This document shows, piece after piece, positions 1 through 64,000 of a stretch of DNA of 64,000 nt; position 1 is the first letter of the stretch, and each line of letters begins with the position of its first letter. Position numbers and translations under genes: made by a program. The notes under the pieces are model-generated. The model saw only the letters and a list, made by a program, of their open reading frames with translations. It was not told the DNA's origin and made no database searches. This DNA is from Verrucomicrobiales bacterium (lineage in GTDB: Bacteria; Verrucomicrobiota; Verrucomicrobiia; Verrucomicrobiales; DEV007), in NCBI GenBank assembly GCA_029213195.1, contig JARGNI010000016.1:30333-94332 (forward strand), in the 5' to 3' direction.

Positions 1-1970
1 GACTGACACGGTCGAGGAGCTTTTCGGCCGGTGCCGGCGATGGCTCGGTAGGAGACGACTTCGATGGAGCGATCTGCAGGAGGAGGGTAGCCGAAGGTCT
101 CTTCGTATTGCCTGCGAAAATGGAGAGGCAGTTCGTCCCCTTGGTGAACGTCGACCGACAGCGTTGCATCCTGACCTGAGAGCCGCATCTCGGCGAGGCG
201 TCGGGTGATGGTGCCTTCGGCTCCGATTTCCTGGAGCAATGTCAGGGATCGGCGTTCGACTTCCTCGAGAACGTTCGCGAGTTGTGGATCGTCGGTGGAG
301 CAATCGACTTGTCTTTCGGAAAAGCGTTCGAGGCTGGCCTGGTCCAGCCCATAGGCGCTCAGGAGGCCGGCCTCGGCGGGAATGATGATCTCGGAAATGC
401 CGAGACGATCGGCTATCTGGCATGCGTGAAGCGGCCCGGCTCCTCCGAAGGCGAGGAGGGTGTAGGCGGACGGGTCAGCACCGTCTTCTACCGAAATCGT
501 TCGGATCGCGTCGGCCATCTGCTCGACTGCGATTTCGACCAGTCCGTGGAGAAAGTCGAAGTTCACGGTTTCGGAGTCCAAACCCGCTTCCGCCTGGAGT
601 TCTCGAGCGGCGCTCTCCGCGGCGCGTCTGTTGTGCTCCGAGATCGGGATTCCGAAATTGTCCGGGTCGATTCGGCCGAGGAGAAGATTGACGTCGGTCA
701 GGGTCAGCGGGCCGCCTCGGCCATAGCAGGCGGGTCCTGGTGATGCTCCCGCCGACTCAGGGCCGACCTGGAGCGTGCCGTTCGACCAGTGACAGATCGA
801 ACCTCCACCGGCGGCCACGGTTTCAATCTTCAGGGCGGGGGAGAGAAGTCGGGCGTCGCCAACGATTTGCTCGAATCGATACTGGAATCCGTGATCGTAG
901 CGGGCGACATCCGTACTCGTTCCTCCCATATCGAAAGTGAGGATGCGCTCGCGGTTCAATTCCGCGGCGACGGCGGCGGCTCCGGAGACTCCGCCGGCAG
1001 GTCCGGAGAGCAGCGAATCTTTGGGGGCGTAGGATTCCTGAGTTTCGAGTCCCCCGGCAGAGGTCATCGTGAGCAGAGAGCTCTCGTCGCCGATGCGGGA
1101 TCGGACATGATCCAAGAAAGACTGCATCACCGGATGAAGGTAGGCATTGGCGACGGCGGTTTCTGCTCTTGGCAGGATCTTGATGAGCGGAGCGAGCTCG
1201 GCGCTGGTCGAGACGTGGGTGAACCCAAGGTCGAGAAGGCATTCGCGAAGTTGTTCTTCGTGAGCGGGATTCCGATAGCTGTGGAGAAGTCCGATCGCAG
1301 CCACGGTGACCCCGGAGGCCAGGCAGGCGATGGCTTGCTCTTTCAAATCCTCGTCGAGCACCAGGGGGGTGAGGATCTTTCCCTCAGCATCGAGTCGCTC
1401 GGTCACCTCCACGACCGATTCGTAGAGAGAGGGCGGTCGCTGATGTTCGAGCGCAAAAAGATCGGGACGGCGTTGGTCGCGGATCGTGAGAAGATCGCGG
1501 AAACCGTGGGTCGTGAAAAAGGCGAGCCGAGCGCCTTTTCGTTCCAGGAGGGCGTTGGTGCCCCGGGTCGTCGCGAGCCGGAAATCGAGGAGAGGGAATT
1601 CCTCGTCGAGAGCCGTGCCGGTGAGGAGACGGGCTCCGAGCACAGGTGCCTCTTCCCTCGTGAAGAGATCGACCGAATCGGCCTCTGGAATGGGACGTGA
1701 GAGCATCACCCGGCCGGTGGCCGCCTCGAAGGAAAGCACAAGGGCGGTCTCTCCCCCTGACTCGATCTTGTAGCCGGTGAAAAAGGAATCGCCGACTTCC
1801 CAGCTCGGGGGGATCGTGAGCTGGGCCGAGGTGTCGGAAATCCAGCGAGGAGCGGCGACACGGAGACGACCCGACGAGAGGACTTTGACCAATCGGGGAG
1901 ATGCGGATCCATCGGCGAGCCCCCAGCAATCGGTAAAGGTCCCGCCGGTATCGACGCGAATAGAATACAT
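1..1970 (-). CDS. Hydantoinase/5-oxoprolinase family protein, HyuA-type subunit (partial at window edge)
   Basis: ATP-dependent amidohydrolase of the hydantoinase A/5-oxoprolinase family, which opens cyclic amides such as 5-oxoproline or hydantoins. The 656 visible codons begin at an ATG at 1968-1970 and read without a stop to the left edge. The N-terminus reads MYSIRVDTGGTFTDC, the family's glycine-rich phosphate-binding start. A second phosphate-binding motif, FDMGGTSTDVARYD, follows near residue 350, then the loop AAGGGSICHW and later LAFGGAGPLHACQIADRLG; all are HyuA hallmarks. About 60 or more residues of HyuA remain off the window. Whether a HyuB part is fused, as in single-chain 5-oxoprolinases, cannot be seen. 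The gene lies 72 bp behind the SulP gene on the same strand and may be co-transcribed. The substrate is not predictable from this sequence. Confidence 0.85.
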   Translation of the reverse strand, partial: MYSIRVDTGGTFTDCWGLADGSASPRLVKVLSSGRLRVAAPRWISDTSAQLTIPPSWEVGDSFFTGYKIESGGETALVLSFEAATGRVMLSRPIPEADSVDLFTREEAPVLGARLLTGTALDEEFPLLDFRLATTRGTNALLERKGARLAFFTTHGFRDLLTIRDQRRPDLFALEHQRPPSLYESVVEVTERLDAEGKILTPLVLDEDLKEQAIACLASGVTVAAIGLLHSYRNPAHEEQLRECLLDLGFTHVSTSAELAPLIKILPRAETAVANAYLHPVMQSFLDHVRSRIGDESSLLTMTSAGGLETQESYAPKDSLLSGPAGGVSGAAAVAAELNRERILTFDMGGTSTDVARYDHGFQYRFEQIVGDARLLSPALKIETVAAGGGSICHWSNGTLQVGPESAGASPGPACYGRGGPLTLTDVNLLLGRIDPDNFGIPISEHNRRAAESAARELQAEAGLDSETVNFDFLHGLVEIAVEQMADAIRTISVEDGADPSAYTLLAFGGAGPLHACQIADRLGISEIIIPAEAGLLSAYGLDQASLERFSERQVDCSTDDPQLANVLEEVERRSLTLLQEIGAEGTITRRLAEMRLSGQDATLSVDVHQGDELPLHFRRQYEETFGYPPPADRSIEVVSYRAIAGTGRKAPRPCQ

Positions 1971-2042
1971 CGCAGGAGGTTGAACTCCGTGAGGCGCGTC
2001 GTCAAACGAGTTTGGCGGGATGGGGCGGCTGTGATCCGTAGA

Positions 2043-3878
2043 TCAGGAGCCCTTCTTCTTGTCCTTGGTCGGATCGTAGAAGATGCGGATGTCCGCCTCG
2101 GTCGTGCCGAGGATCTCCTGAGCTCTCTTCAGCGCGTTGCGAGTCGAGAGATTCGGATTCTTCGGATTGTTGAGAAAGATGTTTTCGCGACCGATCAAGC
2201 GAACCGATCCAGCATTCTTGAGGACTCGGTAGACATCCTTGGTCGCACCGCTGATGATGACATTGCGTTCCTTTGCGTTGAGGAAATTGACCAGTTCCTC
2301 GAGGGCGACCACGCTTGTGGCATCGAGGTGACGGGCATTTTTCAGCCGCAGGATGATGACCTTGAGGTCGGGATCGAGGGACGTCTTCTGGATTTGGGTC
2401 CGAAAGAGCTCCGAAGCCCCAAAGAAGAGATCGCCTTCGACATGGACGATGGAAATCGCAGGCATGGGGCGGGCTCGTTTTTCTCCCGCTTCCCGAAGCT
2501 CGCCCTGCTCCGAGAACTCGTATTCGGTGAGGTAGGGGCGGCTGGCGGCCCGGAGGTAGAGCATGATCGAGATTCCGACGCCGAGGAAGATGGCGACGTT
2601 GAGAGGCATGACCAACGCGGCAACAAAGGTAGTGATGAGAACCGCCGCATCCGAGGAGGTGGCGTAGAGGGAGATGCGAATGTGATGACGATTGATGACG
2701 GAGGCGGCGATACACATCACGAGCATGGCAAGCGCGGACTTGGGAACGTGGACCATGAAGTCGCCGAGAAGGAGCAGGCCGACGACACAGAGAAGGCCAC
2801 TGATGATGCTGGAGAGTCGCGAGACGGCTCCGCTCGAGAAGTTCAGGGCCGAGCGGGTCAGGGAACCGGAGGCAGGCATACCCCCGGTGACCGAGGCGGC
2901 GAGGTTGGCGACCCCGACACTGAGCATGTCCTGATTGACATCGGGTCGATCCCCAACCCGGCTGGCGAGGGTCTTCGACATCACGGAATTCTCGAGGGCG
3001 GCGAGAAAGGCGATGGAGAAGGCCAGTCCGATGAGGCGCGAAACATCGGTAAAAAAGCCACGAGGGCTGATCTCCGGGAGTTTCGGTTTCAGATCCGACA
3101 CGGAAAAGGCTTCGAAGGTCGCGACCTCCCAGCCGGAGAAACGATGGAGAAAGTAGTAGGCCGTCGAGATCAGGATCAGGGTGATCGCAAAAACGGGGAG
3201 CTTGGGGAGTTTCTTCTGAAGAACAAACCAGATGAGAAAGGTCGCGACTCCCAGCGTGGCAGGTTGCCACTGGGTTTCGTCCAGTTCTCCCGTTGTTCTC
3301 TGGAGGATGGTGAAGAATGTCTTGGGGCCATCCGAGGTTGTTTCGGGAAGCTCGATGCCAAGGACATGTCGGACCTGGTTTGCGATGATGAGGACAGCGG
3401 CCCCCGTGATGTACCCGACGACGACCGATCGGCTCACATACTGGACGAGTTCGGCGACGCGAAAGAGCGCTCCGATCGTGAGAAGGATTCCGACGAAGAG
3501 CACCAGCATCGGGAGATAGAACAAGCGGTCCGACATCGAGAAGGCCGCGAAACTGGAGAACAGCATGAACGCCGTCGCGTTCGTCGGACCAAGGATCGTG
3601 TGCCGGGAGCCGGAGAAAATGGGGGCTACGAGGGTGGCGATCGCACCTGAAATGATCCCATACTGGATGGGAAGATCTGCGATGACCGCATAGGCCATCC
3701 CCTGGGGGAAGGCGAGAAGCGCGACATTCAGTCCGGCCGTCGAATCCGCGCGGAGGCTGGACGCATTGTAGCCTCGAAACCCTTTCCGGATCGGGAAGAG
3801 GTCGATGGAATTGCCGGCGACGAATTCACCGACGCGACTTCCCAGTCTTCTCCACCACCAACGGACCTTTCTATTCAT
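2043..3878 (-). CDS. SulP family anion permease with C-terminal STAS domain
   Basis: Inner-membrane anion transporter of the SulP/SLC26 family (sulfate, bicarbonate or another anion). The 611-residue protein is of usual length. The N-terminal half carries about 10-14 hydrophobic segments, starting with the signature stretch ALLAFPQGMAYAVIADLP, followed by GPTNATAFM and later GGMPASGSLTRSALN. A cytoplasmic STAS domain occupies roughly residues 450-560, with VEGDLFFGASELFR and LKNARHLDATSVVALEEL. The gene starts 57 bp after the RND pump gene stop on the same strand, so it could be a distal member of that operon, but the gap gives no proof. The SulP neighbour does not fix the substrate; sulfate is plausible given the sulfatase and sulfotransferase genes in the window. 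Confidence 0.9.
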   Translation of the reverse strand: MNRKVRWWWRRLGSRVGEFVAGNSIDLFPIRKGFRGYNASSLRADSTAGLNVALLAFPQGMAYAVIADLPIQYGIISGAIATLVAPIFSGSRHTILGPTNATAFMLFSSFAAFSMSDRLFYLPMLVLFVGILLTIGALFRVAELVQYVSRSVVVGYITGAAVLIIANQVRHVLGIELPETTSDGPKTFFTILQRTTGELDETQWQPATLGVATFLIWFVLQKKLPKLPVFAITLILISTAYYFLHRFSGWEVATFEAFSVSDLKPKLPEISPRGFFTDVSRLIGLAFSIAFLAALENSVMSKTLASRVGDRPDVNQDMLSVGVANLAASVTGGMPASGSLTRSALNFSSGAVSRLSSIISGLLCVVGLLLLGDFMVHVPKSALAMLVMCIAASVINRHHIRISLYATSSDAAVLITTFVAALVMPLNVAIFLGVGISIMLYLRAASRPYLTEYEFSEQGELREAGEKRARPMPAISIVHVEGDLFFGASELFRTQIQKTSLDPDLKVIILRLKNARHLDATSVVALEELVNFLNAKERNVIISGATKDVYRVLKNAGSVRLIGRENIFLNNPKNPNLSTRNALKRAQEILGTTEADIRIFYDPTKDKKKGS

Positions 3879-3935
3879 ACAAGCTAGAGATAGCGTTTAC
3901 TATCGCGATCGGATCTAGCAAGTCGAATCTCGAAT

Positions 3936-6900
3936 CTATTCCTCTCCGGAATGGTCTTTTTCGTGGCTCCTCGTGATCCACTTGAGGTTGAAGCGATTGC
4001 TGAAATCTTCCAGCATGAGGTAAAGACAGGGAATCAGGATGAGGGTAATCAGGGTCGCAAAGAGAATTCCATAGCTGAGCGATACTGCCATGGGGATGAG
4101 AAATCGAGCCTGCACATCCGTTTCGAGAAGCATCGGGGTGAGGCCCGCGAAGGTGGTCAGCGAGGTCAGGATGATGGGGCGAAAACGTGCCGCACCAGCT
4201 TCCCAGGCCGCTTCGTGAATGGAGAGCCCGGCTTTGACGTGACGATTGACGTAGTCGACGAGGACGAGGCTGTCGTTCACCACGACTCCGGCGAGGGCGA
4301 CGATGCCACACATGCTCATGATGCTGAAATTGAAGCCGAGAAGGAGGTGTCCCACGATGGCTCCCACGAGCCCGAAGGGGATGACGCTCATCACGATCAT
4401 GGGCTGGACATAGGAACGCAGCGGGATCGCCATAAGGACATACATCCCGAGAAGAGCGAGGAGGGCCTTCTGTCCCATCTCGGTCATCGATTGCTTCTGA
4501 TCCTTTTGTTCGCCTTCGAAACTGTAGCGAACCCCGGGATATTTTTCCTGGATCCTCACGAGGGCTCCTTTCTCGATTTCAGGAAGAGGCGGTTTCCCAG
4601 CCTTCTCCCGAAACCAATTGATCACATTGCGCCTCCAAAGTTGCCCCGTGTTTTCGGCCCTGGCACCAGCCGTGAGCGAGCGAACGATCTCCGTGGCATT
4701 GGCACCGAGAGCCTTGTCGACATCGGCGGTGATCCGAATCGCTCGTTGCTGGTCCGTGCGCTGGATCGTGGCGTTGGAGCGACCAAATTCAGCGCTGGCG
4801 ACTTCGGAGAAGGGGACTTCCGATCCGTCGGGAAGCCGAATCTTCATGTTCTCGAGGTCGGCAAGAGAGGTGCGTTCGTCGCGGGGATACCGGACAAAGA
4901 CTTTCACCTCATCCTTCCCTCTCTGGAGGCGCTGGATCTCATCTCCATAAAATCCCTGGCGAACCTGTCGGGCAACGTCCTCGAGACGCAGCCCAAGGGA
5001 TTTGCCCGAGGGGAGAAGGTCGAGTTTGAGTTCCCGTTTTCCTTCGATGTCGGAGTCCGAAAGATCGATCAGACCGGTGAAAGCGCGAAGGGCTGCCTTG
5101 GCTTCGTCGGTCGCGGCGCGGAGTTGCTCGAAGTCGTCGCCGACCATCTCGAGATCGATCGCGTTGCCTCCCGAGGCGGACTCGGCGGCGAAGATGAGCT
5201 CCACGGTTCCCGGAACCGGGCCGACGAGCTCGCGCCACTTGGAGACAATATCCTCCCCGGTGTATTTCCTTTCGATGGAAGGGACCAGTTCGAGGGTGAC
5301 CTCTCCGATATTGGTGCCCTTGGGTTGGCCTCCGGATCCCTCCATCCCCTGGAGGAGCGGTTGCGTCCCGACGCTGGCGAGCTTGTGACGGATCAGGGGA
5401 TCTCCCCCGAGTTCCTCTTCGAGAACAGAGGCCTTCGATTCGATGAGTCGGATGACTTCCTCGGTTCGCTCGAAAGAAACTCCCTGGGCCATTTTCACCT
5501 TGGCATTGACCACATCGGTTTCGACTTCGGGAAAGAAGACAAACTTGATCCAGCCGGAAGCGATCGTCCCGACGGTGATGATGAGGAGAGCGACAAAGCC
5601 GGCGAGAACGACATACCGAAACTCCAGGGCTTTCTTCAAAACAGGGCGATAAAAACGATCCACGAACTTTTCGAGGCCGCGGGCAAAGATGTGCTGAAAG
5701 CGGAGAATGGGGCCAGGTTCGCCTTGTTCACTCGCGGATTTGAGTAGGGCAAGGTGAGAGGGCAGGATCAGCTTGGATTGGAAGAGAGAGAAAATCAGCG
5801 TGGGGATCACGATGAGAGGAATGTTAGGCCAGATTTTTCCGCTCACTCCACTAAGTCCCAGCATGGGGGTGAAGGCCATCGCGGTGGTGATGACGCCAAA
5901 GGTGACGACGATGCCGACTTCCCGTGTGCCCCGGGGGGCCGCGAGTCGAGGATGTTCGCCTTTTCTCATGCGGCTGTAGACGCTTTCTCCGACAACAATG
6001 GCGTCATCGACGACGATTCCGAGGACGAGGATGAAAGCGAAAAGCGAGATCATGTTGATCGAGATGCCGGTGTAGGGCATCAGGGTAATCGCTCCTGCAA
6101 AGGAGACGGGAATTCCGATCGAAACGAGAAGTGCGAGGCTGGGGCGCAGGAAAAGCGTGAGGACAAGGGCGACGAGGAGAAGCCCGAAAATTCCGTTCTT
6201 GGCGAGAAGTTTGAGACGACCGGAGAGATAGACGGAATCGTCCTTCCAGATCGCGAGGGTGACGCCTTCGGGAACCAGTGACGAAGCCTCCTCGTCGATG
6301 AATTTCTTCACCGTATCCGCGATCTTGATGGTGTCCTCATTTCCGATCCGGAAGACATTGATGAGAATCGCCGGGGTGTTGTCGAACTGGGCATCGATCC
6401 GGTCTTCTTCGAAGCCGTCTCGGATCTGGGCAATCTCAGCGAGGACGACGGTGGATCCATCCGGACGGGTGATGACGGGAATGTCGCGAAAGTCTTCCTG
6501 GTTGTAACGACGTCTTTCGGTTCGCAGGAGAACCTCGCCGGCCCGGGTTCGGACCGAGCCTCCCGGGAGGTCGAGAGACGCCTTTCGAACGGCCATGGCA
6601 ACACTGTCGAAGCTGATTCCATATTGGCGTAGTGTTTCCTCGGAAACCTCGATGGAGATTTCGTAGTCGCGGGCTCCGGCGATGACGGCCTGGGTGATAC
6701 TGGACGAACCGCCGTTGTAGGTGAGTAGACCTGTCCGAACCTTCTCGGCGATGGCTCTCAGAGTGGCCTCATCGGTTTCCGCCGAAACCGCGATGCTGAG
6801 CACCTGGGCCTTGATGAGGAGTTCTTCGAGCAGGGGTTCTTCGGCTTCTTCCGCGATATTCTGGATCGCGTCGACTCGGGTCTTCACATCGTCCATGACG

Positions 6901-7232
6901 TTGCGGACTTCGAATCCGTTGGCGACTTCCACCGTCACTACACCGATGTTCTGATTCGCGACCGATTTCATCCGATCGATGCCCTCGATATCCTGGATCG
7001 CTTCCTCGATAGGGATGATGATCCCTTTTTCCACTTCATCCGGAGTGGCGTTGGGATACGCGACGGAAACGTTGACGGAGTTGATCGAAGTCTCCGGAAA
7101 GATCTCTTTTTTGATCGTGGGCCACGTGCCCACGCCCAGCACGACGATGACCACCATCAGGAAGTTTGCCGCGACATGGTTGCGACTGAACCAATAGATG
7201 ATTCCCGATTCTTTATGGAGGTCTTCGCTCAC
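3936..7232 (-). CDS. RND efflux permease (AcrB/HAE-1-like)
   Basis: Proton-driven inner-membrane pump of a tripartite efflux system, 1098 residues. The N-terminal TM1 (NHVAANFLMVVIVVLG) is followed by the porter domain motif VSVAYPNATPDEVEKGI. The TM4 pair of aspartates for proton relay is seen in GIVVDDAIVVGESV. The TM10 segment reads VALAGVVVNDSLVLVDY, so the Lys of AcrB TM10 is replaced by Asn, as in the other RND pump of this window (48653-51901); this points to a subfamily distinct from classical AcrB. The start codon overlaps the adaptor gene stop by 4 bp (ATGA), indicating translational coupling. Operon order is tetR-OMF, MFP, RND. Drug or lipid substrates cannot be assigned. Confidence 0.93.
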   Translation of the reverse strand: MSEDLHKESGIIYWFSRNHVAANFLMVVIVVLGVGTWPTIKKEIFPETSINSVNVSVAYPNATPDEVEKGIIIPIEEAIQDIEGIDRMKSVANQNIGVVTVEVANGFEVRNVMDDVKTRVDAIQNIAEEAEEPLLEELLIKAQVLSIAVSAETDEATLRAIAEKVRTGLLTYNGGSSSITQAVIAGARDYEISIEVSEETLRQYGISFDSVAMAVRKASLDLPGGSVRTRAGEVLLRTERRRYNQEDFRDIPVITRPDGSTVVLAEIAQIRDGFEEDRIDAQFDNTPAILINVFRIGNEDTIKIADTVKKFIDEEASSLVPEGVTLAIWKDDSVYLSGRLKLLAKNGIFGLLLVALVLTLFLRPSLALLVSIGIPVSFAGAITLMPYTGISINMISLFAFILVLGIVVDDAIVVGESVYSRMRKGEHPRLAAPRGTREVGIVVTFGVITTAMAFTPMLGLSGVSGKIWPNIPLIVIPTLIFSLFQSKLILPSHLALLKSASEQGEPGPILRFQHIFARGLEKFVDRFYRPVLKKALEFRYVVLAGFVALLIITVGTIASGWIKFVFFPEVETDVVNAKVKMAQGVSFERTEEVIRLIESKASVLEEELGGDPLIRHKLASVGTQPLLQGMEGSGGQPKGTNIGEVTLELVPSIERKYTGEDIVSKWRELVGPVPGTVELIFAAESASGGNAIDLEMVGDDFEQLRAATDEAKAALRAFTGLIDLSDSDIEGKRELKLDLLPSGKSLGLRLEDVARQVRQGFYGDEIQRLQRGKDEVKVFVRYPRDERTSLADLENMKIRLPDGSEVPFSEVASAEFGRSNATIQRTDQQRAIRITADVDKALGANATEIVRSLTAGARAENTGQLWRRNVINWFREKAGKPPLPEIEKGALVRIQEKYPGVRYSFEGEQKDQKQSMTEMGQKALLALLGMYVLMAIPLRSYVQPMIVMSVIPFGLVGAIVGHLLLGFNFSIMSMCGIVALAGVVVNDSLVLVDYVNRHVKAGLSIHEAAWEAGAARFRPIILTSLTTFAGLTPMLLETDVQARFLIPMAVSLSYGILFATLITLILIPCLYLMLEDFSNRFNLKWITRSHEKDHSGEE

Positions 7233-8452
7233 GGCTCGGTGCTGGCTGCAGTGTTGGGAGAAACTTCCTCTTCGTCTTCACGAAGGGGGGAGGGTACGAG
7301 ATCCGGTTCTACTTGCATGCCACGAACGAGATCCGGCATCTCGGTCAGGCTGACTCGATCCTCTTCATTGAAGCTGCTCGCGTCTACGTAGACGGCATCT
7401 CCCTCGCGTCGGATCACGGTGACATCACGAAACTGGATCTTGTTGTCGGGATCGACGACGACCACGGTGTCGAGATCACGGAAGGCCTGGAAGGGGATGG
7501 CGGCCAGGTTTCTCTGGCTGCGACCTGCGATGGCCGCTTTGACGAAGAGGCCGGGTCGGAGTTCGACGCCTTCCTCTTCGCTGGAGTCTTCCACCTCGAC
7601 GACGATGAAAAGAGATCGGGTTGCGCGATCGATTTCGCCCTCGCTACGAATGATCTTCGCCTCCCAGGTGCGGGTCTTGCCCCCTGCCGTAGCCGAGATC
7701 TGGACTTTGCCGGTGGGTGCTCCGTTTTCGGTTGTTTCCAAAAACCGTGACTCGTCGATCGAGAGCGGGAGCCGAACCTCGTAGGGGGCGGTGGCATAGA
7801 TCTCGGCAACGGGAGATCCCGGGGTGAGGTAGTTGCCGACTTCGGTCATGGTCGAGGCGACGATGGCTTCGTAGGGGGGGCGAATCTTGGTGCGGGCGAG
7901 GTCGGCTTCCGCCTGCGCAAGAGCGGCTTGGGCGGAGTCGCGACGGGCTCTGGCGCTCTTCAGTTGAGGGAGCCTTTGCACGAGGGCCGGGGGATCGCCG
8001 CTCCGGCCGAGTTTTTTCCAATCCGATTTCGCCTGCTCGGCGCGTGCTTCCTCGGTCGCGAGGGCGGACTCGGCGTCGGCGAGGGCGGACTTCGCCTGCT
8101 CGATCGCGGCGAGGTAGTTGGTGGGATCGATTTCGACGAGAGGTTGGATGTCGGTGGCTTCGGGGAGCCCTTTGCCAACGAGCATTCCAGCTTCGAAGTT
8201 TTCCGAGACCCGGAGGACCCGTCCAGCGACTTCGGCCGCGATGCGGCTTCGCTTGTCGGGCTCGATGATTCCCTGCGAAGGAATCGTGAAGGCATGCGAG
8301 GCGGGTGAGATCGCCATCACTTTCATGACGGGAATGTTCTCGGCGTTGTCCTTTTTCTCTGCTTCAGGACGTGTGATCCAGAGCAGGGCGGTGACTCCGA
8401 CTCCGGCGAGGAGGATACCGAGTCCGAGAAGTATTTTGAGAAATCGTTTCAT
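7229..8452 (-). CDS. RND efflux periplasmic adaptor (membrane fusion protein)
   Basis: Periplasmic adaptor linking the RND permease to the outer-membrane channel. It has 407 residues, with an N-terminal membrane anchor (residues about 1-25, KILLGLGILLAG). The first lipoyl half-motif is IIEPDKRSRIAAEVAGRVL. A long alpha-hairpin follows (about residues 105-190, rich in Ala/Glu/Gln), then the second lipoyl part RTKIRPPYEAIVASTMTEVG and a beta-barrel domain. Both ends overlap neighbouring genes by 4 bp (8449-8452 and 7229-7232), so channel, adaptor and pump are made as one coupled unit. The C-terminal tail is Glu/Pro/Ser-rich and probably disordered. Confidence 0.92.
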   Translation of the reverse strand: MKRFLKILLGLGILLAGVGVTALLWITRPEAEKKDNAENIPVMKVMAISPASHAFTIPSQGIIEPDKRSRIAAEVAGRVLRVSENFEAGMLVGKGLPEATDIQPLVEIDPTNYLAAIEQAKSALADAESALATEEARAEQAKSDWKKLGRSGDPPALVQRLPQLKSARARRDSAQAALAQAEADLARTKIRPPYEAIVASTMTEVGNYLTPGSPVAEIYATAPYEVRLPLSIDESRFLETTENGAPTGKVQISATAGGKTRTWEAKIIRSEGEIDRATRSLFIVVEVEDSSEEEGVELRPGLFVKAAIAGRSQRNLAAIPFQAFRDLDTVVVVDPDNKIQFRDVTVIRREGDAVYVDASSFNEEDRVSLTEMPDLVRGMQVEPDLVPSPLREDEEEVSPNTAASTEP

Positions 8453-10617
8453 GTCGAGGGCGCGGTTTCCGGATCCGCTTGTTTGGCAGTGGGGCAGGGG
8501 AAAGGCTTGAAGCTGCCTCCCAATGCGAGGTAGAGATCGACTCGGTTCTGGAGGCGGAGTCGGCGAACGGCGAGGAGTTGCGACTGATTTGTAAACTGGC
8601 GGCGCTGGGCACTGAGAACGGTGAGGATGTCTCCTGTGCCTTTCGAAAACTCTTCCCGAGAACGAGTGTAGGCGGACTCGGTGAGTCGGACTGCCTTGAT
8701 GAGGGCGCCGACTCGCTGGTTGTAGAATTCTTCGGCGGCAAGGGCGTTCTCGACTTCTCCGAAAGCGGTCAGGGCGAGTTGTTCGAACTCGGCGACCGCG
8801 AGTTCCAATTCCGCGTCTCGTCGAGAGACATTGGCCCGCAATCGGCCTCCCTGGAGAATGGGCTGGGCCAGGTTTCCAGCGATGCTCCAGACACTGAAGG
8901 TGCCGTCGAGAAGTTGGCTGATATCGTCACTCGCGGTCCCGAAGCTACTCGTCAATCCGATGCTGGGGAGCAGCGCTCGCTTTGCTTCGAAGATGCGCTC
9001 GTCGGCCGCGGCGAGCCGTCTTTCGGAGGCGGTCAGGTCAGGGCGTCGATCGAGAAGTGTAGCGGGAAGGTCGGCTGGAATGGTACCTGGGTAGGACGGG
9101 AGGCGGGCTTTCTTTCCCGCCTGCCCAGCCGGGTATTGTCCCGCGAGGATCTCCAGCTGTCGGGAGGTCCTCTGGGCGACCTCCAGTTGGGATTGGAGGT
9201 TGTCTCGCGCCAACTCGATATCAGCCTTGGCGAGAAGAAGTTCGGAGGCGAAGTTCCGTCCGTTCTCTTCCACGCCGGCTTCAAAGCGTTCTTCGAGGAG
9301 TGCTTCGGTTTCGGAGAAGGTCCGAATCGTAGACTGGGTCAAGGCAACCTGCTCTTTGGCCTCGGCCATGGCGAACCAGGCTTTCGCGGCCTGCCCGGCG
9401 ATGGAGAGTTCTGCGGTGGCACGATCGTATTGGGAAGCCTCGAGGTCGGCCACGGAGGCTTTCCGAGCGGCGCGAATTTTCCCCCAGAGGTCGATTTCCC
9501 AGCTCATGTTGAGAGAAAGGCCGAACTGGTTGATCCGGTTTGAGAGGACCCCTCCGCCTCCGGCACCAGGAATCGGGAGTCCGATGAAGTTCTGCAGACT
9601 CCGTTGTGAGGAGAAGTCGCCCGAGATCTGGGGATAGAGGTCGGCGCCGACGATGCGGGCATTGGCCTGCGCGATCTTGATGCGAGCTTCCGCCGCCTTG
9701 AGATCCTTGTTTCTTTCGACGACGGCTTCGACAAAGGATGCGAGGGATTCACTCTGGAAGGATTCCACCCAGTGAAAATCCGGGCAGCTCGTTGGACGGT
9801 AGGTGTCGCCCGCGATCCAGTGGGGAGGAGTCGAGACCGAGGCGTGGTGAGATGCGTTCTCCGGGGAAAGCGATTTGCAGGAGGGGAGCAGGAAGAGGGC
9901 AGCGAGACCGGCAATGATGGGTGCGGGTTTCCTGCCTGGTTTCTTCGCCTCGGAGTTTTTCGACAAGGTCTTTTCTCCCCCCCGAAGTCCGGCCGCAGTG
10001 AACTCGATCAACCGAGAGAGGATTTCTTCCGGATCCGGAGCTCCGATGCGACCATCCGAGAACATCGCAACTCGATCTCCGTGCGTGAGTGCATAGATCA
10101 TCGTGCCTACCGAGAAGTGCATTCGCCAGAAGAGGTCGGCTTCGTCGACATGGGGAAGCGATTCCTTCACCGCGCCCATGAAGCGGGCGATCATCTCCCG
10201 AAACAGGGAGATGAGGGTTTCAGAGAAATTCTGGGTGGGTTCGGCGAGACATCGTCCGGCGAGTTTCAAATAGACCGAGGACTGGTGCGACGAGGCCTGG
10301 ATTTGCCCGACGACGGGGCGGTGGAGACATTCGAGAATGTCTTCGATGGGGATGGGGTCTTCTCCGTAGCGTTCCTCGACTTCTTCAAGGAGGCGGAGTC
10401 GTTCTCGATTGATGGGCGAGATCACCCTCGTGAGCACTTCGGTGATGAGCGCCTCCTTCGAGCCGAAATGATAGTTCACCGCTGCCGTGTTCACCCCGGC
10501 TTCGCGAGTGATCCGGCGCAGGGATACATCACGGAATCCATGATCTGAAAACAGCGATTCCGCCGTATCCAGTATCTGGAGCTTGGTCTTCTTCTCTTGA
10601 GAATCTTTCCCCGACAT
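8449..10617 (-). CDS. TetR repressor / NodT-type outer-membrane efflux lipoprotein in one reading frame
   Basis: A single 722-residue frame holds two complete proteins. Residues 1-217 are a TetR/AcrR regulator: the helix-turn-helix reads DVSLRRITREAGVNTAAVNYHFGSKEAL and the remainder is a helical ligand domain of normal TetR length. Residues from 218 on are a NodT/OprM-type outer-membrane factor: a Lys/Arg-rich n-region, a hydrophobic stretch, the lipobox LFLLPSC (lipidated Cys), then two OMF repeats with MSWEIDLWGKI and LPATLLDRRPDL. A cytoplasmic DNA-binding domain and an outer-membrane channel cannot function as one chain. An in-frame TTG at 9964-9966 (codon 218) has a GGAG sequence 8 nt upstream and would give a normal 505-residue lipoprotein. 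I infer that the frame makes TetR (or a TetR-led fusion) plus the channel from an internal start. The last codons overlap the adaptor gene by 4 bp. Confidence 0.88.
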   Translation of the reverse strand: MSGKDSQEKKTKLQILDTAESLFSDHGFRDVSLRRITREAGVNTAAVNYHFGSKEALITEVLTRVISPINRERLRLLEEVEERYGEDPIPIEDILECLHRPVVGQIQASSHQSSVYLKLAGRCLAEPTQNFSETLISLFREMIARFMGAVKESLPHVDEADLFWRMHFSVGTMIYALTHGDRVAMFSDGRIGAPDPEEILSRLIEFTAAGLRGGEKTLSKNSEAKKPGRKPAPIIAGLAALFLLPSCKSLSPENASHHASVSTPPHWIAGDTYRPTSCPDFHWVESFQSESLASFVEAVVERNKDLKAAEARIKIAQANARIVGADLYPQISGDFSSQRSLQNFIGLPIPGAGGGGVLSNRINQFGLSLNMSWEIDLWGKIRAARKASVADLEASQYDRATAELSIAGQAAKAWFAMAEAKEQVALTQSTIRTFSETEALLEERFEAGVEENGRNFASELLLAKADIELARDNLQSQLEVAQRTSRQLEILAGQYPAGQAGKKARLPSYPGTIPADLPATLLDRRPDLTASERRLAAADERIFEAKRALLPSIGLTSSFGTASDDISQLLDGTFSVWSIAGNLAQPILQGGRLRANVSRRDAELELAVAEFEQLALTAFGEVENALAAEEFYNQRVGALIKAVRLTESAYTRSREEFSKGTGDILTVLSAQRRQFTNQSQLLAVRRLRLQNRVDLYLALGGSFKPFPCPTAKQADPETAPST
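9964..9983 (-). promoter_or_regulatory. Internal Shine-Dalgarno and TTG start for the outer-membrane lipoprotein
   Basis: Read on the minus strand, a run of seven G followed by AG (9983-9975) supplies a strong GGAG ribosome-binding sequence. It sits 8 nt before TTG at 9966-9964. The TTG is in frame with the upstream TetR coding sequence and begins a canonical lipoprotein signal peptide, so it marks the likely start of the channel. Adding or removing one G does not bring a nearby stop in either alternative frame, so a simple sequencing-error explanation is not obvious. Confidence 0.6.
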
Positions 10618-10629
10618 GGCCTGCTTCTA

Positions 10630-10646
10630 TGTTCGTGTTACGAACA
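10630..10646. promoter_or_regulatory. Palindrome, candidate TetR operator 1
   Basis: TGTTCGT-gtt-ACGAACA is a perfect inverted repeat with 7-bp arms and a 3-bp spacer. It lies 12 bp upstream of the tetR-OMF start codon (10617), a usual location for autorepression by a TetR dimer. The site is seen directly; the regulator assignment is inferred from position. Confidence 0.5.
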
Positions 10647-10650
10647 AACG

Positions 10651-10670
10651 TTTCAAACAGTTGTTTGAAA
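10651..10670. promoter_or_regulatory. Palindrome, candidate TetR operator 2
   Basis: TTTCAAACA-gt-TGTTTGAAA has 9-bp perfect arms and a 2-bp spacer, 4 bp upstream of the other palindrome. Symmetric sites of this size are typical TetR-family operators. Two different palindromes side by side could bind the same repressor with different strength or two separate regulators. Confidence 0.55.
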
Positions 10671-10755
10671 TTGGCAAGCAAAATCTTGAGAGGTCGAGTT
10701 CTCAAGCGGACCCAGGACGAGTCGGCAGGGCGAGAGGTAGAGGGGATTTGGCCCG

Positions 10756-11673
10756 CTACGGTCGGACCGTCTCGGTCTTGGGAGGCTCGATATTCATGAT
10801 CCGGTCGTGGATCTTGAGGATCTCCTTCGACTTGGCGAAGAACTGCGTCACCGATTCCGCGCTGGTTTCGTTCGAGTCGATGACGGATTCCAATTCGGCC
10901 AGGTATTGATTGATATCGAGGGAAACGGAAGACATCTGCCGCTGGGCGTTGGAGTAAGCCTTGTCGACCGCGACGGTCGCCTCCTCGAGGGCGGTGCGTT
11001 TGCCTTGGGATTCGAAAAACTCGGCGCGTTCCTGCTGGAACTTCCGGTTCTGAAAAATCCGGTAGGCGAGTGGCTTGGTCTCCGTGGGGTCATCAGTTTC
11101 GTCCGGGAGAAGAGCCAACTGTTGACTGAAATAACGATTCAACTCGCGGAACTCGTTGAGAGGCTTCTTGTATTGCTCGTGGAGAAAGACCAGGCCATTG
11201 ACGACGTTGGTAAGGCGATCGGCCTCGGCTTGATCGATTTCCTGGCCATCGCGAAGACGAGTTTCGATGTCGCCGATGTAGGAGAGCGTCGACTTGCTGT
11301 CGTAAACAATCTCGTTCATCTGCGCGTAGGTGCGCTCGAGTTGGTCTTTCTGCCGCTCCTTGAGATTCTCGATCTGGGCCGCCCACTCTTCCCGCATACG
11401 ATCCGTTTCCGCCTGCTTGTCTGCGAGCAGGGAGGAAAGCTCCGCATTCTTATTCTCCAGGGAACTGATCTGCTGGGTGACCGTATCCATCTGCCGGCTG
11501 AGCGCGAGCGTTTTCGCGGATTCCTTGCTCCAGAGTTGGCCAAAATAGTAGGCGCCCCCGCCCGCGACGACGAGAAGCAGGAGGAGGATGATGATCACAA
11601 TAGTCTTGCCGGGGCTCGACTTGCCATAGCCATATTCTTCCAAGGCCTTATCGGGATCGTATTCTTCACTCAT
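10756..11673 (-). CDS. Membrane-anchored coiled-coil protein of unknown function
   Basis: Not assigned to a family. The 305-residue protein has a short cytoplasmic start (EYDPDKALEEYGYGKSS) and one transmembrane segment at about residues 25-48 (IVIIILLLLLVVAGGGAYYF). A heptad-rich Gln/Glu/Lys region at about residues 55-135 is predicted to form a coiled coil, and the rest is a further helical domain. No cysteine or catalytic motif is apparent. It is divergently arranged with the AAA+ ATPase gene 190 bp away and reads toward tetR-OMF. A scaffold or tether role for the neighbouring ATPase is only a guess from adjacency. Confidence 0.75.
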   Translation of the reverse strand: MSEEYDPDKALEEYGYGKSSPGKTIVIIILLLLLVVAGGGAYYFGQLWSKESAKTLALSRQMDTVTQQISSLENKNAELSSLLADKQAETDRMREEWAAQIENLKERQKDQLERTYAQMNEIVYDSKSTLSYIGDIETRLRDGQEIDQAEADRLTNVVNGLVFLHEQYKKPLNEFRELNRYFSQQLALLPDETDDPTETKPLAYRIFQNRKFQQERAEFFESQGKRTALEEATVAVDKAYSNAQRQMSSVSLDINQYLAELESVIDSNETSAESVTQFFAKSKEILKIHDRIMNIEPPKTETVRP

Positions 11674-11863
11674 TGGGTACTACAGTAGATTGGATTTGCG
11701 AGATTTCCACGTAAGTGGAGAAAATTGCCGCACCAGGGATACGGAGACCTCGTCGGTTTTCTTTCATTTCGAGCAGGTCGCGAGTGGACCCGGTAGATTT
11801 TCGATCCACGCTTGCGTCGAGAGGCGAGATCGCTTTTGATACGGACGTAGAGTTGATTGATCT

Positions 11864-13264
11864 ATGGCCGATATTTCCTCCCTCAAAGAAGCGCTGTCGG
11901 CGTCCCCTGACAATCTCCCGCTTCTTCTCCTGCTCGGGCAGGCCTATCTCGAGGACTTGCAGCTCTCCGAGGCTAAAGAGACTTTCGAACGAGCACTTTC
12001 TCTTCATCCAGGGAATCCGGTGGCTAGAACCCAGATTGCGCAGATCCTCGATCTCGAGGGGAAGTCTTCCGAGGCGATCCTGCGGCTCGACCAACTCGCT
12101 GTGGATCATCCCGAGTTTGCTCCCGCCTGGATTCTGAGATCCAAGTTTGCCCTCAATGAAGGGGAAGCTTCCGTAGCGCGAGACTGCTATGAACGCGCCA
12201 TTTCCATCGATGCCACGCTCGCCGATCCAGAGCTCCTCAAGCGCATTCGCGAGGCGGGGGGAGGCAGTCGCGGACGAGGGAGGACTGCTGCCAGTCATCT
12301 CTCCCAGGAAGCCGTGAACGATGATGGCTATGGCTCGGATTTCGAAGACGATGATTTTGAGAGCGATCCATTCGAGGAGGTGACGGATGGGCTCGAGTTC
12401 GAGGAAAACTCCGAGATCGACTTCGATCACGCTGGGGGGATGGAATCGGTGAAGGAGGATATCCGGATGAAAATTCTCTACCCGATGGAGAATCCGGAAC
12501 TCTTCGAAGCCTACGGGAAAAAGGCCGGTGGTGGCGTGCTGCTCTATGGTCCTCCGGGATGCGGGAAAACGCTGATCAGTCGAGCCACTGCAGGAGAGAT
12601 CGATGCAAAGTTTCTCAACGTCGGTTTGCACCAGATTCTCGATATGTGGATCGGAAAGTCCGAGGAGAAACTCCACGAGATTTTTGAGATGGCGCGCAAG
12701 AATGCTCCTTCTGTTCTCTTTTTTGATGAGGTGGACGCACTTGCGGCCGACCGAAAAGACATGCGGAGTTCTGCGGGGCGAACCTTGATCAACCAGTTTC
12801 TCTCCGAGCTCGATCGCGATTCGGCAAAGAACGATGGGGTTCTTGTTCTCGGTGCCACCAACGCTCCCTGGCATCTCGATTCCGCTTTCCTGCGCCCCGG
12901 GCGATTCGACCGGTTGGTCTTTGTTCCTCCACCGGACCTGGAGGCACGGGCCGAGATCATTCGCATCGTAGCCGACGGGAAACCGATTGGCGGATTGGAT
13001 CCCCTCGCGTTGGCGAAACGTCTCGAAGGGTTTTCAGGGGCCGACATCAAGGCCATCTTCGACCAGGCTATCGAGGCTTCGTTGGGGAAAGCGATGAAAA
13101 CCGGAAAGATCGTGCCGATCACCCAGAAACAACTCCTGAAATCTGCCAAGGGAGTGCAGCCGAGCACGAAGAAGTGGTTCGAGAGCGCGAGGAACTATGC
13201 CCTCTACGCGAATCAGAGTGGCTTCTATGACCCCATCCTGAAATATCTCGGGATCGAGAAGTAG
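11864..13264 (+). CDS. TPR-AAA+ ATPase (classical AAA type)
   Basis: Cytosolic ATPase of 466 residues with three parts. Tetratricopeptide repeats occupy about residues 1-125 (LGQAYLEDLQLSEAKETFERAL and similar). A very acidic linker lies at about 150-188 (GYGSDFEDDDFESDPFEE). A classical AAA domain follows, with Walker A GPPGCGKT (229-236), Walker B VLFFDEVDA (284-292), sensor-1 Asn in GATN (333), and arginine fingers in FLRPGRFDR (344/347). The pore loop is MWIGKSEEK, aromatic-hydrophobic as in protein-translocating AAA proteins. It resembles the FtsH/CDC48/Vps4 group but lacks a protease domain and a second AAA ring. The following gene, 28 bp downstream, encodes another TPR protein with membrane segments, suggesting a two-gene operon. 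The substrate is unknown. Confidence 0.88.
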   Translation: MADISSLKEALSASPDNLPLLLLLGQAYLEDLQLSEAKETFERALSLHPGNPVARTQIAQILDLEGKSSEAILRLDQLAVDHPEFAPAWILRSKFALNEGEASVARDCYERAISIDATLADPELLKRIREAGGGSRGRGRTAASHLSQEAVNDDGYGSDFEDDDFESDPFEEVTDGLEFEENSEIDFDHAGGMESVKEDIRMKILYPMENPELFEAYGKKAGGGVLLYGPPGCGKTLISRATAGEIDAKFLNVGLHQILDMWIGKSEEKLHEIFEMARKNAPSVLFFDEVDALAADRKDMRSSAGRTLINQFLSELDRDSAKNDGVLVLGATNAPWHLDSAFLRPGRFDRLVFVPPPDLEARAEIIRIVADGKPIGGLDPLALAKRLEGFSGADIKAIFDQAIEASLGKAMKTGKIVPITQKQLLKSAKGVQPSTKKWFESARNYALYANQSGFYDPILKYLGIEK

Positions 13265-13292
13265 CGGGGTTCGAGGAGCCGTTTCCTGAGGG

Positions 13293-14570
13293 ATGAGTGA
13301 ATTGGCACACGGTTTGTTGCTGCAAGAGCAGGGGAGATTGGAAGAGGCCGAGGCCTGTTTCCAGCAAGTCCTGATGCAGGAGCCGGAAAACGATTTCGTC
13401 TACGGTCGTCTCGCTCTCTGCCAGCTCAACCAGGAAGGGAAGAAGAAGGCGTCCCTGAGATCGGTCGAAGAGGCGATTCGAATCCGACCCGATGGAAGTT
13501 TTTACCATGCCCTCAAATCCCTGGTCCTCGCCGATCTGTGCAAAGGAAAAGAAAGCCTGGTGTCCGCCGATACCGCCCTTGCCCTGGCACCAGAAGACGG
13601 ATTTGTCCTCGCGGCGAAGGCGAATGCGTTCTGTTCGCTCCAGCGGTGGGCAGAGGGAGAAGAATGGAGTCGCAAGGCACTCACGGCGGATGGCGAACAC
13701 CCCATGGCGACAAACCTGCTGGCTCACTGCCTGCGGATGCAGGGCAAGGGGGAAGAGAACCGGGAAGCCGTCGGGCGTCTTCTCGCGGCCGATCCGGAAA
13801 GCATCCTGGCCCATGTCAACGCTGGATGGAGTGCATTGCAACACGGGGAGCAGGAACAGGCGGAATCCCACTTTCGCGAAGCACTACGGATCGACCCGGA
13901 GCTGGACATGGCTCGCGAGGGTTTGATCGAGTCCTTCCGAGCGCGGTCCATCTTTTATCGAGCCTACCTCTCGTATGTTTTTTTTCTCCAGCGATTCACC
14001 CAGGGGCGAAAATGGATGATCCTGATTGGGATCATCGTGATCTACCAAGTGAGCTGGCGCTTGCTGGAGCGAGTCCACCCCATGGCCGCGGTCGGGGTCG
14101 GGCTTCTCTTTCTCACCCTGGTGATGTGGATCTGGCTCGCTCCGGGGGTGGGGAATTTCCTGATCCTGATGGATCGTTCCGCCCGTCTCGCGCTGCGGCC
14201 AAGAGAAAAAGGGCAGGGGATCGCCGTAGGAGGAGCGGTGGTAGTGGGGCTTGTCCTCGTAACCGTCGGGGTCTTCGCCGAGATCCTCCCTGCGATTTTC
14301 TCGGGCGGCTGCCTGATCGCTTCCGCCGTTCCTGCGTCGCTTTCCTGGGGGAACGAGTCGAGAGCGGGTCGACGAGTCTTTGGCAGCATCACTGGGGTGC
14401 TCTATGGCCTCGCGGTGATTCTTCCCCTGCTCCTGATGGGGCAGAAAGTGACAAGCGAGGATGACTTGCCTCCGTTGGTTGCTCCGATTTCCCTCTTTGG
14501 TCTGCTTCTCGTAGTGGCTTCTACCTGGCTGGGGAATCTGCAATCGCTGCGAACTCCTACCGAAGAGTGA
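13293..14570 (+). CDS. TPR protein with C-terminal polytopic membrane domain
   Basis: A 425-residue protein. The N-terminal half (about residues 1-210) is built of TPR units, for example HGLLLQEQGRLEEAEACFQQ and ALQHGEQEQAESHFREALR. The C-terminal half has about six hydrophobic segments (WMILIGIIVIYQVSW, MAAVGVGLLFLTLVMWIWL, IAVGGAVVVGLVLVTVGVF and others). The start ATG at 13293 lies 28 bp after the AAA+ gene stop on the same strand. By family knowledge TPRs bind partner proteins, so it may anchor the ATPase or its client at the inner membrane; this is inference. No enzyme motif was seen. Confidence 0.8.
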   Translation: MSELAHGLLLQEQGRLEEAEACFQQVLMQEPENDFVYGRLALCQLNQEGKKKASLRSVEEAIRIRPDGSFYHALKSLVLADLCKGKESLVSADTALALAPEDGFVLAAKANAFCSLQRWAEGEEWSRKALTADGEHPMATNLLAHCLRMQGKGEENREAVGRLLAADPESILAHVNAGWSALQHGEQEQAESHFREALRIDPELDMAREGLIESFRARSIFYRAYLSYVFFLQRFTQGRKWMILIGIIVIYQVSWRLLERVHPMAAVGVGLLFLTLVMWIWLAPGVGNFLILMDRSARLALRPREKGQGIAVGGAVVVGLVLVTVGVFAEILPAIFSGGCLIASAVPASLSWGNESRAGRRVFGSITGVLYGLAVILPLLLMGQKVTSEDDLPPLVAPISLFGLLLVVASTWLGNLQSLRTPTEE

Positions 14571-14618
14571 GTGAGAGAAGGGGAGATTTCGATTCGCAAG
14601 AATCGAGAAATGAGGGCA

Positions 14619-14648
14619 CAAAAAACGGCGAGGGTTGCTCGCCGTTCT
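14619..14648 (-). terminator. Rho-independent terminator of rplS
   Basis: Arms aacggcgag (14624-14632) and ctcgccgtt (14638-14646) enclose a 5-nt loop. On the minus strand the hairpin is followed by a T run (complement of the A run before 14626). It lies 25 bp after the rplS stop codon and may also serve the converging TPR gene. Confidence 0.85.
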
Positions 14649-14672
14649 TCAAAAGTCGGGAGGGAATTTCCC

Positions 14673-15020
14673 TTACTTGGCGCGCTCCTTGAGGTTGGTC
14701 GCTGCCTTACCGACACGGTTGCGGAGGTAATTGAGCTTGGCCCGGCGCACCTTGCCGCGTTTGAGGACTTCCACTTTGGCGACCTTGGGGGAGTGAACCT
14801 GGAAAACACGCTCAACCCCTTCGCCGTTGGAGATCTTGCGAACCGTGAAGGCCGCATTGATACCACCACCGCGGCGTCCGATGACAATTCCCTTGAAGAT
14901 CTGGATACGCTCTTTACCACCCTCCACAACGCGAGAGTGCACATTGACGGTATCTCCCTGAGAGAACTCGGGAACGTCTTCTTTCATTTGCTCGCGCTCG
15001 ATTTTATCAATCACGTTCAT
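14673..15020 (-). CDS. rplS: 50S ribosomal protein L19
   Basis: Structural protein of the large ribosomal subunit at the interface with the small subunit. The 115 residues match the normal L19 length. Diagnostic segments are [43 protein letters not shown] and [17 protein letters not shown], ending in the basic [16 protein letters not shown]. It stands alone here, without the usual rpsP-rimM-trmD neighbours, divergent from tRNA-Asp and closed by a strong terminator. Confidence 0.97.
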
Positions 15021-15139
15021 GGAATCAAAAGGTAGGGTAAAAATGGCTGAATCGCCGCTTCCGTAGGGCCGTCCTTGGAAGGGCGGGAACCTTTACCTAG
15101 AATATCGTGGAAAGCAACGGATTTCCCGAATATTTTTTG

Positions 15140-15168
15140 TTGCGCGTTCTGAATTTCGCGCCTAGAAT
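15140..15168 (+). promoter_or_regulatory. Sigma70-like promoter for tRNA-Asp
   Basis: TTGCGC (15140-15145) and TAGAAT (15163-15168) are separated by 17 bp and end 52 bp before the tRNA. The spacing is ideal for a housekeeping promoter, and no other gene on this strand lies between. Confidence 0.45.
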
Positions 15169-15220
15169 CCCGCTCCCTAACCAAAGGGGGGAGTGACTCT
15201 GACATTCCCACCTATACCGT

Positions 15221-15312
<92 letters not shown>

Positions 15313-15510
15313 GGCTCCACGGGTCTCCACCAAAGGTTGGGGACTGTTCTATTTTTAACCGCACTCCGCGATGACTCTCAAGCGGTAGTTGTTGAGGGAT
15401 AGCCGATGAATCCCAAGCGGTGCAAAAACTCAAGATCTGACTATCGCCCCCTTTGCTATGGGGATTTTCAGTAAGTAAATTCGCTGTTTTCTCCTCGGAA
15501 TCCGGAACAC

Positions 15511-16944
15511 TCACCGATAGTCTTCCCCATTGAGGCTCCGCGTCACCTCGCGAAGCCAGTCTTCCAATTCCAGTCTCATCGCGGCCACGCGAGCGGGGAA
15601 AGCTTTGGCGAGATCGTGCTTTTCCGCGGGATCCGCGTTGAGGTCGTAGAGTTCCCAACTCACTCTTCCAACCACCTGCATTTCTCTTCGGTGCAATTTC
15701 CACGTTCCGGAAATCCAAGCCGAATGGCCGGGGAAGGCATCGAGCGGCCTCTCTTTTCGCGGCAGTCGCTCGACCCGCTTCGTCACCCGGTCGACTTTGC
15801 TGTCACTCCAATCCTGATTGGTCGGAAGTAGTCTGCTGATGATCTTTCCAGGCTCGTCAAACTTTCCGGGAACATGGGCGTTCCAGAAACCGATCGAAGT
15901 CGGCCGTTCCTGCATCTTTCTGTCCATGGCAGGAATGAGGCTAATCCCATCGAGAGGGGGCAACCCTTCCAGCGAAACGCCAGCCGCTTCGAGCACCGTT
16001 GGGAAAATATCCACCGTGCTGGCCCGTACCTGGGACGAAAATGGGACCGGAATACGTCTCGGCCACTCGATGAATGCAGGAACCCGAATTCCACCCTCGT
16101 AGACACTATGCTTTCCTCCACGATAGCCTCCCGTGCTCCCTACCTTTCGAAGTGCACCGTTGTCGCTCGTGAACCAGAGAAGCGTGTTTTCCCGCAGCCC
16201 AAGATCGGAAATCCCCTCGCGAAGCTGACCAAACGCTCGATCGATCCCCGTCACCTCTCCGAGAAAATCTCTTACATTGCGGGGTTGATCCTGGTAGAGC
16301 GCTGCATCTTCCTCGCTTGCTCGATGAGGATAGTGAGGTGAACCAAACCACACCACTGCGAGAAAGGGAGCCTCTCCCCTGGAGGCTTCCCGAATCCATT
16401 CGAGGGCCGACTCCACTGCGACCTGGCTTCCCTCACCAATCAGTTTTATGTCCATCCCTTCGTCACTGAGCGTCGGGTTGTTGTCATAGAAATTTTTCGC
16501 ACTGACCCAGCGATCGAATCCGTTCTTTCCCGGACTCACCGGGCTGTCGACCCGGACCGACCCCAGGTGCCACTTCCCGAAATGTCCTGTCATGTATCCC
16601 TCCTCACGAAGGACCTCCGCGAGGGTCAGTTCCTGAGGCCGAATCGCATGCCCCCAACTGAAGACTCCCATCCGATTCGGATGACGACCTGTAAGAACGC
16701 TGGCCCGAGTCGGCGAGCAGGAGGGAGCCGCCGCGTAGAAGGAATCGAGCCGAAGCCCGGCAGCAGCCGCGGCATCGAGGTTGGGAGTCTGGAGTAAGGG
16801 ATGTCCGTTGTATCCAATGTCCCCCCAACCCTGGTCGTCCGACATCACGAGAATCACGTTCGGACGAGCCGGGGTATCGGCGGCTGCAAGGAAAAGTCCC
16901 GGGAAGAACCCAAGACACAAACAGAGGGAAAGCGGCGTTCTCAC
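15511..16944 (-). CDS. Secreted arylsulfatase (formylglycine-dependent, type I)
   Basis: Hydrolyses sulfate esters, most likely of algal or host polysaccharides, outside the cytoplasm. The core CSPTRAS motif supplies the cysteine converted to formylglycine; metal ligands are in VILVMSDDQGWGD and LWFTSDNGALRK, and GHFGKWHLG is the usual Lys/His loop. I place the start at GTG 16944 because it immediately precedes a signal peptide (RTPLSLCLCLGFFPG, cleavage near AAA-DTPA). An upstream in-frame TTG at 17064 would add 40 residues of unsulfatase-like sequence before the signal. From GTG the protein is 477 residues, normal for the family. No maturase (anaerobic or FGE) is nearby. It lies inside the tRNA-bounded unit. 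Confidence 0.9.
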   Translation of the reverse strand: MRTPLSLCLCLGFFPGLFLAAADTPARPNVILVMSDDQGWGDIGYNGHPLLQTPNLDAAAAAGLRLDSFYAAAPSCSPTRASVLTGRHPNRMGVFSWGHAIRPQELTLAEVLREEGYMTGHFGKWHLGSVRVDSPVSPGKNGFDRWVSAKNFYDNNPTLSDEGMDIKLIGEGSQVAVESALEWIREASRGEAPFLAVVWFGSPHYPHRASEEDAALYQDQPRNVRDFLGEVTGIDRAFGQLREGISDLGLRENTLLWFTSDNGALRKVGSTGGYRGGKHSVYEGGIRVPAFIEWPRRIPVPFSSQVRASTVDIFPTVLEAAGVSLEGLPPLDGISLIPAMDRKMQERPTSIGFWNAHVPGKFDEPGKIISRLLPTNQDWSDSKVDRVTKRVERLPRKERPLDAFPGHSAWISGTWKLHRREMQVVGRVSWELYDLNADPAEKHDLAKAFPARVAAMRLELEDWLREVTRSLNGEDYR

Positions 16945-17491
16945 GCGAAATTTCGAAGAATTGAGAAGAATGGGAATGAGTGAACTGAAGCCGAAATTAT
17001 GATGCCTTCCACGATTGAGATCAAGCGCACAGGAGGGATCGCGAGAAATGAGTGAGAGGCGCAAAATGCTGCATGAGAAGCTGTGATCCGATCATCCGCA
17101 CTACTCCAAACGCTCCCTCCTTCTTCGAGCCGAGCGGTTGTGAGACAGGCAGCCCCAATGGGGTGGCGGCGCAGTCGGAATCAATTCAGCCAGAGGAGTT
17201 CGGAAATTCGAAGAGATGCCTACACCTTTGTCTCGAAGCTGGCGCCATTGATTCTCTCTGAACCCCTGGGGCTCCGCCAAAGCTTGAGGATCTTTGTATT
17301 CTTGATTGCACTCAGCGATCACTCGCGGCGGTTGTTCTCGAAGTTGTTGAAGCTGCAGGCTCACCCCTAATCGATTTCATCTTCACATGAGCCAGGACTG
17401 AAATCCCAGGATGTTCTCCTTTTTGGAATTCGGTCCATGGGGAAACTAAAAATTCAGAGCGAAAAGTTCCGCATTGATGGCATTCTTCGGG
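16945..17491. other. Gene-free stretch between sulfatase and aguB
   Basis: About 550 bp carrying the divergent upstream regions of the sulfatase and aguB. Short open frames exist on both strands (for example 17101-17364 minus, 87 codons), but they have no recognisable domain or good ribosome site. I saw no tRNA, transposase or clear promoter consensus. Given its position within the putative island it may hold decayed mobile DNA. Confidence 0.4.
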
Positions 17492-18394
17492 ATGTCCAAA
17501 GTCTTTCACGTAGCCGCCGTCCAGATGCGGTGCTCGGCCGATCGCGAATCCAATTTGGAAAACGCGGAACGTCTTGTCCGCGCAGCCGCAGCTGATGGCG
17601 CGCAGATCGTGTGCCTCCCCGAAATCTTCACCGGTCAATACTTCTGTCAGAGTGAATCCGTTGAGGGGTTTCGCCTCGCCGAAACGATTCCGGGTCCCTC
17701 GACGGAACGAATGCAGTCACTTGCGAGGGAACTGGAGACCGTGCTTGTCGTTCCACTGTTTGAGAAGCGGAGTGAAGGGGTCTATCACAACTCCGCCGCC
17801 ATTATCGATGCTGATGGCTCGCTCCTGGGCGTTTACCGGAAAATGCATATACCCGACGATCCCGGCTACTACGAGAAATACTACTTCACCCCGGGTGACC
17901 TCGGATTTCGCTCGTGGACGACCCACTTCGGCAGGATCGGGGTCTGCATATGCTGGGACCAATGGTTTCCCGAGGCGGCGCGTCTCACCGCGATGTCCGG
18001 GGCGCACGTTCTCTTTTATCCCACCGCGATTGGCTGGCATCCGGGAACGGATCCCGAACTCGCCCGAGCCCAGCACGAAGCCTGGCAGATCTCGATGCGA
18101 GCCCACTCGGTGGCGAATGGATGTTACGTCGTTGCGGCGAACCGGGGGGGACACGAGAAGCCGGCGGGCGGAAATGGGATCGATTTTTGGGGTCGAAGCT
18201 TCATCAGTGATCCTCATGGAAGACTGGCAGCGGAGATCGAAGGTGATAGGGAAGGCTACATCATTCAGCAGGTGGATCCGTCAGTCGTCGATCACCAGCG
18301 AGTCGAATGGCCCTTTTTTCGAGATCGCCGGATCGACGCCTACGAGGGCCTCACGAAGCGCTTTCTCGATGCGGAAGATGCTCCTGGAGGATAG
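17492..18394 (+). CDS. aguB: N-carbamoylputrescine amidase
   Basis: Converts N-carbamoylputrescine to putrescine, CO2 and ammonia, the last step of the agmatine route. It is a nitrilase-superfamily enzyme with the Glu-Lys-Cys triad visible as E44 (LPEIFTGQYF), K117 (YRKMHIPDDPGYYEKYYF) and C154 (VCICWDQWFPEAARL). CWDQWFPE is diagnostic of the AguB branch. I chose ATG 17492 (300 residues, starting MSKVFHVAAVQM) because family members begin a few residues before the VQM strand; ATG 17477 and TTG 17474 are in frame upstream. It is followed 18 bp later by aguA on the same strand, as expected for the pathway. Confidence 0.93.
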   Translation: MSKVFHVAAVQMRCSADRESNLENAERLVRAAAADGAQIVCLPEIFTGQYFCQSESVEGFRLAETIPGPSTERMQSLARELETVLVVPLFEKRSEGVYHNSAAIIDADGSLLGVYRKMHIPDDPGYYEKYYFTPGDLGFRSWTTHFGRIGVCICWDQWFPEAARLTAMSGAHVLFYPTAIGWHPGTDPELARAQHEAWQISMRAHSVANGCYVVAANRGGHEKPAGGNGIDFWGRSFISDPHGRLAAEIEGDREGYIIQQVDPSVVDHQRVEWPFFRDRRIDAYEGLTKRFLDAEDAPGG

Positions 18395-18412
18395 GGATGG
18401 ACCGATTCAGCG

Positions 18413-19459
18413 ATGCTCATGCCCAACACTGGTGATTCGAGTTCCCGGGCCCTTCGCCGCATGCCGGCAGAATGGGAGCCGCAGGAAGCGATGTGGCTGA
18501 GTCTGCCTCATCGAAAGGGACTTTCTTATCCCGGTGCGCACTGGGATCGCGTCTATCCCGAGTATCTTGCCTTCCTGCATGCTCTGGCCGAGTCGGGGGC
18601 GGTCTATCTGAATGTTTCTTCTGAAGCGGAAGAGGAGAGAATCCGGCGGGACATCGCAGAGTCACTCCAGGATCAGGTTCGCTGCTTTCCGATTCCTACG
18701 GACGAACCCTGGTGCCGGGACCACGGGGCGACGTTCGTGTTGGAGGATGATAAGGAGATGCTCGCGATCGACTGGGACTACAACGCATGGGGCGGGAAGT
18801 ATGAGCCTTACGAGAAGGATGCGGCGGCGGCTCGCACGATGGCAGAGAGCAGGGGAATCCCCTGCGAACGACCCGGGATTGTCCTGGAGGGGGGAGCGCT
18901 TGAAACCAATGGGTCAGGGCATCTCCTGACCACGGCGAGTTGTCTCCTTGATCCCAACCGAAATCTAGGTCGTTCCCGCGAAGAAATCGAGATCGTGCTG
19001 ACACGCTGCCTGGGGGTTGACACAATTTCCTGGTTGGAAGGTTCGATTCCCGGAGACGATACCGAAGGTCATATCGATACACTCGCCAGATTCGTTTCGC
19101 CCGAAGTGATCGTCTCCGCTGTTTCCCCGCAGGAACTAGTTGGCGGGGAGTCGGTCCTCGACGGTGTCGAGATTCTTCCGCTACCGACTCCAGCTCCGCT
19201 TTCCTGGAAAGGGAATCCGCTCCCGGCCAGCTACGCCAATTTCGTGATCGCGAACCGGTCCGTTATTGTTCCCGCCTACGGCGGGGACTCCGACGACCGG
19301 GCTCGAGCAATGCTTCAGGAGCATTTCCCGGATCGCGAAGTCCGTCTGCTGTCTTCCCGGGAGCTGATCTTCGGTCTGGGCAGTTTTCACTGCCTGACCC
19401 AGCAACTACCAGCCGAGCAGGTAGGCAAAGATGAGGGGCGCGACGATAGTGGCGTCTGA
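18413..19459 (+). CDS. aguA: Agmatine deiminase
   Basis: Hydrolyses agmatine to N-carbamoylputrescine. A 348-residue guanidine-modifying enzyme with MPAEWEPQEAMWLSLP at the N-terminus, TDEPWCRDHG (D97), LEGGALETNG, H220 in GDDTEGHIDTLARF, and the nucleophile C327 in GSFHCLTQQLP. The usual glycine-rich run before the Cys (GGGGIHC-type) is here GLGSFHC, a mild divergence that keeps the nucleophile. The 3' end overlaps the convergent DHS-like gene by 54 bp, so the last 17 or so residues (KDEGRDDSGV) are shared DNA. Together with speA and aguB it completes arginine to putrescine. Confidence 0.94.
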   Translation: MLMPNTGDSSSRALRRMPAEWEPQEAMWLSLPHRKGLSYPGAHWDRVYPEYLAFLHALAESGAVYLNVSSEAEEERIRRDIAESLQDQVRCFPIPTDEPWCRDHGATFVLEDDKEMLAIDWDYNAWGGKYEPYEKDAAAARTMAESRGIPCERPGIVLEGGALETNGSGHLLTTASCLLDPNRNLGRSREEIEIVLTRCLGVDTISWLEGSIPGDDTEGHIDTLARFVSPEVIVSAVSPQELVGGESVLDGVEILPLPTPAPLSWKGNPLPASYANFVIANRSVIVPAYGGDSDDRARAMLQEHFPDREVRLLSSRELIFGLGSFHCLTQQLPAEQVGKDEGRDDSGV

Positions 19460-20380
19460 TTCGATCACGAACTTGGGCGTCTCGACACCGAGCTTGCCCC
19501 ACGTGATCTTTTCATTGGGAACTGCTCCGGAGTAGGAACCGTAGCTGGTCGTCGAGTCGCTGATCTGTGCGAAGTATCCCCAAAGCGGGACCTCGGTCAT
19601 CTCGAGATCCTGGTGGAGCATGGGCACGACGCAGATGGGGAAATCTCCGGCGATACCGCCTCCGATCTGGAAAAAGCCAACTGACGATTTGGGGGCGGCT
19701 TCCCGATACCAGTCGGCCAGCGAGGTCATATACTCGATCCCGCTTCGGACAGTGTGAACATTCTTCACTTTGCCTTCGAGGCAACGTGCGGCGTAGATAT
19801 TCCCGAGGGTGCTGTCCTCCCATCCCGGGACAAAAATGGGCAGGTCCCGTTCCGCCGCTGCCAGCATCCAGCTGTTCGCGGGATCGATCTGGTAGTGGGC
19901 CTCCAGTTCTCCGGATTTCAGGGCGCGATAGAGGAACTCGTGGGGAAAGAAACGCGCACCGGTTTCATCTGCCTTTCTCCATTCCTGCAGAACAGCCCGC
20001 TCCATGCGTCGCATCGCCTCTTCCTCCGGGATACAGGTGTCGGTGACCCGGTTGAGGTGACGGTCCAGCAGGGACTGCTCATCCTGTGGAGTGAGATCCC
20101 GGTACTGGGGGATTCTCTCGTAGTGATCGTGAGCGACGAGGTTGAAGAGATCCTCCTCGAGATTAGCCCCGGTGCAGCAGATCGCATGCACCTTTTCCTG
20201 CCGAATCATTTCGGCGAGAGATCGCCCCAGTTCGGCAGTACTCATCGCGCCCGCCAGGGTCATCAGCATGCTGCCTCCGTCTTGAAGGTGGGTCTCGTAG
20301 CCGCGTGCCGCGTCGACCAGGGAGGCTGCGTTGAAATGGAGGAAGTGGTTCTCGAGAAAATCGCGAATCGGAGAGCTCAT
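19406..20380 (-). CDS. Deoxyhypusine synthase-like protein, possible homospermidine/spermidine-type synthase
   Basis: A 324-residue NAD-dependent aminobutyl-transferase fold related to eukaryotic/archaeal deoxyhypusine synthase. The NAD and active-site segments are visible: ICCTGANLEEDLFN, FVPGWEDSTLGN, QIGGGIAGDFPI and the catalytic-Lys region NEKITWGKL (K296). Bacteria lack the eIF5A substrate, and bacterial homologues have been reported to join an aminobutyl group to putrescine. Its position 14 bp behind speA, facing aguB-aguA, supports a polyamine role. Which product is made (homospermidine, spermidine or other) cannot be read from sequence. Start ATG at 20380. Confidence 0.88.
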   Translation of the reverse strand: MSSPIRDFLENHFLHFNAASLVDAARGYETHLQDGGSMLMTLAGAMSTAELGRSLAEMIRQEKVHAICCTGANLEEDLFNLVAHDHYERIPQYRDLTPQDEQSLLDRHLNRVTDTCIPEEEAMRRMERAVLQEWRKADETGARFFPHEFLYRALKSGELEAHYQIDPANSWMLAAAERDLPIFVPGWEDSTLGNIYAARCLEGKVKNVHTVRSGIEYMTSLADWYREAAPKSSVGFFQIGGGIAGDFPICVVPMLHQDLEMTEVPLWGYFAQISDSTTSYGSYSGAVPNEKITWGKLGVETPKFVIESDATIVAPLIFAYLLGW

Positions 20381-20394
20381 GGGGCGTCGACGGT

Positions 20395-22359
20395 TCAGGA
20401 CCAGTGGTCGAAATAGGTGGAATCGTTCATGGCGCGACGGTAGTTCTCGACGAATTGCTGCGCCACCGGATTCGAAATTTTTCCCTCCACGACTCTTTCC
20501 GCGATGAGAGTTTCCATCCGCTCGACAAGTCTCTCCGGATCATATTCGACAGACCGGAGAATGTCCTCGATTCGGTCGGCAAGAACCTTTCGGGATAGTG
20601 CCAGTTCTCCATCGACGAAATCGACGCTGACGGCGTGGGTATCTCCGAACAGATTGTGCATGTCGCTGAGGGTCTCCTGGTAGGCTCCGACCATGAAAAC
20701 CCCGATAAGGTATTCTTCATCCGGGCGGATCTTGTGGACGGGTAGACGCTTTGCCTTTTCGTTTCCCAGTGAGAGATCGAGCTTTCCGTCACAGTCACAG
20801 GTCAAGTCCGCCACCACTGCGGTCCGGGTCGGTTCTTCGAGATGGCGATGCAGCGGCATGACCGGGAACTGTTGGTGAATCGCCCAGTTGTCGGGCAGTG
20901 ACTGGAAGACGCTGAAGTTCCCGTAGTAGATGTCCGCCATCTTGTCTTCGATTTCGCTCAGTTCGCCGGGAATGGATTCGAGAAGCAGCGATCGCTCTCG
21001 AATCCGAGTCACCAGATGCCAGAAGAGTTGATCGGCCACGGCACGCTCCCGGAGGCTCACCGCTCCGAGGGCGAAGGAACTGCGGATCTCCTCCCGCCGA
21101 AAGGTGGCCTCGTGGTAGAGAGGAAGCAGGGACTCGCCGTCCTCCATCGAATCGATCAAGTCATTCAGAGCGGAAATATTCTCATCCCAGCCTTCCTCGA
21201 TTGCGACACGGGGGCGCTCGGGAAGCTCTGGGGTGTTCACGTCTAGAACGTCCAGTGCAAGGATCGAGTAGTGAGCTGCGATCGCTCGACCAGACTCGGT
21301 CATGAGGATGGGAGGATCGACTTCGGCCTCGTCGGTAACGCGTTTTACGATGTCGACGATCGCGTGGCAGTACTCGTCGATTTCGTAATTCCGTGAGTGA
21401 GACTCCGAACTCCGGGTCCCGTCATAGTCGACGGCAAGCCCGCCTCCGAGATTGAGAATTCCCATGGGAGCTCCTTCTGCGATGAGCCCCGTGTAAACGT
21501 GCACGGCTTCGGATACGGACTCTCGAATTGACTGGATATCCGGGAGCTGAGATCCCTGGTGAAAGTGGAGACATTTCAGGCAGTCGAGACGGCCGGACGC
21601 TCGGAGCGCCTCAACGGTCTCGAAAACCTGGGCGACATTGAGACCGAAGAGGCTCTGCTCTCCGCTCGACTCTACCCAGTATCCCTTGCCAACGGTGGAG
21701 AGCCGCACTCGAATCCCGAACTCCGGATCGACCCCAAGTTTTTCGGATTCCTCCAGGATCAGGTTGAGCTCACGGGGCCTCTCGATGATCGGAACAATGC
21801 GATGCCCGGCGACCGCTGCCTGGAGCGCCAGGCGAATGAATGCTCGATCCTTGTATCCGTTGCAGATCAGGTAGGCCTCTGAATTGTTCAGATAGGGCAG
21901 TGCCGCGACGAGTTCCGCCTTGCTTCCCACTTCGAATCCATAGTGATACGGCCTCCCGAACGTCGCGATATCCCGGATCACCTGGTGTTGCTGGTTCACC
22001 TTGACCGGAAACACTCCGCGATAGTGATTGCCGTAGTCGAGGTCTTCAATCGCCGATTGGAACGATTCGTTCAGGAGACGGATCCGTTGGCTCAGGATCT
22101 GCGGAAAGCGAAGCAGCACGGGTGGATTGATGCCCTCTCGGTGGGCCAGCTCGAGGACCTTGACGAGGCTTGCCTCTACCTCAGTGCCATCGTCGTTCCA
22201 GTATACGGAAACTTCCCCCTGCTCATTGATCCGAAACAGCCCTTTTCCCCACCGATCAATCCCATAGACCCGATTTGCGTCTTTCAGGCTCCAGTTTGAG
22301 GAGAGGGAGTGAGGGGGCTTCATTGACGTAGAAATGATGCTTCGCTGTTTTTCTGGCAT
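20395..22359 (-). CDS. speA: Biosynthetic arginine decarboxylase
   Basis: PLP-dependent decarboxylase making agmatine from arginine, the entry step of this polyamine route. The 654-residue length is that of the SpeA family (about 630-660). Fold type III features are seen: the PLP-binding lysine in RGVFPVKVNQQ (K120), the glycine-rich phosphate loop ILNLGGGLAVDYDG, the conserved HFHQGSQLPD, and the C-terminal domain with YLIGVFMVGAYQETLSDMHN. It starts at ATG 22359 and lies 14 bp upstream of the DHS-like gene on the same strand, forming a two-gene transcription unit. Confidence 0.96.
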   Translation of the reverse strand: MPEKQRSIISTSMKPPHSLSSNWSLKDANRVYGIDRWGKGLFRINEQGEVSVYWNDDGTEVEASLVKVLELAHREGINPPVLLRFPQILSQRIRLLNESFQSAIEDLDYGNHYRGVFPVKVNQQHQVIRDIATFGRPYHYGFEVGSKAELVAALPYLNNSEAYLICNGYKDRAFIRLALQAAVAGHRIVPIIERPRELNLILEESEKLGVDPEFGIRVRLSTVGKGYWVESSGEQSLFGLNVAQVFETVEALRASGRLDCLKCLHFHQGSQLPDIQSIRESVSEAVHVYTGLIAEGAPMGILNLGGGLAVDYDGTRSSESHSRNYEIDEYCHAIVDIVKRVTDEAEVDPPILMTESGRAIAAHYSILALDVLDVNTPELPERPRVAIEEGWDENISALNDLIDSMEDGESLLPLYHEATFRREEIRSSFALGAVSLRERAVADQLFWHLVTRIRERSLLLESIPGELSEIEDKMADIYYGNFSVFQSLPDNWAIHQQFPVMPLHRHLEEPTRTAVVADLTCDCDGKLDLSLGNEKAKRLPVHKIRPDEEYLIGVFMVGAYQETLSDMHNLFGDTHAVSVDFVDGELALSRKVLADRIEDILRSVEYDPERLVERMETLIAERVVEGKISNPVAQQFVENYRRAMNDSTYFDHWS

Positions 22360-22954
22360 CGCTTCTTTGCACTCTGAAAATAAAGAATACCAGTAAAAAT
22401 GGCACCCGGATCAAACTTCCGATGACTGACTTCCAGGGATTTGCTTTTTGATGTTGGATTCGCTCCACCCTATTGTTGCCTTCGGCAGTCTATCTGCACT
22501 TCGCCACGGTTCGACTCGGGAGCTCCGTCAATGCCTGATTGGGCTGCGGAAATCTGGTCTATCTTGAATGATAGCGGGGGGGCACTCGATCCGGGGGCGC
22601 AAGGCGCGAGATTGGAACGAATAGCAATTTCGTTAAAACTGTCGGATTCTCACAGTGATCCGCTACCGGGATGACTTTCGGCATGCTGCTCCGGTCTTCC
22701 CTGGAGTGAGGGTTCCGAAGCTGTCGAGTTACAATCCTCTCCTCGCTTCAGGTCCAGAGGCTGAAACTCTCCGGTCGACCCGGAGCCCTCGCTCGTGGTT
22801 ATCAGATTCAACAGCGTCGCCATCTGCATAAGTCAAAAGCTTGCTCGTTTCTGGAAAACTGTACTCACGGCAAGTGTACACAATCGAGTTCTATGCGGGC
22901 CTATGAGGCCCTGAAAAACGGGCAAAACGCCCATTTTAACGACATACCGCAACA
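22360..22954. other. Gene-free region upstream of speA next to the right repeat
   Basis: About 600 bp without a recognised gene. A 77-codon frame at 22441-22674 (plus) has no known domain. Near the right repeat are two small hairpins (gggcct-atg-aggccc at 22897-22911 and gggc-aaaac-gccc at 22920-22932), the latter followed by four T. The speA promoter must lie in the left part. Recombinase remnants were looked for and not found. Confidence 0.4.
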
Positions 22955-23014
22955 CTGTCACGCCGGAGGTCGCGGGTTCGAGTCCCGTCCGCTCCGCCAC
23001 TCCTTTCGAGTGGC
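22955..23014 (+). repeat. Direct repeat, right copy (candidate attR): tRNA-Asp 3' fragment
   Basis: Perfect 60-bp copy of 15253-15312 containing the anticodon loop, T arm and acceptor 3' half of tRNA-Asp and the trailing hairpin. The 5' half of the tRNA is absent, so this is not a functional tRNA. It ends 31 bp before the sulfotransferase stop codon. Confidence 0.85.
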
Positions 23015-23045
23015 AACTCTGGGATCCTCTCCATGAGATGGACGA

Positions 23046-24206
23046 TCATCCCGCCACGTCGATGCCCTTGGGGTCAGTCGGGTAGTTCCATTCATCGAAC
23101 GCAAACTGCCATCGATCACGGATCGCAGATACTTGTTCCGAAGAGATCTGGTGAGTGTTTTTCTGGTAATCTCGATGGGCTTCGAGGTAGGAATGAACTC
23201 TTTCGAGCGCGGTTTCCTGTCCCGGCAGATTGAACTGCTGGTAGGCCCGTCCAATCTCCTCGAGGGGATTGGAGGTGAGGTCTTCGAATCGAATCTCGAC
23301 GAGATTTTCCGGAGGGATTGATTCGCGATCGGTGAGATAGGCTGACATGAGTTGCTCGTAGAACTCGAGGACGTGATCATCGATGTCGAAATCACGAAAG
23401 TCGTGCCAGGAAAAGGCGGGAAGGGCTCCGAGATACCGTCGCGCCGAGGAAGTGAAAACCTTGAAGGGATTGCGAACGATGTGTATGAACTTCGCGTTGG
23501 GGAAATGCTGAAGCAGGAAGGGGATTCGACCCGTCGAGGCGGGATTCTTGAGCAGGAGTTGTTTTCCCTCGTGATAGTAGTCCAATTTCCGGAGGAGGAG
23601 CAGGTAGGCCAGGGTGAATTCCCCCATGGCTTCCTTTGACAGGCCGTCGAAAAAAACTGACTCCGCAAAATGACGTTTTGCTTCCCGGGGAAAATAGTAG
23701 GTCTTGAACTCCGAGATGGGGTTGAGGTTGGCCATGGCGAGGTCATCCTCCTGGGGCGTGTCGAGACCGATGGAGACATTGTCGAATCCCCTTGTCTTCG
23801 GCAGGCTTTGCTTCATGACAAAACGGCCGATTGCGACCTTCTTCCCCAGCATGTTCAGTGGCATGTTGGCCTGGTAGAAGCTGAGCCAGCCAAACTGGGG
23901 ATCCTGGCTGAGGAGGTTGTGCAAGTGCGTGGTGCCGCTCCGCCAGTGTCCGAGAATGAAGACGGGATCCTTGGCCAGGGTTCGTTCCTCAATTGCTTTC
24001 TTCCATCGCCATTCCTCGTAGTGGGTGAAGGGTCTTCGAGCCAGGATGCTGGCTCGGCAGGCCGCGCGCATCGACTTGGTCCTCTCGCTGAAAGGAGTGT
24101 TCTCCTCGCAATGGCGACGAAAAGTGTCGAGATCGCATCCGCCCAGAGGATGAAGAGTTGGTGCGGGTTGATCTGCGGCTTCGTGGAGCGTGGGGAGAGA
24201 AGGCAT
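23046..24206 (-). CDS. Sulfotransferase (PAPS-dependent)
   Basis: Transfers sulfate from PAPS to an acceptor. The 5'-phosphosulfate loop is GHWRSGTTHLHNLL (about residues 86-99) and the 3'-phosphate site is HIVRNPFKVFTSSARRYLG. I set the start at ATG 24206 (386 residues); upstream codons in this frame are antisense-like sequence overlapping the preceding glycosyltransferase. No signal peptide, so it is probably cytosolic or membrane-associated. It follows the GT21-like glycosyltransferase by 32 bp on the same strand, suggesting a sulfated glycolipid as product; this is inference. It lies directly outside the right tRNA repeat. Confidence 0.88.
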   Translation of the reverse strand: MPSLPTLHEAADQPAPTLHPLGGCDLDTFRRHCEENTPFSERTKSMRAACRASILARRPFTHYEEWRWKKAIEERTLAKDPVFILGHWRSGTTHLHNLLSQDPQFGWLSFYQANMPLNMLGKKVAIGRFVMKQSLPKTRGFDNVSIGLDTPQEDDLAMANLNPISEFKTYYFPREAKRHFAESVFFDGLSKEAMGEFTLAYLLLLRKLDYYHEGKQLLLKNPASTGRIPFLLQHFPNAKFIHIVRNPFKVFTSSARRYLGALPAFSWHDFRDFDIDDHVLEFYEQLMSAYLTDRESIPPENLVEIRFEDLTSNPLEEIGRAYQQFNLPGQETALERVHSYLEAHRDYQKNTHQISSEQVSAIRDRWQFAFDEWNYPTDPKGIDVAG

Positions 24207-24238
24207 TCCTGGAGAGAAGGGGGGATGGCAGGTTCGAT

Positions 24239-25495
24239 TCAGTCCTCCCGGGAGAGGACCGTGGTCGCTCCGCCGGCCTGAACTCGGTAGCGGATTCCGG
24301 CCCAGGTGATCTCGTTTCGGAAAAGAACGCCGATCACGAAGATCAATTGGATAGCCATCCAGAAGGGGGTCGCGAGATGTTCGATCCAGGCAGTGCGGTC
24401 GAGTGATTTCAGGGTCTCGGGAGCGTCCTTGAAGAGGTGACGATAGATCTTCCGCCGGTAGATGGCACGCACCTGGTCGGAAAGCGTGACGGTGGCCAGG
24501 GGGATCCAGCCGGCCGGGGTATCCCAGAGGGTGATGGCCAGGATCGAGGTGATGAACCCTGCGAGGTAGAAGCCGGTGACCTCGTAAGCGCTCAGGTAGA
24601 GTTTGATCGAGTAGAATTTCACCATGAAATACTGGCGCATTCCAAATTCGAAAAGCGTATTCCACGAGAATTGGATCGGGCTGGGCACGATGAGAGAGCG
24701 GACAAAGCCCACTTTGCGCCCGGAGCCTTTCACGAGGCTGTTGAGCTTGAGGTCATCGCTGAGGACTCGCGAGAAATTTCGAGGGACCTCCAGTTCTTCG
24801 AAAGCAGATCGGCGCAGGGCCATCATGCCACCCCAGAGGGTGTTGAGGTAGACATGCCCTCCCATGCTCGCGCAGGAGGCATTGATGACGCTGGCAAAGA
24901 GGGTAGCTGGATGAGAGTCCTTCGGGATGAGCCAGCGATAGGTGCTCATCGCGTCGAAGTGTCCAAGGTTGATGGGGGCAACGAGACCAGAGAGAGTGTT
25001 GGGCCGACAGACCAGGTCGGCATCCGAAAAGGCGACGATTCCGTCGGAATCGGTCAGGCGAGACATTGCGGCCAGTTGGTTGTGAACTTTCTGGCCACAA
25101 TCCTCGCTGGGACCTGCATTGATCAGGAGGATGCTGCGAGGACCGGTGTCGATGGCGGAGTGCCACTCTTCTTTCCCCGTCTCCAGCTGCAGTCGATCCC
25201 TGATCCAGCGATACCCCTCATCCTGATCACTTTCGAAAGTGAAAATGAGACGATAGTGCGGGTAGTCCTGGGTGAGAAGGGACTCGAAGAACGGAGTAGT
25301 CAGGTCTGGATCGATCCCTTTCATTGAGATTATCCAGCAGACTGATGCCTGATCGGCTTCGAGATCCGAGCTCAGCCAGCGCTGATCCTGGTTCCTACGG
25401 AATCGGGCGTAGAGAATCGCGTTGGCCATCGCGAGCAGTGATCCTGCCATCCAGATGATCCAGATCAGCCAAAGCAGCCAAAGCAGCCAGTTCAT
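24239..25495 (-). CDS. Membrane glycosyltransferase, ceramide glucosyltransferase-like (GT21)
   Basis: A 418-residue GT-A glycosyltransferase with an N-terminal membrane anchor (WLLWLLWLIWIIWMAGS) and three more hydrophobic segments near the C-terminus. Catalytic features are FSDADLV (D158/D160) for sugar-nucleotide/metal binding, SDDLKLNSLV (D247/D248), and RQYFMVKFY in the place of the processive-type (Q/R)xxRW box. This D1, D2, D3 layout with the C-terminal membrane domain is typical of ceramide glucosyltransferases and hopanoid-type HpnI. ATG 25495 fits the membrane anchor best; a longer frame upstream to 25738 lacks similarity. It is paired with the sulfotransferase downstream. Confidence 0.85.
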   Translation of the reverse strand: MNWLLWLLWLIWIIWMAGSLLAMANAILYARFRRNQDQRWLSSDLEADQASVCWIISMKGIDPDLTTPFFESLLTQDYPHYRLIFTFESDQDEGYRWIRDRLQLETGKEEWHSAIDTGPRSILLINAGPSEDCGQKVHNQLAAMSRLTDSDGIVAFSDADLVCRPNTLSGLVAPINLGHFDAMSTYRWLIPKDSHPATLFASVINASCASMGGHVYLNTLWGGMMALRRSAFEELEVPRNFSRVLSDDLKLNSLVKGSGRKVGFVRSLIVPSPIQFSWNTLFEFGMRQYFMVKFYSIKLYLSAYEVTGFYLAGFITSILAITLWDTPAGWIPLATVTLSDQVRAIYRRKIYRHLFKDAPETLKSLDRTAWIEHLATPFWMAIQLIFVIGVLFRNEITWAGIRYRVQAGGATTVLSRED

Positions 25496-25917
25496 GAGTG
25501 GAATAGAAATACGCTGGCCATCTCGATTACTGCAAGTTGCGATTTCCTGGCCATGGAGAGATAGGCGCTTACACAATCCTTGGAGGTATCGCAATGAATT
25601 TGTTCTTTGAAACCAAGCAGGATCGGCAGGTTCTTTGGATCGGGCTTCGAAATTTCGGAGGGGAGCGCTCGTGTAGAAATTATTTCGAAAGCGCTCGCTC
25701 TTCCTGGCCGCCGACCAATCGTGGGGCGCATTCCACATCTAGGCGAGATTGCGATTTCTGAATCCATCGACGTCTTCCCGCCCGTAGGCAACTCAAGCGC
25801 TGGACTCCTCAATCTGTTTTTCAGCCCCCGCTTAGGGACCCAGCTCACCTCGAAACTGGCTATTGGGTTGGACTTTTCAGCCTCTCAATGCAAGTATCTT
25901 TAAAATCTCCAAATCCG
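25496..25917. other. Intergenic region with a possible small ORF
   Basis: About 420 bp between the glycosyltransferase and the beta-barrel gene. A 55-codon frame at 25594-25761 (plus) starts with ATG behind a good GGAGG sequence 7 nt upstream, so it may be translated, but its sequence (MNLFFETKQDRQVLW...) matches nothing I know. Another open frame on the plus strand runs to 25903. Both are listed as unproven; no RNA structure or clear promoter was identified. Confidence 0.3.
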
Positions 25918-26724
25918 ATGGTCCACTTCCGCACTCTTTTCGCCCTGGTTTTCTCTTTCGGCGTGTTCTTGTCCGCAACGGCTGGCGCCGGTGATTACTT
26001 TCCGGCGAAGGGGGCTGTAGTGGAAACTGCTGTGATCGATGATGGTTTTGAGTTTGATTTCAAGTTCAACGGCTGGCTTGCCCAACTGAACACAAATGTT
26101 TCGAATACAAGGATTGGATACGAAGACAACATTTTTATCGGGCTGGGGGATATCCTCGGAAATCTGGACTGGATGCTCCCGGTTGGCGCCGACCTTCGCA
26201 AGGGGCGGGTTGGTTTCCTTCCCGATATCGTGGCCATGAAACTTTCGGGGGCTTCCCCTACTCCTCGGAGACTTTTTGCGCGGATGGATGCCAGTCTCAA
26301 GCTGCTGACTGCGAACCTGCCGTTCTACTACCGGGTCGTCGATGATGAAGATCTACAACTCGATCTTCTCGCCGGGGCTCGATTTCTCTGGGTTGAGAGT
26401 GATGTGACCGTTTCTGGAGGGGCTCTCGGAAGCGTCATTGGTCCTGCCGGAGCGCAGGGAAATATTCAGTCGTGGAATGCGATTGCCGGGATCCGAGCTC
26501 AACAGCAGATCAACGACAAGATTTTTACCTCCATCTATGCCGATATGGGAACCGGGGAAGCCGATCTGACGTGGCAGGTTCAGGCTGACATCGGGATTCG
26601 CATGAAGGAAAACATGATCATGAGTGTCGGATACCGATATCTCACTTTTGATCTGTCTCGGAGGGCAACCAACGTCGGATTGACTTCGAGCGGTCCGATC
26701 ATTGTCACGACCTGGGAGTTTTAG
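25918..26724 (+). CDS. Outer-membrane beta-barrel protein, putative
   Basis: A 268-residue secreted protein. The signal peptide is VHFRTLFALVFSFGVFL with cleavage near TAGA. Alternating amphipathic strands and aromatic girdles (FDFKFNGWLAQLNTNVSNT, LTWQVQADIGIRMKENMIM, SVGYRYLTFDLSRR) end in a C-terminal Phe (TWEF), the usual signal for outer-membrane barrel insertion. ATG 25918 is preferred over ATG 25888 because it directly begins the signal peptide. The function (porin, transport or structural) is unknown. Confidence 0.75.
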   Translation: MVHFRTLFALVFSFGVFLSATAGAGDYFPAKGAVVETAVIDDGFEFDFKFNGWLAQLNTNVSNTRIGYEDNIFIGLGDILGNLDWMLPVGADLRKGRVGFLPDIVAMKLSGASPTPRRLFARMDASLKLLTANLPFYYRVVDDEDLQLDLLAGARFLWVESDVTVSGGALGSVIGPAGAQGNIQSWNAIAGIRAQQQINDKIFTSIYADMGTGEADLTWQVQADIGIRMKENMIMSVGYRYLTFDLSRRATNVGLTSSGPIIVTTWEF

Positions 26725-26841
26725 GGGCGTCTCCTCTCGGTTTGCATCCGCCGCGCGCAGGCTGAGAGAATCATTTTTTGATTGTTCGGGCCGGTTTCTC
26801 TTCCTAGCGTACGGGGAACTTTTGACGAAGGAGATTCTGGA

Positions 26842-28611
26842 GTGAAGGCGGACCATTCTATTTCCCTGGACGAGCGAGGCTGCGGGCGATTGCCGATCTG
26901 GTTTGTGTTGGCCATCTTCCTGCTATTCCAGGCCTGCACGACGGTGCGAGTGCGGGAGTTGCCCTTGAAAGTGACGGCACGGGGTATTGAGTCCTCCCGC
27001 TTGCTCCTGTCGCAGGTTTCTCAGTCGGATGATGAATTGGGAACGTTTGCCGATAGCAGCCAGGAGTTGCTCAGGCGGGCCAAGATGCTGGAATTGGCTG
27101 GGAAATCGAGGGAGGCTGCCGGTTGTTACCTGAGTACCGCACTCGATTCTCGGATGCTGCTCCAGTCTCCCAAGATCGAGGATCCTGCGAGGGACACGTT
27201 GCTTGAGATTCACAATCACTCCCTTTCGAGATTTGCCGAGCTCTGGGTGGCGGATCCGGCCAGAGCCTCGGGTGAGCCGTTTCGGTTTTCCATGGAGGAG
27301 GAAGAATTTGAAGTCGCCGTAGCGAAGACTTCTGACTACCCGGCACTCTATTTCGACCGAGCGGTGGCTGCGGAATCGCTGAAGGGGAAGGGCGTGGAGG
27401 AGCGCCGACGAGAAGGATATGGGGCTGCCATGGTGGGGATCCGTGAGCAAACCGAGGATCGGGCGGAGGAGTTGGCGTTTTTCTCAACCAAGGGCTTGCA
27501 TGTCCCAATCTCGCTGGTGATCGAGGAACCGAGAATTTCCGGGAAGACCACCGTGGTTCCGATCTCGATCAAGAACCCCCTGTTGACCAAGAGTGTCGTG
27601 CTCGGAGGCGAGAGTGTGCCCCTGGCGGCCGACTACTCGGGATTCATGGAAATGCTCCTCGCGGGACGCAATGACCTTTTCTGGGGATTGAAAGGTTTCT
27701 TCGAGGCCGACGAGAGAATTGAGAATTCGGGGATCTATCTGCTGGAGCCTTTCGATCCGGATCGTATCCCTGTGGTTCTGACCCACGGGCTGGTTTCGGT
27801 CCCGATCATCTGGCGGGACCTCATCCCCGAGCTGATGTCGGAACCGGAGATTGCGGAGCGTTATCAGTTCCTGGTCTTCACGTATCCAAGTTCCTACATT
27901 CTTCCTGAATCGGCGTTGCTCTTTCGGGAAGAGCTGGCTGCTCTTCGAGAGAAATACGATCCTGCGGGGCGCACCCCGCTGTCGACGAATATGGTGGCGA
28001 TGGGGCACAGTATGGGGGGCATGCTGACTCATTTGCTCATCGCAGAAATGGGCGGTCTCTTGTGGCAGGAGGTGAGTGATTTGCCCCTGGAGCAGACGAA
28101 TCTCTCTCCGGAGGACAAAGCGACGGCATTGGATCTGGCCTTCTTTGATCCCGACCCTGCGGTGCGGCGAGCGGTCTACATGTCGACGCCCCACGGAGGC
28201 GCGAGCGCTGCGGATCTGAATCTTGCCAATGCCCTGTCGCGCTTGGCTTCGCTACCGGGCGATGTTGTTCAATTCACTGCGGATTTGGCGAGCCTCTCCG
28301 GCCTGCAGGAATCGAGTATCAACTATGGAAAGAAGATGACCAGCGTGCAGTCGTTGAGTCCAGAGTCTCCGATTGTCCGAGCGATGAGCAAGGCTCCTTA
28401 CAAGAATGGAGTCGTCTATCACTCCATCATCGGCGATCGAGGAAAAGGGGATACTCCTGACAGTTCGGACGGGATTGTCGAATATTGGAGTTCGCATCAG
28501 CCTGGGGCGGCATCGGAAATCATCGTGCCGACGGGGCACTCCTCCTACACCCACCCGAACGCCGTAGCCGAGATCAAGCGAATCCTCCGAGAGCACGTGG
28601 GGTTGCGCTGA
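26842..28611 (+). CDS. Lipoprotein with alpha/beta-hydrolase (lipase/esterase-like) domain
   Basis: A 589-residue outer-envelope lipoprotein. It starts at GTG 26842, which has a GGAG 7 nt upstream; the frame could extend to TTG 26782 but the ribosome site favours GTG. The lipobox is LFQAC after a hydrophobic stretch. The C-terminal half holds an alpha/beta-hydrolase: oxyanion motif LTHGLVSVPIIWRDLIPEL, nucleophile elbow GHSMGGML with the catalytic Ser, and late His in VPTGHSSYTH. The N-terminal half (about residues 30-270) is helical and unassigned. An esterase or lipase acting in the periplasm or at the surface is likely; the substrate is unknown. Confidence 0.82.
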   Translation: MKADHSISLDERGCGRLPIWFVLAIFLLFQACTTVRVRELPLKVTARGIESSRLLLSQVSQSDDELGTFADSSQELLRRAKMLELAGKSREAAGCYLSTALDSRMLLQSPKIEDPARDTLLEIHNHSLSRFAELWVADPARASGEPFRFSMEEEEFEVAVAKTSDYPALYFDRAVAAESLKGKGVEERRREGYGAAMVGIREQTEDRAEELAFFSTKGLHVPISLVIEEPRISGKTTVVPISIKNPLLTKSVVLGGESVPLAADYSGFMEMLLAGRNDLFWGLKGFFEADERIENSGIYLLEPFDPDRIPVVLTHGLVSVPIIWRDLIPELMSEPEIAERYQFLVFTYPSSYILPESALLFREELAALREKYDPAGRTPLSTNMVAMGHSMGGMLTHLLIAEMGGLLWQEVSDLPLEQTNLSPEDKATALDLAFFDPDPAVRRAVYMSTPHGGASAADLNLANALSRLASLPGDVVQFTADLASLSGLQESSINYGKKMTSVQSLSPESPIVRAMSKAPYKNGVVYHSIIGDRGKGDTPDSSDGIVEYWSSHQPGAASEIIVPTGHSSYTHPNAVAEIKRILREHVGLR

Positions 28612-28740
28612 TTTTACCCTATCGTCAGGATCCGAAACACAGTGAACAACTCGGATCAAAATTTTACGAAATTGGCACTTTTTCAATCTTGAGAAATCTG
28701 CCAAGGTCCGCGCGTATCTACCCCTCCAATCAATCCTCTC

Positions 28741-30480
28741 ATGGCTGTTTTCTTATCAATCCTACAGATTCTCGGAAGTCTTGGCGTGTTCCTCTACGGG
28801 ATGAAAGTCATGAGCGAGGGTATCCAGCGTGGTGCTGGAGATCGCATGCGCAAGGTGATGGAGACGATGACGCACAATCGTTTCACGGCCGTCCTCACGG
28901 GGGCGTTTACGACGGGATTGCTGCAGTCCTCCTCAGCCACCACGGTGATGGTGGTCAGTTTCGTCAATGCGGGGCTCCTGACCCTGGTGGAGTCGATCGG
29001 AATCATCATGGGAGCGAACCTGGGAACGACCCTGACTGCTTGGATCATTGCGCTAGTGGGTAAGTTCTCTATTGCCAAGATTGCCATTCCCATCATCGGA
29101 GTAGGTCTGCCCTTCTTTTTTGTCGGGAAAGATCGCTGGAGAAGTTTCGGGGAGTCTCTGATTGGTTTTGGGCTCCTCTTCTTCGGGCTGGGGTTGCTGA
29201 AGAACAGTGTTCCGGATGTGAAGGGCATGCTGGGATCGACCGATGCCGAGGTCGTTGCGCAGGCGGAGGCGGTGCTTGGTTTCGTGAAAGGGCTCAGCGG
29301 TTACGGGTATGGTTCGCTGCTGATTTTTCTCCTCATCGGCATCGTTTTGACGTTGGTCGTGCAGTCCTCGTCTGCGGCGATGGCGATCACCGTGACCCTG
29401 GCGATCAACGGATGGATCGGGTTTCATGAATCGGCGGCGATTGTCCTCGGTGAGAATATCGGAACAACCGTGACGGCCTGGCTGGCTTCGCTCGGGGCCA
29501 ACGTCGGGGCGCGCAGGGCGGCGCGAGCCCACTTCCTGTTCAACGTGCTCGGCGTGGCCTGGATGCTGATTGCGTTTTACCCCTTCACCGGCTTTGTCGA
29601 GTGGTTGGCGGCGCAGCTTCCGGAGTCGCTGCGGACCGATCGGATTGCGACCGATATGGGATTCACCCTCGCGATTTTCCATTCTCTCTTCAATCTTCTG
29701 AACATCTGCATCCTTGTCGGATTTGTGCCTCTCATCGCGAAACTCGTGACGAGGTGGGTCCAGGAACCTCCGCCATCTCCCCGACGGCGATTGAAATTTA
29801 TCTCCCAGAGCCGTCTCGATGTGGGAGAACTCAACATGCCGGAAGCCGAGGAAGCGATCCGGGAGCTCAGTGGGTTGACCCTTGAAATGTTCGATGGATG
29901 CATGCGGGTCTTTGACAATCCGAATCATGATCTATCGAGTGAGGTGGAGCGTCTCAAGCAACTGGAGGACGACGCGGATGTCCTCACTCACGACATCACC
30001 GAATACCTGGTCCAGACAACGGCCGCGGAAATCAGCGTCGAAAATGCCCAGGTGGTGGGAAGTCTTCTCCGGAACGTGGCGGAACTGGAAGAGATTTCGG
30101 ACTCGATCTATCGTCTCATTCGCATGGCCGAGAGGCGTTACCAGAAGGGCTACGCTCTCGGCGAGGAGGCTTCGGCGGGGCTTCGCAGTCTTTCGGAAGC
30201 TACGAGGGAGTCCATTCTCTACTACGACCAGAATCTACTCAGCCCGCTGGGGCAGGCTCAACTCGAGGAGATTCAGGAAATCGAGGAACGGACCGATGTG
30301 CTTCGCAAGGAGCACAATCGACAGGCGATGGAACGAATCAAGTCGGGCAGTGATGTTCCGGCGGAAATGCTCATCATCGATATGTCGAACCACCTCGAGA
30401 GCATCGCGAATCACGCGCGGAATGTGGTGGAGCAGGCTCACCTCGGGCAATCCGGGAACGATCCCGAGGTCACGGAGTAA
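28741..30480 (+). CDS. Na+/phosphate cotransporter family protein (NptA/PNaS) with PhoU-like C-terminus
   Basis: A 579-residue inner-membrane transporter for inorganic phosphate. The two inverted repeats each carry the QSSSA signature (LQSSSATTVMVVSFVNAG and VVQSSSAAMAITVTLA), with the GANLGTTLTAW and GENIGTTVTAW loops typical of Na/Pi cotransporters. The last about 200 residues form long helices of PhoU type (EAEEAIRELSGLTLEMFDGC, LLRNVAELEEISDSIYRLI). It stands alone, with no pho genes nearby, followed by a bidirectional-looking terminator shared with the convergent thioredoxin-like gene. Confidence 0.92.
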   Translation: MAVFLSILQILGSLGVFLYGMKVMSEGIQRGAGDRMRKVMETMTHNRFTAVLTGAFTTGLLQSSSATTVMVVSFVNAGLLTLVESIGIIMGANLGTTLTAWIIALVGKFSIAKIAIPIIGVGLPFFFVGKDRWRSFGESLIGFGLLFFGLGLLKNSVPDVKGMLGSTDAEVVAQAEAVLGFVKGLSGYGYGSLLIFLLIGIVLTLVVQSSSAAMAITVTLAINGWIGFHESAAIVLGENIGTTVTAWLASLGANVGARRAARAHFLFNVLGVAWMLIAFYPFTGFVEWLAAQLPESLRTDRIATDMGFTLAIFHSLFNLLNICILVGFVPLIAKLVTRWVQEPPPSPRRRLKFISQSRLDVGELNMPEAEEAIRELSGLTLEMFDGCMRVFDNPNHDLSSEVERLKQLEDDADVLTHDITEYLVQTTAAEISVENAQVVGSLLRNVAELEEISDSIYRLIRMAERRYQKGYALGEEASAGLRSLSEATRESILYYDQNLLSPLGQAQLEEIQEIEERTDVLRKEHNRQAMERIKSGSDVPAEMLIIDMSNHLESIANHARNVVEQAHLGQSGNDPEVTE

Positions 30481-30540
30481 GCCTCATTCTCGCTCGCGAA
30501 TCTTTCGCGTCGACAGGGTCGATGGAAACGAAACGGGGCA

Positions 30541-30580
30541 AAAAAATGAGCGACCTGCATTTCACAGGTCGCTCGAGTTT
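30541..30580 (-). terminator. Terminator of the thioredoxin-like selenoprotein gene (bidirectional form)
   Basis: A perfect 10-bp stem, gagcgacctg (30549-30558) with caggtcgctc (30566-30575), and a 7-nt loop. On the minus strand it runs into TTTTTTT (complement of the A7 at 30541-30547), as expected for an intrinsic terminator of the gene ending at 30605. The plus side has a weaker T-rich follow-up for the transporter gene. Confidence 0.85.
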
Positions 30581-30604
30581 CTTGGTTTCGCTTGCGAAAA
30601 CGGG

Positions 30605-31306
30605 CTACTCCGATGCCGAGCCCATCTCGGCCAGTTTGCTGAAAATGGCGGAGGAGCCGTTGGCAATTTCCTTCCCGTCCTTGTCTCTCAGCGAGTAATG
30701 AGGAACCGAGTTGCGGGTCCGGTAGTCGGAAAGGTCACTGCGAGGAACATCCTTGGGCAGAACGGTCAACCAGGGGAATCCATGAGCCGCAGCCCAAGTT
30801 TCCGCGGCATCTTCGTCTCGATCCTGCGAAATGTGGATCATGGTGACCTTCGGGTTCTTCGCAATCACTTCATTGTATTTCTCCACCAACTGTGGAGCAG
30901 AAGCGCGACAAGGGGGTCACCACGAAGCGGAGTAGTAGAACAGGTAGAATTCCGGAGTCTTCTCCAACTCGGCTCGGCGATAGCGTTTTCCATCGAGGCG
31001 CTGCAGCTTGGCCTTGGCGACCTTCTTTCCTACTTCCGACTCGGTATCGGGGCCTGCCGAGGCAGATGGGGAAGAGGTGTTGTTCCAGTTTTTGAGCCAC
31101 GTCTGATCATCGCTCGAAAGCTTGTCGATCGGGAAGGTAAGAAGCCTGCCGTCCTGGGTGACGACCGAAACCGTCCCCTTGGTGGCATCGAAGGTCCGGG
31201 CAGTACCTTCAAAGGTTTTGGTTCCATCGGCGCTGGTCCACGTCCGTTGCTCCGCAGATACTGAGACAAAGGCAAGAAGAACAGCTGCGCATATTGCTGT
31301 TTTCAT
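30605..31306 (-). CDS. Secreted thioredoxin-like protein with SHD1-like domain, probable selenoprotein (UGA at codon 130)
   Basis: Reads as 233 residues if UGA at 30917-30919 is decoded as selenocysteine. The N-terminal signal peptide is MKTAICAAVLLAFVSVSAE. Residues about 20-75 form an SHD1-like beta domain (RTWTSADGTKTFEGTAR, TFPIDKLSSDDQTWLKNW). A linker follows, then a thioredoxin fold from about 105. The redox site is SASW-U-P-P-C-R: UGA stands exactly where thioredoxins have their first Cys, and the second Cys (133) follows. The frame then continues in phase through VTMIHISQDRDEDAAETW and the cis-Pro loop NSVPHYSLRDKDG. A hairpin suited to a bacterial SECIS follows the UGA. Without UGA readthrough the gene appears as two pieces (30917-31306 and 30605-30889). 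A plain nonsense mutation cannot be excluded. Expected role: periplasmic thiol/selenol redox. Confidence 0.78.
30881..30919 (-). promoter_or_regulatory. SECIS-like element following in-frame UGA
   Basis: On the minus strand UGA (30919-30917) is followed after 19 nt by CTCCAC-AGTTG-GTGGAG (30897-30881), a perfect 6-bp stem with a 5-nt loop. The UGA-to-loop distance is 25 nt and the loop has a G at its second position followed by U, as in known bacterial SECIS elements recognised by SelB. The pairing is seen directly; function is inferred. Confidence 0.6.
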
Positions 31307-31456
31307 ACATCAAGGAATAACAGATGACGGATGAAATGTCGCGGAATAATTCGAAATCGAACTCGCGCGAAGACTGGGGAAAAAACCCGGAAAAGTCCGC
31401 TGTGGATCGAGCATACCCTGTTGACTGGACCGATGAACCCTGTTGAGTGAAGAGAA

Positions 31457-32248
31457 ATGGCAGCGACTTATTCCGAAACCCTCCAGAATCGCATTTCGAC
31501 GACAGGCAGCGCCCTTTGTGTCGGGCTCGATCCCAGGCCGGATCGACACGATTCCCTGGGCGAGATCGAGGCATTCTGTGAAAAGGTGATCGAGGAGACG
31601 GCCGAGTATGCTGCCGTTTTCAAACCGAATATCGCGTATTTCGAGGCTCTCGGCGTCGCGGGCTACGAGATGGTGGAGCGCCTCATTGGAAAGATGAAGG
31701 GCACGGGAGTGCCCATCGTTCTCGATGCAAAACGAGGCGATATCGGGACAACACAGGAGCACTACGCCAAGGGCTACTTCGAAGGCTGGGATGTCGATGC
31801 CGTCACTTTGAGCCCCTACATGGGTTTTGATTCGGTCGAGCCATTCCTCCAGTATCCCGGCAAGGGAGTGTATCTTCTCGGAGTCACCTCGAACGCTGGC
31901 GCCGCGGATCTCGAGACCCACGATCTCGCCGATGGACGAAAGGTTTTCGAACTCGTAGGGGATATGACTCGACGAGATGAGGAGACGCCCGCCGGAAAAG
32001 GCAGCATCGGATTGGTCCTCGGATTGACCAATGCCTCGAGCGAAGTTCTTGCAAGAATGCCCGACGTCCCGCTCCTCATTCCCGGCCTGGGGGCGCAGGG
32101 TGGGGATCTCGACGCTTTGCGAGGAGCTGGTCGAACGGCACCTTCCGTCATCAATGTTTCCCGTGGTATCCTCTATGCCGGGGATGAGCTTTCCTTTTCA
32201 GAACTAGCCAAGAATTATGCAGACAGAATTGCCAACGTCATCGGATGA
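31457..32248 (+). CDS. pyrF: Orotidine 5'-phosphate decarboxylase
   Basis: Last step of UMP synthesis, OMP to UMP. 263 residues, type 2 (bacterial long) family, with the DAKRGDIGTT catalytic motif (D90, K92, D95), the N-terminal CVGLDPRPD, phosphate-binding VINVSRGILYA, and GVTSNAGAADLE. It starts at ATG 31457 and overlaps pyrE by 32 bp, so the two consecutive pyrimidine enzymes are translated from one message. Confidence 0.96.
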   Translation: MAATYSETLQNRISTTGSALCVGLDPRPDRHDSLGEIEAFCEKVIEETAEYAAVFKPNIAYFEALGVAGYEMVERLIGKMKGTGVPIVLDAKRGDIGTTQEHYAKGYFEGWDVDAVTLSPYMGFDSVEPFLQYPGKGVYLLGVTSNAGAADLETHDLADGRKVFELVGDMTRRDEETPAGKGSIGLVLGLTNASSEVLARMPDVPLLIPGLGAQGGDLDALRGAGRTAPSVINVSRGILYAGDELSFSELAKNYADRIANVIG

Positions 32249-32819
32249 GACCATCGAACTCCTCAAGGGATACGGAGCGGTCGAGCAGGGCCACTTCATT
32301 CTCGCGAGTGGAAAGCACTCCAACTTCTACGTCAAGAAAGGGAAGCTCGTGCAGCACCCCTGGGAGTTGCAGAAAATGATCGAGCAGCGGGTCGAGGCGA
32401 TGCAGGCTCTCGGACCGATCGATGTCGTCCTCAGTCCCGCCATGGGCGGGGTCCCCGTAGGCCAGCAGGTGGGGCTGGCGGTGCATGCTCGGACCATCTA
32501 CGCCGAGCGGAATGCGGAGACGAACGAACTGGAGCTGAAGCGCGGATTCGAGATCAAACCGGGTGAGAGACTGCTTCTCGTCGAAGATGTCATCACGACC
32601 GGAGGCACTCTGCTTGAGCTGACCGACTTCATCGCCTCCCAGGGGGGCGAGGTCGCCGGAGTCTTCGTGGTTGTGAATCGATCCGGAAAGGACAAGGTGG
32701 GAGACTTCCCGGTAGTTTCGTGTATGGAAATCCAGTTTCCAGTTTACGAAGCCGACGAGGTTCCCGAATGGCTCGCCGAGATCCCGGCGGTTCGACCCGG
32801 GACGAAAAAGGTGGAGTGA
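32217..32819 (+). CDS. pyrE: Orotate phosphoribosyltransferase
   Basis: Makes OMP from orotate and PRPP. 200 residues with the PRPP-binding motif LLLVEDVITTGGTLLEL, the orotate loop FILASGKHSNFYVKKGK, and AMGGVPVGQQVG. The ATG at 32217 lies inside the end of pyrF, a 32-bp overlap on the same strand in a different frame. Both enzymes act in sequence, which explains the coupling. The following dcd gene is on the opposite strand, ending 12 bp away. Confidence 0.96.
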   Translation: MQTELPTSSDETIELLKGYGAVEQGHFILASGKHSNFYVKKGKLVQHPWELQKMIEQRVEAMQALGPIDVVLSPAMGGVPVGQQVGLAVHARTIYAERNAETNELELKRGFEIKPGERLLLVEDVITTGGTLLELTDFIASQGGEVAGVFVVVNRSGKDKVGDFPVVSCMEIQFPVYEADEVPEWLAEIPAVRPGTKKVE

Positions 32820-32831
32820 GGTCGAAGGAGA

Positions 32832-33368
32832 CTAAAACTTGTTCTTCCACATCATCGACTCGACTGGGAGCGGAGTCCGGTCATTGTATTTGGCCGACTG
32901 CTTGGTGCTGTAGGGGGTCAGGATTTCTCCCTCGACGAGAAAGTAGATGAGCTGCCCCACCGGCATCCCTTCGTAGACTCGGACCGGCTGCTTCACTGAA
33001 ATCTCCAGTGTCCAGTAGTTGCAGAAGCCGACGTCGCCTTTGCCCGCGGTGGCGTGGATGTCGATCCCAAGCCTCCCGACACTGGATTTGCCTTCGAGAA
33101 AAGGAACGGCAGCGTGGCTCTCGGTGTACTCGATGGTCGATCCGAGGTAGTTGATCTGGGGTTCGAGGACGAAGCCTTCCTCGGGGATCTCGAAATGCTC
33201 GATCTCGTTGTGCTTCTTCGCGTCGAGAACTCGGTTGCTGTAGGTGGCGAGGTGCTTGCTGAGATGGACGTCGTAGCTGTTGGTCCCGAGACATTCCCGA
33301 TCGTAAGGCTCGATGACGATCTCACCACGTTTCATCGCTGCGAGGATCTCGGAATCAGACAGTATCAT
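32832..33368 (-). CDS. dcd: dCTP deaminase (Dcd/DUT family)
   Basis: Trimeric enzyme converting dCTP to dUTP for thymidylate synthesis. 178 residues from ATG 33368 (MILSDSEILAAMKRGEIVI), which is the usual family N-terminus; the frame extends a further 12 codons upstream to 33404. Motifs are LGTNSYDVHLS, FLEGKSSVGRLGI and the catalytic region IHATAGKGDVGFCNYWTLE with the proton-relay Glu, then YEGMPVGQLIYF. The second motif is longer than in E. coli Dcd, more like the variants found in other phyla; a bifunctional dCTP deaminase/dUTPase is possible. Confidence 0.9.
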   Translation of the reverse strand: MILSDSEILAAMKRGEIVIEPYDRECLGTNSYDVHLSKHLATYSNRVLDAKKHNEIEHFEIPEEGFVLEPQINYLGSTIEYTESHAAVPFLEGKSSVGRLGIDIHATAGKGDVGFCNYWTLEISVKQPVRVYEGMPVGQLIYFLVEGEILTPYSTKQSAKYNDRTPLPVESMMWKNKF

Positions 33369-33514
33369 AAGGGCACGGATACGGATGGCCTTGGTTGGGA
33401 GCAAGAGCTTTTTTGATTCAGTTGAAACCTGGGGGCGGAATTTGGGTCGAATTCGGAGAGATCGTGACGAAATCCGTTGCGACGGGGGAGGGGACAGGGC
33501 ACGATGCTCCGCAA

Positions 33515-34168
33515 ATGAGCGAATCTCCTGCCTACATCGTTGCCATTGATGGCCCCGCTGCCTCGGGGAAAAGTACTGTGGCGAGACGTATAGCGGCCGA
33601 GTTGGGGATCGTTTTCGTGAGCTCAGGCGGGATGTATCGCGCCTTCACCTGGCGAGTCCTCGAGGAAGGGGTCGATCCGAACGAGACTCCCGAGGTGCTG
33701 GCTCTCCTGGGAAGGACTCGGTTTGATTGTGGCGAAGAGAATGGAATCGGCACCATCGCGGTCGATGGTCGTCTCCTCACTGCTGGCGAGATCAGTTCGG
33801 AAGCGGTCAACGCCAATGTGTCGACGGTCGCGGCGATTCCCGAGGTCCGCGAACGCCTTGTTGCCGAACAACGAGCCTATGCGGAGCGGCGTGGTGTCGT
33901 CATGGAGGGGCGGGACATCGGGTCGGTGGTCTTTCCGGATACCCCACACAAGTTTTACATCGATGCCTCTCCGGAGGTTCGTGAGCAACGTCGAAGAGCC
34001 GAGGGAATCCAGGACTCGATTGCGGCCCGGGACAAGATCGATTCGAGTCGGAAGGCTTCGCCGCTCGTCATTCCCGACGATGCCCAGGTCGTCGACAGTT
34101 CCGAACTCGGAATCGAGGAGGTTGTCGCCGAAGTCCTCGCCGGGATTCGGGCACACGCATCTTCCTGA
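33515..34168 (+). CDS. cmk: Cytidylate kinase
   Basis: Phosphorylates CMP and dCMP. 217 residues from ATG 33515 (MSESPAYIVAIDGPAASGKS), the standard length; the frame runs on upstream to 33395 but without family similarity. Walker A is GPAASGKST, followed by FVSSGGMYRAFTWRVLEEG (CMP-binding), MEGRDIGSVVFP and RRAEGIQDSIAARDKIDSSR (lid). It is divergent from dcd and 147 bp away, so pyrF-pyrE, dcd and cmk form a scattered pyrimidine neighbourhood. Confidence 0.95.
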   Translation: MSESPAYIVAIDGPAASGKSTVARRIAAELGIVFVSSGGMYRAFTWRVLEEGVDPNETPEVLALLGRTRFDCGEENGIGTIAVDGRLLTAGEISSEAVNANVSTVAAIPEVRERLVAEQRAYAERRGVVMEGRDIGSVVFPDTPHKFYIDASPEVREQRRRAEGIQDSIAARDKIDSSRKASPLVIPDDAQVVDSSELGIEEVVAEVLAGIRAHASS

Positions 34169-34242
34169 CCGTGCGCTCGCGCAGCCGTATCGCGGCGATT
34201 GCGTTCTTTACAGAAATCGGGGAATTTTCCTACGGTTTCTCC

Positions 34243-35349
34243 ATGCAGAATTCCCCCGGATTTCCTTCTCGTCGCCGCGTCCTTGCCTCGACGGCCGCGT
34301 CCGTCCCCGCCTGGATCGGTGGACTCAACCTCATCACGACCTCCAAGACCAAGGCAGCCGATGGATCCGGGCAAATCGTGGGAGAAGGGGCGCATCGCTA
34401 CGAAGTTGTTCACGATTGGGCCAAGCTCCCCGATGCGTATACCTGGCAGATCACGCACAATGTGGCGGTCGACAGCCAGAACCAGCTCTACGTCATTCAC
34501 GAGGGAGATCACTCACAGCAGGATCATCCCGCGATTTTCGTTTTCGACGAGGAAGGGAAATTCGTAAAGGCCTTCGGAAACCAGTTTCAGGGTGGGGGGC
34601 ATGGTCTCGAGGTCAGGAAGGAAGCCGATGGCGAGTACCTCTATGTGACTGGCTACCAGATGTTGAAGACCTTTGCCAAGCTGACGCTCGATGGGGAGGT
34701 CGTGTGGCAGAAGTTTGCTCCAATGGAGTCGGAAATCTACGCGGAGGGAGAAGCCACCCAACCCGAGAAAATCTGGGGGCGAGATCGGTTCATGCCGACC
34801 AACTACGCCTTTCTCGATGATGGTGGCTATTTCCTAGCTGATGGATATGGGGCCCACACGGTCCATCGCTATGATGCCGACGGAAAATGGATCGGCAAGA
34901 TCGGCTCCAGTGGCAAGGGGCCGGGAGAGTTCAATACCCCTCACGGTCTCTGGATCGATGATCGGAAGGAAGGAGATCCACTCCTCGTTGTCGCGGACCG
35001 CGCCAACCAGCGACTCCAATGGTTCGAACTCGATGGCACTCACCGCGAGACTCTCGACGGGTTCATTCTACCTGCCAATGTCGATGCGAGAGAGGACCTT
35101 CTCCTCGTTCCGGATCTCAGTGCTCGCATCACTCTTCTCGACGCCGAGAACAACTTGATTCATCTGGGAGAAGATCCGGATTGGAGAGATGAGGTGATGA
35201 AAGATCGAAAAGCGATGCGGAGAAACCCCGATTCCTGGGTTTCCGGGAAGTTCATCCATCCGCACGACGCCTGCTTCGATGCCGACGGCAATATTTTCGT
35301 TGCCGAGTGGGTCGCAACGGGAAGGGTTTCCAAATTGAGAAAAGTCTGA
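34243..35349 (+). CDS. Tat-exported NHL/beta-propeller protein
   Basis: 368 residues from ATG 34243. A twin-arginine signal (SRRRVLASTAASVPAWIGG) indicates export as a folded protein. The mature part is built of repeated NHL-type blades, for example ITHNVAVDSQNQLYVIHEGD, SGKGPGEFNTPHGLWIDD, VADRANQRLQWFELDG and IHPHDACFDADGNIFVAEW, forming a six-bladed propeller as in 6-bladed peptidylglycine-lyase-like proteins common in PVC genomes. An enzymatic or ligand-binding role cannot be chosen. It lies 74 bp behind cmk with no clear terminator. Confidence 0.8.
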   Translation: MQNSPGFPSRRRVLASTAASVPAWIGGLNLITTSKTKAADGSGQIVGEGAHRYEVVHDWAKLPDAYTWQITHNVAVDSQNQLYVIHEGDHSQQDHPAIFVFDEEGKFVKAFGNQFQGGGHGLEVRKEADGEYLYVTGYQMLKTFAKLTLDGEVVWQKFAPMESEIYAEGEATQPEKIWGRDRFMPTNYAFLDDGGYFLADGYGAHTVHRYDADGKWIGKIGSSGKGPGEFNTPHGLWIDDRKEGDPLLVVADRANQRLQWFELDGTHRETLDGFILPANVDAREDLLLVPDLSARITLLDAENNLIHLGEDPDWRDEVMKDRKAMRRNPDSWVSGKFIHPHDACFDADGNIFVAEWVATGRVSKLRKV

Positions 35350-35409
35350 CTCGCGTTTCGCCGCCTTGTATGGCAGAGATCCTGCATCGTCGATGATGAT
35401 CCGATTCCC

Positions 35410-36069
35410 ATGAGATTTTCCTATTCCATAACAACCCTTGCGTTTGCTTTCAGTCTTTTCGTGGGAAGTTCCCTTCCGGTCGATGGGGACGCTGCCGGGC
35501 TGTTCGAAAAGTTGAAGGAGCGCCGTCAGGAGAGAATGGCGCGGATTGCCCGTGAAAAGCGGGAGGCCAGTCGGCCTCGGCCTCAGCACCGCTCTCACTA
35601 TCGTGATGCCCACGGCGATGCCTACTTGAACGAGGCACTGCTGGAAGCCGCTGGGGAGGAAGCCGATCGAAGAATCGTCGTCGATATCGAGAGACAGCGA
35701 GCGTTTCTCATCATTGATGATCTCATCGCCATCGACACGGCCGTCTCCACAGGGCGAGGTTCGAAATACACTCCTCGCGGAACGTTCTCCATCACGGAGA
35801 AAATCCGATCGGGAAAGGTTTCCACAATCTATCATGTCTACATGCCCTACTGGATGCGTTTGGGCAATTCCAAGGTCGGGATGCACGTGGGAGATCTCCC
35901 CGGCTATCCGGCTTCGGCAGGTTGCATCCGGCTCCCCCAGTCGGTGGCGCCGATACTCTTCGAGAACACTTCTCGAGGAGTGAAAGTCGAGGTAGTGGAC
36001 TCGTGGGACGAGGAGGGGCTCAGGCTTCCTTACTCGTATCCAACACAGATGCGGTTTGCCGGTCTGTGA
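35410..36069 (+). CDS. L,D-transpeptidase (YkuD domain), secreted
   Basis: Cell-wall cross-linking or protein-anchoring enzyme. 219 residues with a signal peptide (YSITTLAFAFSLFVGSS), a basic Arg-rich linker (residues 33-65) that may bind the cell wall, and a YkuD domain: the active-site region is GMHVGDLPGYPASAGCIRLP with H159 and nucleophile C172. RRIVVDIERQRAFLIIDD is the domain's first strand. The last 50 bp overlap the convergent adenylate cyclase gene. Confidence 0.9.
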   Translation: MRFSYSITTLAFAFSLFVGSSLPVDGDAAGLFEKLKERRQERMARIAREKREASRPRPQHRSHYRDAHGDAYLNEALLEAAGEEADRRIVVDIERQRAFLIIDDLIAIDTAVSTGRGSKYTPRGTFSITEKIRSGKVSTIYHVYMPYWMRLGNSKVGMHVGDLPGYPASAGCIRLPQSVAPILFENTSRGVKVEVVDSWDEEGLRLPYSYPTQMRFAGL

Positions 36070-37966
36070 GGGACGCCTCTTCCGTCTCCCTCTCATCGGT
36101 GGATGCCTTCGGGTGGATGCGGTAGGCAGGCACCACTTCGCGAAAGCCCTTGAGGCGAAGATCGGGAATCAGTTCGATGGCGACCGAGGAGTCGCGCGCT
36201 TCCGCGGTAGGGGCGTCGACTACGGCCTCCATTCGCCCGGCCTGTCCGCAGAGCCGGGCGGCGAGGTTGACCCTTGATCCGAGGACCGTGTAGTTGAGCC
36301 TGTCATTGGATCCCATGCAGCCCGCAATGACCTCACCCGTTGCGATGCCGATACCGATTTCGATGGCATGCCCTGCCTTTGCTGAGCCTTCCTTCGTTTC
36401 GCCCAGGAGGCGATTGAGCCTCTCGCGTTCTCGAATCATCTCGAGAGCACAGGCGACGGCGTGACCGGCATCGTTCCCGTAGGATTTCAGCCCCCCGAAT
36501 ACGGCCATGATCTCGTCGCCGACGAACTTGTCGACGACTCCGTAATGGCGACGAACGATCTCGGTCATCGCGCTCATATGTTCATTGAGAAATTCGATCA
36601 CCTCGCTGGGGTGCATGTCCTGGGTCAGGTCGGTGAAGCCTCGAATGTCACAGAAGAGGACGGAGACTTCCTTCATCTCTCCCCCCAGTTCGAGATCGAG
36701 GGAGCCGCTGACGAGGGCATGCGCGACCGATTCGTCGCTCACCTTTCCGAGCAGTTCCCGATAGACGGCCTTCTGCTTCAACTCTTCTGCCATCTCGTTG
36801 AACGATTCCGCGAGATCACCGATCTCATCGCGCGAGCGAACGGTGACTCGATGATCGAGGGCTCCGGCACGGATCGCCTCGGTTCCTTTCGAGAGCTCGC
36901 GGAGTGGGATCGCAAGGTTGCGTGCCAGGAGGTAGGAGGCGAGCCACCCTACGAGAAGAACTCCGAGTCCGATCCCACTCCCCCGAATCCGGAGTTCGTT
37001 GAGATCGCTCTCCATCTGCTCGAGCGGGAAGGCGATGACCTGGTGGGCTGCTGGATCGACATCTTCTTCGGTTAGGCGGTCGACGTGAAAACGATAAGAG
37101 AGATCCTCGATCTCGGCGTCGAACTGGAGGCTGCGTTCGGCAGGAGATTCTGCGAGAGCGTTCGCAATCTCATCGGTGGCAAGCTCCAGCGTTTCGTTGT
37201 TCTCCGACTTTGCGTGGAGAGTGTCGGCCAGGTAGATCCCGTGGAAGACCCCGGTCCCGAAGAGTGCTTTTCGTGTCTGGATCTCCGCAGAAGTCCCTCG
37301 GAGAAGGAGCCCGAGAAGTTCGTCCGAATCGGGATCGACAACGGGAGTGGCGACGACCTCCTGCACATGAGTGGTTCCGTTTTGCGTCGGCATCGGGATG
37401 AAAAGGGTCGTCTGTTTCTGATCAATCAACAATTGCTGCGCAATCTCGCGAAAGCGCGGACTCTTGAAGGGCGTGCGCCGTCCCGTGCCCTTGCGTGCGT
37501 TGCTGCTGCCGACGGAGGGGGGGCGCATCTCTTCGAGTTTCAGATCCTTGTCCACGATCGTGAGATAGGATAGGCGACTGCTGATTTCGGCAGAGGCTCG
37601 CTGGTTTCTGCCTTTTTCGCCCGGGAGAAGTCCCTTGGGCATGGCGGCGAGAGAGAGGGATGACTTGCTGTAGTCGGACCAGAATTCCCGGGCCAGTACG
37701 CTCGGATCCTCCCCGTTGAACCGAGAAATCACGTAGGGGTGCTTGGCAATACGAGCACAGAGATCGAGGAACTCTCGAGACCGGTCCGCGCGCGAGCTCT
37801 CGAGGTCTTCGACGATGCTCGCCTTCTGCTGATTGAACTGGGCCGTGTAGGTTTCCTTGATCTTTCGCTCGGAAGCCATCATCAGAGCGATCATGACTCC
37901 CACGACGATGGCGAGCATGGTCAGGGTGAGACGGGTCTGGAAAGGCATGCCTTTGCGTTTGGCCAT
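36020..37966 (-). CDS. Membrane class III adenylate/guanylate cyclase with HAMP domain
   Basis: A 648-residue sensor cyclase. TM1 is RLTLTMLAIVVGVMIALMM. A periplasmic sensing domain of about 280 residues follows, then TM2 (GIGLGVLLVGWLASYLL) and a HAMP linker (AIPLRELSKGTEAIRAGALD). The cytosolic cyclase domain has SVLFCDIRGFTDLT (metal Asp), KFVGDEIMAVFGG (second metal Asp) and GIGIATGEVIAG with LNYTVLGSRVNLAARL. The substrate-specifying residues were not resolved, so cAMP or cGMP is open. The 3' end overlaps the convergent L,D-transpeptidase gene by 50 bp. Confidence 0.92.
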   Translation of the reverse strand: MAKRKGMPFQTRLTLTMLAIVVGVMIALMMASERKIKETYTAQFNQQKASIVEDLESSRADRSREFLDLCARIAKHPYVISRFNGEDPSVLAREFWSDYSKSSLSLAAMPKGLLPGEKGRNQRASAEISSRLSYLTIVDKDLKLEEMRPPSVGSSNARKGTGRRTPFKSPRFREIAQQLLIDQKQTTLFIPMPTQNGTTHVQEVVATPVVDPDSDELLGLLLRGTSAEIQTRKALFGTGVFHGIYLADTLHAKSENNETLELATDEIANALAESPAERSLQFDAEIEDLSYRFHVDRLTEEDVDPAAHQVIAFPLEQMESDLNELRIRGSGIGLGVLLVGWLASYLLARNLAIPLRELSKGTEAIRAGALDHRVTVRSRDEIGDLAESFNEMAEELKQKAVYRELLGKVSDESVAHALVSGSLDLELGGEMKEVSVLFCDIRGFTDLTQDMHPSEVIEFLNEHMSAMTEIVRRHYGVVDKFVGDEIMAVFGGLKSYGNDAGHAVACALEMIRERERLNRLLGETKEGSAKAGHAIEIGIGIATGEVIAGCMGSNDRLNYTVLGSRVNLAARLCGQAGRMEAVVDAPTAEARDSSVAIELIPDLRLKGFREVVPAYRIHPKASTDERETEEASLTDRQTASVLDTSKEA

Positions 37967-38219
37967 AAGAAAGGAACCCCGGGAGTAGGGAAATGGTTTC
38001 GGTTCATTCTATCCTCCCTCCGCGCGAATCCCAAGGGCTTTCATCTTGACTCATCACGCCTTTTTGCCGATGGCATAGGAAGAGAAGAGGGAATTCGCCC
38101 GAGCCGTCTCTCGCAAAGCAGAGCCTCGCCGGTTTGCGGAGAGATCACTGGTAAAGGGATTGAACCGGGACCAGTTTCGGGTGACCCTGAATCGACACGA
38201 CCGCACAACACAGGAAAAC

Positions 38220-38684
38220 ATGGAGAAACCGAATTTCGAGGAGGCCGTTCGCAGCATTGTCGCGGAGGACAAGACCTACCAGGTGGATGGGTATCATTTT
38301 CTTCGGGATGCTCTCGATCACACCGTCAGCGAGCTGCGGAAGGACGAGTTGGAAGAGCACCGTCATGTCACGGGCCCCGAGCTTCTCGATGGCGTCGTCT
38401 CGTATGCGATCCAGGAGTTTGGTTCGATGTCAGTAGCGGTTCTCGATTCGTGGGGAATTCGTGAAGGCGACGACATCGGGGCGATGGTGTTTCAGCTGAT
38501 CGATGCGGGAGCCTTTGGTCGCTCCGAGGAAGACTCGCCCGATGATTTCAAGAATGTGATCGATTTGAGAGAGGAGCTGCTGGCTCCCTTTCGCCCTTCG
38601 AAGTCGCCGCTGACCGATGATTCCGATTCCGGAAAAGAGCCGCCTTCTCGTGGCAATCAACCAGCCAAGCCCTCCGAACTGTGA
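38220..38684 (+). CDS. Minf_1886-family protein (PVC-specific)
   Basis: A 154-residue cytosolic protein of unknown function, related to Minf_1886 proteins found mainly in Planctomycetes and Verrucomicrobia. It has NFEEAVRSIVAEDKTYQVDG, YHFLRDALDHTVSEL, HVTGPELLDGVVSYAIQEFG and VLDSWGIREGDDIGAMVFQL, all conserved blocks of that family; the C-terminal 30 residues are polar and divergent. The start ATG 38220 precedes the first block; a longer frame begins at 38160. Its TGA overlaps the GTG start of the M16 peptidase gene by 4 bp, so translation is coupled. Confidence 0.85.
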   Translation: MEKPNFEEAVRSIVAEDKTYQVDGYHFLRDALDHTVSELRKDELEEHRHVTGPELLDGVVSYAIQEFGSMSVAVLDSWGIREGDDIGAMVFQLIDAGAFGRSEEDSPDDFKNVIDLREELLAPFRPSKSPLTDDSDSGKEPPSRGNQPAKPSEL

Positions 38685-41227
38685 GTCTCAAAGATGATCT
38701 CGACTTCCCCCGGAGCGAGGCGGTGATCGAATCTCTCGAGAACGGTCTCGAGATCATTCTCCTCGAAGATCACGCGGCTCCGGTGGTGAGCATGCAAGCC
38801 TGGTGTCGCGCCGGCAGCATCGACGAGGGACCTTTGCTCGGTTCGGGAGCTTCCCACTTCGTCGAGCACATGCTCTTCAAGGGGACGGCGCGGAAGACGG
38901 CGAATGAGATCGCCCAAACCGTCCAGTCGGAAGGTGGCTATATCAATGCCTACACTTCCTTTGATCGGACCGTCTACTGGATCGATACTCCCTCGACGGG
39001 AACGAAGACTTGCCTCGATGTGCTTTGCGATGTCGTCGGATTTGCCGAGATTCCGGAGGATGAATTTGCGAACGAGGCCGATGTGATTCGTCGCGAGATC
39101 GCGATGGGGCTCGACAGTCCCGATCAACAGATCAGTCGACACCTGTTTTCTACGGCGTATGCGGCGCATCCCTGCCGTTACCCCGTCATTGGTCACCTCG
39201 ACCTTTTCAATCAGCTGACACGAGAAGATCTCTACGCTTATTACCGGGAGAAATATTCTCCCGACAACTTGTTCCTTGTTCTTGTGGGGGCGTTCGATCG
39301 CGAAGAGGTTCTCGATCAGATTCAGGAGGCATTGGGATCGCTGGAGAGACGAAGAAGAAATCCGGTCGCGATCCCTGCCGAACCGCAACAACAGGGTTTG
39401 CGGACTCGGTCTGTTGGGTTCCCCACCGATCTCTGGCGCAGTCGTATCGCCTGGCCGATTCCGGATGGGGGACATGTCGATGTCCCGGCCCTCGACCTGC
39501 TGGTCTCGATCCTTGGAGACGGGCGCAGTTCCCGGCTTTATCAATCGATTCGGGAAGAGAAGGAGTTGGCGCACAGCGTCGGTGCCTATGCCTACACTCC
39601 GTCCTTTCCCGGGCAGTTGGTGTTGAGTTTCGACACCGAGCCCGAAAAGCAGGAAGCGGCGAAGGAGGCCGTCTTTGCGGAGGTGCAGAAAATTTGTGAA
39701 GGCGGAGTGACCGAGGACGAGTTGGTAAAGGCTCAATACCAGGCCCTGAGCTCCCAGTTTTCCACCCTGACCGATGTCCGTGGAAAAGCTTCCGATCTCG
39801 GCTCGAACTGGATGCTGACACGCAATCTTGATTACACGCGTGACTATGTCAGGCAACTGGAGGCAGTCGATCGAGATTCGGTTCTTCGCGTTGCGAATCA
39901 GTATCTCCAACCCGATTGCTACACCGAGGTGTCGCTGGTGCCGAAAGAGGTCGAGCAGGAAAAAGCAGAGGTGGCCGCGAGGAGATCCCGTTCGGAAGAC
40001 GTGCGTCGAGTGGAGTTGGAGAACGGACTTACCCTGTTGCTGCTCTCGGATCGAAGGGTTCCCTTTGTCCAGGCGTCGGGTGTTTTTCGTGGCGGATTGC
40101 TTGCTGAAACTGCGGAGAAAAACGGGCTGACCCGACTGATGGCAAGGCTTCTCGTGAAGGACAGCCAACAGCGTTCCGCCGAAGCCATCGCCGAGTCGAT
40201 CGAGTCCGTCGGGGGCGGCATCGGGAGTTCGATCGGAAACAATACCTTTGGCGTCTCGACCTATGCGATGCGCCCCGATCTCGATCGTGTCGTTGGGCTC
40301 TTGGGGGAGACGCTGTTGACCCCTGCCTTTCTGGAGGATCGCCTCGAGAAAGAGCGCGGATTCCAACTCACCCAGATCAAGGCGGAGGCGGATCGCCCTT
40401 TCAGTGTCGCGATGAAACGACTTCGCAAGGAGATCTATGGGGATCACCCGTATGCCCTGGAGATGAGCGGGACGGAGGACTCCCTTGGCAATCTCGGACG
40501 AGATGATATCGTCGGGCTGCACGATCGGCTGGTTCGAGGAGGAAACGGAGTCGTAGGACTCTTCGGAGATCTCGATCTCGATGCGGGGGAGGAGCTCCTG
40601 AGCACTATGTTTTCTGAAAACCTGAAGCCTGGACCTCGAGAATTTGAGGAGCGATTAGCGATAGAGCTCCCGCAAGGAGGCGGTCGCATCATCGAGCTGG
40701 AGCATGAGAAGGAACAGGCCGTTCTCTTGATCGGTTATCGGACTGTCGAACTGACTCATCCGGACAATCCCGCTCTCGAGATGATCGATGAAGCCTGCAG
40801 CGACATGGCTTCGCGGATGTTCATTCGCATCCGCGAAGAATTGGGTCTGGCCTACTCGGTGGGCTCGACCCGAATGCAGGGACTTGAGCCTGGGATGATC
40901 CTTTTCTACGCTTCGACTGCTCCTGAGAAACTGGATCGAGTTCAGGAAGAGATGCTATCCGAGATCGAGTTGATGCGAAATGAGGGGCTCGTAGAGGAGG
41001 AATTCGAGCGCGCCAAGGCTTCGTGGCTAGGGAAGGAGGTGATCCAGTTGCAGGGAGTCAAGGAACTCGCTGCGACAGCGACGATCGACGAACTTGTCGG
41101 CCTAGGTTGGGACCACTACCGGAAAACTCCCGATACGGTCAGGGCGCTGACTCACGAGCAGATCCAGGAAGTGGCTTCCCGCTATCTCACCGAAGACAAT
41201 CGTGTCATTGTCAGGCTGAGCAGCTGA
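38681..41227 (+). CDS. M16 family zinc metallopeptidase, two-module
   Basis: 848 residues, a single-chain pitrilysin/M16 peptidase with an active N-terminal module and a degenerate C-terminal one. The inverted zinc motif is SHFVEHMLFKGT (H59, E62, H63) with the third ligand E139 in ADVIRREIAMG. The second half (about residues 430-848) repeats the fold (TLLLLSDRRVPFVQASGVFR) but has no HxxEH. No signal peptide was seen, so it may be cytosolic or anchored otherwise. It starts with GTG 38681 overlapping the preceding gene by 4 bp. Likely degrades peptides or processes an envelope protein. Confidence 0.9.
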   Translation: MSLKDDLDFPRSEAVIESLENGLEIILLEDHAAPVVSMQAWCRAGSIDEGPLLGSGASHFVEHMLFKGTARKTANEIAQTVQSEGGYINAYTSFDRTVYWIDTPSTGTKTCLDVLCDVVGFAEIPEDEFANEADVIRREIAMGLDSPDQQISRHLFSTAYAAHPCRYPVIGHLDLFNQLTREDLYAYYREKYSPDNLFLVLVGAFDREEVLDQIQEALGSLERRRRNPVAIPAEPQQQGLRTRSVGFPTDLWRSRIAWPIPDGGHVDVPALDLLVSILGDGRSSRLYQSIREEKELAHSVGAYAYTPSFPGQLVLSFDTEPEKQEAAKEAVFAEVQKICEGGVTEDELVKAQYQALSSQFSTLTDVRGKASDLGSNWMLTRNLDYTRDYVRQLEAVDRDSVLRVANQYLQPDCYTEVSLVPKEVEQEKAEVAARRSRSEDVRRVELENGLTLLLLSDRRVPFVQASGVFRGGLLAETAEKNGLTRLMARLLVKDSQQRSAEAIAESIESVGGGIGSSIGNNTFGVSTYAMRPDLDRVVGLLGETLLTPAFLEDRLEKERGFQLTQIKAEADRPFSVAMKRLRKEIYGDHPYALEMSGTEDSLGNLGRDDIVGLHDRLVRGGNGVVGLFGDLDLDAGEELLSTMFSENLKPGPREFEERLAIELPQGGGRIIELEHEKEQAVLLIGYRTVELTHPDNPALEMIDEACSDMASRMFIRIREELGLAYSVGSTRMQGLEPGMILFYASTAPEKLDRVQEEMLSEIELMRNEGLVEEEFERAKASWLGKEVIQLQGVKELAATATIDELVGLGWDHYRKTPDTVRALTHEQIQEVASRYLTEDNRVIVRLSS

Positions 41228-41297
41228 GGAGGATGTGTCAGGGGGTGATCGACACCCCTTGACTTCCCTCCCTCAAGGTCTCGTTCCCAACAGGGGC

Positions 41298-42704
41298 TCA
41301 CCCCTTCAGCCAGGGGCGCTTGAGAATGTCGTTCACTGCGGCCTGGCTCTTCTCCATGCCGCCGATTCCTTCGATCTGGGTGACGCCGGGCACGGCTACC
41401 GGGCTGGGCTTGTAGTCCTCGTCCCAGGTCATGCCTCCTTCCTCCTCATAGAGATCTTCGCCGGCATTCATCGCTTCCTCCCATTTGACCTCTTTCCCGG
41501 TCTGGGCTGAGATGCGCCCCATGATTGCCATCATTGAAGAGTGGATCATGCGATCGCCATCGTTGATGTGCTCGCCAGAACGGATCGAGGCGAACAGTTC
41601 GTCGTGTTCGACCTGATACATGTTGGGCTCACCCGAACGAGGCTTCTTGAAACGCCAGACGAGGTTGCCATCGTTGTCCTCGATATAGGGGTCGGATCCT
41701 CGACCGATAATGAGAGTCCCCTTGGTGCCTCGCACGTAGTCGGCGTTCTCATTGAAACAGCCGGGGGTCTTTCTCGAGCCGAGATGCGCCCAGACGTTGT
41801 TGGGGTATTCGTAGGCGATGTGGTAGTGGTCGAAAATATTCCCGCCGGGTTGGGGAGCGGCCAGGCCGCCGGTGGCGCGACAGCTGATGGGGCTTTGGTC
41901 ACCCATAACCCATCCGATCTTGTCGACACTGTGAACAGCCTGCTCGACGAGGCCGCCACCACCCAGCCAGGTGTAGTTGTACCAGTTCCGGATCTGCCAT
42001 TCGATATCCGTCATTCCATCGGTGCGAAGGGAGGGGTCGAGATGAGGTTTCGAATGATTCGAGTAGTAGGTCGCATAGATCCCAGTGACGTCCCCGATCA
42101 GTTTTTCCTCCATGACTTTCCGGTAGGCTTCGCGGCGGCTGTGGGAGTATCTCCAGCAGAATCCGGCGACGATGGAGAGTGGTTTCCCCTCGGCCATTTT
42201 CAGGGTCTCGTAGACGTGGCGAACTCCGGCAGCGTCGACTGCCATCGGCTTCTCGGCAAAGATATGCTTCTCCGCTTCGATCGCCGCCCGGAGGTGAAGG
42301 GGGCGAAACCCGGGGGTGGTCGTGAGGAGGACAACGTCGACTCCCGAGTCGAGGACTCTCTTGTATCCATCGAGACCGACGAATTGACGTTCCGCAGGGA
42401 CATTGAATTTCCCCTCGAGTGATTTGTTCTTGGACAGCGACTCGAGCGATTTGTCCATCTTCTCCTGGAAGACGTCCGCCATGGCATACAACTCGATGTT
42501 GTCGTCTGCAGAGAGCGCCTGGGCCGCAGCTCCGGTTCCTCGCCCTCCGGTGCCGACGAAACCAATCTTCAGTTTCTGATCAGGATCGATACCTGCACCG
42601 CGAGCGGCTCCGGCAAAGGCCGCCGTGGCTGCCGTCGCGCCGGCTGCCGTGCGGATGAAATTGCGACGATCGAATTCGGAGGAAGGGGGGATTTTTTCTG
42701 ACAT
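41298..42704 (-). CDS. Gfo/Idh/MocA family oxidoreductase, Tat-exported
   Basis: NAD(P)-dependent dehydrogenase-like enzyme, probably acting on sugars. 468 residues. The N-terminus has a twin-arginine motif (FDRRNFIRTAAGATAATAAF), so it is exported. Next is the Rossmann start LKIGFVGTGGRGTGAAAQAL, EKHIFAEKPMAVDAAG with the catalytic Lys-Pro, and the C-terminal substrate domain with WYNYTWLGGGGLVEQAVHSVDK. This class of exported oxidoreductases is abundant in PVC bacteria and often tied to polysaccharide turnover. It has no close partner gene here. Confidence 0.9.
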   Translation of the reverse strand: MSEKIPPSSEFDRRNFIRTAAGATAATAAFAGAARGAGIDPDQKLKIGFVGTGGRGTGAAAQALSADDNIELYAMADVFQEKMDKSLESLSKNKSLEGKFNVPAERQFVGLDGYKRVLDSGVDVVLLTTTPGFRPLHLRAAIEAEKHIFAEKPMAVDAAGVRHVYETLKMAEGKPLSIVAGFCWRYSHSRREAYRKVMEEKLIGDVTGIYATYYSNHSKPHLDPSLRTDGMTDIEWQIRNWYNYTWLGGGGLVEQAVHSVDKIGWVMGDQSPISCRATGGLAAPQPGGNIFDHYHIAYEYPNNVWAHLGSRKTPGCFNENADYVRGTKGTLIIGRGSDPYIEDNDGNLVWRFKKPRSGEPNMYQVEHDELFASIRSGEHINDGDRMIHSSMMAIMGRISAQTGKEVKWEEAMNAGEDLYEEEGGMTWDEDYKPSPVAVPGVTQIEGIGGMEKSQAAVNDILKRPWLKG

Positions 42705-42903
42705 GAGACAAAGCTATTGAGTAGTAAAAGAACACCAGATCTGGCGGGTGGAGGCAAGGCCAAACCCCATACGTAATCAAGCGCGCCGATCTGCGGAAAT
42801 CAGGCTTTTGGAGGCGGCGGAGCCGGGGGCTTGCTGCGGTGTGGTCGTGTTTTTCATTAAGTAGAACTTTACAAGGAGGAATCGAAAACCCTAACTTGAG
42901 AGC

Positions 42904-43446
42904 ATGGAAATCAATGTTGGATGGATTGCTCTCGGCGGCATGGCTCTCGCCGCCGTTTCCGGCTACACGGGATATCGCATCGGTGTGCAGGAGGAACCCA
43001 CACCCGTGGAGGTGGCTGCCGTGGTAGAGACACCAGAACCTTTGGCGCCAGCGCCGAAGCCCGAGCCTCCACGAGAAGACGTCTCGATGGCTGAGATCGA
43101 TGCATTGCTCGAAGAAGCGCTAGCCGAGCCGGAGCCCGAGCCGGAAATCGATGAGGAGGCGATGAGGGCGCGACAGGAGCGCTGGCAACGGATGACGATC
43201 GAGCAGCAGCGGATGTTGAGAAAGAGCATGTTCGCCGCGCTGTCGAAAGTGGATGGACTGGAAGAAGTCGGGGAAGCGATTCGCGATGGCAAGCTGGATC
43301 CGAGATCGTTCCGATTGGATCCCGAATCCATCGCCGACCGCATGGAATTTTATGCCGATACCATGGACCAGGAAGCCATGGAGGCGGAAGTGACCAGAAC
43401 CCTCCAGGACGTCGTCGATCAGGCGCGACAGCAGATGAGCAACTAG
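42904..43446 (+). CDS. Hypothetical membrane-anchored protein
   Basis: 180 residues, unassigned. The first 20 residues form a hydrophobic anchor ([18 protein letters not shown]). A Pro/Glu-rich linker ([20 protein letters not shown]) follows, then helical segments with an Arg/Gln-rich stretch ([20 protein letters not shown]). No enzymatic motif. It may be a periplasmic or cytoplasmic-membrane adaptor. The same strand continues into the sulfatase pseudogene 58 bp later. Confidence 0.65.
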
Positions 43447-43504
43447 GCTCCTCGAGAAACTCGTGACGAATCGAAGATCTCCGTTCCCGAGGTCTTCTTC
43501 CCTT

Positions 43505-44253
43505 ATGCGTTTGGTTCCGACCCTGGTTCTCTTCCTTTCCTCTCTTTTCGCTGCGGCAGAAGAGAAGCCGAATATCCTGTTCATCCTTGCCGATGACTTG
43601 GGTTACAGCGACCTCGGTTGCTTTGGAGGGGAGATGGCTACTCCTTCCATCGATCGTCTGGCGGCAGAAGGCGTCCGATTGTCTCAGGTTCGCCATGGAG
43701 GCACTCCAAGATCAGCCAGCATGGCGGAGGCGTCACGACGGGGGCTGTGATCCGGTGGCCCGCGCTGGTGAAAGAGCCGGGACACATCGCCCACGGTGCG
43801 GTGCATTTTATCGATTTCTTCCCGACCTTCCTCCACTTGGCGGGCGAGCCTACCCGGGGACTGGATTTGGCGGGGGAGTCGATCTTGCCGCTGCTGCGAG
43901 GGGAAGCCTGGAGAAGAGAGAGGCCACTCTTTTTCCAGATGGCGGACAATCGAGCGATTCGTACGGCCGACTGGAGCCTGGTCGAGGTCGATGGGGCTGG
44001 CTGGGAGCTTTATGCATCGGCCACCGATCCGCTCGAAACCCGCAATCTGGCCGAAACCGAGTCGGAGGTTGTCGCGGAATTGAGTGGGCAATGGATGGCA
44101 TGGTGGCGCAAGGAAAGTGGCAGCGATCGCTATCGACCGGTCACGACCGTGGGCCATCCCGCCTATACGCCGCAGGGGGATCGGGGAACGGGTGCTCTGT
44201 ATCTCCCACCCTCCATGCCTGCTGCGCTGGCTCACCGCTATCCACTTCCCTAG
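43505..44253 (+). pseudogene. Sulfatase pseudogene with internal deletion and frameshift
   Basis: The first about 60 codons from ATG 43505 are a perfect sulfatase N-terminus: signal peptide [15 protein letters not shown], then [19 protein letters not shown] and [15 protein letters not shown]. The frame then runs to a stop at 43750 without the CxPxR active-site region. In another frame, from about 43725 to 44253, the C-terminal sulfatase part continues ([47 protein letters not shown]). About 250 residues between, including the formylglycine site and most metal ligands, are missing, so the locus cannot make an active enzyme. The downstream portion is otherwise well preserved, suggesting recent decay. 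Confidence 0.85.
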
Positions 44254-44329
44254 GAGAAAAAATGTCGCGAAAGGAAATTGCGTATTTCGTCTTTGGAAAT
44301 ACGAGAGCTGCCCGTAGGATTTGACGCCC

Positions 44330-45538
44330 ATGTGTTTCCTCTCCCTTCATTCGTTTTCCGTATCCTCCGTCAGGATCGGTCTCGTGATGCTCTTGCTGCT
44401 GGGGTGGGGGGGGCACCATCCCTTCTTCCAAGTTAGCGCTCACCAGGTTTCTTCGGTCTCGCTGATCTCCTCCTTTGATACCAAGGAGGGGACGTACGAA
44501 CTCGACGCTGCCATGGAAGTCATACCCAGCGAGGATGATGCGTTGAACGATGAAATTTCTCCCGAAGACGCGGCTCGCGAGTTTGCGACGGAGTATCTAA
44601 CCATTCTCTTCGATGATGAGGAGGACGAGCCGGAGATGAAGATTCGGCGTGAGACGACGAGTGATGAGGCGACCCCCGCCGAACTGCAGAGAGAACAGGT
44701 CATCGTAACGCTCACCGGAACGATTCCGGAAGGCCGGGAGAACTTTCTCCTCTACCTCGACCCGAGTTGTCCCATGGCGGTCGTCATGGTGGTCGTAAAG
44801 GATGATCGACCTGCGAGAAGGATGCAGGTCGTCCTGGCGGGAGAGTACAGCCGCCCCGTGAACATTCTCCCGCTGGTGGAAGGTGATCCATTCTCCTTAT
44901 CAGAAGCGAAACCTTCCGACCCGGCAGCGGCAAACAAGGGAAAGTCGACCGAGAAAGAGGGGGGGGCTTCCGACGATGCGGATTCAAAGTCTCATCCCTT
45001 CCTACTGGGGATGCGGGGATTCTTCCACTCTTCTCTCCTGCCTGTCTTTTTCGTGGTAAGCCTGTTTCTCCTGACGCCTCGACGCACGCCGGTGTTCCTT
45101 TCGATTGCGGGCTTCCTGGTCGGACTTTGTCTCGCGATTGCTCTTCGCGGTTGGGCGCTGCTTCCGCTTGTTTCCTGGGCTCCCTTTTTCTCGGGACTGC
45201 TCCTCGCCATCCTGGGGTTGGAGGCCCTGGTGCACGGTGCGTTCCGGTGGTGGCGAGTCGCACTTTTTGCGGTGGCAGGGTTTGGCTCCGGACTGATCAT
45301 TGCCACGACGAAGCCGTTTCGACAGGTCTTTGCGGAAGCCTCCGACGCCGAGTCTTTTGTCGGAGTCATCGCATTCATTTTCGGGGCCGAGTTGGCTGCC
45401 GTTGCGGTTGGAATCATCGCGGGGCTGCTTCTTCGCCTCCTCTTTCGATTCGATTGGTATCAGAAATCCGTGGTCCAGCCGATCGCAGTGCTCCTGACTG
45501 CTTATGGCGTGTATCAGCTGATCAGCGGTCTATCGTGA
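44330..45538 (+). CDS. HupE/UreJ-like membrane protein with large periplasmic N-terminus
   Basis: 402 residues from ATG 44330. A signal-like hydrophobic N-terminus (IGLVMLLLLGWGG) is followed by a periplasmic domain of about 200 residues, acidic, with no known family. The C-terminal half has six to seven hydrophobic segments; the first, LGMRGFFHSSLLPVFFVVSLFLL, resembles the G-x-x-H opening of HupE/UreJ proteins, which have been linked to metal (nickel) handling. Function here is unproven. The stop codon lies within a 15-bp tandem repeat. Confidence 0.6.
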   Translation: MCFLSLHSFSVSSVRIGLVMLLLLGWGGHHPFFQVSAHQVSSVSLISSFDTKEGTYELDAAMEVIPSEDDALNDEISPEDAAREFATEYLTILFDDEEDEPEMKIRRETTSDEATPAELQREQVIVTLTGTIPEGRENFLLYLDPSCPMAVVMVVVKDDRPARRMQVVLAGEYSRPVNILPLVEGDPFSLSEAKPSDPAAANKGKSTEKEGGASDDADSKSHPFLLGMRGFFHSSLLPVFFVVSLFLLTPRRTPVFLSIAGFLVGLCLAIALRGWALLPLVSWAPFFSGLLLAILGLEALVHGAFRWWRVALFAVAGFGSGLIIATTKPFRQVFAEASDAESFVGVIAFIFGAELAAVAVGIIAGLLLRLLFRFDWYQKSVVQPIAVLLTAYGVYQLISGLS

Positions 45539-45565
45539 CCCGGTCTATCGTGACCCGGTCTATCG
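45526..45565 (+). repeat. Short tandem repeat across the stop codon
   Basis: A 15-bp unit, cggtctatcgtgacc, occurs twice in full (45526-45540, 45541-45555) and a third time in part (45556-45565). The first copy carries the stop codon of the HupE-like gene, so copy-number change would alter only the 3' untranslated part. Confidence 0.8.
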
Positions 45566-45625
45566 GGTTTCCCTCCAAAGAAAAAAGTTCGACAAGTTCT
45601 CTTTTTGGGGCCTGACTGTCCGCGC

Positions 45626-47149
45626 GTGCGCGAAACACCGATAGAGAATCTGAGAACGATTCGGCAGGGGATCCTTGTCGCTGGAGGTCTCGTCGCGATT
45701 TTCTTTCTCACCGGCTGCGTCCTGACCAATCAAGAAAAGTCGGAGCCTGCGGCCATGGTGGGAGACCTGCCCGGGACCTGGATGGGTCAGGGGCCTGCTG
45801 TTTCCGGCGAGGCGGCGGTGGGTTGGATTTCGGATTTCTCCAACGATCGTCTCGTCGAGTTGGTTCGAGAGGCGGTCGCTCAGAATTACGATCTGTCCGC
45901 GACACGCGAGAGGGTCTACCAGGCAAGAGAGAGGGCACGGATCGATGCCGCGGCTCGGATCCCGGAGGTCGACTATCGGCTGGGAACATCTCGGTCCCAG
46001 AATTTGCGAGGTGCGAATTTCCGGTCGGTTCGAGCGAACAACTTCAACCTGGCGCTCAATATGTCCTGGGAAGTGGATGTGTGGGGAAGAGTGAAGAACC
46101 TTCGCGATGCCGAACTCGACCAGGTCACTTCGCAAACCAACCTCTTCCAGGCGAGTCGACTTTCTCTCGCCGCCAATGTCGCCAAGACTGCTTTTGAAAT
46201 CATCGAGTCCGAGAAGCAAATTGAGCTGACGGGGAGAACACTGAAGAGCCTGCAGACCAACCTCGAGATTCTCGATGCCAAGCTGGAGGCCGGCGATGCC
46301 GATGATCGAACGGCCTTGGAAATCAGCTTGAGCCGAGCAGACGTCGCCCGTGCGAAATCCAATCTTGCCCTGGAGCAACGCCAGCTCGATGGATCCAAGA
46401 GAACCCTGGAAACCCTGCTCGGCCGTTATCCAAAGGGAACAATCGATCGTCTCGGGGGCATTCCCACCATCAGCAAGTCGGTGCCGGCCGGATTGCCCAG
46501 CGACCTCCTCCTCCGCCGACCGGACCTTCTTGCCGCGGAAGCCCAGGTGGATGCGTCGATGAAGGAGTTGGCAGCAAGCCGCAAGGCGCTTCTCCCCACG
46601 TTTGCCATCACCAGCTCGATCGGAAATGCTTCGACGCAAGAGTTCGCCGAGATTTTCGATCTCCAGAATCTGGTATGGAATGTCGGGCAGAACCTGACCC
46701 AGCCGCTCTTGGCCGGAGGAAGAATACGGGCCAACATTCGACTCGATGAGCACGAGCGGAACGAGTTGATCCACTCCTACGCAGAAACAGCGATGACTGC
46801 CTTTCGCGAGGTTGAGACCGCCCTCGCTGCGGAGCGTTATCTCACGCAGCAGGCGGAGGCGTTGGCCGTTGCTGCCAGCGAATCACGTCGAGCCGAAGAA
46901 CTCAGTCTCTCGCAATACGAAGAGGGATTAGTCGACATCATTACTTTGCTGGAAAGCCAGCGCAGATCTTTCGATTCGCAGAGCAACTATCTCGCCGTGA
47001 GGTTGCTGCTCCTGCAGAACCGGGTCGATCTTTATCTCGCTCTCGGCGGGGACTTCGATACTCCGCTGGAGCTTCCGGAGGGGGGACTTAAAGAGGGGCG
47101 CCAATCAATACCGGCTCCTGTTGAGGAAGGCTCGGCATCGGGGGAGTGA
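45626..47149 (+). CDS. Outer-membrane efflux lipoprotein (NodT/OprM type)
   Basis: 507-residue channel of the second tripartite efflux system. Start GTG 45626 puts a short basic region before the lipoprotein signal with lipobox FFLTGC; the in-frame TTG at 45605 would add seven residues. Two OMF repeats are visible: NMSWEVDVWGRVKN and LPSDLLLRRPDLLAAEAQ with SRRAEELSLSQYEEGLVDII. It is followed by the adaptor and permease genes on the same strand. Compared with the channel at 8449-9966 it has the same layout but is a separate gene with no regulator attached. Confidence 0.92.
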   Translation: MRETPIENLRTIRQGILVAGGLVAIFFLTGCVLTNQEKSEPAAMVGDLPGTWMGQGPAVSGEAAVGWISDFSNDRLVELVREAVAQNYDLSATRERVYQARERARIDAAARIPEVDYRLGTSRSQNLRGANFRSVRANNFNLALNMSWEVDVWGRVKNLRDAELDQVTSQTNLFQASRLSLAANVAKTAFEIIESEKQIELTGRTLKSLQTNLEILDAKLEAGDADDRTALEISLSRADVARAKSNLALEQRQLDGSKRTLETLLGRYPKGTIDRLGGIPTISKSVPAGLPSDLLLRRPDLLAAEAQVDASMKELAASRKALLPTFAITSSIGNASTQEFAEIFDLQNLVWNVGQNLTQPLLAGGRIRANIRLDEHERNELIHSYAETAMTAFREVETALAAERYLTQQAEALAVAASESRRAEELSLSQYEEGLVDIITLLESQRRSFDSQSNYLAVRLLLLQNRVDLYLALGGDFDTPLELPEGGLKEGRQSIPAPVEEGSASGE

Positions 47150-47270
47150 ACGACCCCGGGAGACGGCTCGTGAGAGTGGATCGAGGATTGCCAGAATTGG
47201 GAAGAAAGAATACTTTGGCGATCCAAACTGCAACCTTTCTCGTTACGTGGGGTTGTAGTCATTTCACCTC

Positions 47271-48656
47271 ATGAAACTGGTATTTCGGATTTTTGCTCCT
47301 CTCCTGATTGTGGCAGCTGCTTTGTGGCTCGCCGTGGTCATGATCCGGAGCCGGCCTGAGCCGAGGAAGTTCTCCATGCCTCCTCAGATTACCAAGGTGG
47401 AGGCGACCCGGCTTCAGCCGGAGAGTTTCCAGGTGTTTCTCGAGACTCAGGGAACGATTCGACCTCGGACGACGACAACGCTGGTGCCTGAAGTCAACGG
47501 TCGGATCATCGAAGTGGCACCCAACTTTCGGGACGGGCGCTTCTTCCGGAAGGACGAAGTCCTGGTGCGTCTCGACCCCATCAACTACGAGACCCAGTTG
47601 ATCGTGGCAGAGAGCAACGTGGCGCAGGAGAAAGTGGCCCTCCAGGAAGAGATTGTGAGGGGGGAGCAGGCGGTGGCGAACTGGAAGAGGCTCGGAAAGT
47701 CAGGAACCCCGAGCGAGCTTGCCGCTCGAAAACCGCAGCTCGCGGAAGCGCAGGCCCGACTTCGAGCCGCGGAGGCAGAGGTCCGACAGGCCCAACGCGA
47801 CCTGGAGAGAACCGAGATCAAGGCACCTTTCGACGGCCGAATCATCGAGCAGAATGTCGATGTCGGACAGTTTGTTTCTTCGAACACGCAACTGGCGCGC
47901 GCTTTCGCAACCGATGTGATGGAGGTTCGCCTGCCTCTCACCAATCGCCAGCTCTCCTTCGTGGATCTGCCCAATGGACGGGCTGCGGGGGATGCTGAGT
48001 CGGCGCCGGGGGCCGAGGTCCTCGTTGAGACGATAATTGGACGGGATCGGGGCCAATGGGCTGGGAGAATCGTCCGTGTGGATAGTGCAATCGATGAGAG
48101 TTCGCGGCAGCTCTTCGTGGTCGCGGAGATCGACGACCCTTATGGACGTCAATCGGCGAGTGATGCGCCGGAGCTGAAAATCGGGCTCTTTGTGGATGCA
48201 CTGGTGAAAGGGGAAATGCTTTCCAACGTGTTCGTGTTGCCGCGTCAGGCCGTGCGTGTCGGGGGCGAGGTCATCGTGATCGATGAAGAGAATCGGATTC
48301 GTCGCCAGAAGGTTGAAGCAGTCTGGTCCGAGGACGACAAGGTCATCGTCCCTGCGGATGGCGGTGGTCTCTCTCCCGGAGATGTAGTCTGTCTGACCCC
48401 ACTCGCCTATCCGGCCAATGGAGCGTTGGTTTTCCCCACGATTGACGGGATCACCCCGGAAATCGAGCAGCCAGTTGCCGGAGGCTTCCCGCGAGGAAAG
48501 GGGAAGGGGGGCAAAGGCGAGAAAGGCAAGGCCGGTGGAAAAAAGAGAGCCGAACCTGAGGGCGAGACTTCGAGTGCTACCGAGAAAGGCCGGCCCGAGA
48601 CGGCGAGTCATCGGGGAGACTCCCCTGCAGGAGTGGGCTTGAGGGTGGTAGGATGA
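47271..48656 (+). CDS. RND efflux periplasmic adaptor with Lys/Gly-rich tail
   Basis: 461 residues. Anchor segment FRIFAPLLIVAAALWLAVVM, lipoyl half-motifs FLETQGTIRPRTTTTLVPEV and LERTEIKAPFDGRIIEQNVD, and an alpha-hairpin between (about 100-170). The C-terminal about 60 residues are unusual: a low-complexity Lys/Gly-rich tail (GFPRGKGKGGKGEKGKAGGK) that is not part of the adaptor fold and is absent in the first system's adaptor. The stop overlaps the permease start by 4 bp (ATGA). Confidence 0.9.
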   Translation: MKLVFRIFAPLLIVAAALWLAVVMIRSRPEPRKFSMPPQITKVEATRLQPESFQVFLETQGTIRPRTTTTLVPEVNGRIIEVAPNFRDGRFFRKDEVLVRLDPINYETQLIVAESNVAQEKVALQEEIVRGEQAVANWKRLGKSGTPSELAARKPQLAEAQARLRAAEAEVRQAQRDLERTEIKAPFDGRIIEQNVDVGQFVSSNTQLARAFATDVMEVRLPLTNRQLSFVDLPNGRAAGDAESAPGAEVLVETIIGRDRGQWAGRIVRVDSAIDESSRQLFVVAEIDDPYGRQSASDAPELKIGLFVDALVKGEMLSNVFVLPRQAVRVGGEVIVIDEENRIRRQKVEAVWSEDDKVIVPADGGGLSPGDVVCLTPLAYPANGALVFPTIDGITPEIEQPVAGGFPRGKGKGGKGEKGKAGGKKRAEPEGETSSATEKGRPETASHRGDSPAGVGLRVVG

Positions 48657-51600
48657 TTGCTTTCTTTGCCAGAAATGGGGTTGCGTCCAATCTTCTCCTG
48701 CTGGGGATTGTCCTGGCGGGCATCTATGCCCTGACATCTCGGAAGATTCCCCTGGAGGTTTTTCCTGAGTTCGAAAGCCGCAACATTTCGATCTCGGTTC
48801 CCTACCGAGGCGCGACGCCGGAGGAGGTGGAAGAGACCGTGGTGATTCGAATCGAGGAAGCCATTTCCGACGTGGAAGGAATCGAGGAGATGTTTTCGAC
48901 CGCGAGTTCAAGCAGCGGGACAGTCAATATCGAAGTCGATGAAGATTACGATATGCGTGAAGTCCGGGACATGCTGGAGGCCCGGGTCGATTCGATTGAG
49001 GATTTCCCACCGGGAGATGCGGAGAATGTGGTGATTCGTCAGGCGGAGAGCAGTCGATGGGTCATCAGCGTCGTGATCAGCGGAGAACTCAGTGAATACG
49101 ATATGGTCGCACTGGGCGCCCAAGTACGGGACGACATCCTGGGGTTGCCGGAAGTGACGAATGCGGTCTTGCAGGGAACGAGGCCCTTCGAAGTTTCGAT
49201 CGAAATCGACGAAGATGCTCTCCGCAAATACAACCTGACCTTTGCCCAGGTTGCTCAGGCACTTCGTCAGTCTTCGATCGATGTCCCTGCTGGGACGCTG
49301 AAAACAGCCTCGGGAGAAGTCGTCCTGCGCACCAAGGGGCGAGCCTACAATCAGGATCAATTCGAACAGATTACCCTGATCGCAAGAGAAGACGGGACGC
49401 GAGTCACCCTGGGAGACGTCACCGAAGTTCGGGATGGGTTTGACGAGAACGAATTCGTTGCCCGACTCAACGAAGAACGCTGTGTACTTGTCGCGGTATT
49501 CCGAGAGGGAAACCAGAGTGCGATCCGAATTGCAGACGAGGTGAAGGACTTCATGGTCGAGTATCAGGGTCGTTTGCCCCAGGGCGTCAACATTACCTAT
49601 TGGAGCGATCAATCCCGAATTGTTCGTGGGCGACTCGACACGCTGCTCGACTCCGCGTGGAAGTCGATGCTGTTTGTTTTCATCCTCTTGACGCTCTTCC
49701 TGAGGCCCAGCCTGGCCTTCTGGGTGGTCCTGGGGATTCCCGTCTGTTTCATGGGGGCTTTTGCGCTGATGCCATGGGTGGATGTTTCCATCAATATCGT
49801 GAGCCTCTTCGGATTCATCCTCGTGTTGGGAGTCGTGGTGGATGATGCGATCGTTACGGGAGAGAACATCTACACCCGGCAAAAGGAAATGGATGATCCG
49901 GTCGAGGCCGCGATCGTTGGGACGAAAGAAGTCACGCTACCGGTGGTTTTCGGTGTTCTGACGACCATGCTGGCTTTCGTTCCTCTGTTTTTTCTGTCGG
50001 GATTCCACGGGGCCTGGATGCCGCAGATCGCTACGATCGTCATCCTCGTGCTCGCCTTTTCTCTGGTGGAATCGAAACTGATTCTCCCATCGCATCTGAC
50101 TCATAGTCCTCGACGATGGGCGAAAGGGTTGTCTCGTTTTTTCCTCGGAGACCCGATCACGAGGGGACTGACTCGCCTCTACGGGGTGTTCTCTCGATTT
50201 CAGCAATCGGTCGCGGGTAGCGTTGAATGGTTTGTCAGGACGATTTATCAGCCATGTCTCAATTTTTCCCTTCGTAATCGCTACACGGTTTTGTCCCTGT
50301 TCATCGGAGCCCTGATCATACTGGTAGGGGCTTTCCAGGGCGGGAAGATCAAGCAGGTGAGTTTTCCGCGGGTGGAAAGCGAGCGGGCGACCTGTCGACT
50401 GACGATGCAGGAAGGAACCCCCTTCGAGGTCACTGAGAAATACATCCTCATGATGGAGGATATTGTCCAGGACATGAAGGAACGCCATGTCGGTGAGGAT
50501 GGAGTTTCCGTCATTGAAGACGTCCTCGCGAGTATCGGTGGGCAGGGGATTTCCTCCTCTCGATCGACAACTCTTATCGGACAGAGTCATCGAGGAGAGG
50601 TGGTCTTCTTCATTACCCCTCCGGAGGAAAGAACCTACGAGATGGGAACCAGGGAACTGGCCGAAGAGTGGCGTCAGGAAATCCAGAAGCGGGGAGGCAT
50701 TGTGGGTGCGAAAGAGTTGTATTTCCGCGCCGAGATCGGACGAGGAAGAGACCCCATCGAGGTGCAGCTTCGGGGTCAGAATGTCGACCATCTCACCGAG
50801 GCGGCGGCTGCTGTTCGGGACAAGTTGGAGACCTACGAGGGTTTGTTCGATGTTTCGGACAACCTCGATGAAAGTCGCGATGAGATTCAGCTCAAGATTC
50901 GTCCCGAAGCTGAGCAATTCGGTCTCACGATGTCGGATCTCGCGCGCCAGGTGCGACAGGCGTTTTTCGGAGAAGAGATCCAGACCATTCAGCGAAATCG
51001 CGACGAAGTCCGCGTGATGCTGCGATACCCCAGAGAGGATCGTGAGTCGATTGCTGCGCTCGAGTCCATGATGATCCGGACCGCAGACGGACGTTCGGTC
51101 CCATTCAGCTCGGTGGCGGAGGCTACGATTGGAACGAGTTTTCCCCGGATCGAGAGGATCAATCGGAATCGGGCAGTCGAGATTTCTGCAGATGCAGACA
51201 AGGAAGTCGTCGACCTGGCTTCGGTTCGGGCCGATCTGTCCGAGTGGATACCGACTATCCTCGCGCAATATCCGGGCTTGAGCTTCAGTTTCGAAGGAGA
51301 GGCGAAGGACGAGCGGGACAATTCAGGGAGTCTCTATATCGGAGCGATGATGATCGTTTTCGGCATTTATGCGATGCTGGCCATCCCATTCCGCTCCTAC
51401 GTGCAGCCACTCATGGTCATGGCCGTGATTCCCTACGGCCTGATTGGTGCGGTGATTGGGCACTTGATCGAAGGCTGGATCAAGCAGGAGGGATCGGGGA
51501 TGCCGTTGAGCTTCCTGAGCTATTTCGGGATGTTGGCTCTCTCCGGAGTGGTGGTGAATGACAGCCTGGTTCTCGTCGACTACATCAACCGCAGAAGGCG

Positions 51601-51901
51601 GGCGGGAGCGAAAGTGTTCGAGGCAGTGAGTATGGCTGGAGCAGCCCGTTTTCGGGCGATTATTCTGACCTCGGCGACCACGTTTGCCGGTCTGTTCCCA
51701 CTGATCCGGATGGAGGCGACTCAGGCGCAATTTCTCATTCCCATGGCGGTCAGCCTCGGATATGGGATTCTCTTCGCGACCTTGATCACCCTCATCCTTG
51801 TCCCCATCAACTACCTGATCCTTCACGATATCCGAACCCTCTTCGATCGGGTCTACGATACCAGCCCGAATGACGAGGAGAACGCGGGGAGCCCTGCTTA
51901 G
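48653..51901 (+). CDS. RND efflux permease (AcrB/HAE-1-like), second system
   Basis: 1082-residue inner-membrane proton-driven pump. TM1 is VASNLLLLGIVLAGIYAL. Porter motif SVPYRGATPEEVEETV. TM4 proton-relay Asp pair in LGVVVDDAIVTGEN. The TM10 segment is LSGVVVNDSLVLVDYINR, again with Asn where AcrB has Lys, so both pumps of the window belong to the same non-AcrB subfamily. Periplasmic domain motif REVRDMLEARVDSIEDFPPG is typical. Overlaps the adaptor gene by 4 bp. No local regulator gene is present. Confidence 0.93.
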   Translation: MIAFFARNGVASNLLLLGIVLAGIYALTSRKIPLEVFPEFESRNISISVPYRGATPEEVEETVVIRIEEAISDVEGIEEMFSTASSSSGTVNIEVDEDYDMREVRDMLEARVDSIEDFPPGDAENVVIRQAESSRWVISVVISGELSEYDMVALGAQVRDDILGLPEVTNAVLQGTRPFEVSIEIDEDALRKYNLTFAQVAQALRQSSIDVPAGTLKTASGEVVLRTKGRAYNQDQFEQITLIAREDGTRVTLGDVTEVRDGFDENEFVARLNEERCVLVAVFREGNQSAIRIADEVKDFMVEYQGRLPQGVNITYWSDQSRIVRGRLDTLLDSAWKSMLFVFILLTLFLRPSLAFWVVLGIPVCFMGAFALMPWVDVSINIVSLFGFILVLGVVVDDAIVTGENIYTRQKEMDDPVEAAIVGTKEVTLPVVFGVLTTMLAFVPLFFLSGFHGAWMPQIATIVILVLAFSLVESKLILPSHLTHSPRRWAKGLSRFFLGDPITRGLTRLYGVFSRFQQSVAGSVEWFVRTIYQPCLNFSLRNRYTVLSLFIGALIILVGAFQGGKIKQVSFPRVESERATCRLTMQEGTPFEVTEKYILMMEDIVQDMKERHVGEDGVSVIEDVLASIGGQGISSSRSTTLIGQSHRGEVVFFITPPEERTYEMGTRELAEEWRQEIQKRGGIVGAKELYFRAEIGRGRDPIEVQLRGQNVDHLTEAAAAVRDKLETYEGLFDVSDNLDESRDEIQLKIRPEAEQFGLTMSDLARQVRQAFFGEEIQTIQRNRDEVRVMLRYPREDRESIAALESMMIRTADGRSVPFSSVAEATIGTSFPRIERINRNRAVEISADADKEVVDLASVRADLSEWIPTILAQYPGLSFSFEGEAKDERDNSGSLYIGAMMIVFGIYAMLAIPFRSYVQPLMVMAVIPYGLIGAVIGHLIEGWIKQEGSGMPLSFLSYFGMLALSGVVVNDSLVLVDYINRRRRAGAKVFEAVSMAGAARFRAIILTSATTFAGLFPLIRMEATQAQFLIPMAVSLGYGILFATLITLILVPINYLILHDIRTLFDRVYDTSPNDEENAGSPA

Positions 51902-51944
51902 GTCAGTTAGCGAGCCCGAATTCTGAGAGGACCGCGCAGATTGG

Positions 51945-53072
51945 CTAGCGAGATTTGTCGGTTGCTGCGGGCAGGGTCACATCTTCGACGCGCAACTGGC
52001 ACCGGAGAAACTGGACGTTTTCGATCGGTCCCGGGATGAGAACAGAAGCTGCATTCCAACGGAAATTGGAAACTTTGGAGGAAACCATCGATTCGAAGGG
52101 TTGCAGTGAGGCGCTCCATGTCCCCATCTGCTCGGAGAACTCTTCCGGCGTCGTGCTGTCAGCCCGCTGGGGAATGGCGGGGCCATATTCGCCGACGAGG
52201 CGACATTCGTTGATCGTGAAACCATAGGGATTTCCGATCTCGAGATCGAGCCGGGTACCGAGGTCGGTTTTCTCGGCCCCTTTGACCGTGATGAGAAAGG
52301 CACCGTATTCGGTTCGGAGAACGGATGCCGCCTGCGAGTCGATCGAGATATGAGCGTAGGGATTCTCCGATCCTCCAATCGCGGTCTGCCGCTTGAGGCG
52401 AGCGTTTTCGACTCGGAGGGAAAAACGGATCATTTCCAGTTCTTCCCGGGAATCGGCGGTCAGCTCGATGTCGAAGGGGGTCCACGAAAACGGCTCGAGT
52501 GTCTTGGTGACGCGATACTCGAAGGGCTTGAGGCTCTCCTGCCATTTCCGGATCTTGGGATTGTCGAGGCTGTAGGCTTCGCCCTCGGCGAGTTGCGGGG
52601 TTCCTCCTCCGTGATCCCCGACCAAGGTGAACTGTTCGATCGCGATGGCATGGGGATTGCCGATATTGAGATGAACGTTGTAGCCTCCGGTCTCGATATT
52701 CAGATCCATTCCTTCCATGCGAACGAGGAAGGTTCCGTGATCGGTATTCAGCGGTGCATGCCCACGAAGGTTGGGGCGCAGGTAGACCATGCCGTTGTTT
52801 CCCTGGCGCATCGATGCGTATTCGCTTACCGAGGCTTCGAGTTGACCGATCCGATCTTCGAACGAGCGCCCATCCGAAGAAATTCCAATGGTGGTTTCGG
52901 CGGAGATCACTCGGTTCTTCAACTCACTGACTTCATCGCGAGTGTCAGAGCGAACTCCACGGAGTTCGGCCTCAAGCCGGTCCACTCTCTCCTCGAGGTC
53001 CGAATTGCATCCAGACAGGAGCAGCGAGAGAGGCGTAAGGAGAAAAAGAATACGGACAGTGGGAAACTTCAT
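51945..53072 (-). CDS. Lipoprotein with coiled coil and duplicated DUF3251/YajI-like domain
   Basis: 375 residues. Signal peptide with lipobox SLLLSGC (Cys lipidated), then a coiled-coil segment (LEERVDRLEAELRGVRSDT). Two similar beta domains follow: the first reads GTFLVRMEGMDLN and LNIGNPHAIAIEQFTLVGD (about 115-155), the second GAFLITVKGAEKTD and LEIGNPYGFTINECRLVGE (about 265-310). The recurrence of 'IGNP' plus 'LVG(D/E)' indicates an internal duplication. The family call (DUF3251) is by resemblance to E. coli YajI and only moderately sure. Function unknown. Confidence 0.7.
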   Translation of the reverse strand: MKFPTVRILFLLTPLSLLLSGCNSDLEERVDRLEAELRGVRSDTRDEVSELKNRVISAETTIGISSDGRSFEDRIGQLEASVSEYASMRQGNNGMVYLRPNLRGHAPLNTDHGTFLVRMEGMDLNIETGGYNVHLNIGNPHAIAIEQFTLVGDHGGGTPQLAEGEAYSLDNPKIRKWQESLKPFEYRVTKTLEPFSWTPFDIELTADSREELEMIRFSLRVENARLKRQTAIGGSENPYAHISIDSQAASVLRTEYGAFLITVKGAEKTDLGTRLDLEIGNPYGFTINECRLVGEYGPAIPQRADSTTPEEFSEQMGTWSASLQPFESMVSSKVSNFRWNAASVLIPGPIENVQFLRCQLRVEDVTLPAATDKSR

Positions 53073-53123
53073 GGGACGTCGGAAGATAGGGCGAGGGGAG
53101 AATCGATCAACTCCGAAGCAGGG

Positions 53124-54626
53124 CTATTGCTTTCGCAGGACGGTGTGAACCGAGAGAATACCGGTAGGGCTGACATGACGGATCGAGACCTCCGCCGGAG
53201 CCTTGTTGAGCCGATAAACCTCCTGCGATGCTGGAATGAGGCGCTGGGTGCTCCAACCGCGGCCTTCCTTGACCTGGATGACTCTCCATCGGGCGCTGGG
53301 GGCCGATTTGAAAGAAAGCGTCAGTCCTCCGTTCTCCTCGACGGGAGCGACATAGACTGGTTCGGGCTGGGTGCTGCCGAGCCAGGGCGATGCGGGTGGG
53401 ATGGCAACCTCGGCATAGGTCGATCGGAGCTTCGCACGCAGCCCTCCTCGATCTTCCTTGATCGCCTTGATGCTCCAGTGAATATGTCCCGGGCCCATGG
53501 GAGAGGCATACTTGCGCGTCACATCGATCTGCCGGGTAGCTTCAGACGCGGGGCGTCCCCGATCCTCGGAGCTGAGGATTCGGTTCGAAGCCGTCCCGGG
53601 CCAGAGATGGCGTCGTTGCCGGTTTTCTCCCATCCACCAGCGATGCAGTGCGGTGAAACTCTGATCTGGCGGATCGATCCTCCAATAGAGCTGAGGAGAG
53701 AAGTAGTCGAGCCAGCCATTTTGAAGCCACTTTCGTGAGTCCGCAAAAATGTGATCGTAGGCATCGAGTCCCGCCTTGACGGTGCTGGGATGTCCCGGTC
53801 GCCAGATGCCGAAGGGGCTGGTCCCGACCTCGACCCAGGGCTTGGTCGATTTGACGGAGGAGTAGAGAGTGGAAACGAAGTTGTCGATGTTGCTTCTCCG
53901 CCAGTCGCGGAGATCGAGCTTTCCGCCCTTTCTCCGGTAGGACTGGTAGGCAGCGGAGTCGTCGAATTGATCGTAGACCTTTCCCCGAACGGTCTTGGGA
54001 TAGGGATAGAAGTAGTCGTCGATGTGCACGGCATCGACGTCATATCGCTTTGTCACATCCACCATGACGGCGATGGCTCGTCGGCGAATGTAGTCCGACG
54101 CGGGGTTGCCCCACTTCATACTCCCGGCTGAGAGCATCAAGGAGGGATGGGTGCGTGAAATGTGCTTGGAACTCTTCGAGGATCTCTCGGTCGCACTGGA
54201 ACGGAAGGGATTGAACCAGGCATGAAGTTCGATCCCGCGCCGATGAGCTTCGGCTACGGCAAACTCAAGGGGGTCGTAACCGTCCGAAGGGGCCTTTCCC
54301 ATCTGGCCGGTGAGAAAGAAGGACCAGGGCTCGAGGTCTGACTTGTAGAGGGCGTCACACTCCGTGCGCACCTGAAGAATGACGGCATTGAGCCCGGTTT
54401 CTGCAGCCAAGTCGAGCAGGCCGATCAACTCCGCGCGTTGCTGGGAGGGCGTCAAGGTATAGGTCGAAGGCCAATCGATGTTGTGCACCGTGGCAATCCA
54501 GGCAGCTCGAAACTCTCGGCGTGGTTCGGGGACCTTGGACGGAACGGGACGATACTCCGCGTGTACCGAAAAGGTGAGAAGGAAACCCGCAAGCAGAACG
54601 AGCGAACGGGTGGGGAGCGCGTTCAT
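53124..54626 (-). CDS. Secreted glycoside hydrolase-like protein (GHL10/YngK family)
   Basis: 500 residues with a signal peptide (LPTRSLVLLAGFLLTFS, cut near VHA). The family start EFRAAWIATVHNIDWPS is diagnostic for the GHL10/DUF187 group. It continues with ILQVRTECDALYKSDLEPWS, IELHAWFNPFR, VDAVHIDDYFYPYP with the catalytic-type acidic residues, and DYFSPQLYWRID. The last about 100 residues are a separate beta domain (LSFKSAPSARWRVIQVKEGR). A role in cell-wall or polysaccharide cleavage is likely, but substrates of this family are poorly known. The lipoprotein gene and SGNH hydrolase gene lie on the same strand at short distances. Confidence 0.88.
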   Translation of the reverse strand: MNALPTRSLVLLAGFLLTFSVHAEYRPVPSKVPEPRREFRAAWIATVHNIDWPSTYTLTPSQQRAELIGLLDLAAETGLNAVILQVRTECDALYKSDLEPWSFFLTGQMGKAPSDGYDPLEFAVAEAHRRGIELHAWFNPFRSSATERSSKSSKHISRTHPSLMLSAGSMKWGNPASDYIRRRAIAVMVDVTKRYDVDAVHIDDYFYPYPKTVRGKVYDQFDDSAAYQSYRRKGGKLDLRDWRRSNIDNFVSTLYSSVKSTKPWVEVGTSPFGIWRPGHPSTVKAGLDAYDHIFADSRKWLQNGWLDYFSPQLYWRIDPPDQSFTALHRWWMGENRQRRHLWPGTASNRILSSEDRGRPASEATRQIDVTRKYASPMGPGHIHWSIKAIKEDRGGLRAKLRSTYAEVAIPPASPWLGSTQPEPVYVAPVEENGGLTLSFKSAPSARWRVIQVKEGRGWSTQRLIPASQEVYRLNKAPAEVSIRHVSPTGILSVHTVLRKQ

Positions 54627-54720
54627 AGGATATTCAAGGAAACTTAACTATATAGGGAACGCGCGCCCCCAGCAATCACAATTCTGACCCTGCCTGCGGA
54701 CCTTCGTCTTCGAGCCTGGG

Positions 54721-55383
54721 CTACTCGGGAAGAGCCTCGTTGACGGCGGCTGTCCAGGCTTGATATCCAAATTTGCTGAGATGCAGCCCGTCTTCGACGA
54801 ACCACTTGGCATCCGGAGCTCCCTCCGCATCCTTGAGCATGGGGGCGGCAATATCGACAAAGGTGAGTTTCTTTTCTTCGGCGCATTCCTGGGCGATGAG
54901 ATCGTTTGCTTTCTTCATCTCTGGCCAGATTTCCCAACGAGATTGGCTTGGCTTGATGGCTATGTAGAGAACCTGTGCTCCTGGGAAGGTTTCTCGTATT
55001 TTTCCTGACAAGGTTTCAAAGTCTTTCAAGGTTTCTTCTGCGGAGAGGCCTTTCTTGATATCATTGTCTCCGGCATAAATGATGACGGCCTTGGGCTGAT
55101 AGGGTGCGATGATCCGATCGAAGAAGTGGATCGAGTCGGCGAGCGTCGAACCACCGAATCCGTTGTTCACGACGGGTTGCCCCGGCCACGATTCCTCGAG
55201 GTCCCACATGCGTATGCTGGAGCTGCCGACGAATAGGAGGCAATCCTTGGGTGGTTTGATCTCTTTGTCGCGAGTCTCGAAGGCGGCGATGGATTTCTCC
55301 CATTTCGAGAAATCCTGGGAGAATCCGAGGTGAAAGGAAAGAAGGAGAAGGGGAAGCAGGGTGGGGGCGAGGAGTTTCTTCAT
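54721..55383 (-). CDS. Secreted SGNH/GDSL-type esterase
   Basis: 220 residues with a signal peptide (KLLAPTLLPLLLLSFHLG). The SGNH blocks are visible: block I FVGSSSIRMWDL with nucleophile Ser55, block II NNGFGGSTLADS (Gly), block III YAGDNDIKKG (Asn), and block V DGLHLSKFGYQ with the catalytic Asp-x-x-His. Such enzymes cleave acyl groups from polysaccharides or lipids. It lies 94 bp upstream of the GHL10 gene on the same strand and may act on the same polymer. Confidence 0.92.
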   Translation of the reverse strand: MKKLLAPTLLPLLLLSFHLGFSQDFSKWEKSIAAFETRDKEIKPPKDCLLFVGSSSIRMWDLEESWPGQPVVNNGFGGSTLADSIHFFDRIIAPYQPKAVIIYAGDNDIKKGLSAEETLKDFETLSGKIRETFPGAQVLYIAIKPSQSRWEIWPEMKKANDLIAQECAEEKKLTFVDIAAPMLKDAEGAPDAKWFVEDGLHLSKFGYQAWTAAVNEALPE

Positions 55384-55469
55384 GGATGGAGGGAGGGTAA
55401 GACAGATGACGAGTCGGTTTCAATCAGGAATCAGGAAGGTTACTTGCGTTTTCGACAACGGGATCGAGT

Positions 55470-56876
55470 ATGGCAGCAATGCCGAAAACGGAATCCAGAA
55501 AGCAGAAACCTGTCGACGTAGACACGATTTTGTCTGCCCTGGAGAGCGATGATCCGGACCGGCTCCTGGCGATCGCCGAAGAGGCTCACCCCGGAGATAT
55601 CGAGCAGGCATTTGAACGTCTCGATGATTCCGATCGAGAGGACGTTCTCGACCGGCTGCCGGCCGCAGTGCTTTCCGAGTGGGCTGACTATCTGCCGGCT
55701 GCGGATGTCGAGCACCGCCTCAATTCCCTCCCGAAGGGCGAACAGCGAGAAGTGCTCGATGCGCTTTCCGACGACGAGTTGGTCGACCTGCTCCAGGAGA
55801 TGGAGGAAGAGGACCGGCCTCAATACATCGAGTTGCTTCCCGAGGAGAAGCGCCAGGTCTCCGAGGACCTGATGCAGTATCCCGAGGAGACGGCCGGCGG
55901 TCGGATGACCATGAGGATGGCGACTCTCGGGGCCGAGGTGACGGTCAAGGAGGCCCTTGAAGAGCTCCGTGGGGTGAAGGAGGAGGCCGAGTTGCTCAGT
56001 CGTATCTACGTGCTCGATGAGGAGCGTCGAATCCTCGGGAAGGTTCGACTTCGGGATCTCGCGTTCAGTACCTGGGATACTCCCATTCGGGAGCTCATGG
56101 ACAGCGATCAGATCTCGGTTCAGGCGATGGAGGACCAGGAGGACGCTGCGCAGATGATCGCTCGGTACGATCTCATGGCACTTCCGGTGGTGGATGAAAA
56201 GGATCGACTTCTCGGGGTCATCACCCATGACGATGCCCTCGAAATTCTCGAGGCAGAGTCGACCGAGGATATGGAGAAAATCTCCGGTATCGGGGGAGAT
56301 CGAGGGGACCAGGCCTATCTGCAGACTCCGGTATTGGCCCATTTTCGGAGACGCTTCGGCTGGGTTCTCGTCCTCGGATTTCTCGCCCTGACCTCGGGTC
56401 TGGTTCTCCTGAAATTCGAAGACGTTCTCAAGTCATTCTATCTTCTCGCACTCTACTTTCCCATGGTGGTCGCGGCAGGCGGGAACACGGGTGCCCAGTC
56501 CGCTACCATGGTCATCCGAGCCATGGCACTTGGGGAATTCGATACGAAGGAGTTCGGGCGTGTGATCTGGAAGGAAATGCGGATTGGAGTTCTCCTCGGT
56601 GCTTTGCTGGGGAGTTGTGTCGCGCTCCAGATCCAGTTTCTCCTGCCTGAGGCGTTTCACCCGGAAAATGTCGCCCTGCCCAAAGTGGCTTTCGTTGTCG
56701 GAATCGCCCTGACGGCCCAGATCTTCACCTCGACCTTGTTTGGTGCCTTGCTGCCCATTCTTGCTCGAGCCTTTCGACTGGACCCCGCTGTGGTTGCTTC
56801 ACCCGCGATCACGACCATCGTTGATCTCAGCGGATCTCTCATCTACTTCGGCATCGCGAAGCTTCTCTTCTTCTAG
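55470..56876 (+). CDS. mgtE: Magnesium transporter MgtE
   Basis: Mg2+ channel of the inner membrane. 468 residues with the expected three parts: an N-terminal acidic superhelical domain (about 20-135), a CBS pair (about 140-260; RMATLGAEVTVKEALEELRG and RYDLMALPVVDEKDRLLGVI) that senses intracellular Mg2+, and five transmembrane helices, the second opening with YFPMVVAAGGNTGAQSATMV, the family selectivity signature. The stop overlaps the convergent LacI gene by 4 bp. No riboswitch was recognised upstream. Confidence 0.95.
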   Translation: MAAMPKTESRKQKPVDVDTILSALESDDPDRLLAIAEEAHPGDIEQAFERLDDSDREDVLDRLPAAVLSEWADYLPAADVEHRLNSLPKGEQREVLDALSDDELVDLLQEMEEEDRPQYIELLPEEKRQVSEDLMQYPEETAGGRMTMRMATLGAEVTVKEALEELRGVKEEAELLSRIYVLDEERRILGKVRLRDLAFSTWDTPIRELMDSDQISVQAMEDQEDAAQMIARYDLMALPVVDEKDRLLGVITHDDALEILEAESTEDMEKISGIGGDRGDQAYLQTPVLAHFRRRFGWVLVLGFLALTSGLVLLKFEDVLKSFYLLALYFPMVVAAGGNTGAQSATMVIRAMALGEFDTKEFGRVIWKEMRIGVLLGALLGSCVALQIQFLLPEAFHPENVALPKVAFVVGIALTAQIFTSTLFGALLPILARAFRLDPAVVASPAITTIVDLSGSLIYFGIAKLLFF

Positions 56877-57898
56877 TCTGCGTCCGCTGAGAAATGGGCA
56901 ACGCTCTTTCGGAGTTGCAGCTCAGCGTCGTACAGGATTTGCTGCGGAGGCGGCTGCTTCTTCCCCTTTTCGAGAGCTTCGATTAGCAATTCGGTAGCCC
57001 GGGTCGCCATCTTCTCGATCGGCTGGGAGATCGTAGCGAGCGGGGGAGAGACAAGTCGCGACCAGGGCTGCTCATCGAAGGCCAGCAGCGACAGTTCCTC
57101 CGGGATTCGTATCTGTAGGTCGTTGGCCCGATTGAGAATGCCGAGGGTTCCCTGACCCGTCAGTGTCAGGATGGCGGTGGGGCGAGGGTTGCAGGAAAGA
57201 AGAGCCTGGGCTTCGGAGAGGCTTTTCTCTAGGGAGTAGCCGCTTCCCTTGACCGTCAGATGGGCCGGCGATTTCCATTCTCGAACGGCTTCCTCCACGC
57301 CGGCGAGGCGTCCCTGGTCGGCACTGGACTGGGGGGATCCCCGAAGGCAACCAAGATGCGAGTGGCCTGATTGCAGCAGCGTCGTAGCGGCCAGTTTTCC
57401 CGCAGCGAAATGATCGAGGCTTACCGAGGGCAGGGCGACTCCCGAGACGATGCGATCCATCAGGATGATCGGCATGGGTGATCCCTCAAGGCATCTCGCA
57501 AGCGACTCGGATTCCACTCCCACGGGGGCGAGAATCATCCCGTCGAGGCGTCTCTGCAGCAGGTTTTCGAGCAGTTCCATCTCGGTTTCTGGATCTTCTG
57601 CAGAGTCACAAAGTTGAACCGCGATCCGGGATTTTCTGAGGTGCAACTCGATGGCACGGGCGAGGTGGGCAAAAAACGGATTGGTGATATCGGGAACCAG
57701 CAATCCGATCATTCCGCTCTTCCCTTTGCGCAGGCTGGTTCCGAGCGGATCCGGGACCACCTGGTGGAGAACGGCCGCTTCTCGGATGCGATCTGCGGTC
57801 TGATTGCTGATCCGATACTTCTCCGCATTCCCGCTCAAAACTCGGGAAACCGTGCTGACGGCAAGCCCGAGGTGTTCGGCGAGTTGGGAAATATTCAT
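56873..57898 (-). CDS. LacI family transcriptional regulator
   Basis: 341 residues. The N-terminal HTH/hinge reads ISQLAEHLGLAVSTVSRVLS with the hinge near GTSLRKGKSGMIGLLVPDI. The effector domain is of periplasmic-binding type (NPFFAHLARAIELHLR, ILMDRIVSG). It is divergent from the SGNH-MBOAT pair, 136 bp away, with a LacI-like palindrome in between, so it probably controls that pair or itself. The ligand cannot be predicted. Confidence 0.93.
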   Translation of the reverse strand: MNISQLAEHLGLAVSTVSRVLSGNAEKYRISNQTADRIREAAVLHQVVPDPLGTSLRKGKSGMIGLLVPDITNPFFAHLARAIELHLRKSRIAVQLCDSAEDPETEMELLENLLQRRLDGMILAPVGVESESLARCLEGSPMPIILMDRIVSGVALPSVSLDHFAAGKLAATTLLQSGHSHLGCLRGSPQSSADQGRLAGVEEAVREWKSPAHLTVKGSGYSLEKSLSEAQALLSCNPRPTAILTLTGQGTLGILNRANDLQIRIPEELSLLAFDEQPWSRLVSPPLATISQPIEKMATRATELLIEALEKGKKQPPPQQILYDAELQLRKSVAHFSADAD

Positions 57899-57935
57899 TG
57901 GGAAAAGGATCTGCCGGGGAGACTCTACCCATGAA

Positions 57936-57945
57936 CAAACGTTTG
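57936..57945. promoter_or_regulatory. Candidate LacI operator between lacI-type gene and SGNH/MBOAT pair
   Basis: CAAACGTTTG, a perfect 10-bp palindrome with central CpG as in LacI/PurR-type operators, lies 38 bp upstream of the regulator start in the divergent intergenic region. Confidence 0.4.
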
Positions 57946-58033
57946 CGCGAATCGATTCTTCATCGTTTCCGGTTCCGAAAGAGAGCTTCGTTGACAGGAA
58001 ACGAGGTGAGGAATAGGAAAGAACATCCTTTCC

Positions 58034-59047
58034 ATGACCCGGCGGCTCCTCCTGTTTCTAGCGCTCTTTGTTTCCATCCTGGCGGCATTGGAGCTGTTCG
58101 TCCGTGCCAACGGAGCTTCCTTCGAGGCTTTGTCGGACCGACTCGCGTTTCAGATCCGGGTGTTCGAGCGTTCCCCCGAAGATACGGCCGCCCTGTTCCT
58201 GGGAACCTCGCGGTTTGCCGATGCGATCGACCAGACCGTCTTTTCCGATGCGGTTTCGGAGCGGGTCGAGGAAGACGTCCGGGCCGTGAACGGCGCGATG
58301 GGCGGCATCAACCTTGGTGAGATCATGGAGTTTGCCGAAGTAGTCGTCGATTCTCCGTCGCTGCCTCGCGTCATCGTCGAAGTTTCGGGCCCTTCCGTGA
58401 CGATGGGAACGACGAAATCTCCCGATCCTTCCAGTGAGGATCTCGCGATGTCAGGGCCGGATGTCGAGCGGTTTCCGGATCGCTTCGAGAACCGGTTGCA
58501 GGGTTGGTTTCTCGATCACTCCAGTCTGGTTCGCTATCGCAAGGCACTGCGTCCTCGAACCTTTCTGCGTCTCGCGATTCTCTACTCGGCCAACTTTGTG
58601 GATCCCGGGAAATGGGCGAGGAAGGGAGTGATTCGAGAGTTGCTGACTTCTTCGGACTCTGAAATTCCAGAGGAGGCATTCGCAGCGCTGACTCCAGTGC
58701 GATTCAGCCCGGACTCACCTGTAGGCAAACATTCCTTCTCGGAGGAGGATCTCATCGAGGACCCGGTCTTTCAGGGGATGGTGGAAATTGCCGAGATCCT
58801 GAAAGAATCGTCGGCCGAGGTTACGTGGGTGGCTCCTCCTGTCAGTGAGGTGATGCAGCCGAGCGAAGGGGGCGCGAAACGCCGAGCCATCTATGAAAGA
58901 ATCGCTCGGGACTACGAGGTCACGATTCTCGATTATTCGGGGATTTCCTTCGACCCGGCATGGTTTCGGGATCAATCCCACCTCAATGAAAAAGGCCGAA
59001 CCCTGTTTTCCCGGCTCGTGGCTCGGGATCTTTCTTCCGACTGGTGA
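58034..59047 (+). CDS. SGNH-like (AlgJ/AlgX/DltD-type) protein, acylation partner
   Basis: 337 residues with an N-terminal membrane anchor or signal (LLLFLALFVSILAALELF). Block I is FLGTSRFADAID, in which the Ser of GTS stands at the nucleophile position, and the C-terminal pair is DQSHLNEKGR with Asp-x-x-His. This arrangement is typical of accessory acyltransferase/esterase proteins that work beside MBOAT enzymes (AlgJ, AlgX, PatB, DltD). The next gene encodes an MBOAT protein 37 bp downstream, supporting this. Target polymer unknown. Confidence 0.75.
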   Translation: MTRRLLLFLALFVSILAALELFVRANGASFEALSDRLAFQIRVFERSPEDTAALFLGTSRFADAIDQTVFSDAVSERVEEDVRAVNGAMGGINLGEIMEFAEVVVDSPSLPRVIVEVSGPSVTMGTTKSPDPSSEDLAMSGPDVERFPDRFENRLQGWFLDHSSLVRYRKALRPRTFLRLAILYSANFVDPGKWARKGVIRELLTSSDSEIPEEAFAALTPVRFSPDSPVGKHSFSEEDLIEDPVFQGMVEIAEILKESSAEVTWVAPPVSEVMQPSEGGAKRRAIYERIARDYEVTILDYSGISFDPAWFRDQSHLNEKGRTLFSRLVARDLSSDW

Positions 59048-59083
59048 TCCTGGGAATTGTCACGCCTCCGGCCTCTCGCATTC

Positions 59084-60457
59084 ATGCTCTTCAACTCGAT
59101 CACCTTCCTCCTTTTCCACTTCCTGTTCGTCGGGATCTACTGGATGGTGCCGCAACAGAAGGTGCGGCAGGTTGTCTTGTTGCTGAGTTCTGTCCTGTTC
59201 TACGGATGGTATTACTGGCCGGCGCTCATCCTTCTCGGGATTTCGATCCTGGTGAACTACGGGTTCTCCCGGTGGATCGACTCGGCGGAGCAAAAAAAGA
59301 AAATCGTGACTCTCGCGGTGGTCGTCAATCTCTGCAGCCTCGGCTGGTTCAAGTATTCCGCCTTCATCAGCGCCAATCTTGTCGCATTCTTCTCCTCGTT
59401 CGGGATCACCCTGTCGGACCCTCCCGCCAGTGCCTGGCTCCCTCTCGGTATTTCCTTCTACACCTTCCAGGTCATCGGTTATCTCGTCGACGTCGGGCGC
59501 GGAGAAATCCGGGCCGAGCGGAATCTTCTCGCCTTCGGTGTCTTCAAATGTTTCTACGGCCAACTCGTCGCGGGGCCGATTGTTCGAGCTCATACCTTGA
59601 TTCCTCAACTCAAGGAAAAGCGAGTCTTCCGGGCCAGCGATTTTCTGCTCGGGATCTATCTGTTGATCGCAGGGTTGGCCATGAAAGTCTGCCTGGCCGA
59701 CACCTTGGCCCAGTTCGTCGACTACGGATTTGCCAATCCGAACGAACTTGAGATCGCGACGGCATGGCTCACGCTCTACGCGTTCGCAGCCCAGATTCTA
59801 AGCGATTTCTGGGGATACTCGACGGTCGCGATTGGCTTGGGGCTCATGTATGGGATCAAACTTCCCATCAACTTCAATTTGCCCTACCTCGCGACCTCGA
59901 TTCGGGAGTTCTGGCATCGTTGGCATATCACCCTTTCCGAATGGTTGCGAGACTATCTCTACATTCCCCTGGGTGGGAACCGAAAGCATCAGCATCGAAA
60001 TCTCTTCCTTACCATGCTCCTGGGGGGAATCTGGCACGGAGCCTCGTGGAATTTCGTTTTCTGGGGGGCGGGTCACGGAATCTGGCTGGTCCTCGAGCGG
60101 GTTTGTCCCAAGATGCTGCCAGCGAACCGCTTTTTCCTCATCGTGAAATGGCTCCTCGTGTTCAACGGGGTCTGTCTCCTCTGGGTCTTTTTCCGCGCGC
60201 CTACGTTTCCCGTCGCGATGGATTTTTTCCAGGCGCTACTGATCCCTCCGTTCACGATGAAAGATTCTCCGCCGGATGCGCTCATCTTCATCCTTCTCGG
60301 GTTCACGGCCTACACTGCCATCTTGGGGAAATCGTTGACCGATCGACGGTTTCTCGACTGGGGGCTGGGACGTCAGGTTGGGTTGACCATCCTGTTGGTC
60401 CTCCTGATCCTGTCTTTCGCCGACGCGAGACTGGATTTCATCTATTTCGTCTTCTAG
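59084..60457 (+). CDS. MBOAT O-acyltransferase (AlgI/PatA-like)
   Basis: 457-residue polytopic membrane protein from ATG 59084; an in-frame TTG at 59057 would add nine residues. Conserved MBOAT residues are visible: REFWHRWHITLSEWLRDYLY and the catalytic His in LLGGIWHGASWNF. The N-terminal block SLGWFKYSAFISANL and GQLVAGPIVRA are AlgI-type. It passes acyl groups from the cytoplasm to periplasmic polysaccharide or peptidoglycan with the SGNH partner upstream. Confidence 0.93.
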   Translation: MLFNSITFLLFHFLFVGIYWMVPQQKVRQVVLLLSSVLFYGWYYWPALILLGISILVNYGFSRWIDSAEQKKKIVTLAVVVNLCSLGWFKYSAFISANLVAFFSSFGITLSDPPASAWLPLGISFYTFQVIGYLVDVGRGEIRAERNLLAFGVFKCFYGQLVAGPIVRAHTLIPQLKEKRVFRASDFLLGIYLLIAGLAMKVCLADTLAQFVDYGFANPNELEIATAWLTLYAFAAQILSDFWGYSTVAIGLGLMYGIKLPINFNLPYLATSIREFWHRWHITLSEWLRDYLYIPLGGNRKHQHRNLFLTMLLGGIWHGASWNFVFWGAGHGIWLVLERVCPKMLPANRFFLIVKWLLVFNGVCLLWVFFRAPTFPVAMDFFQALLIPPFTMKDSPPDALIFILLGFTAYTAILGKSLTDRRFLDWGLGRQVGLTILLVLLILSFADARLDFIYFVF

Positions 60458-60520
60458 ACCATCGCTCCTCGGTGGCGAGGAGAGAATTTGGAAAGTAGAA
60501 GAGGCTCTGGAAGAAGAGAA

Positions 60521-61279
60521 CTACTTCTTCGCAAGAATTCGGACGTGGGCCCGATGATAGAAGTGGGAGCAGTGCAGGATCTCGCTGAATCCGGCCTTGG
60601 TCACAAACTTGGCGAAGGTTTGGGGTGACAGATACCACATGTGTCCCGGAGGGCCGAGATACTTCCATGACTGACCTGCGATCTTGGCTTTGAAGTGAGT
60701 CACGCTGGGAACAATCGCGAAGAGCATTCCGCCGGGACGAAGGATGCGATAGATCTCTCCGAGGGTTTGATTCAAATCATGAACGTGCTCGAGGACGTGA
60801 AGCGCGACGACGAGGTCGAAGGTGTCGTCCTCGATGCCCATGCTCTGGATGTCTCCTTTCTGGGCGTTGAGGCCTCGACTTTGGGCGTAGGCGAGAGGGG
60901 CTTCGGCGTAGTCCACGCCTCTTGCATCGAATCGAGGATTATCCTTCACCGAGCTCAGAAAATCACCCTGCCCGCATCCGATCTCGAAAGTCTTGATCGG
61001 CTTGTCCTTGGGGAACTTGCTTGCGATCCACTTGGAGAAAGCGAGATACTTGAGCTTTCGCAGGAATCCACCGGCCGGGATGAAGGTATCGCCCTCCGGC
61101 TGATACGTGGGAGCGTAGAACTTCCTCAGGTAGTCCGCGCTGGGATAGTCCTGGATGAAGATAAAGCTGCAGTCTTCACACTCGACTACGTGGTAGCCGT
61201 CCTTTTCACGCCAAGGCTTGTGTTTCGTTCCGTTGCAGAGCGGGCAATGTTCGAGGATCGTGTGTTCGGGAAGAGCCAT
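60521..61279 (-). CDS. Class I SAM-dependent methyltransferase with N-terminal zinc motif
   Basis: 252 residues from ATG 61279. The first about 40 residues hold HCPLCNG and VECEDCSF, a four-Cys zinc ribbon. The SAM domain has FEIGCGQGDFLSSVK (motif I) and DLVVALHVLEHVHDL (motif IV region) with YRILRPGGMLFAIVPS. This 'zinc ribbon plus methyltransferase' layout is common among sugar- or lipid-modifying methyltransferases in polysaccharide loci. It sits near the MBOAT pair but on the opposite strand. Confidence 0.88.
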   Translation of the reverse strand: MALPEHTILEHCPLCNGTKHKPWREKDGYHVVECEDCSFIFIQDYPSADYLRKFYAPTYQPEGDTFIPAGGFLRKLKYLAFSKWIASKFPKDKPIKTFEIGCGQGDFLSSVKDNPRFDARGVDYAEAPLAYAQSRGLNAQKGDIQSMGIEDDTFDLVVALHVLEHVHDLNQTLGEIYRILRPGGMLFAIVPSVTHFKAKIAGQSWKYLGPPGHMWYLSPQTFAKFVTKAGFSEILHCSHFYHRAHVRILAKK

Positions 61280-61467
61280 GAGATTCCGTGGTTCGACGGG
61301 CAAAAAAATTGGCTCTTTTGCCCGTTGCTGCCGTTCATACGCGACAAGAACGGCTCCGTCAAAACCAATTCTTCTCGATCCCGAGGAAGATCGGCCCCTG
61401 TTTCCGCCGGGCCAGGAATGATGAATCTGCTGGACTCGACCTTTCGAGATGAGTTACTAGTCCAGTG

Positions 61468-63084
61468 ATGGGCAGGTGTGAACGGTTGGAGACGATGGCT
61501 TTGGAGGAGGGGCAATGGAAGACTCGGGTCGCCTGCGCCTGGAATCCATTTCTCGGTTTTTCTATCCTTTGCCTGATCTTCGCTTTCGTGGGAGTGAATA
61601 GACTCTCTGGAAAGGAGGTGCGTGTCTGGACCAGTGCAGAGGGGCGGACTCTGGAGGCCTCTCTCGTAGAGGCGGGAGAGAGGGAAGTGACTTTGCGGCT
61701 TTCCTCGGGACAGGAGGCGATTCTCCCGCTCTCGAGGCTTTCTCCCTCGGATCGAGAGTATATCCAGCAAGTTTCGAAACGAGGCGGCGGTCGAAATCTG
61801 GAGCCACTTCCTCTGGAAACGGCACTCTCCGATTCGGTGGAGGTCAAAGGTGGGCCGAGGGTGTTTCGATCTCCCCATTTCGAATTCCGGAATGATCGCG
61901 ATGTCTCTCCTGCTTTTGTCGCGGAAGCGGCCAGGATTTACGAGGGGACGCTGGCTGCACTCCATGCCATACCTCACGGTCTTGAACTCGCCCCACCCGA
62001 AGGACAAACCCATTTTCGTGGACGTTTTCTCGACGAGACGGACTTCGATATGATCGCGGAGGAGAGAATGGGGACGCTTCCGGGGCAGCGCGTTGTTGGG
62101 CTCTACCTGAGCGATAGCAAAGAATTGCTCGTTCCCTATTCTTCGCTCGGAGCCAAGCAACTTGGCTCGAGAATGACTCTGCGAAAGTCGAGTGACACCT
62201 CGACCCTGGTTCATGAAATCGTGCACCAGGTCATGCATGACTGGCTCCCGGTGTTTCCGACGTGGTTTTCCGAAGGTCTTGCCGAGTATCTTGCATCCAT
62301 CCCGAATCAAAATGGTCGATTCATGTTCCGATACGCCGAACGGGGCTTGAAAACCCGGCTCGAGGATAGGCATGGGGTATCGGGTCGAGTTATCCAGGGG
62401 GTGACACGGCCCTCGCGTTATTTCGAAGGAATCGTCAGTGCTTCCCTGACCGATGCCGGGGCCGGCCTCGGCGGAGACCGGGAAGTTGCCGGATCCATCC
62501 AAACCGATTCCGTGGGGGGTGCCGGCGGGACGCAGGATATGCGATTCGATACCTGGAATGGTACTCTTGCCGAGTATCGGGATGCGATGCTCTACCTCTA
62601 CTTCTTCATGCACCTGGCTGAGCCTGAGCAGGCAGGGGACCAGGTCGGTCGATATCTGCGAGCCGTCGACATCGCCCTGGGAGAGACCGACCAGATACGG
62701 AAAGAAGTCGGAGCGTTCGAGAAGCAGCGAGTCTTCTACAACAAGGCAGTTCGGGCCTACAACGAGGAACTGGGGGAATTTCGGAAAGCCGTGGAGGCCT
62801 ACAACCGAAAGGTCGTCGAATACAACGATCAAGTGAAGTCCGGGGTCCCCTTGGAGAAACGAATTCGAGTGGGAGAAATTCCAAAACTTCCGGTGGCCCC
62901 GGAACGTCCTGAAATGGCCGAGTCGATTCGGCTCCTCGTTGACGACCGAAGAAGCATCAATCTCGTTCACTTCGTGCAAAGCCGCTCGCTGGAGGTTCTT
63001 CTCGATGGCAGGTCTCTCCGTCAACTCGATGACGCCTTCCGCCGAGCCTTCGCAGAGCTCGGATGGGATATTCAGTTTCGCTAG
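61468..63084 (+). CDS. SHD1-domain metallopeptidase-like protein
   Basis: 538 residues from ATG 61468 (GTG 61465 and ATG 61495 also in frame). An N-terminal anchor (WNPFLGFSILCLIFAFVG) is followed by an SHD1-like domain (about 50-105: VRVWTSAEGRTLEASLVEA, LPLSRLSPSDREYIQQVS), the same type as in the selenoprotein at 30605-31306. Residues 249-275 hold a gluzincin motif, HEIVHQ with the downstream FSEGLAEYL; HExxH and the third Glu are intact. The C-terminal part is helical, Lys/Glu-rich (EKQRVFYNKAVRAYNEELGE). A secreted or surface peptidase is likely; substrate unknown. Confidence 0.78.
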   Translation: MGRCERLETMALEEGQWKTRVACAWNPFLGFSILCLIFAFVGVNRLSGKEVRVWTSAEGRTLEASLVEAGEREVTLRLSSGQEAILPLSRLSPSDREYIQQVSKRGGGRNLEPLPLETALSDSVEVKGGPRVFRSPHFEFRNDRDVSPAFVAEAARIYEGTLAALHAIPHGLELAPPEGQTHFRGRFLDETDFDMIAEERMGTLPGQRVVGLYLSDSKELLVPYSSLGAKQLGSRMTLRKSSDTSTLVHEIVHQVMHDWLPVFPTWFSEGLAEYLASIPNQNGRFMFRYAERGLKTRLEDRHGVSGRVIQGVTRPSRYFEGIVSASLTDAGAGLGGDREVAGSIQTDSVGGAGGTQDMRFDTWNGTLAEYRDAMLYLYFFMHLAEPEQAGDQVGRYLRAVDIALGETDQIRKEVGAFEKQRVFYNKAVRAYNEELGEFRKAVEAYNRKVVEYNDQVKSGVPLEKRIRVGEIPKLPVAPERPEMAESIRLLVDDRRSINLVHFVQSRSLEVLLDGRSLRQLDDAFRRAFAELGWDIQFR

Positions 63085-63330
63085 GAAACGCTAACTGCGA
63101 TCGGACCTCTTTTCTCGTCAGGGCGATCGACTCCTCTTCGGGAGCGCGGTGTATCTCGAGTCGAGTTATCGACGGAGCCCCTGCCGATCCCGATCCCGAT
63201 GAGAACTGGGATGGTCGAGGCGGAGCGATGGACAGCAACCGATATCCAGAATACGGATACCGATCCACTCGCGACCTCGTGCCCTAGCTCGCACGACTCG
63301 TATCCTGAATCTTCATTTGCAATCCTTCAT

Positions 63331-63350
63331 ATATCGCTGTATAGCGATAT
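63331..63350. promoter_or_regulatory. Palindromic operator-like site upstream of the CSCGG-repeat gene
   Basis: ATATCGCT-gtat-AGCGATAT is a perfect inverted repeat with 8-bp arms and a 4-bp spacer, ending 19 bp before the start codon. Its AT-rich form with CGC/GCG half-sites resembles operators of ArsR/SmtB-type metal regulators; the regulator itself is not in the window. Confidence 0.45.
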
Positions 63351-63369
63351 AGTGAAATAAATCCCAATC

Positions 63370-64000
63370 ATGAAACTGTTATCCCTCCTCCTTGCCTCCC
63401 TGATTCTCTTTTCTTCCCTGGAAGCGCGTCCGCCCGGAAAGGGTCCGGCCCAAGGGGGGAGCGATTTTCGTGGAGTGATTCATTCACTTTTTGCGAACTA
63501 CGAGGATTTCGAGCGCAAAGTGGAAATTCTTGAGAATGGCTATCGAGCTGTCACGACATCCAAGGACCCCAAGTCGGCGAAGTTGCTCCAGGAGCATGTC
63601 ATCCAGATGAAAGAGCGACTCGATGGCGGTTTCGGTGTCCGGCACTGGGATCCTGCTTTCGCCGAACTCAGAGAGCACCACGAGGATATGACCATCGAGT
63701 TGGAGGAGATCACGGGAGGGGTGTCGGTCTCCGTCATGGGAAAGACACCCGAGGCGATCCAGGTGGCGAAGAACCACGCGAAAATCGTGAGCGGGTTTGT
63801 CGAGAAAGGGGGAGAGCAGATGCATGCGACTCACCCTGCCGTCGTTTCCGGCAAGGAGGGGGAGTCGACCGAGCTGGCGAAGGCCGCTTGTTCATGCGGT
63901 GGTGAGAAAGGGCAAGGCAAGGGCAAGAAGCAAACTGCAACGGAAGGGGAGTCGACCGAGCTGGCGAAGGCCGCTTGTTCATGCGGTGGTGAGAAAGGGC
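63370..64000 (+). CDS. Secreted protein with repeated CSCGG motif (partial at window edge)
   Basis: The first 210 codons are visible; the gene continues off the window. A signal peptide (KLLSLLLASLILFSSLEA) leads to a helical domain rich in His and Met (QEHVIQMKERLDG, HHEDMTIELEEITGG, QMHATHP), of a type with possible heme or metal binding. A low-complexity part then repeats a 29-residue unit that includes TELAKAACSCGGEKG, seen once in full and a second time up to the edge. Cys-x-Cys pairs in a secreted protein suggest metal binding. The nearby palindrome may control it. No family name is claimed. Confidence 0.7.
   Translation, partial: MKLLSLLLASLILFSSLEARPPGKGPAQGGSDFRGVIHSLFANYEDFERKVEILENGYRAVTTSKDPKSAKLLQEHVIQMKERLDGGFGVRHWDPAFAELREHHEDMTIELEEITGGVSVSVMGKTPEAIQVAKNHAKIVSGFVEKGGEQMHATHPAVVSGKEGESTELAKAACSCGGEKGQGKGKKQTATEGESTELAKAACSCGGEKG
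63859..64000 (+). repeat. In-frame 87-bp tandem repeat encoding a CSCGG unit
   Basis: Bases 63859-63913 recur identically at 63946-64000, a period of 87 bp (29 codons). The array continues beyond the window, so copy number is unknown. Confidence 0.9.

Follow-up and report, generated by a model that had tools for sequence, protein, structure and literature searches.

A probable thioredoxin-fold selenoprotein of the UxxC kind, predicted to be exported, in the Verrucomicrobiales

Selenoproteins of the thioredoxin fold with UxxC, that is, with selenocysteine (Sec) in place of the first Cys of a CxxC-type site, are well known, and passages of two reviews list several kinds, namely a Prx-like thiol:disulfide oxidoreductase, thioredoxin, thiol:disulfide interchange protein and a redoxin family protein (PMC9312934, PMC13188914). 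A thiol-disulfide isomerase-like selenoprotein with UxxC comes from the Sargasso Sea (PMC1088965), and its family is filed under pfam13905 in one of these reviews (PMC9312934) and under cd02966 in the other (PMC13188914). By domain, this family is nearest to the protein predicted here from a genome of the Verrucomicrobiales, sharing UxxC and Thioredoxin_8 with it in a comparison made by description only. The other UxxC selenoproteins share Sec at the first CxxC-type position, the thioredoxin fold and UGA decoding, while the passages of the two reviews mention no N-terminal SHD1-like domain for them; a word starting with Verrucomicrobi is absent from the main texts of both (PMC9312934, PMC13188914). 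Homologues of the same layout (P0003–P0010) match nearly the full length of our protein at 47–53% identity and differ from it by a Cys at the site. Models of ResA and DsbE score far below their cut-offs (27 versus 170 bits and 25.8 versus 123 bits), and none of the 14 NCBIfam models listed, selenoprotein and redoxin families included, exceeded its curated cut-off.

The earlier note had suggested that the combination of export, SHD1-like domain and Sec is undescribed. This stands in so far as no NCBIfam model fits and no description of an exported SHD1-like thioredoxin selenoprotein was found in a literature search outside which most subscription papers lay, but it must be narrowed, since thioredoxin-like selenoproteins with UxxC are well known and the SHD1 match is sub-threshold. 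We assign the protein to a new family within a known kind of selenoprotein, that of the thioredoxin fold with UxxC. The labels exported and SHD1-like are attached to this family by prediction and by a sub-threshold score, and the Sargasso Sea family serves it as a reference by description. As a family of exported selenoproteins it is probably uncatalogued.

Gene and predicted protein

The window, i.e. the whole stretch of 64,000 nucleotides that was analysed, spans positions 30333–94332 of contig C21, on which the gene occupies positions 60937–61638. In window coordinates, the features are the following:

30605..31306, minus strand: gene of a predicted selenoprotein of 233 residues, U130 included (a single TGA in the read-through frame; UGA at 42 distinct sites of relatives)
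31253..31306, minus strand: likely signal peptide, residues 1–18 (by eye from the sequence)
31076..31252, minus strand: SHD1-like N-terminal beta domain, residues 19–77 (PF03983 sub-threshold; confident beta strands in the model)
30611..31036, minus strand: thioredoxin-fold domain, residues 91–232
30917..30919, minus strand: TGA within the frame, predicted to encode Sec where W-[U/C]-P-P-C has its first redox Cys (read-through frame; Cys in homologues)
30908..30910, minus strand: codon of Cys133, the other redox residue of the U-P-P-C site (the same in all 26 aligned relatives)
30881..30897, minus strand: predicted bacterial SECIS with a 6-bp stem and the 5-nt loop AGTTG (pair conservation, synonymous redraws, covariation)

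Reading the minus strand from 31306 to 30605 with TGA as U gives one frame of 233 residues, in which the single TGA (30919–30917) is residue 130 in the context FYYSASW-U-PPCRASAPQLVEKY, while translation with table 11 splits the gene into an ORF of 129 aa ending at the TGA and one of 94 aa. The joining of two frames at a UGA on the first redox Cys (SASW-U-P-P-C), from which the earlier note started, is thus confirmed. Among the ORFs of the window that reach 300 aa, 50 in number with overlapping chance ORFs included, 31 end in TGA, which is therefore otherwise an ordinary stop here.

Both halves of the thioredoxin fold, including the cis-Pro loop, are intact as had been claimed: Thioredoxin_8 (PF13905) matches with 41.1 bits, exceeding the gathering cut-off of 27, the AlphaFold2 model has a mean pLDDT of 89.1, and the CxxC-type site and Pro202 (cis-Pro) are invariant across 26 aligned relatives. 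For the N-terminal domain the similarity to PF03983 holds, which is carried by other homologues according to precomputed annotation, and the beta strands of the region are confident in the model; the score of the U130 protein (19.9 bits) lies below the Pfam cut-off of 23.7, so that we speak of an SHD1-like domain only. An RTWTS-type domain is also fused to other partners (P0102, P0104). Residues 1–18, judged by eye, suggest that the protein is exported. The gene neighbours encode a Na/Pi cotransporter with PhoU domains (28741–30480, plus strand) and an orotidine phosphate decarboxylase (31457–32248, plus strand), with no obvious redox partner among these two.

Conservation of the UGA and of the hairpin behind it

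Searching 288 genomes of the order returned a match in 285, many of the hits with one TGA inside. A motif scan of 50 loci, some of them overlapping, gave 51 sites, 46 of which are distinct and divide into 42 with UGA and 4 with Cys. The alignment proposed in the earlier note, in which relatives should have Cys at the U position, returned TGA in some relatives and Cys in others. Five further loci (L075, L077, L080, L081, L087) have TGA at the same site by tblastn; they lie outside the motif and are excluded from the 42. Three of these (L075, L080, L081) belong to more distant relatives, with the TGA contexts SF-U-REC and YW-U-ASC. The TGA-bearing hit of genome G197 (L070) is a Cys form whose TGA lies elsewhere. 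Among the best 11 of at least 80 loci on public contigs, 8 have UGA and 3 are without the motif, and Rubritalea profundi SAORIC-165 (L100) has a UGA member. Two UGA copies stand in tandem at each of three loci (L038, L041, L045) and three at a fourth (L047). The TGA codon is kept across the order while protein identity falls to about 31–62%, and since the same TGA recurs in many separate assemblies, a sequencing error is very unlikely.

The same cut is visible in protein databases, where a search returned 106 hits, 23 of them only 128–148 aa long. All but one of these short homologues end in W just before the UGA, and the remaining one (P0035) begins just behind it; P0002, one of the 22 and listed without a source, differs by one residue from the window's own half-protein. 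Databases hold these short unnamed proteins because gene prediction cuts the genes at the active site.

Behind the UGA, CTCCAC-AGTTG-GTGGAG begins at a distance of 19 nt, with 30897–30892 pairing with 30886–30881 and G as the second position of the loop (30891–30887), so that the perfect 6-bp hairpin with a loop G described before is found as such at 30897–30881. For a distance of 16–37 nt from TGA to stem, 28 of the 1884 TGA trinucleotides on both strands of the window are followed by a similar hairpin, with a perfect stem of 6 bp and a G in the loop, and the 81-nt fold around the hairpin has z = −1.89. Taken alone, the hairpin is mildly unusual, not rare, and its strength comes from conservation. 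All six pairs are formed in 22 of the 42 UGA sites, five in 19 and four in one, and neither the G of the loop nor the U that follows two bases later varies (42/42). Paired cells make up 91.7% in place versus 30–63% when the partner strand is slid by 1–3 columns. Compared with 5000 synonymous redraws, for which codons were drawn from the same genes and which gave 3.10 pairs (sd 0.14, maximum 3.67), 5.5 of 6 pairs are observed. At the hairpin of the UGA sites, Ala is encoded by GCT in 37 of 42 (versus 19% elsewhere in the same genes), Pro by CCA in 36 of 42 (versus 16%), Val by GTG in 41 of 42 (versus 25%) and Leu by TTG or TTA in 36 of 42 (versus 13%).

Covariation is partial. Double-sided changes occur at three pairs, in one sequence each, a count that none of 500 shuffles reaches; the covariation score is 0.062 in place versus 0.061 with the stem slid by −1, and one stem pair is open in 7 of the 42 UGA sites without any compensation. 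It should be noted that these hairpin statistics are not independent trials, since the sequences are related. At the four Cys loci 4, 4, 5 and 1 of the six pairs are formed, the one with five being L053, and mean hairpin energy is −7.5 kcal/mol for the 42 UGA sites versus −3.7 for the 4 Cys sites. Judged from these alignments, the hairpin is conserved as RNA and partly covarying, with a codon choice that exceeds the needs of the protein.

Selenocysteine machinery and its co-occurrence with the UGA

The genome is a 5.9-Mb draft in 115 contigs and 95% complete. On contig C21, selD (12202–13131), selA (13396–14751) and selB (18498–20420) all score over their curated cut-offs; as the selenoprotein gene sits at 60937–61638, they lie about 40–49 kb from it. 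The selD gene has itself one TGA in frame (L010:1531, on C21 upstream of the window), at SSCAG-U-ASK, so its product is likely a selenoprotein as well, and the same is seen in selD of G083, G109, G112 and G086. Between selA and selB (L021:14775–18467, likewise on C21 upstream of the window) are encoded an ATPase, two permeases and a substrate-binding protein matching TIGR04553 (putative selenate ABC transporter) with 259.8 versus 250 bits. The order selD–selA–transporter–selB is common to G083, G109, G112 and G086, and G006 has selA and the transporter; selA without the transporter genes is seen in stretches from G023, G131, G232 and G221.

The search for selC gave a different result. The Rfam model placed none of the 150 scored candidates (of 929) in this genome over the cut-off, ARAGORN found none on C21:1–40000 or in the window, a hand-made anticodon/T-arm pattern gave two matches, neither of them a tRNA by ARAGORN, and the selC of a relative, used as a DNA query against the genome, gave short partial matches only. 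Among 14 hand-picked, selA-bearing relatives, a tRNA-Sec over the Rfam cut-off is present in 13, all called tRNA-SeC (tca) by ARAGORN; the one without a tRNA-Sec over the cut-off, G104, has the UGA gene. In three relatives selC lies upstream of selD, by about 5 kb (G083), 27 kb (G109) and 23 kb (G112). Since C21 starts 12 kb upstream of selD, selC may be off the contig, although at the spacing of G083 it would have fallen on it. Of the four sel genes sought elsewhere in the genome on the suggestion of the earlier note, selA, selB and selD were thus found on the very same contig and selC was not found in the 95% complete draft; absence of selC or selB from a complete genome, which the note had named as speaking against Sec, is not what we see, selB being present and the genome an incomplete draft. 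The selC of G109 is directly preceded by a gene that, judged by eye, resembles a cysteine desulfurase (L059:246–1388); its 48% match in our genome has no adjoining tRNA. In G073, a distance of about 0.6 kb separates two genes for tRNA-Sec (L064:802–894 and 1502–1596).

Across the order, 35 of the 36 genomes whose UGA site was read have selA over the cut-off, versus 56 of 252 others (Fisher p 3.9e-19). In this table, reading was by the motif, genomes with TGA-bearing hits that were not read count as non-UGA, which works against the association, and selA matches below the cut-off (4 genomes) count as absent. The sole UGA genome without a selA match is G248, whose copy (L069) has the disturbed site W-U-P-S-A without the second Cys, and it is possibly decaying after loss of Sec use. 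Cys forms occur with selA (G061, G132) and without it (G152, G197), and UGA and Cys orthologues are both found within one genus. In a tree of 38 chosen proteins, which does not settle the direction of change, Cys forms lie among Sec forms; the label changes at least 5 times, and well-supported branches force 2 of these changes. A sample of 240 genomes of the phylum gave 21 matching genomes at E <= 1e-20; as the 7 outside the order are without internal stop, the UGA form was confined to the order as far as this sample and threshold reach.

Proposed decoding and alternatives

We propose that codon 130 is very likely read as Sec and that the gene encodes an exported thioredoxin-fold selenoprotein with U130 as the attacking residue of U-P-P-C, in line with the probable selenoprotein of the earlier note and supported by selA, selB and selD on the contig, TGA or Cys at the site in relatives and a hairpin conserved as RNA. 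SelD, with its own in-frame UGA, would make selenophosphate, SelA would make Sec-tRNA(Sec) on a tRNA whose gene is presumed to be present, and SelB, bound to the stem-loop that starts 19 nt after the UGA, would deliver the Sec-tRNA(Sec), without which translation would yield the 129-residue N-terminal piece. Once exported, the protein may work on thiols and disulfides as a reductase or isomerase, in the manner of ResA, TlpA or tryparedoxin, and the SHD1-like domain may be an accessory module, perhaps for binding.

The short piece could also have a function of its own on top of Sec decoding, if at low selenium termination at the UGA freed the signal peptide and the SHD1-like domain. The position of the UGA behind this domain would fit, as would the other fusion partners of the RTWTS-type domain, but the piece includes part of the thioredoxin fold (residues 91–129) and might fold badly, and no sign of selection on it emerged in this analysis, so that we hold such a role to be very unlikely. 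Slightly less credit still goes to decoding of the UGA without Sec, for example by ordinary read-through with a near-cognate tRNA for Trp or Cys: the read-through frame looks alike whatever residue is inserted and this draft showed no selC, but the aligned residue of homologues is Cys, the UGA is accompanied by the hairpin and selA, and many ORFs of the window end in TGA. A pseudogene or sequencing error, in which the TGA would be a nonsense mutation or a Cys codon read wrongly and the full-length Sec protein would not exist, might draw on the Cys of homologues, the missing selC of the draft assembly and the disturbed UGA copy of G248, a genome that has no selA match, but is the least credible of all given the identical TGA at 42 distinct sites of the order with downstream half and resolving Cys retained and the association of the UGA site with selA.

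If reading of codon 130 as Sec is confirmed, this would add to the Verrucomicrobiales a redox system that depends on selenium and is predicted to be extracytoplasmic; in some of these genomes the sel cluster includes a putative importer of selenate. With this family one could test why a single catalytic position keeps Sec in some cases and loses it in others, and Rubritalea profundi SAORIC-165, in whose genome a tRNA-Sec is present, offers a named strain with both the UGA member and this tRNA.

With more reserve, we lean towards a wider picture, in which an order of Verrucomicrobiota has a so far uncatalogued family of selenoproteins, exported and of SHD1-thioredoxin architecture, that is tandem-duplicated in places, has repeatedly exchanged Sec and Cys, and in which the helix behind the active site would be dictated by the SECIS hairpin and not by the enzyme. 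Behind the site, UGA forms keep fixed codons and a sequence close to APQ[LV]V, and three of the four Cys forms read have drifted, while the fourth, L053, retains APQLV.
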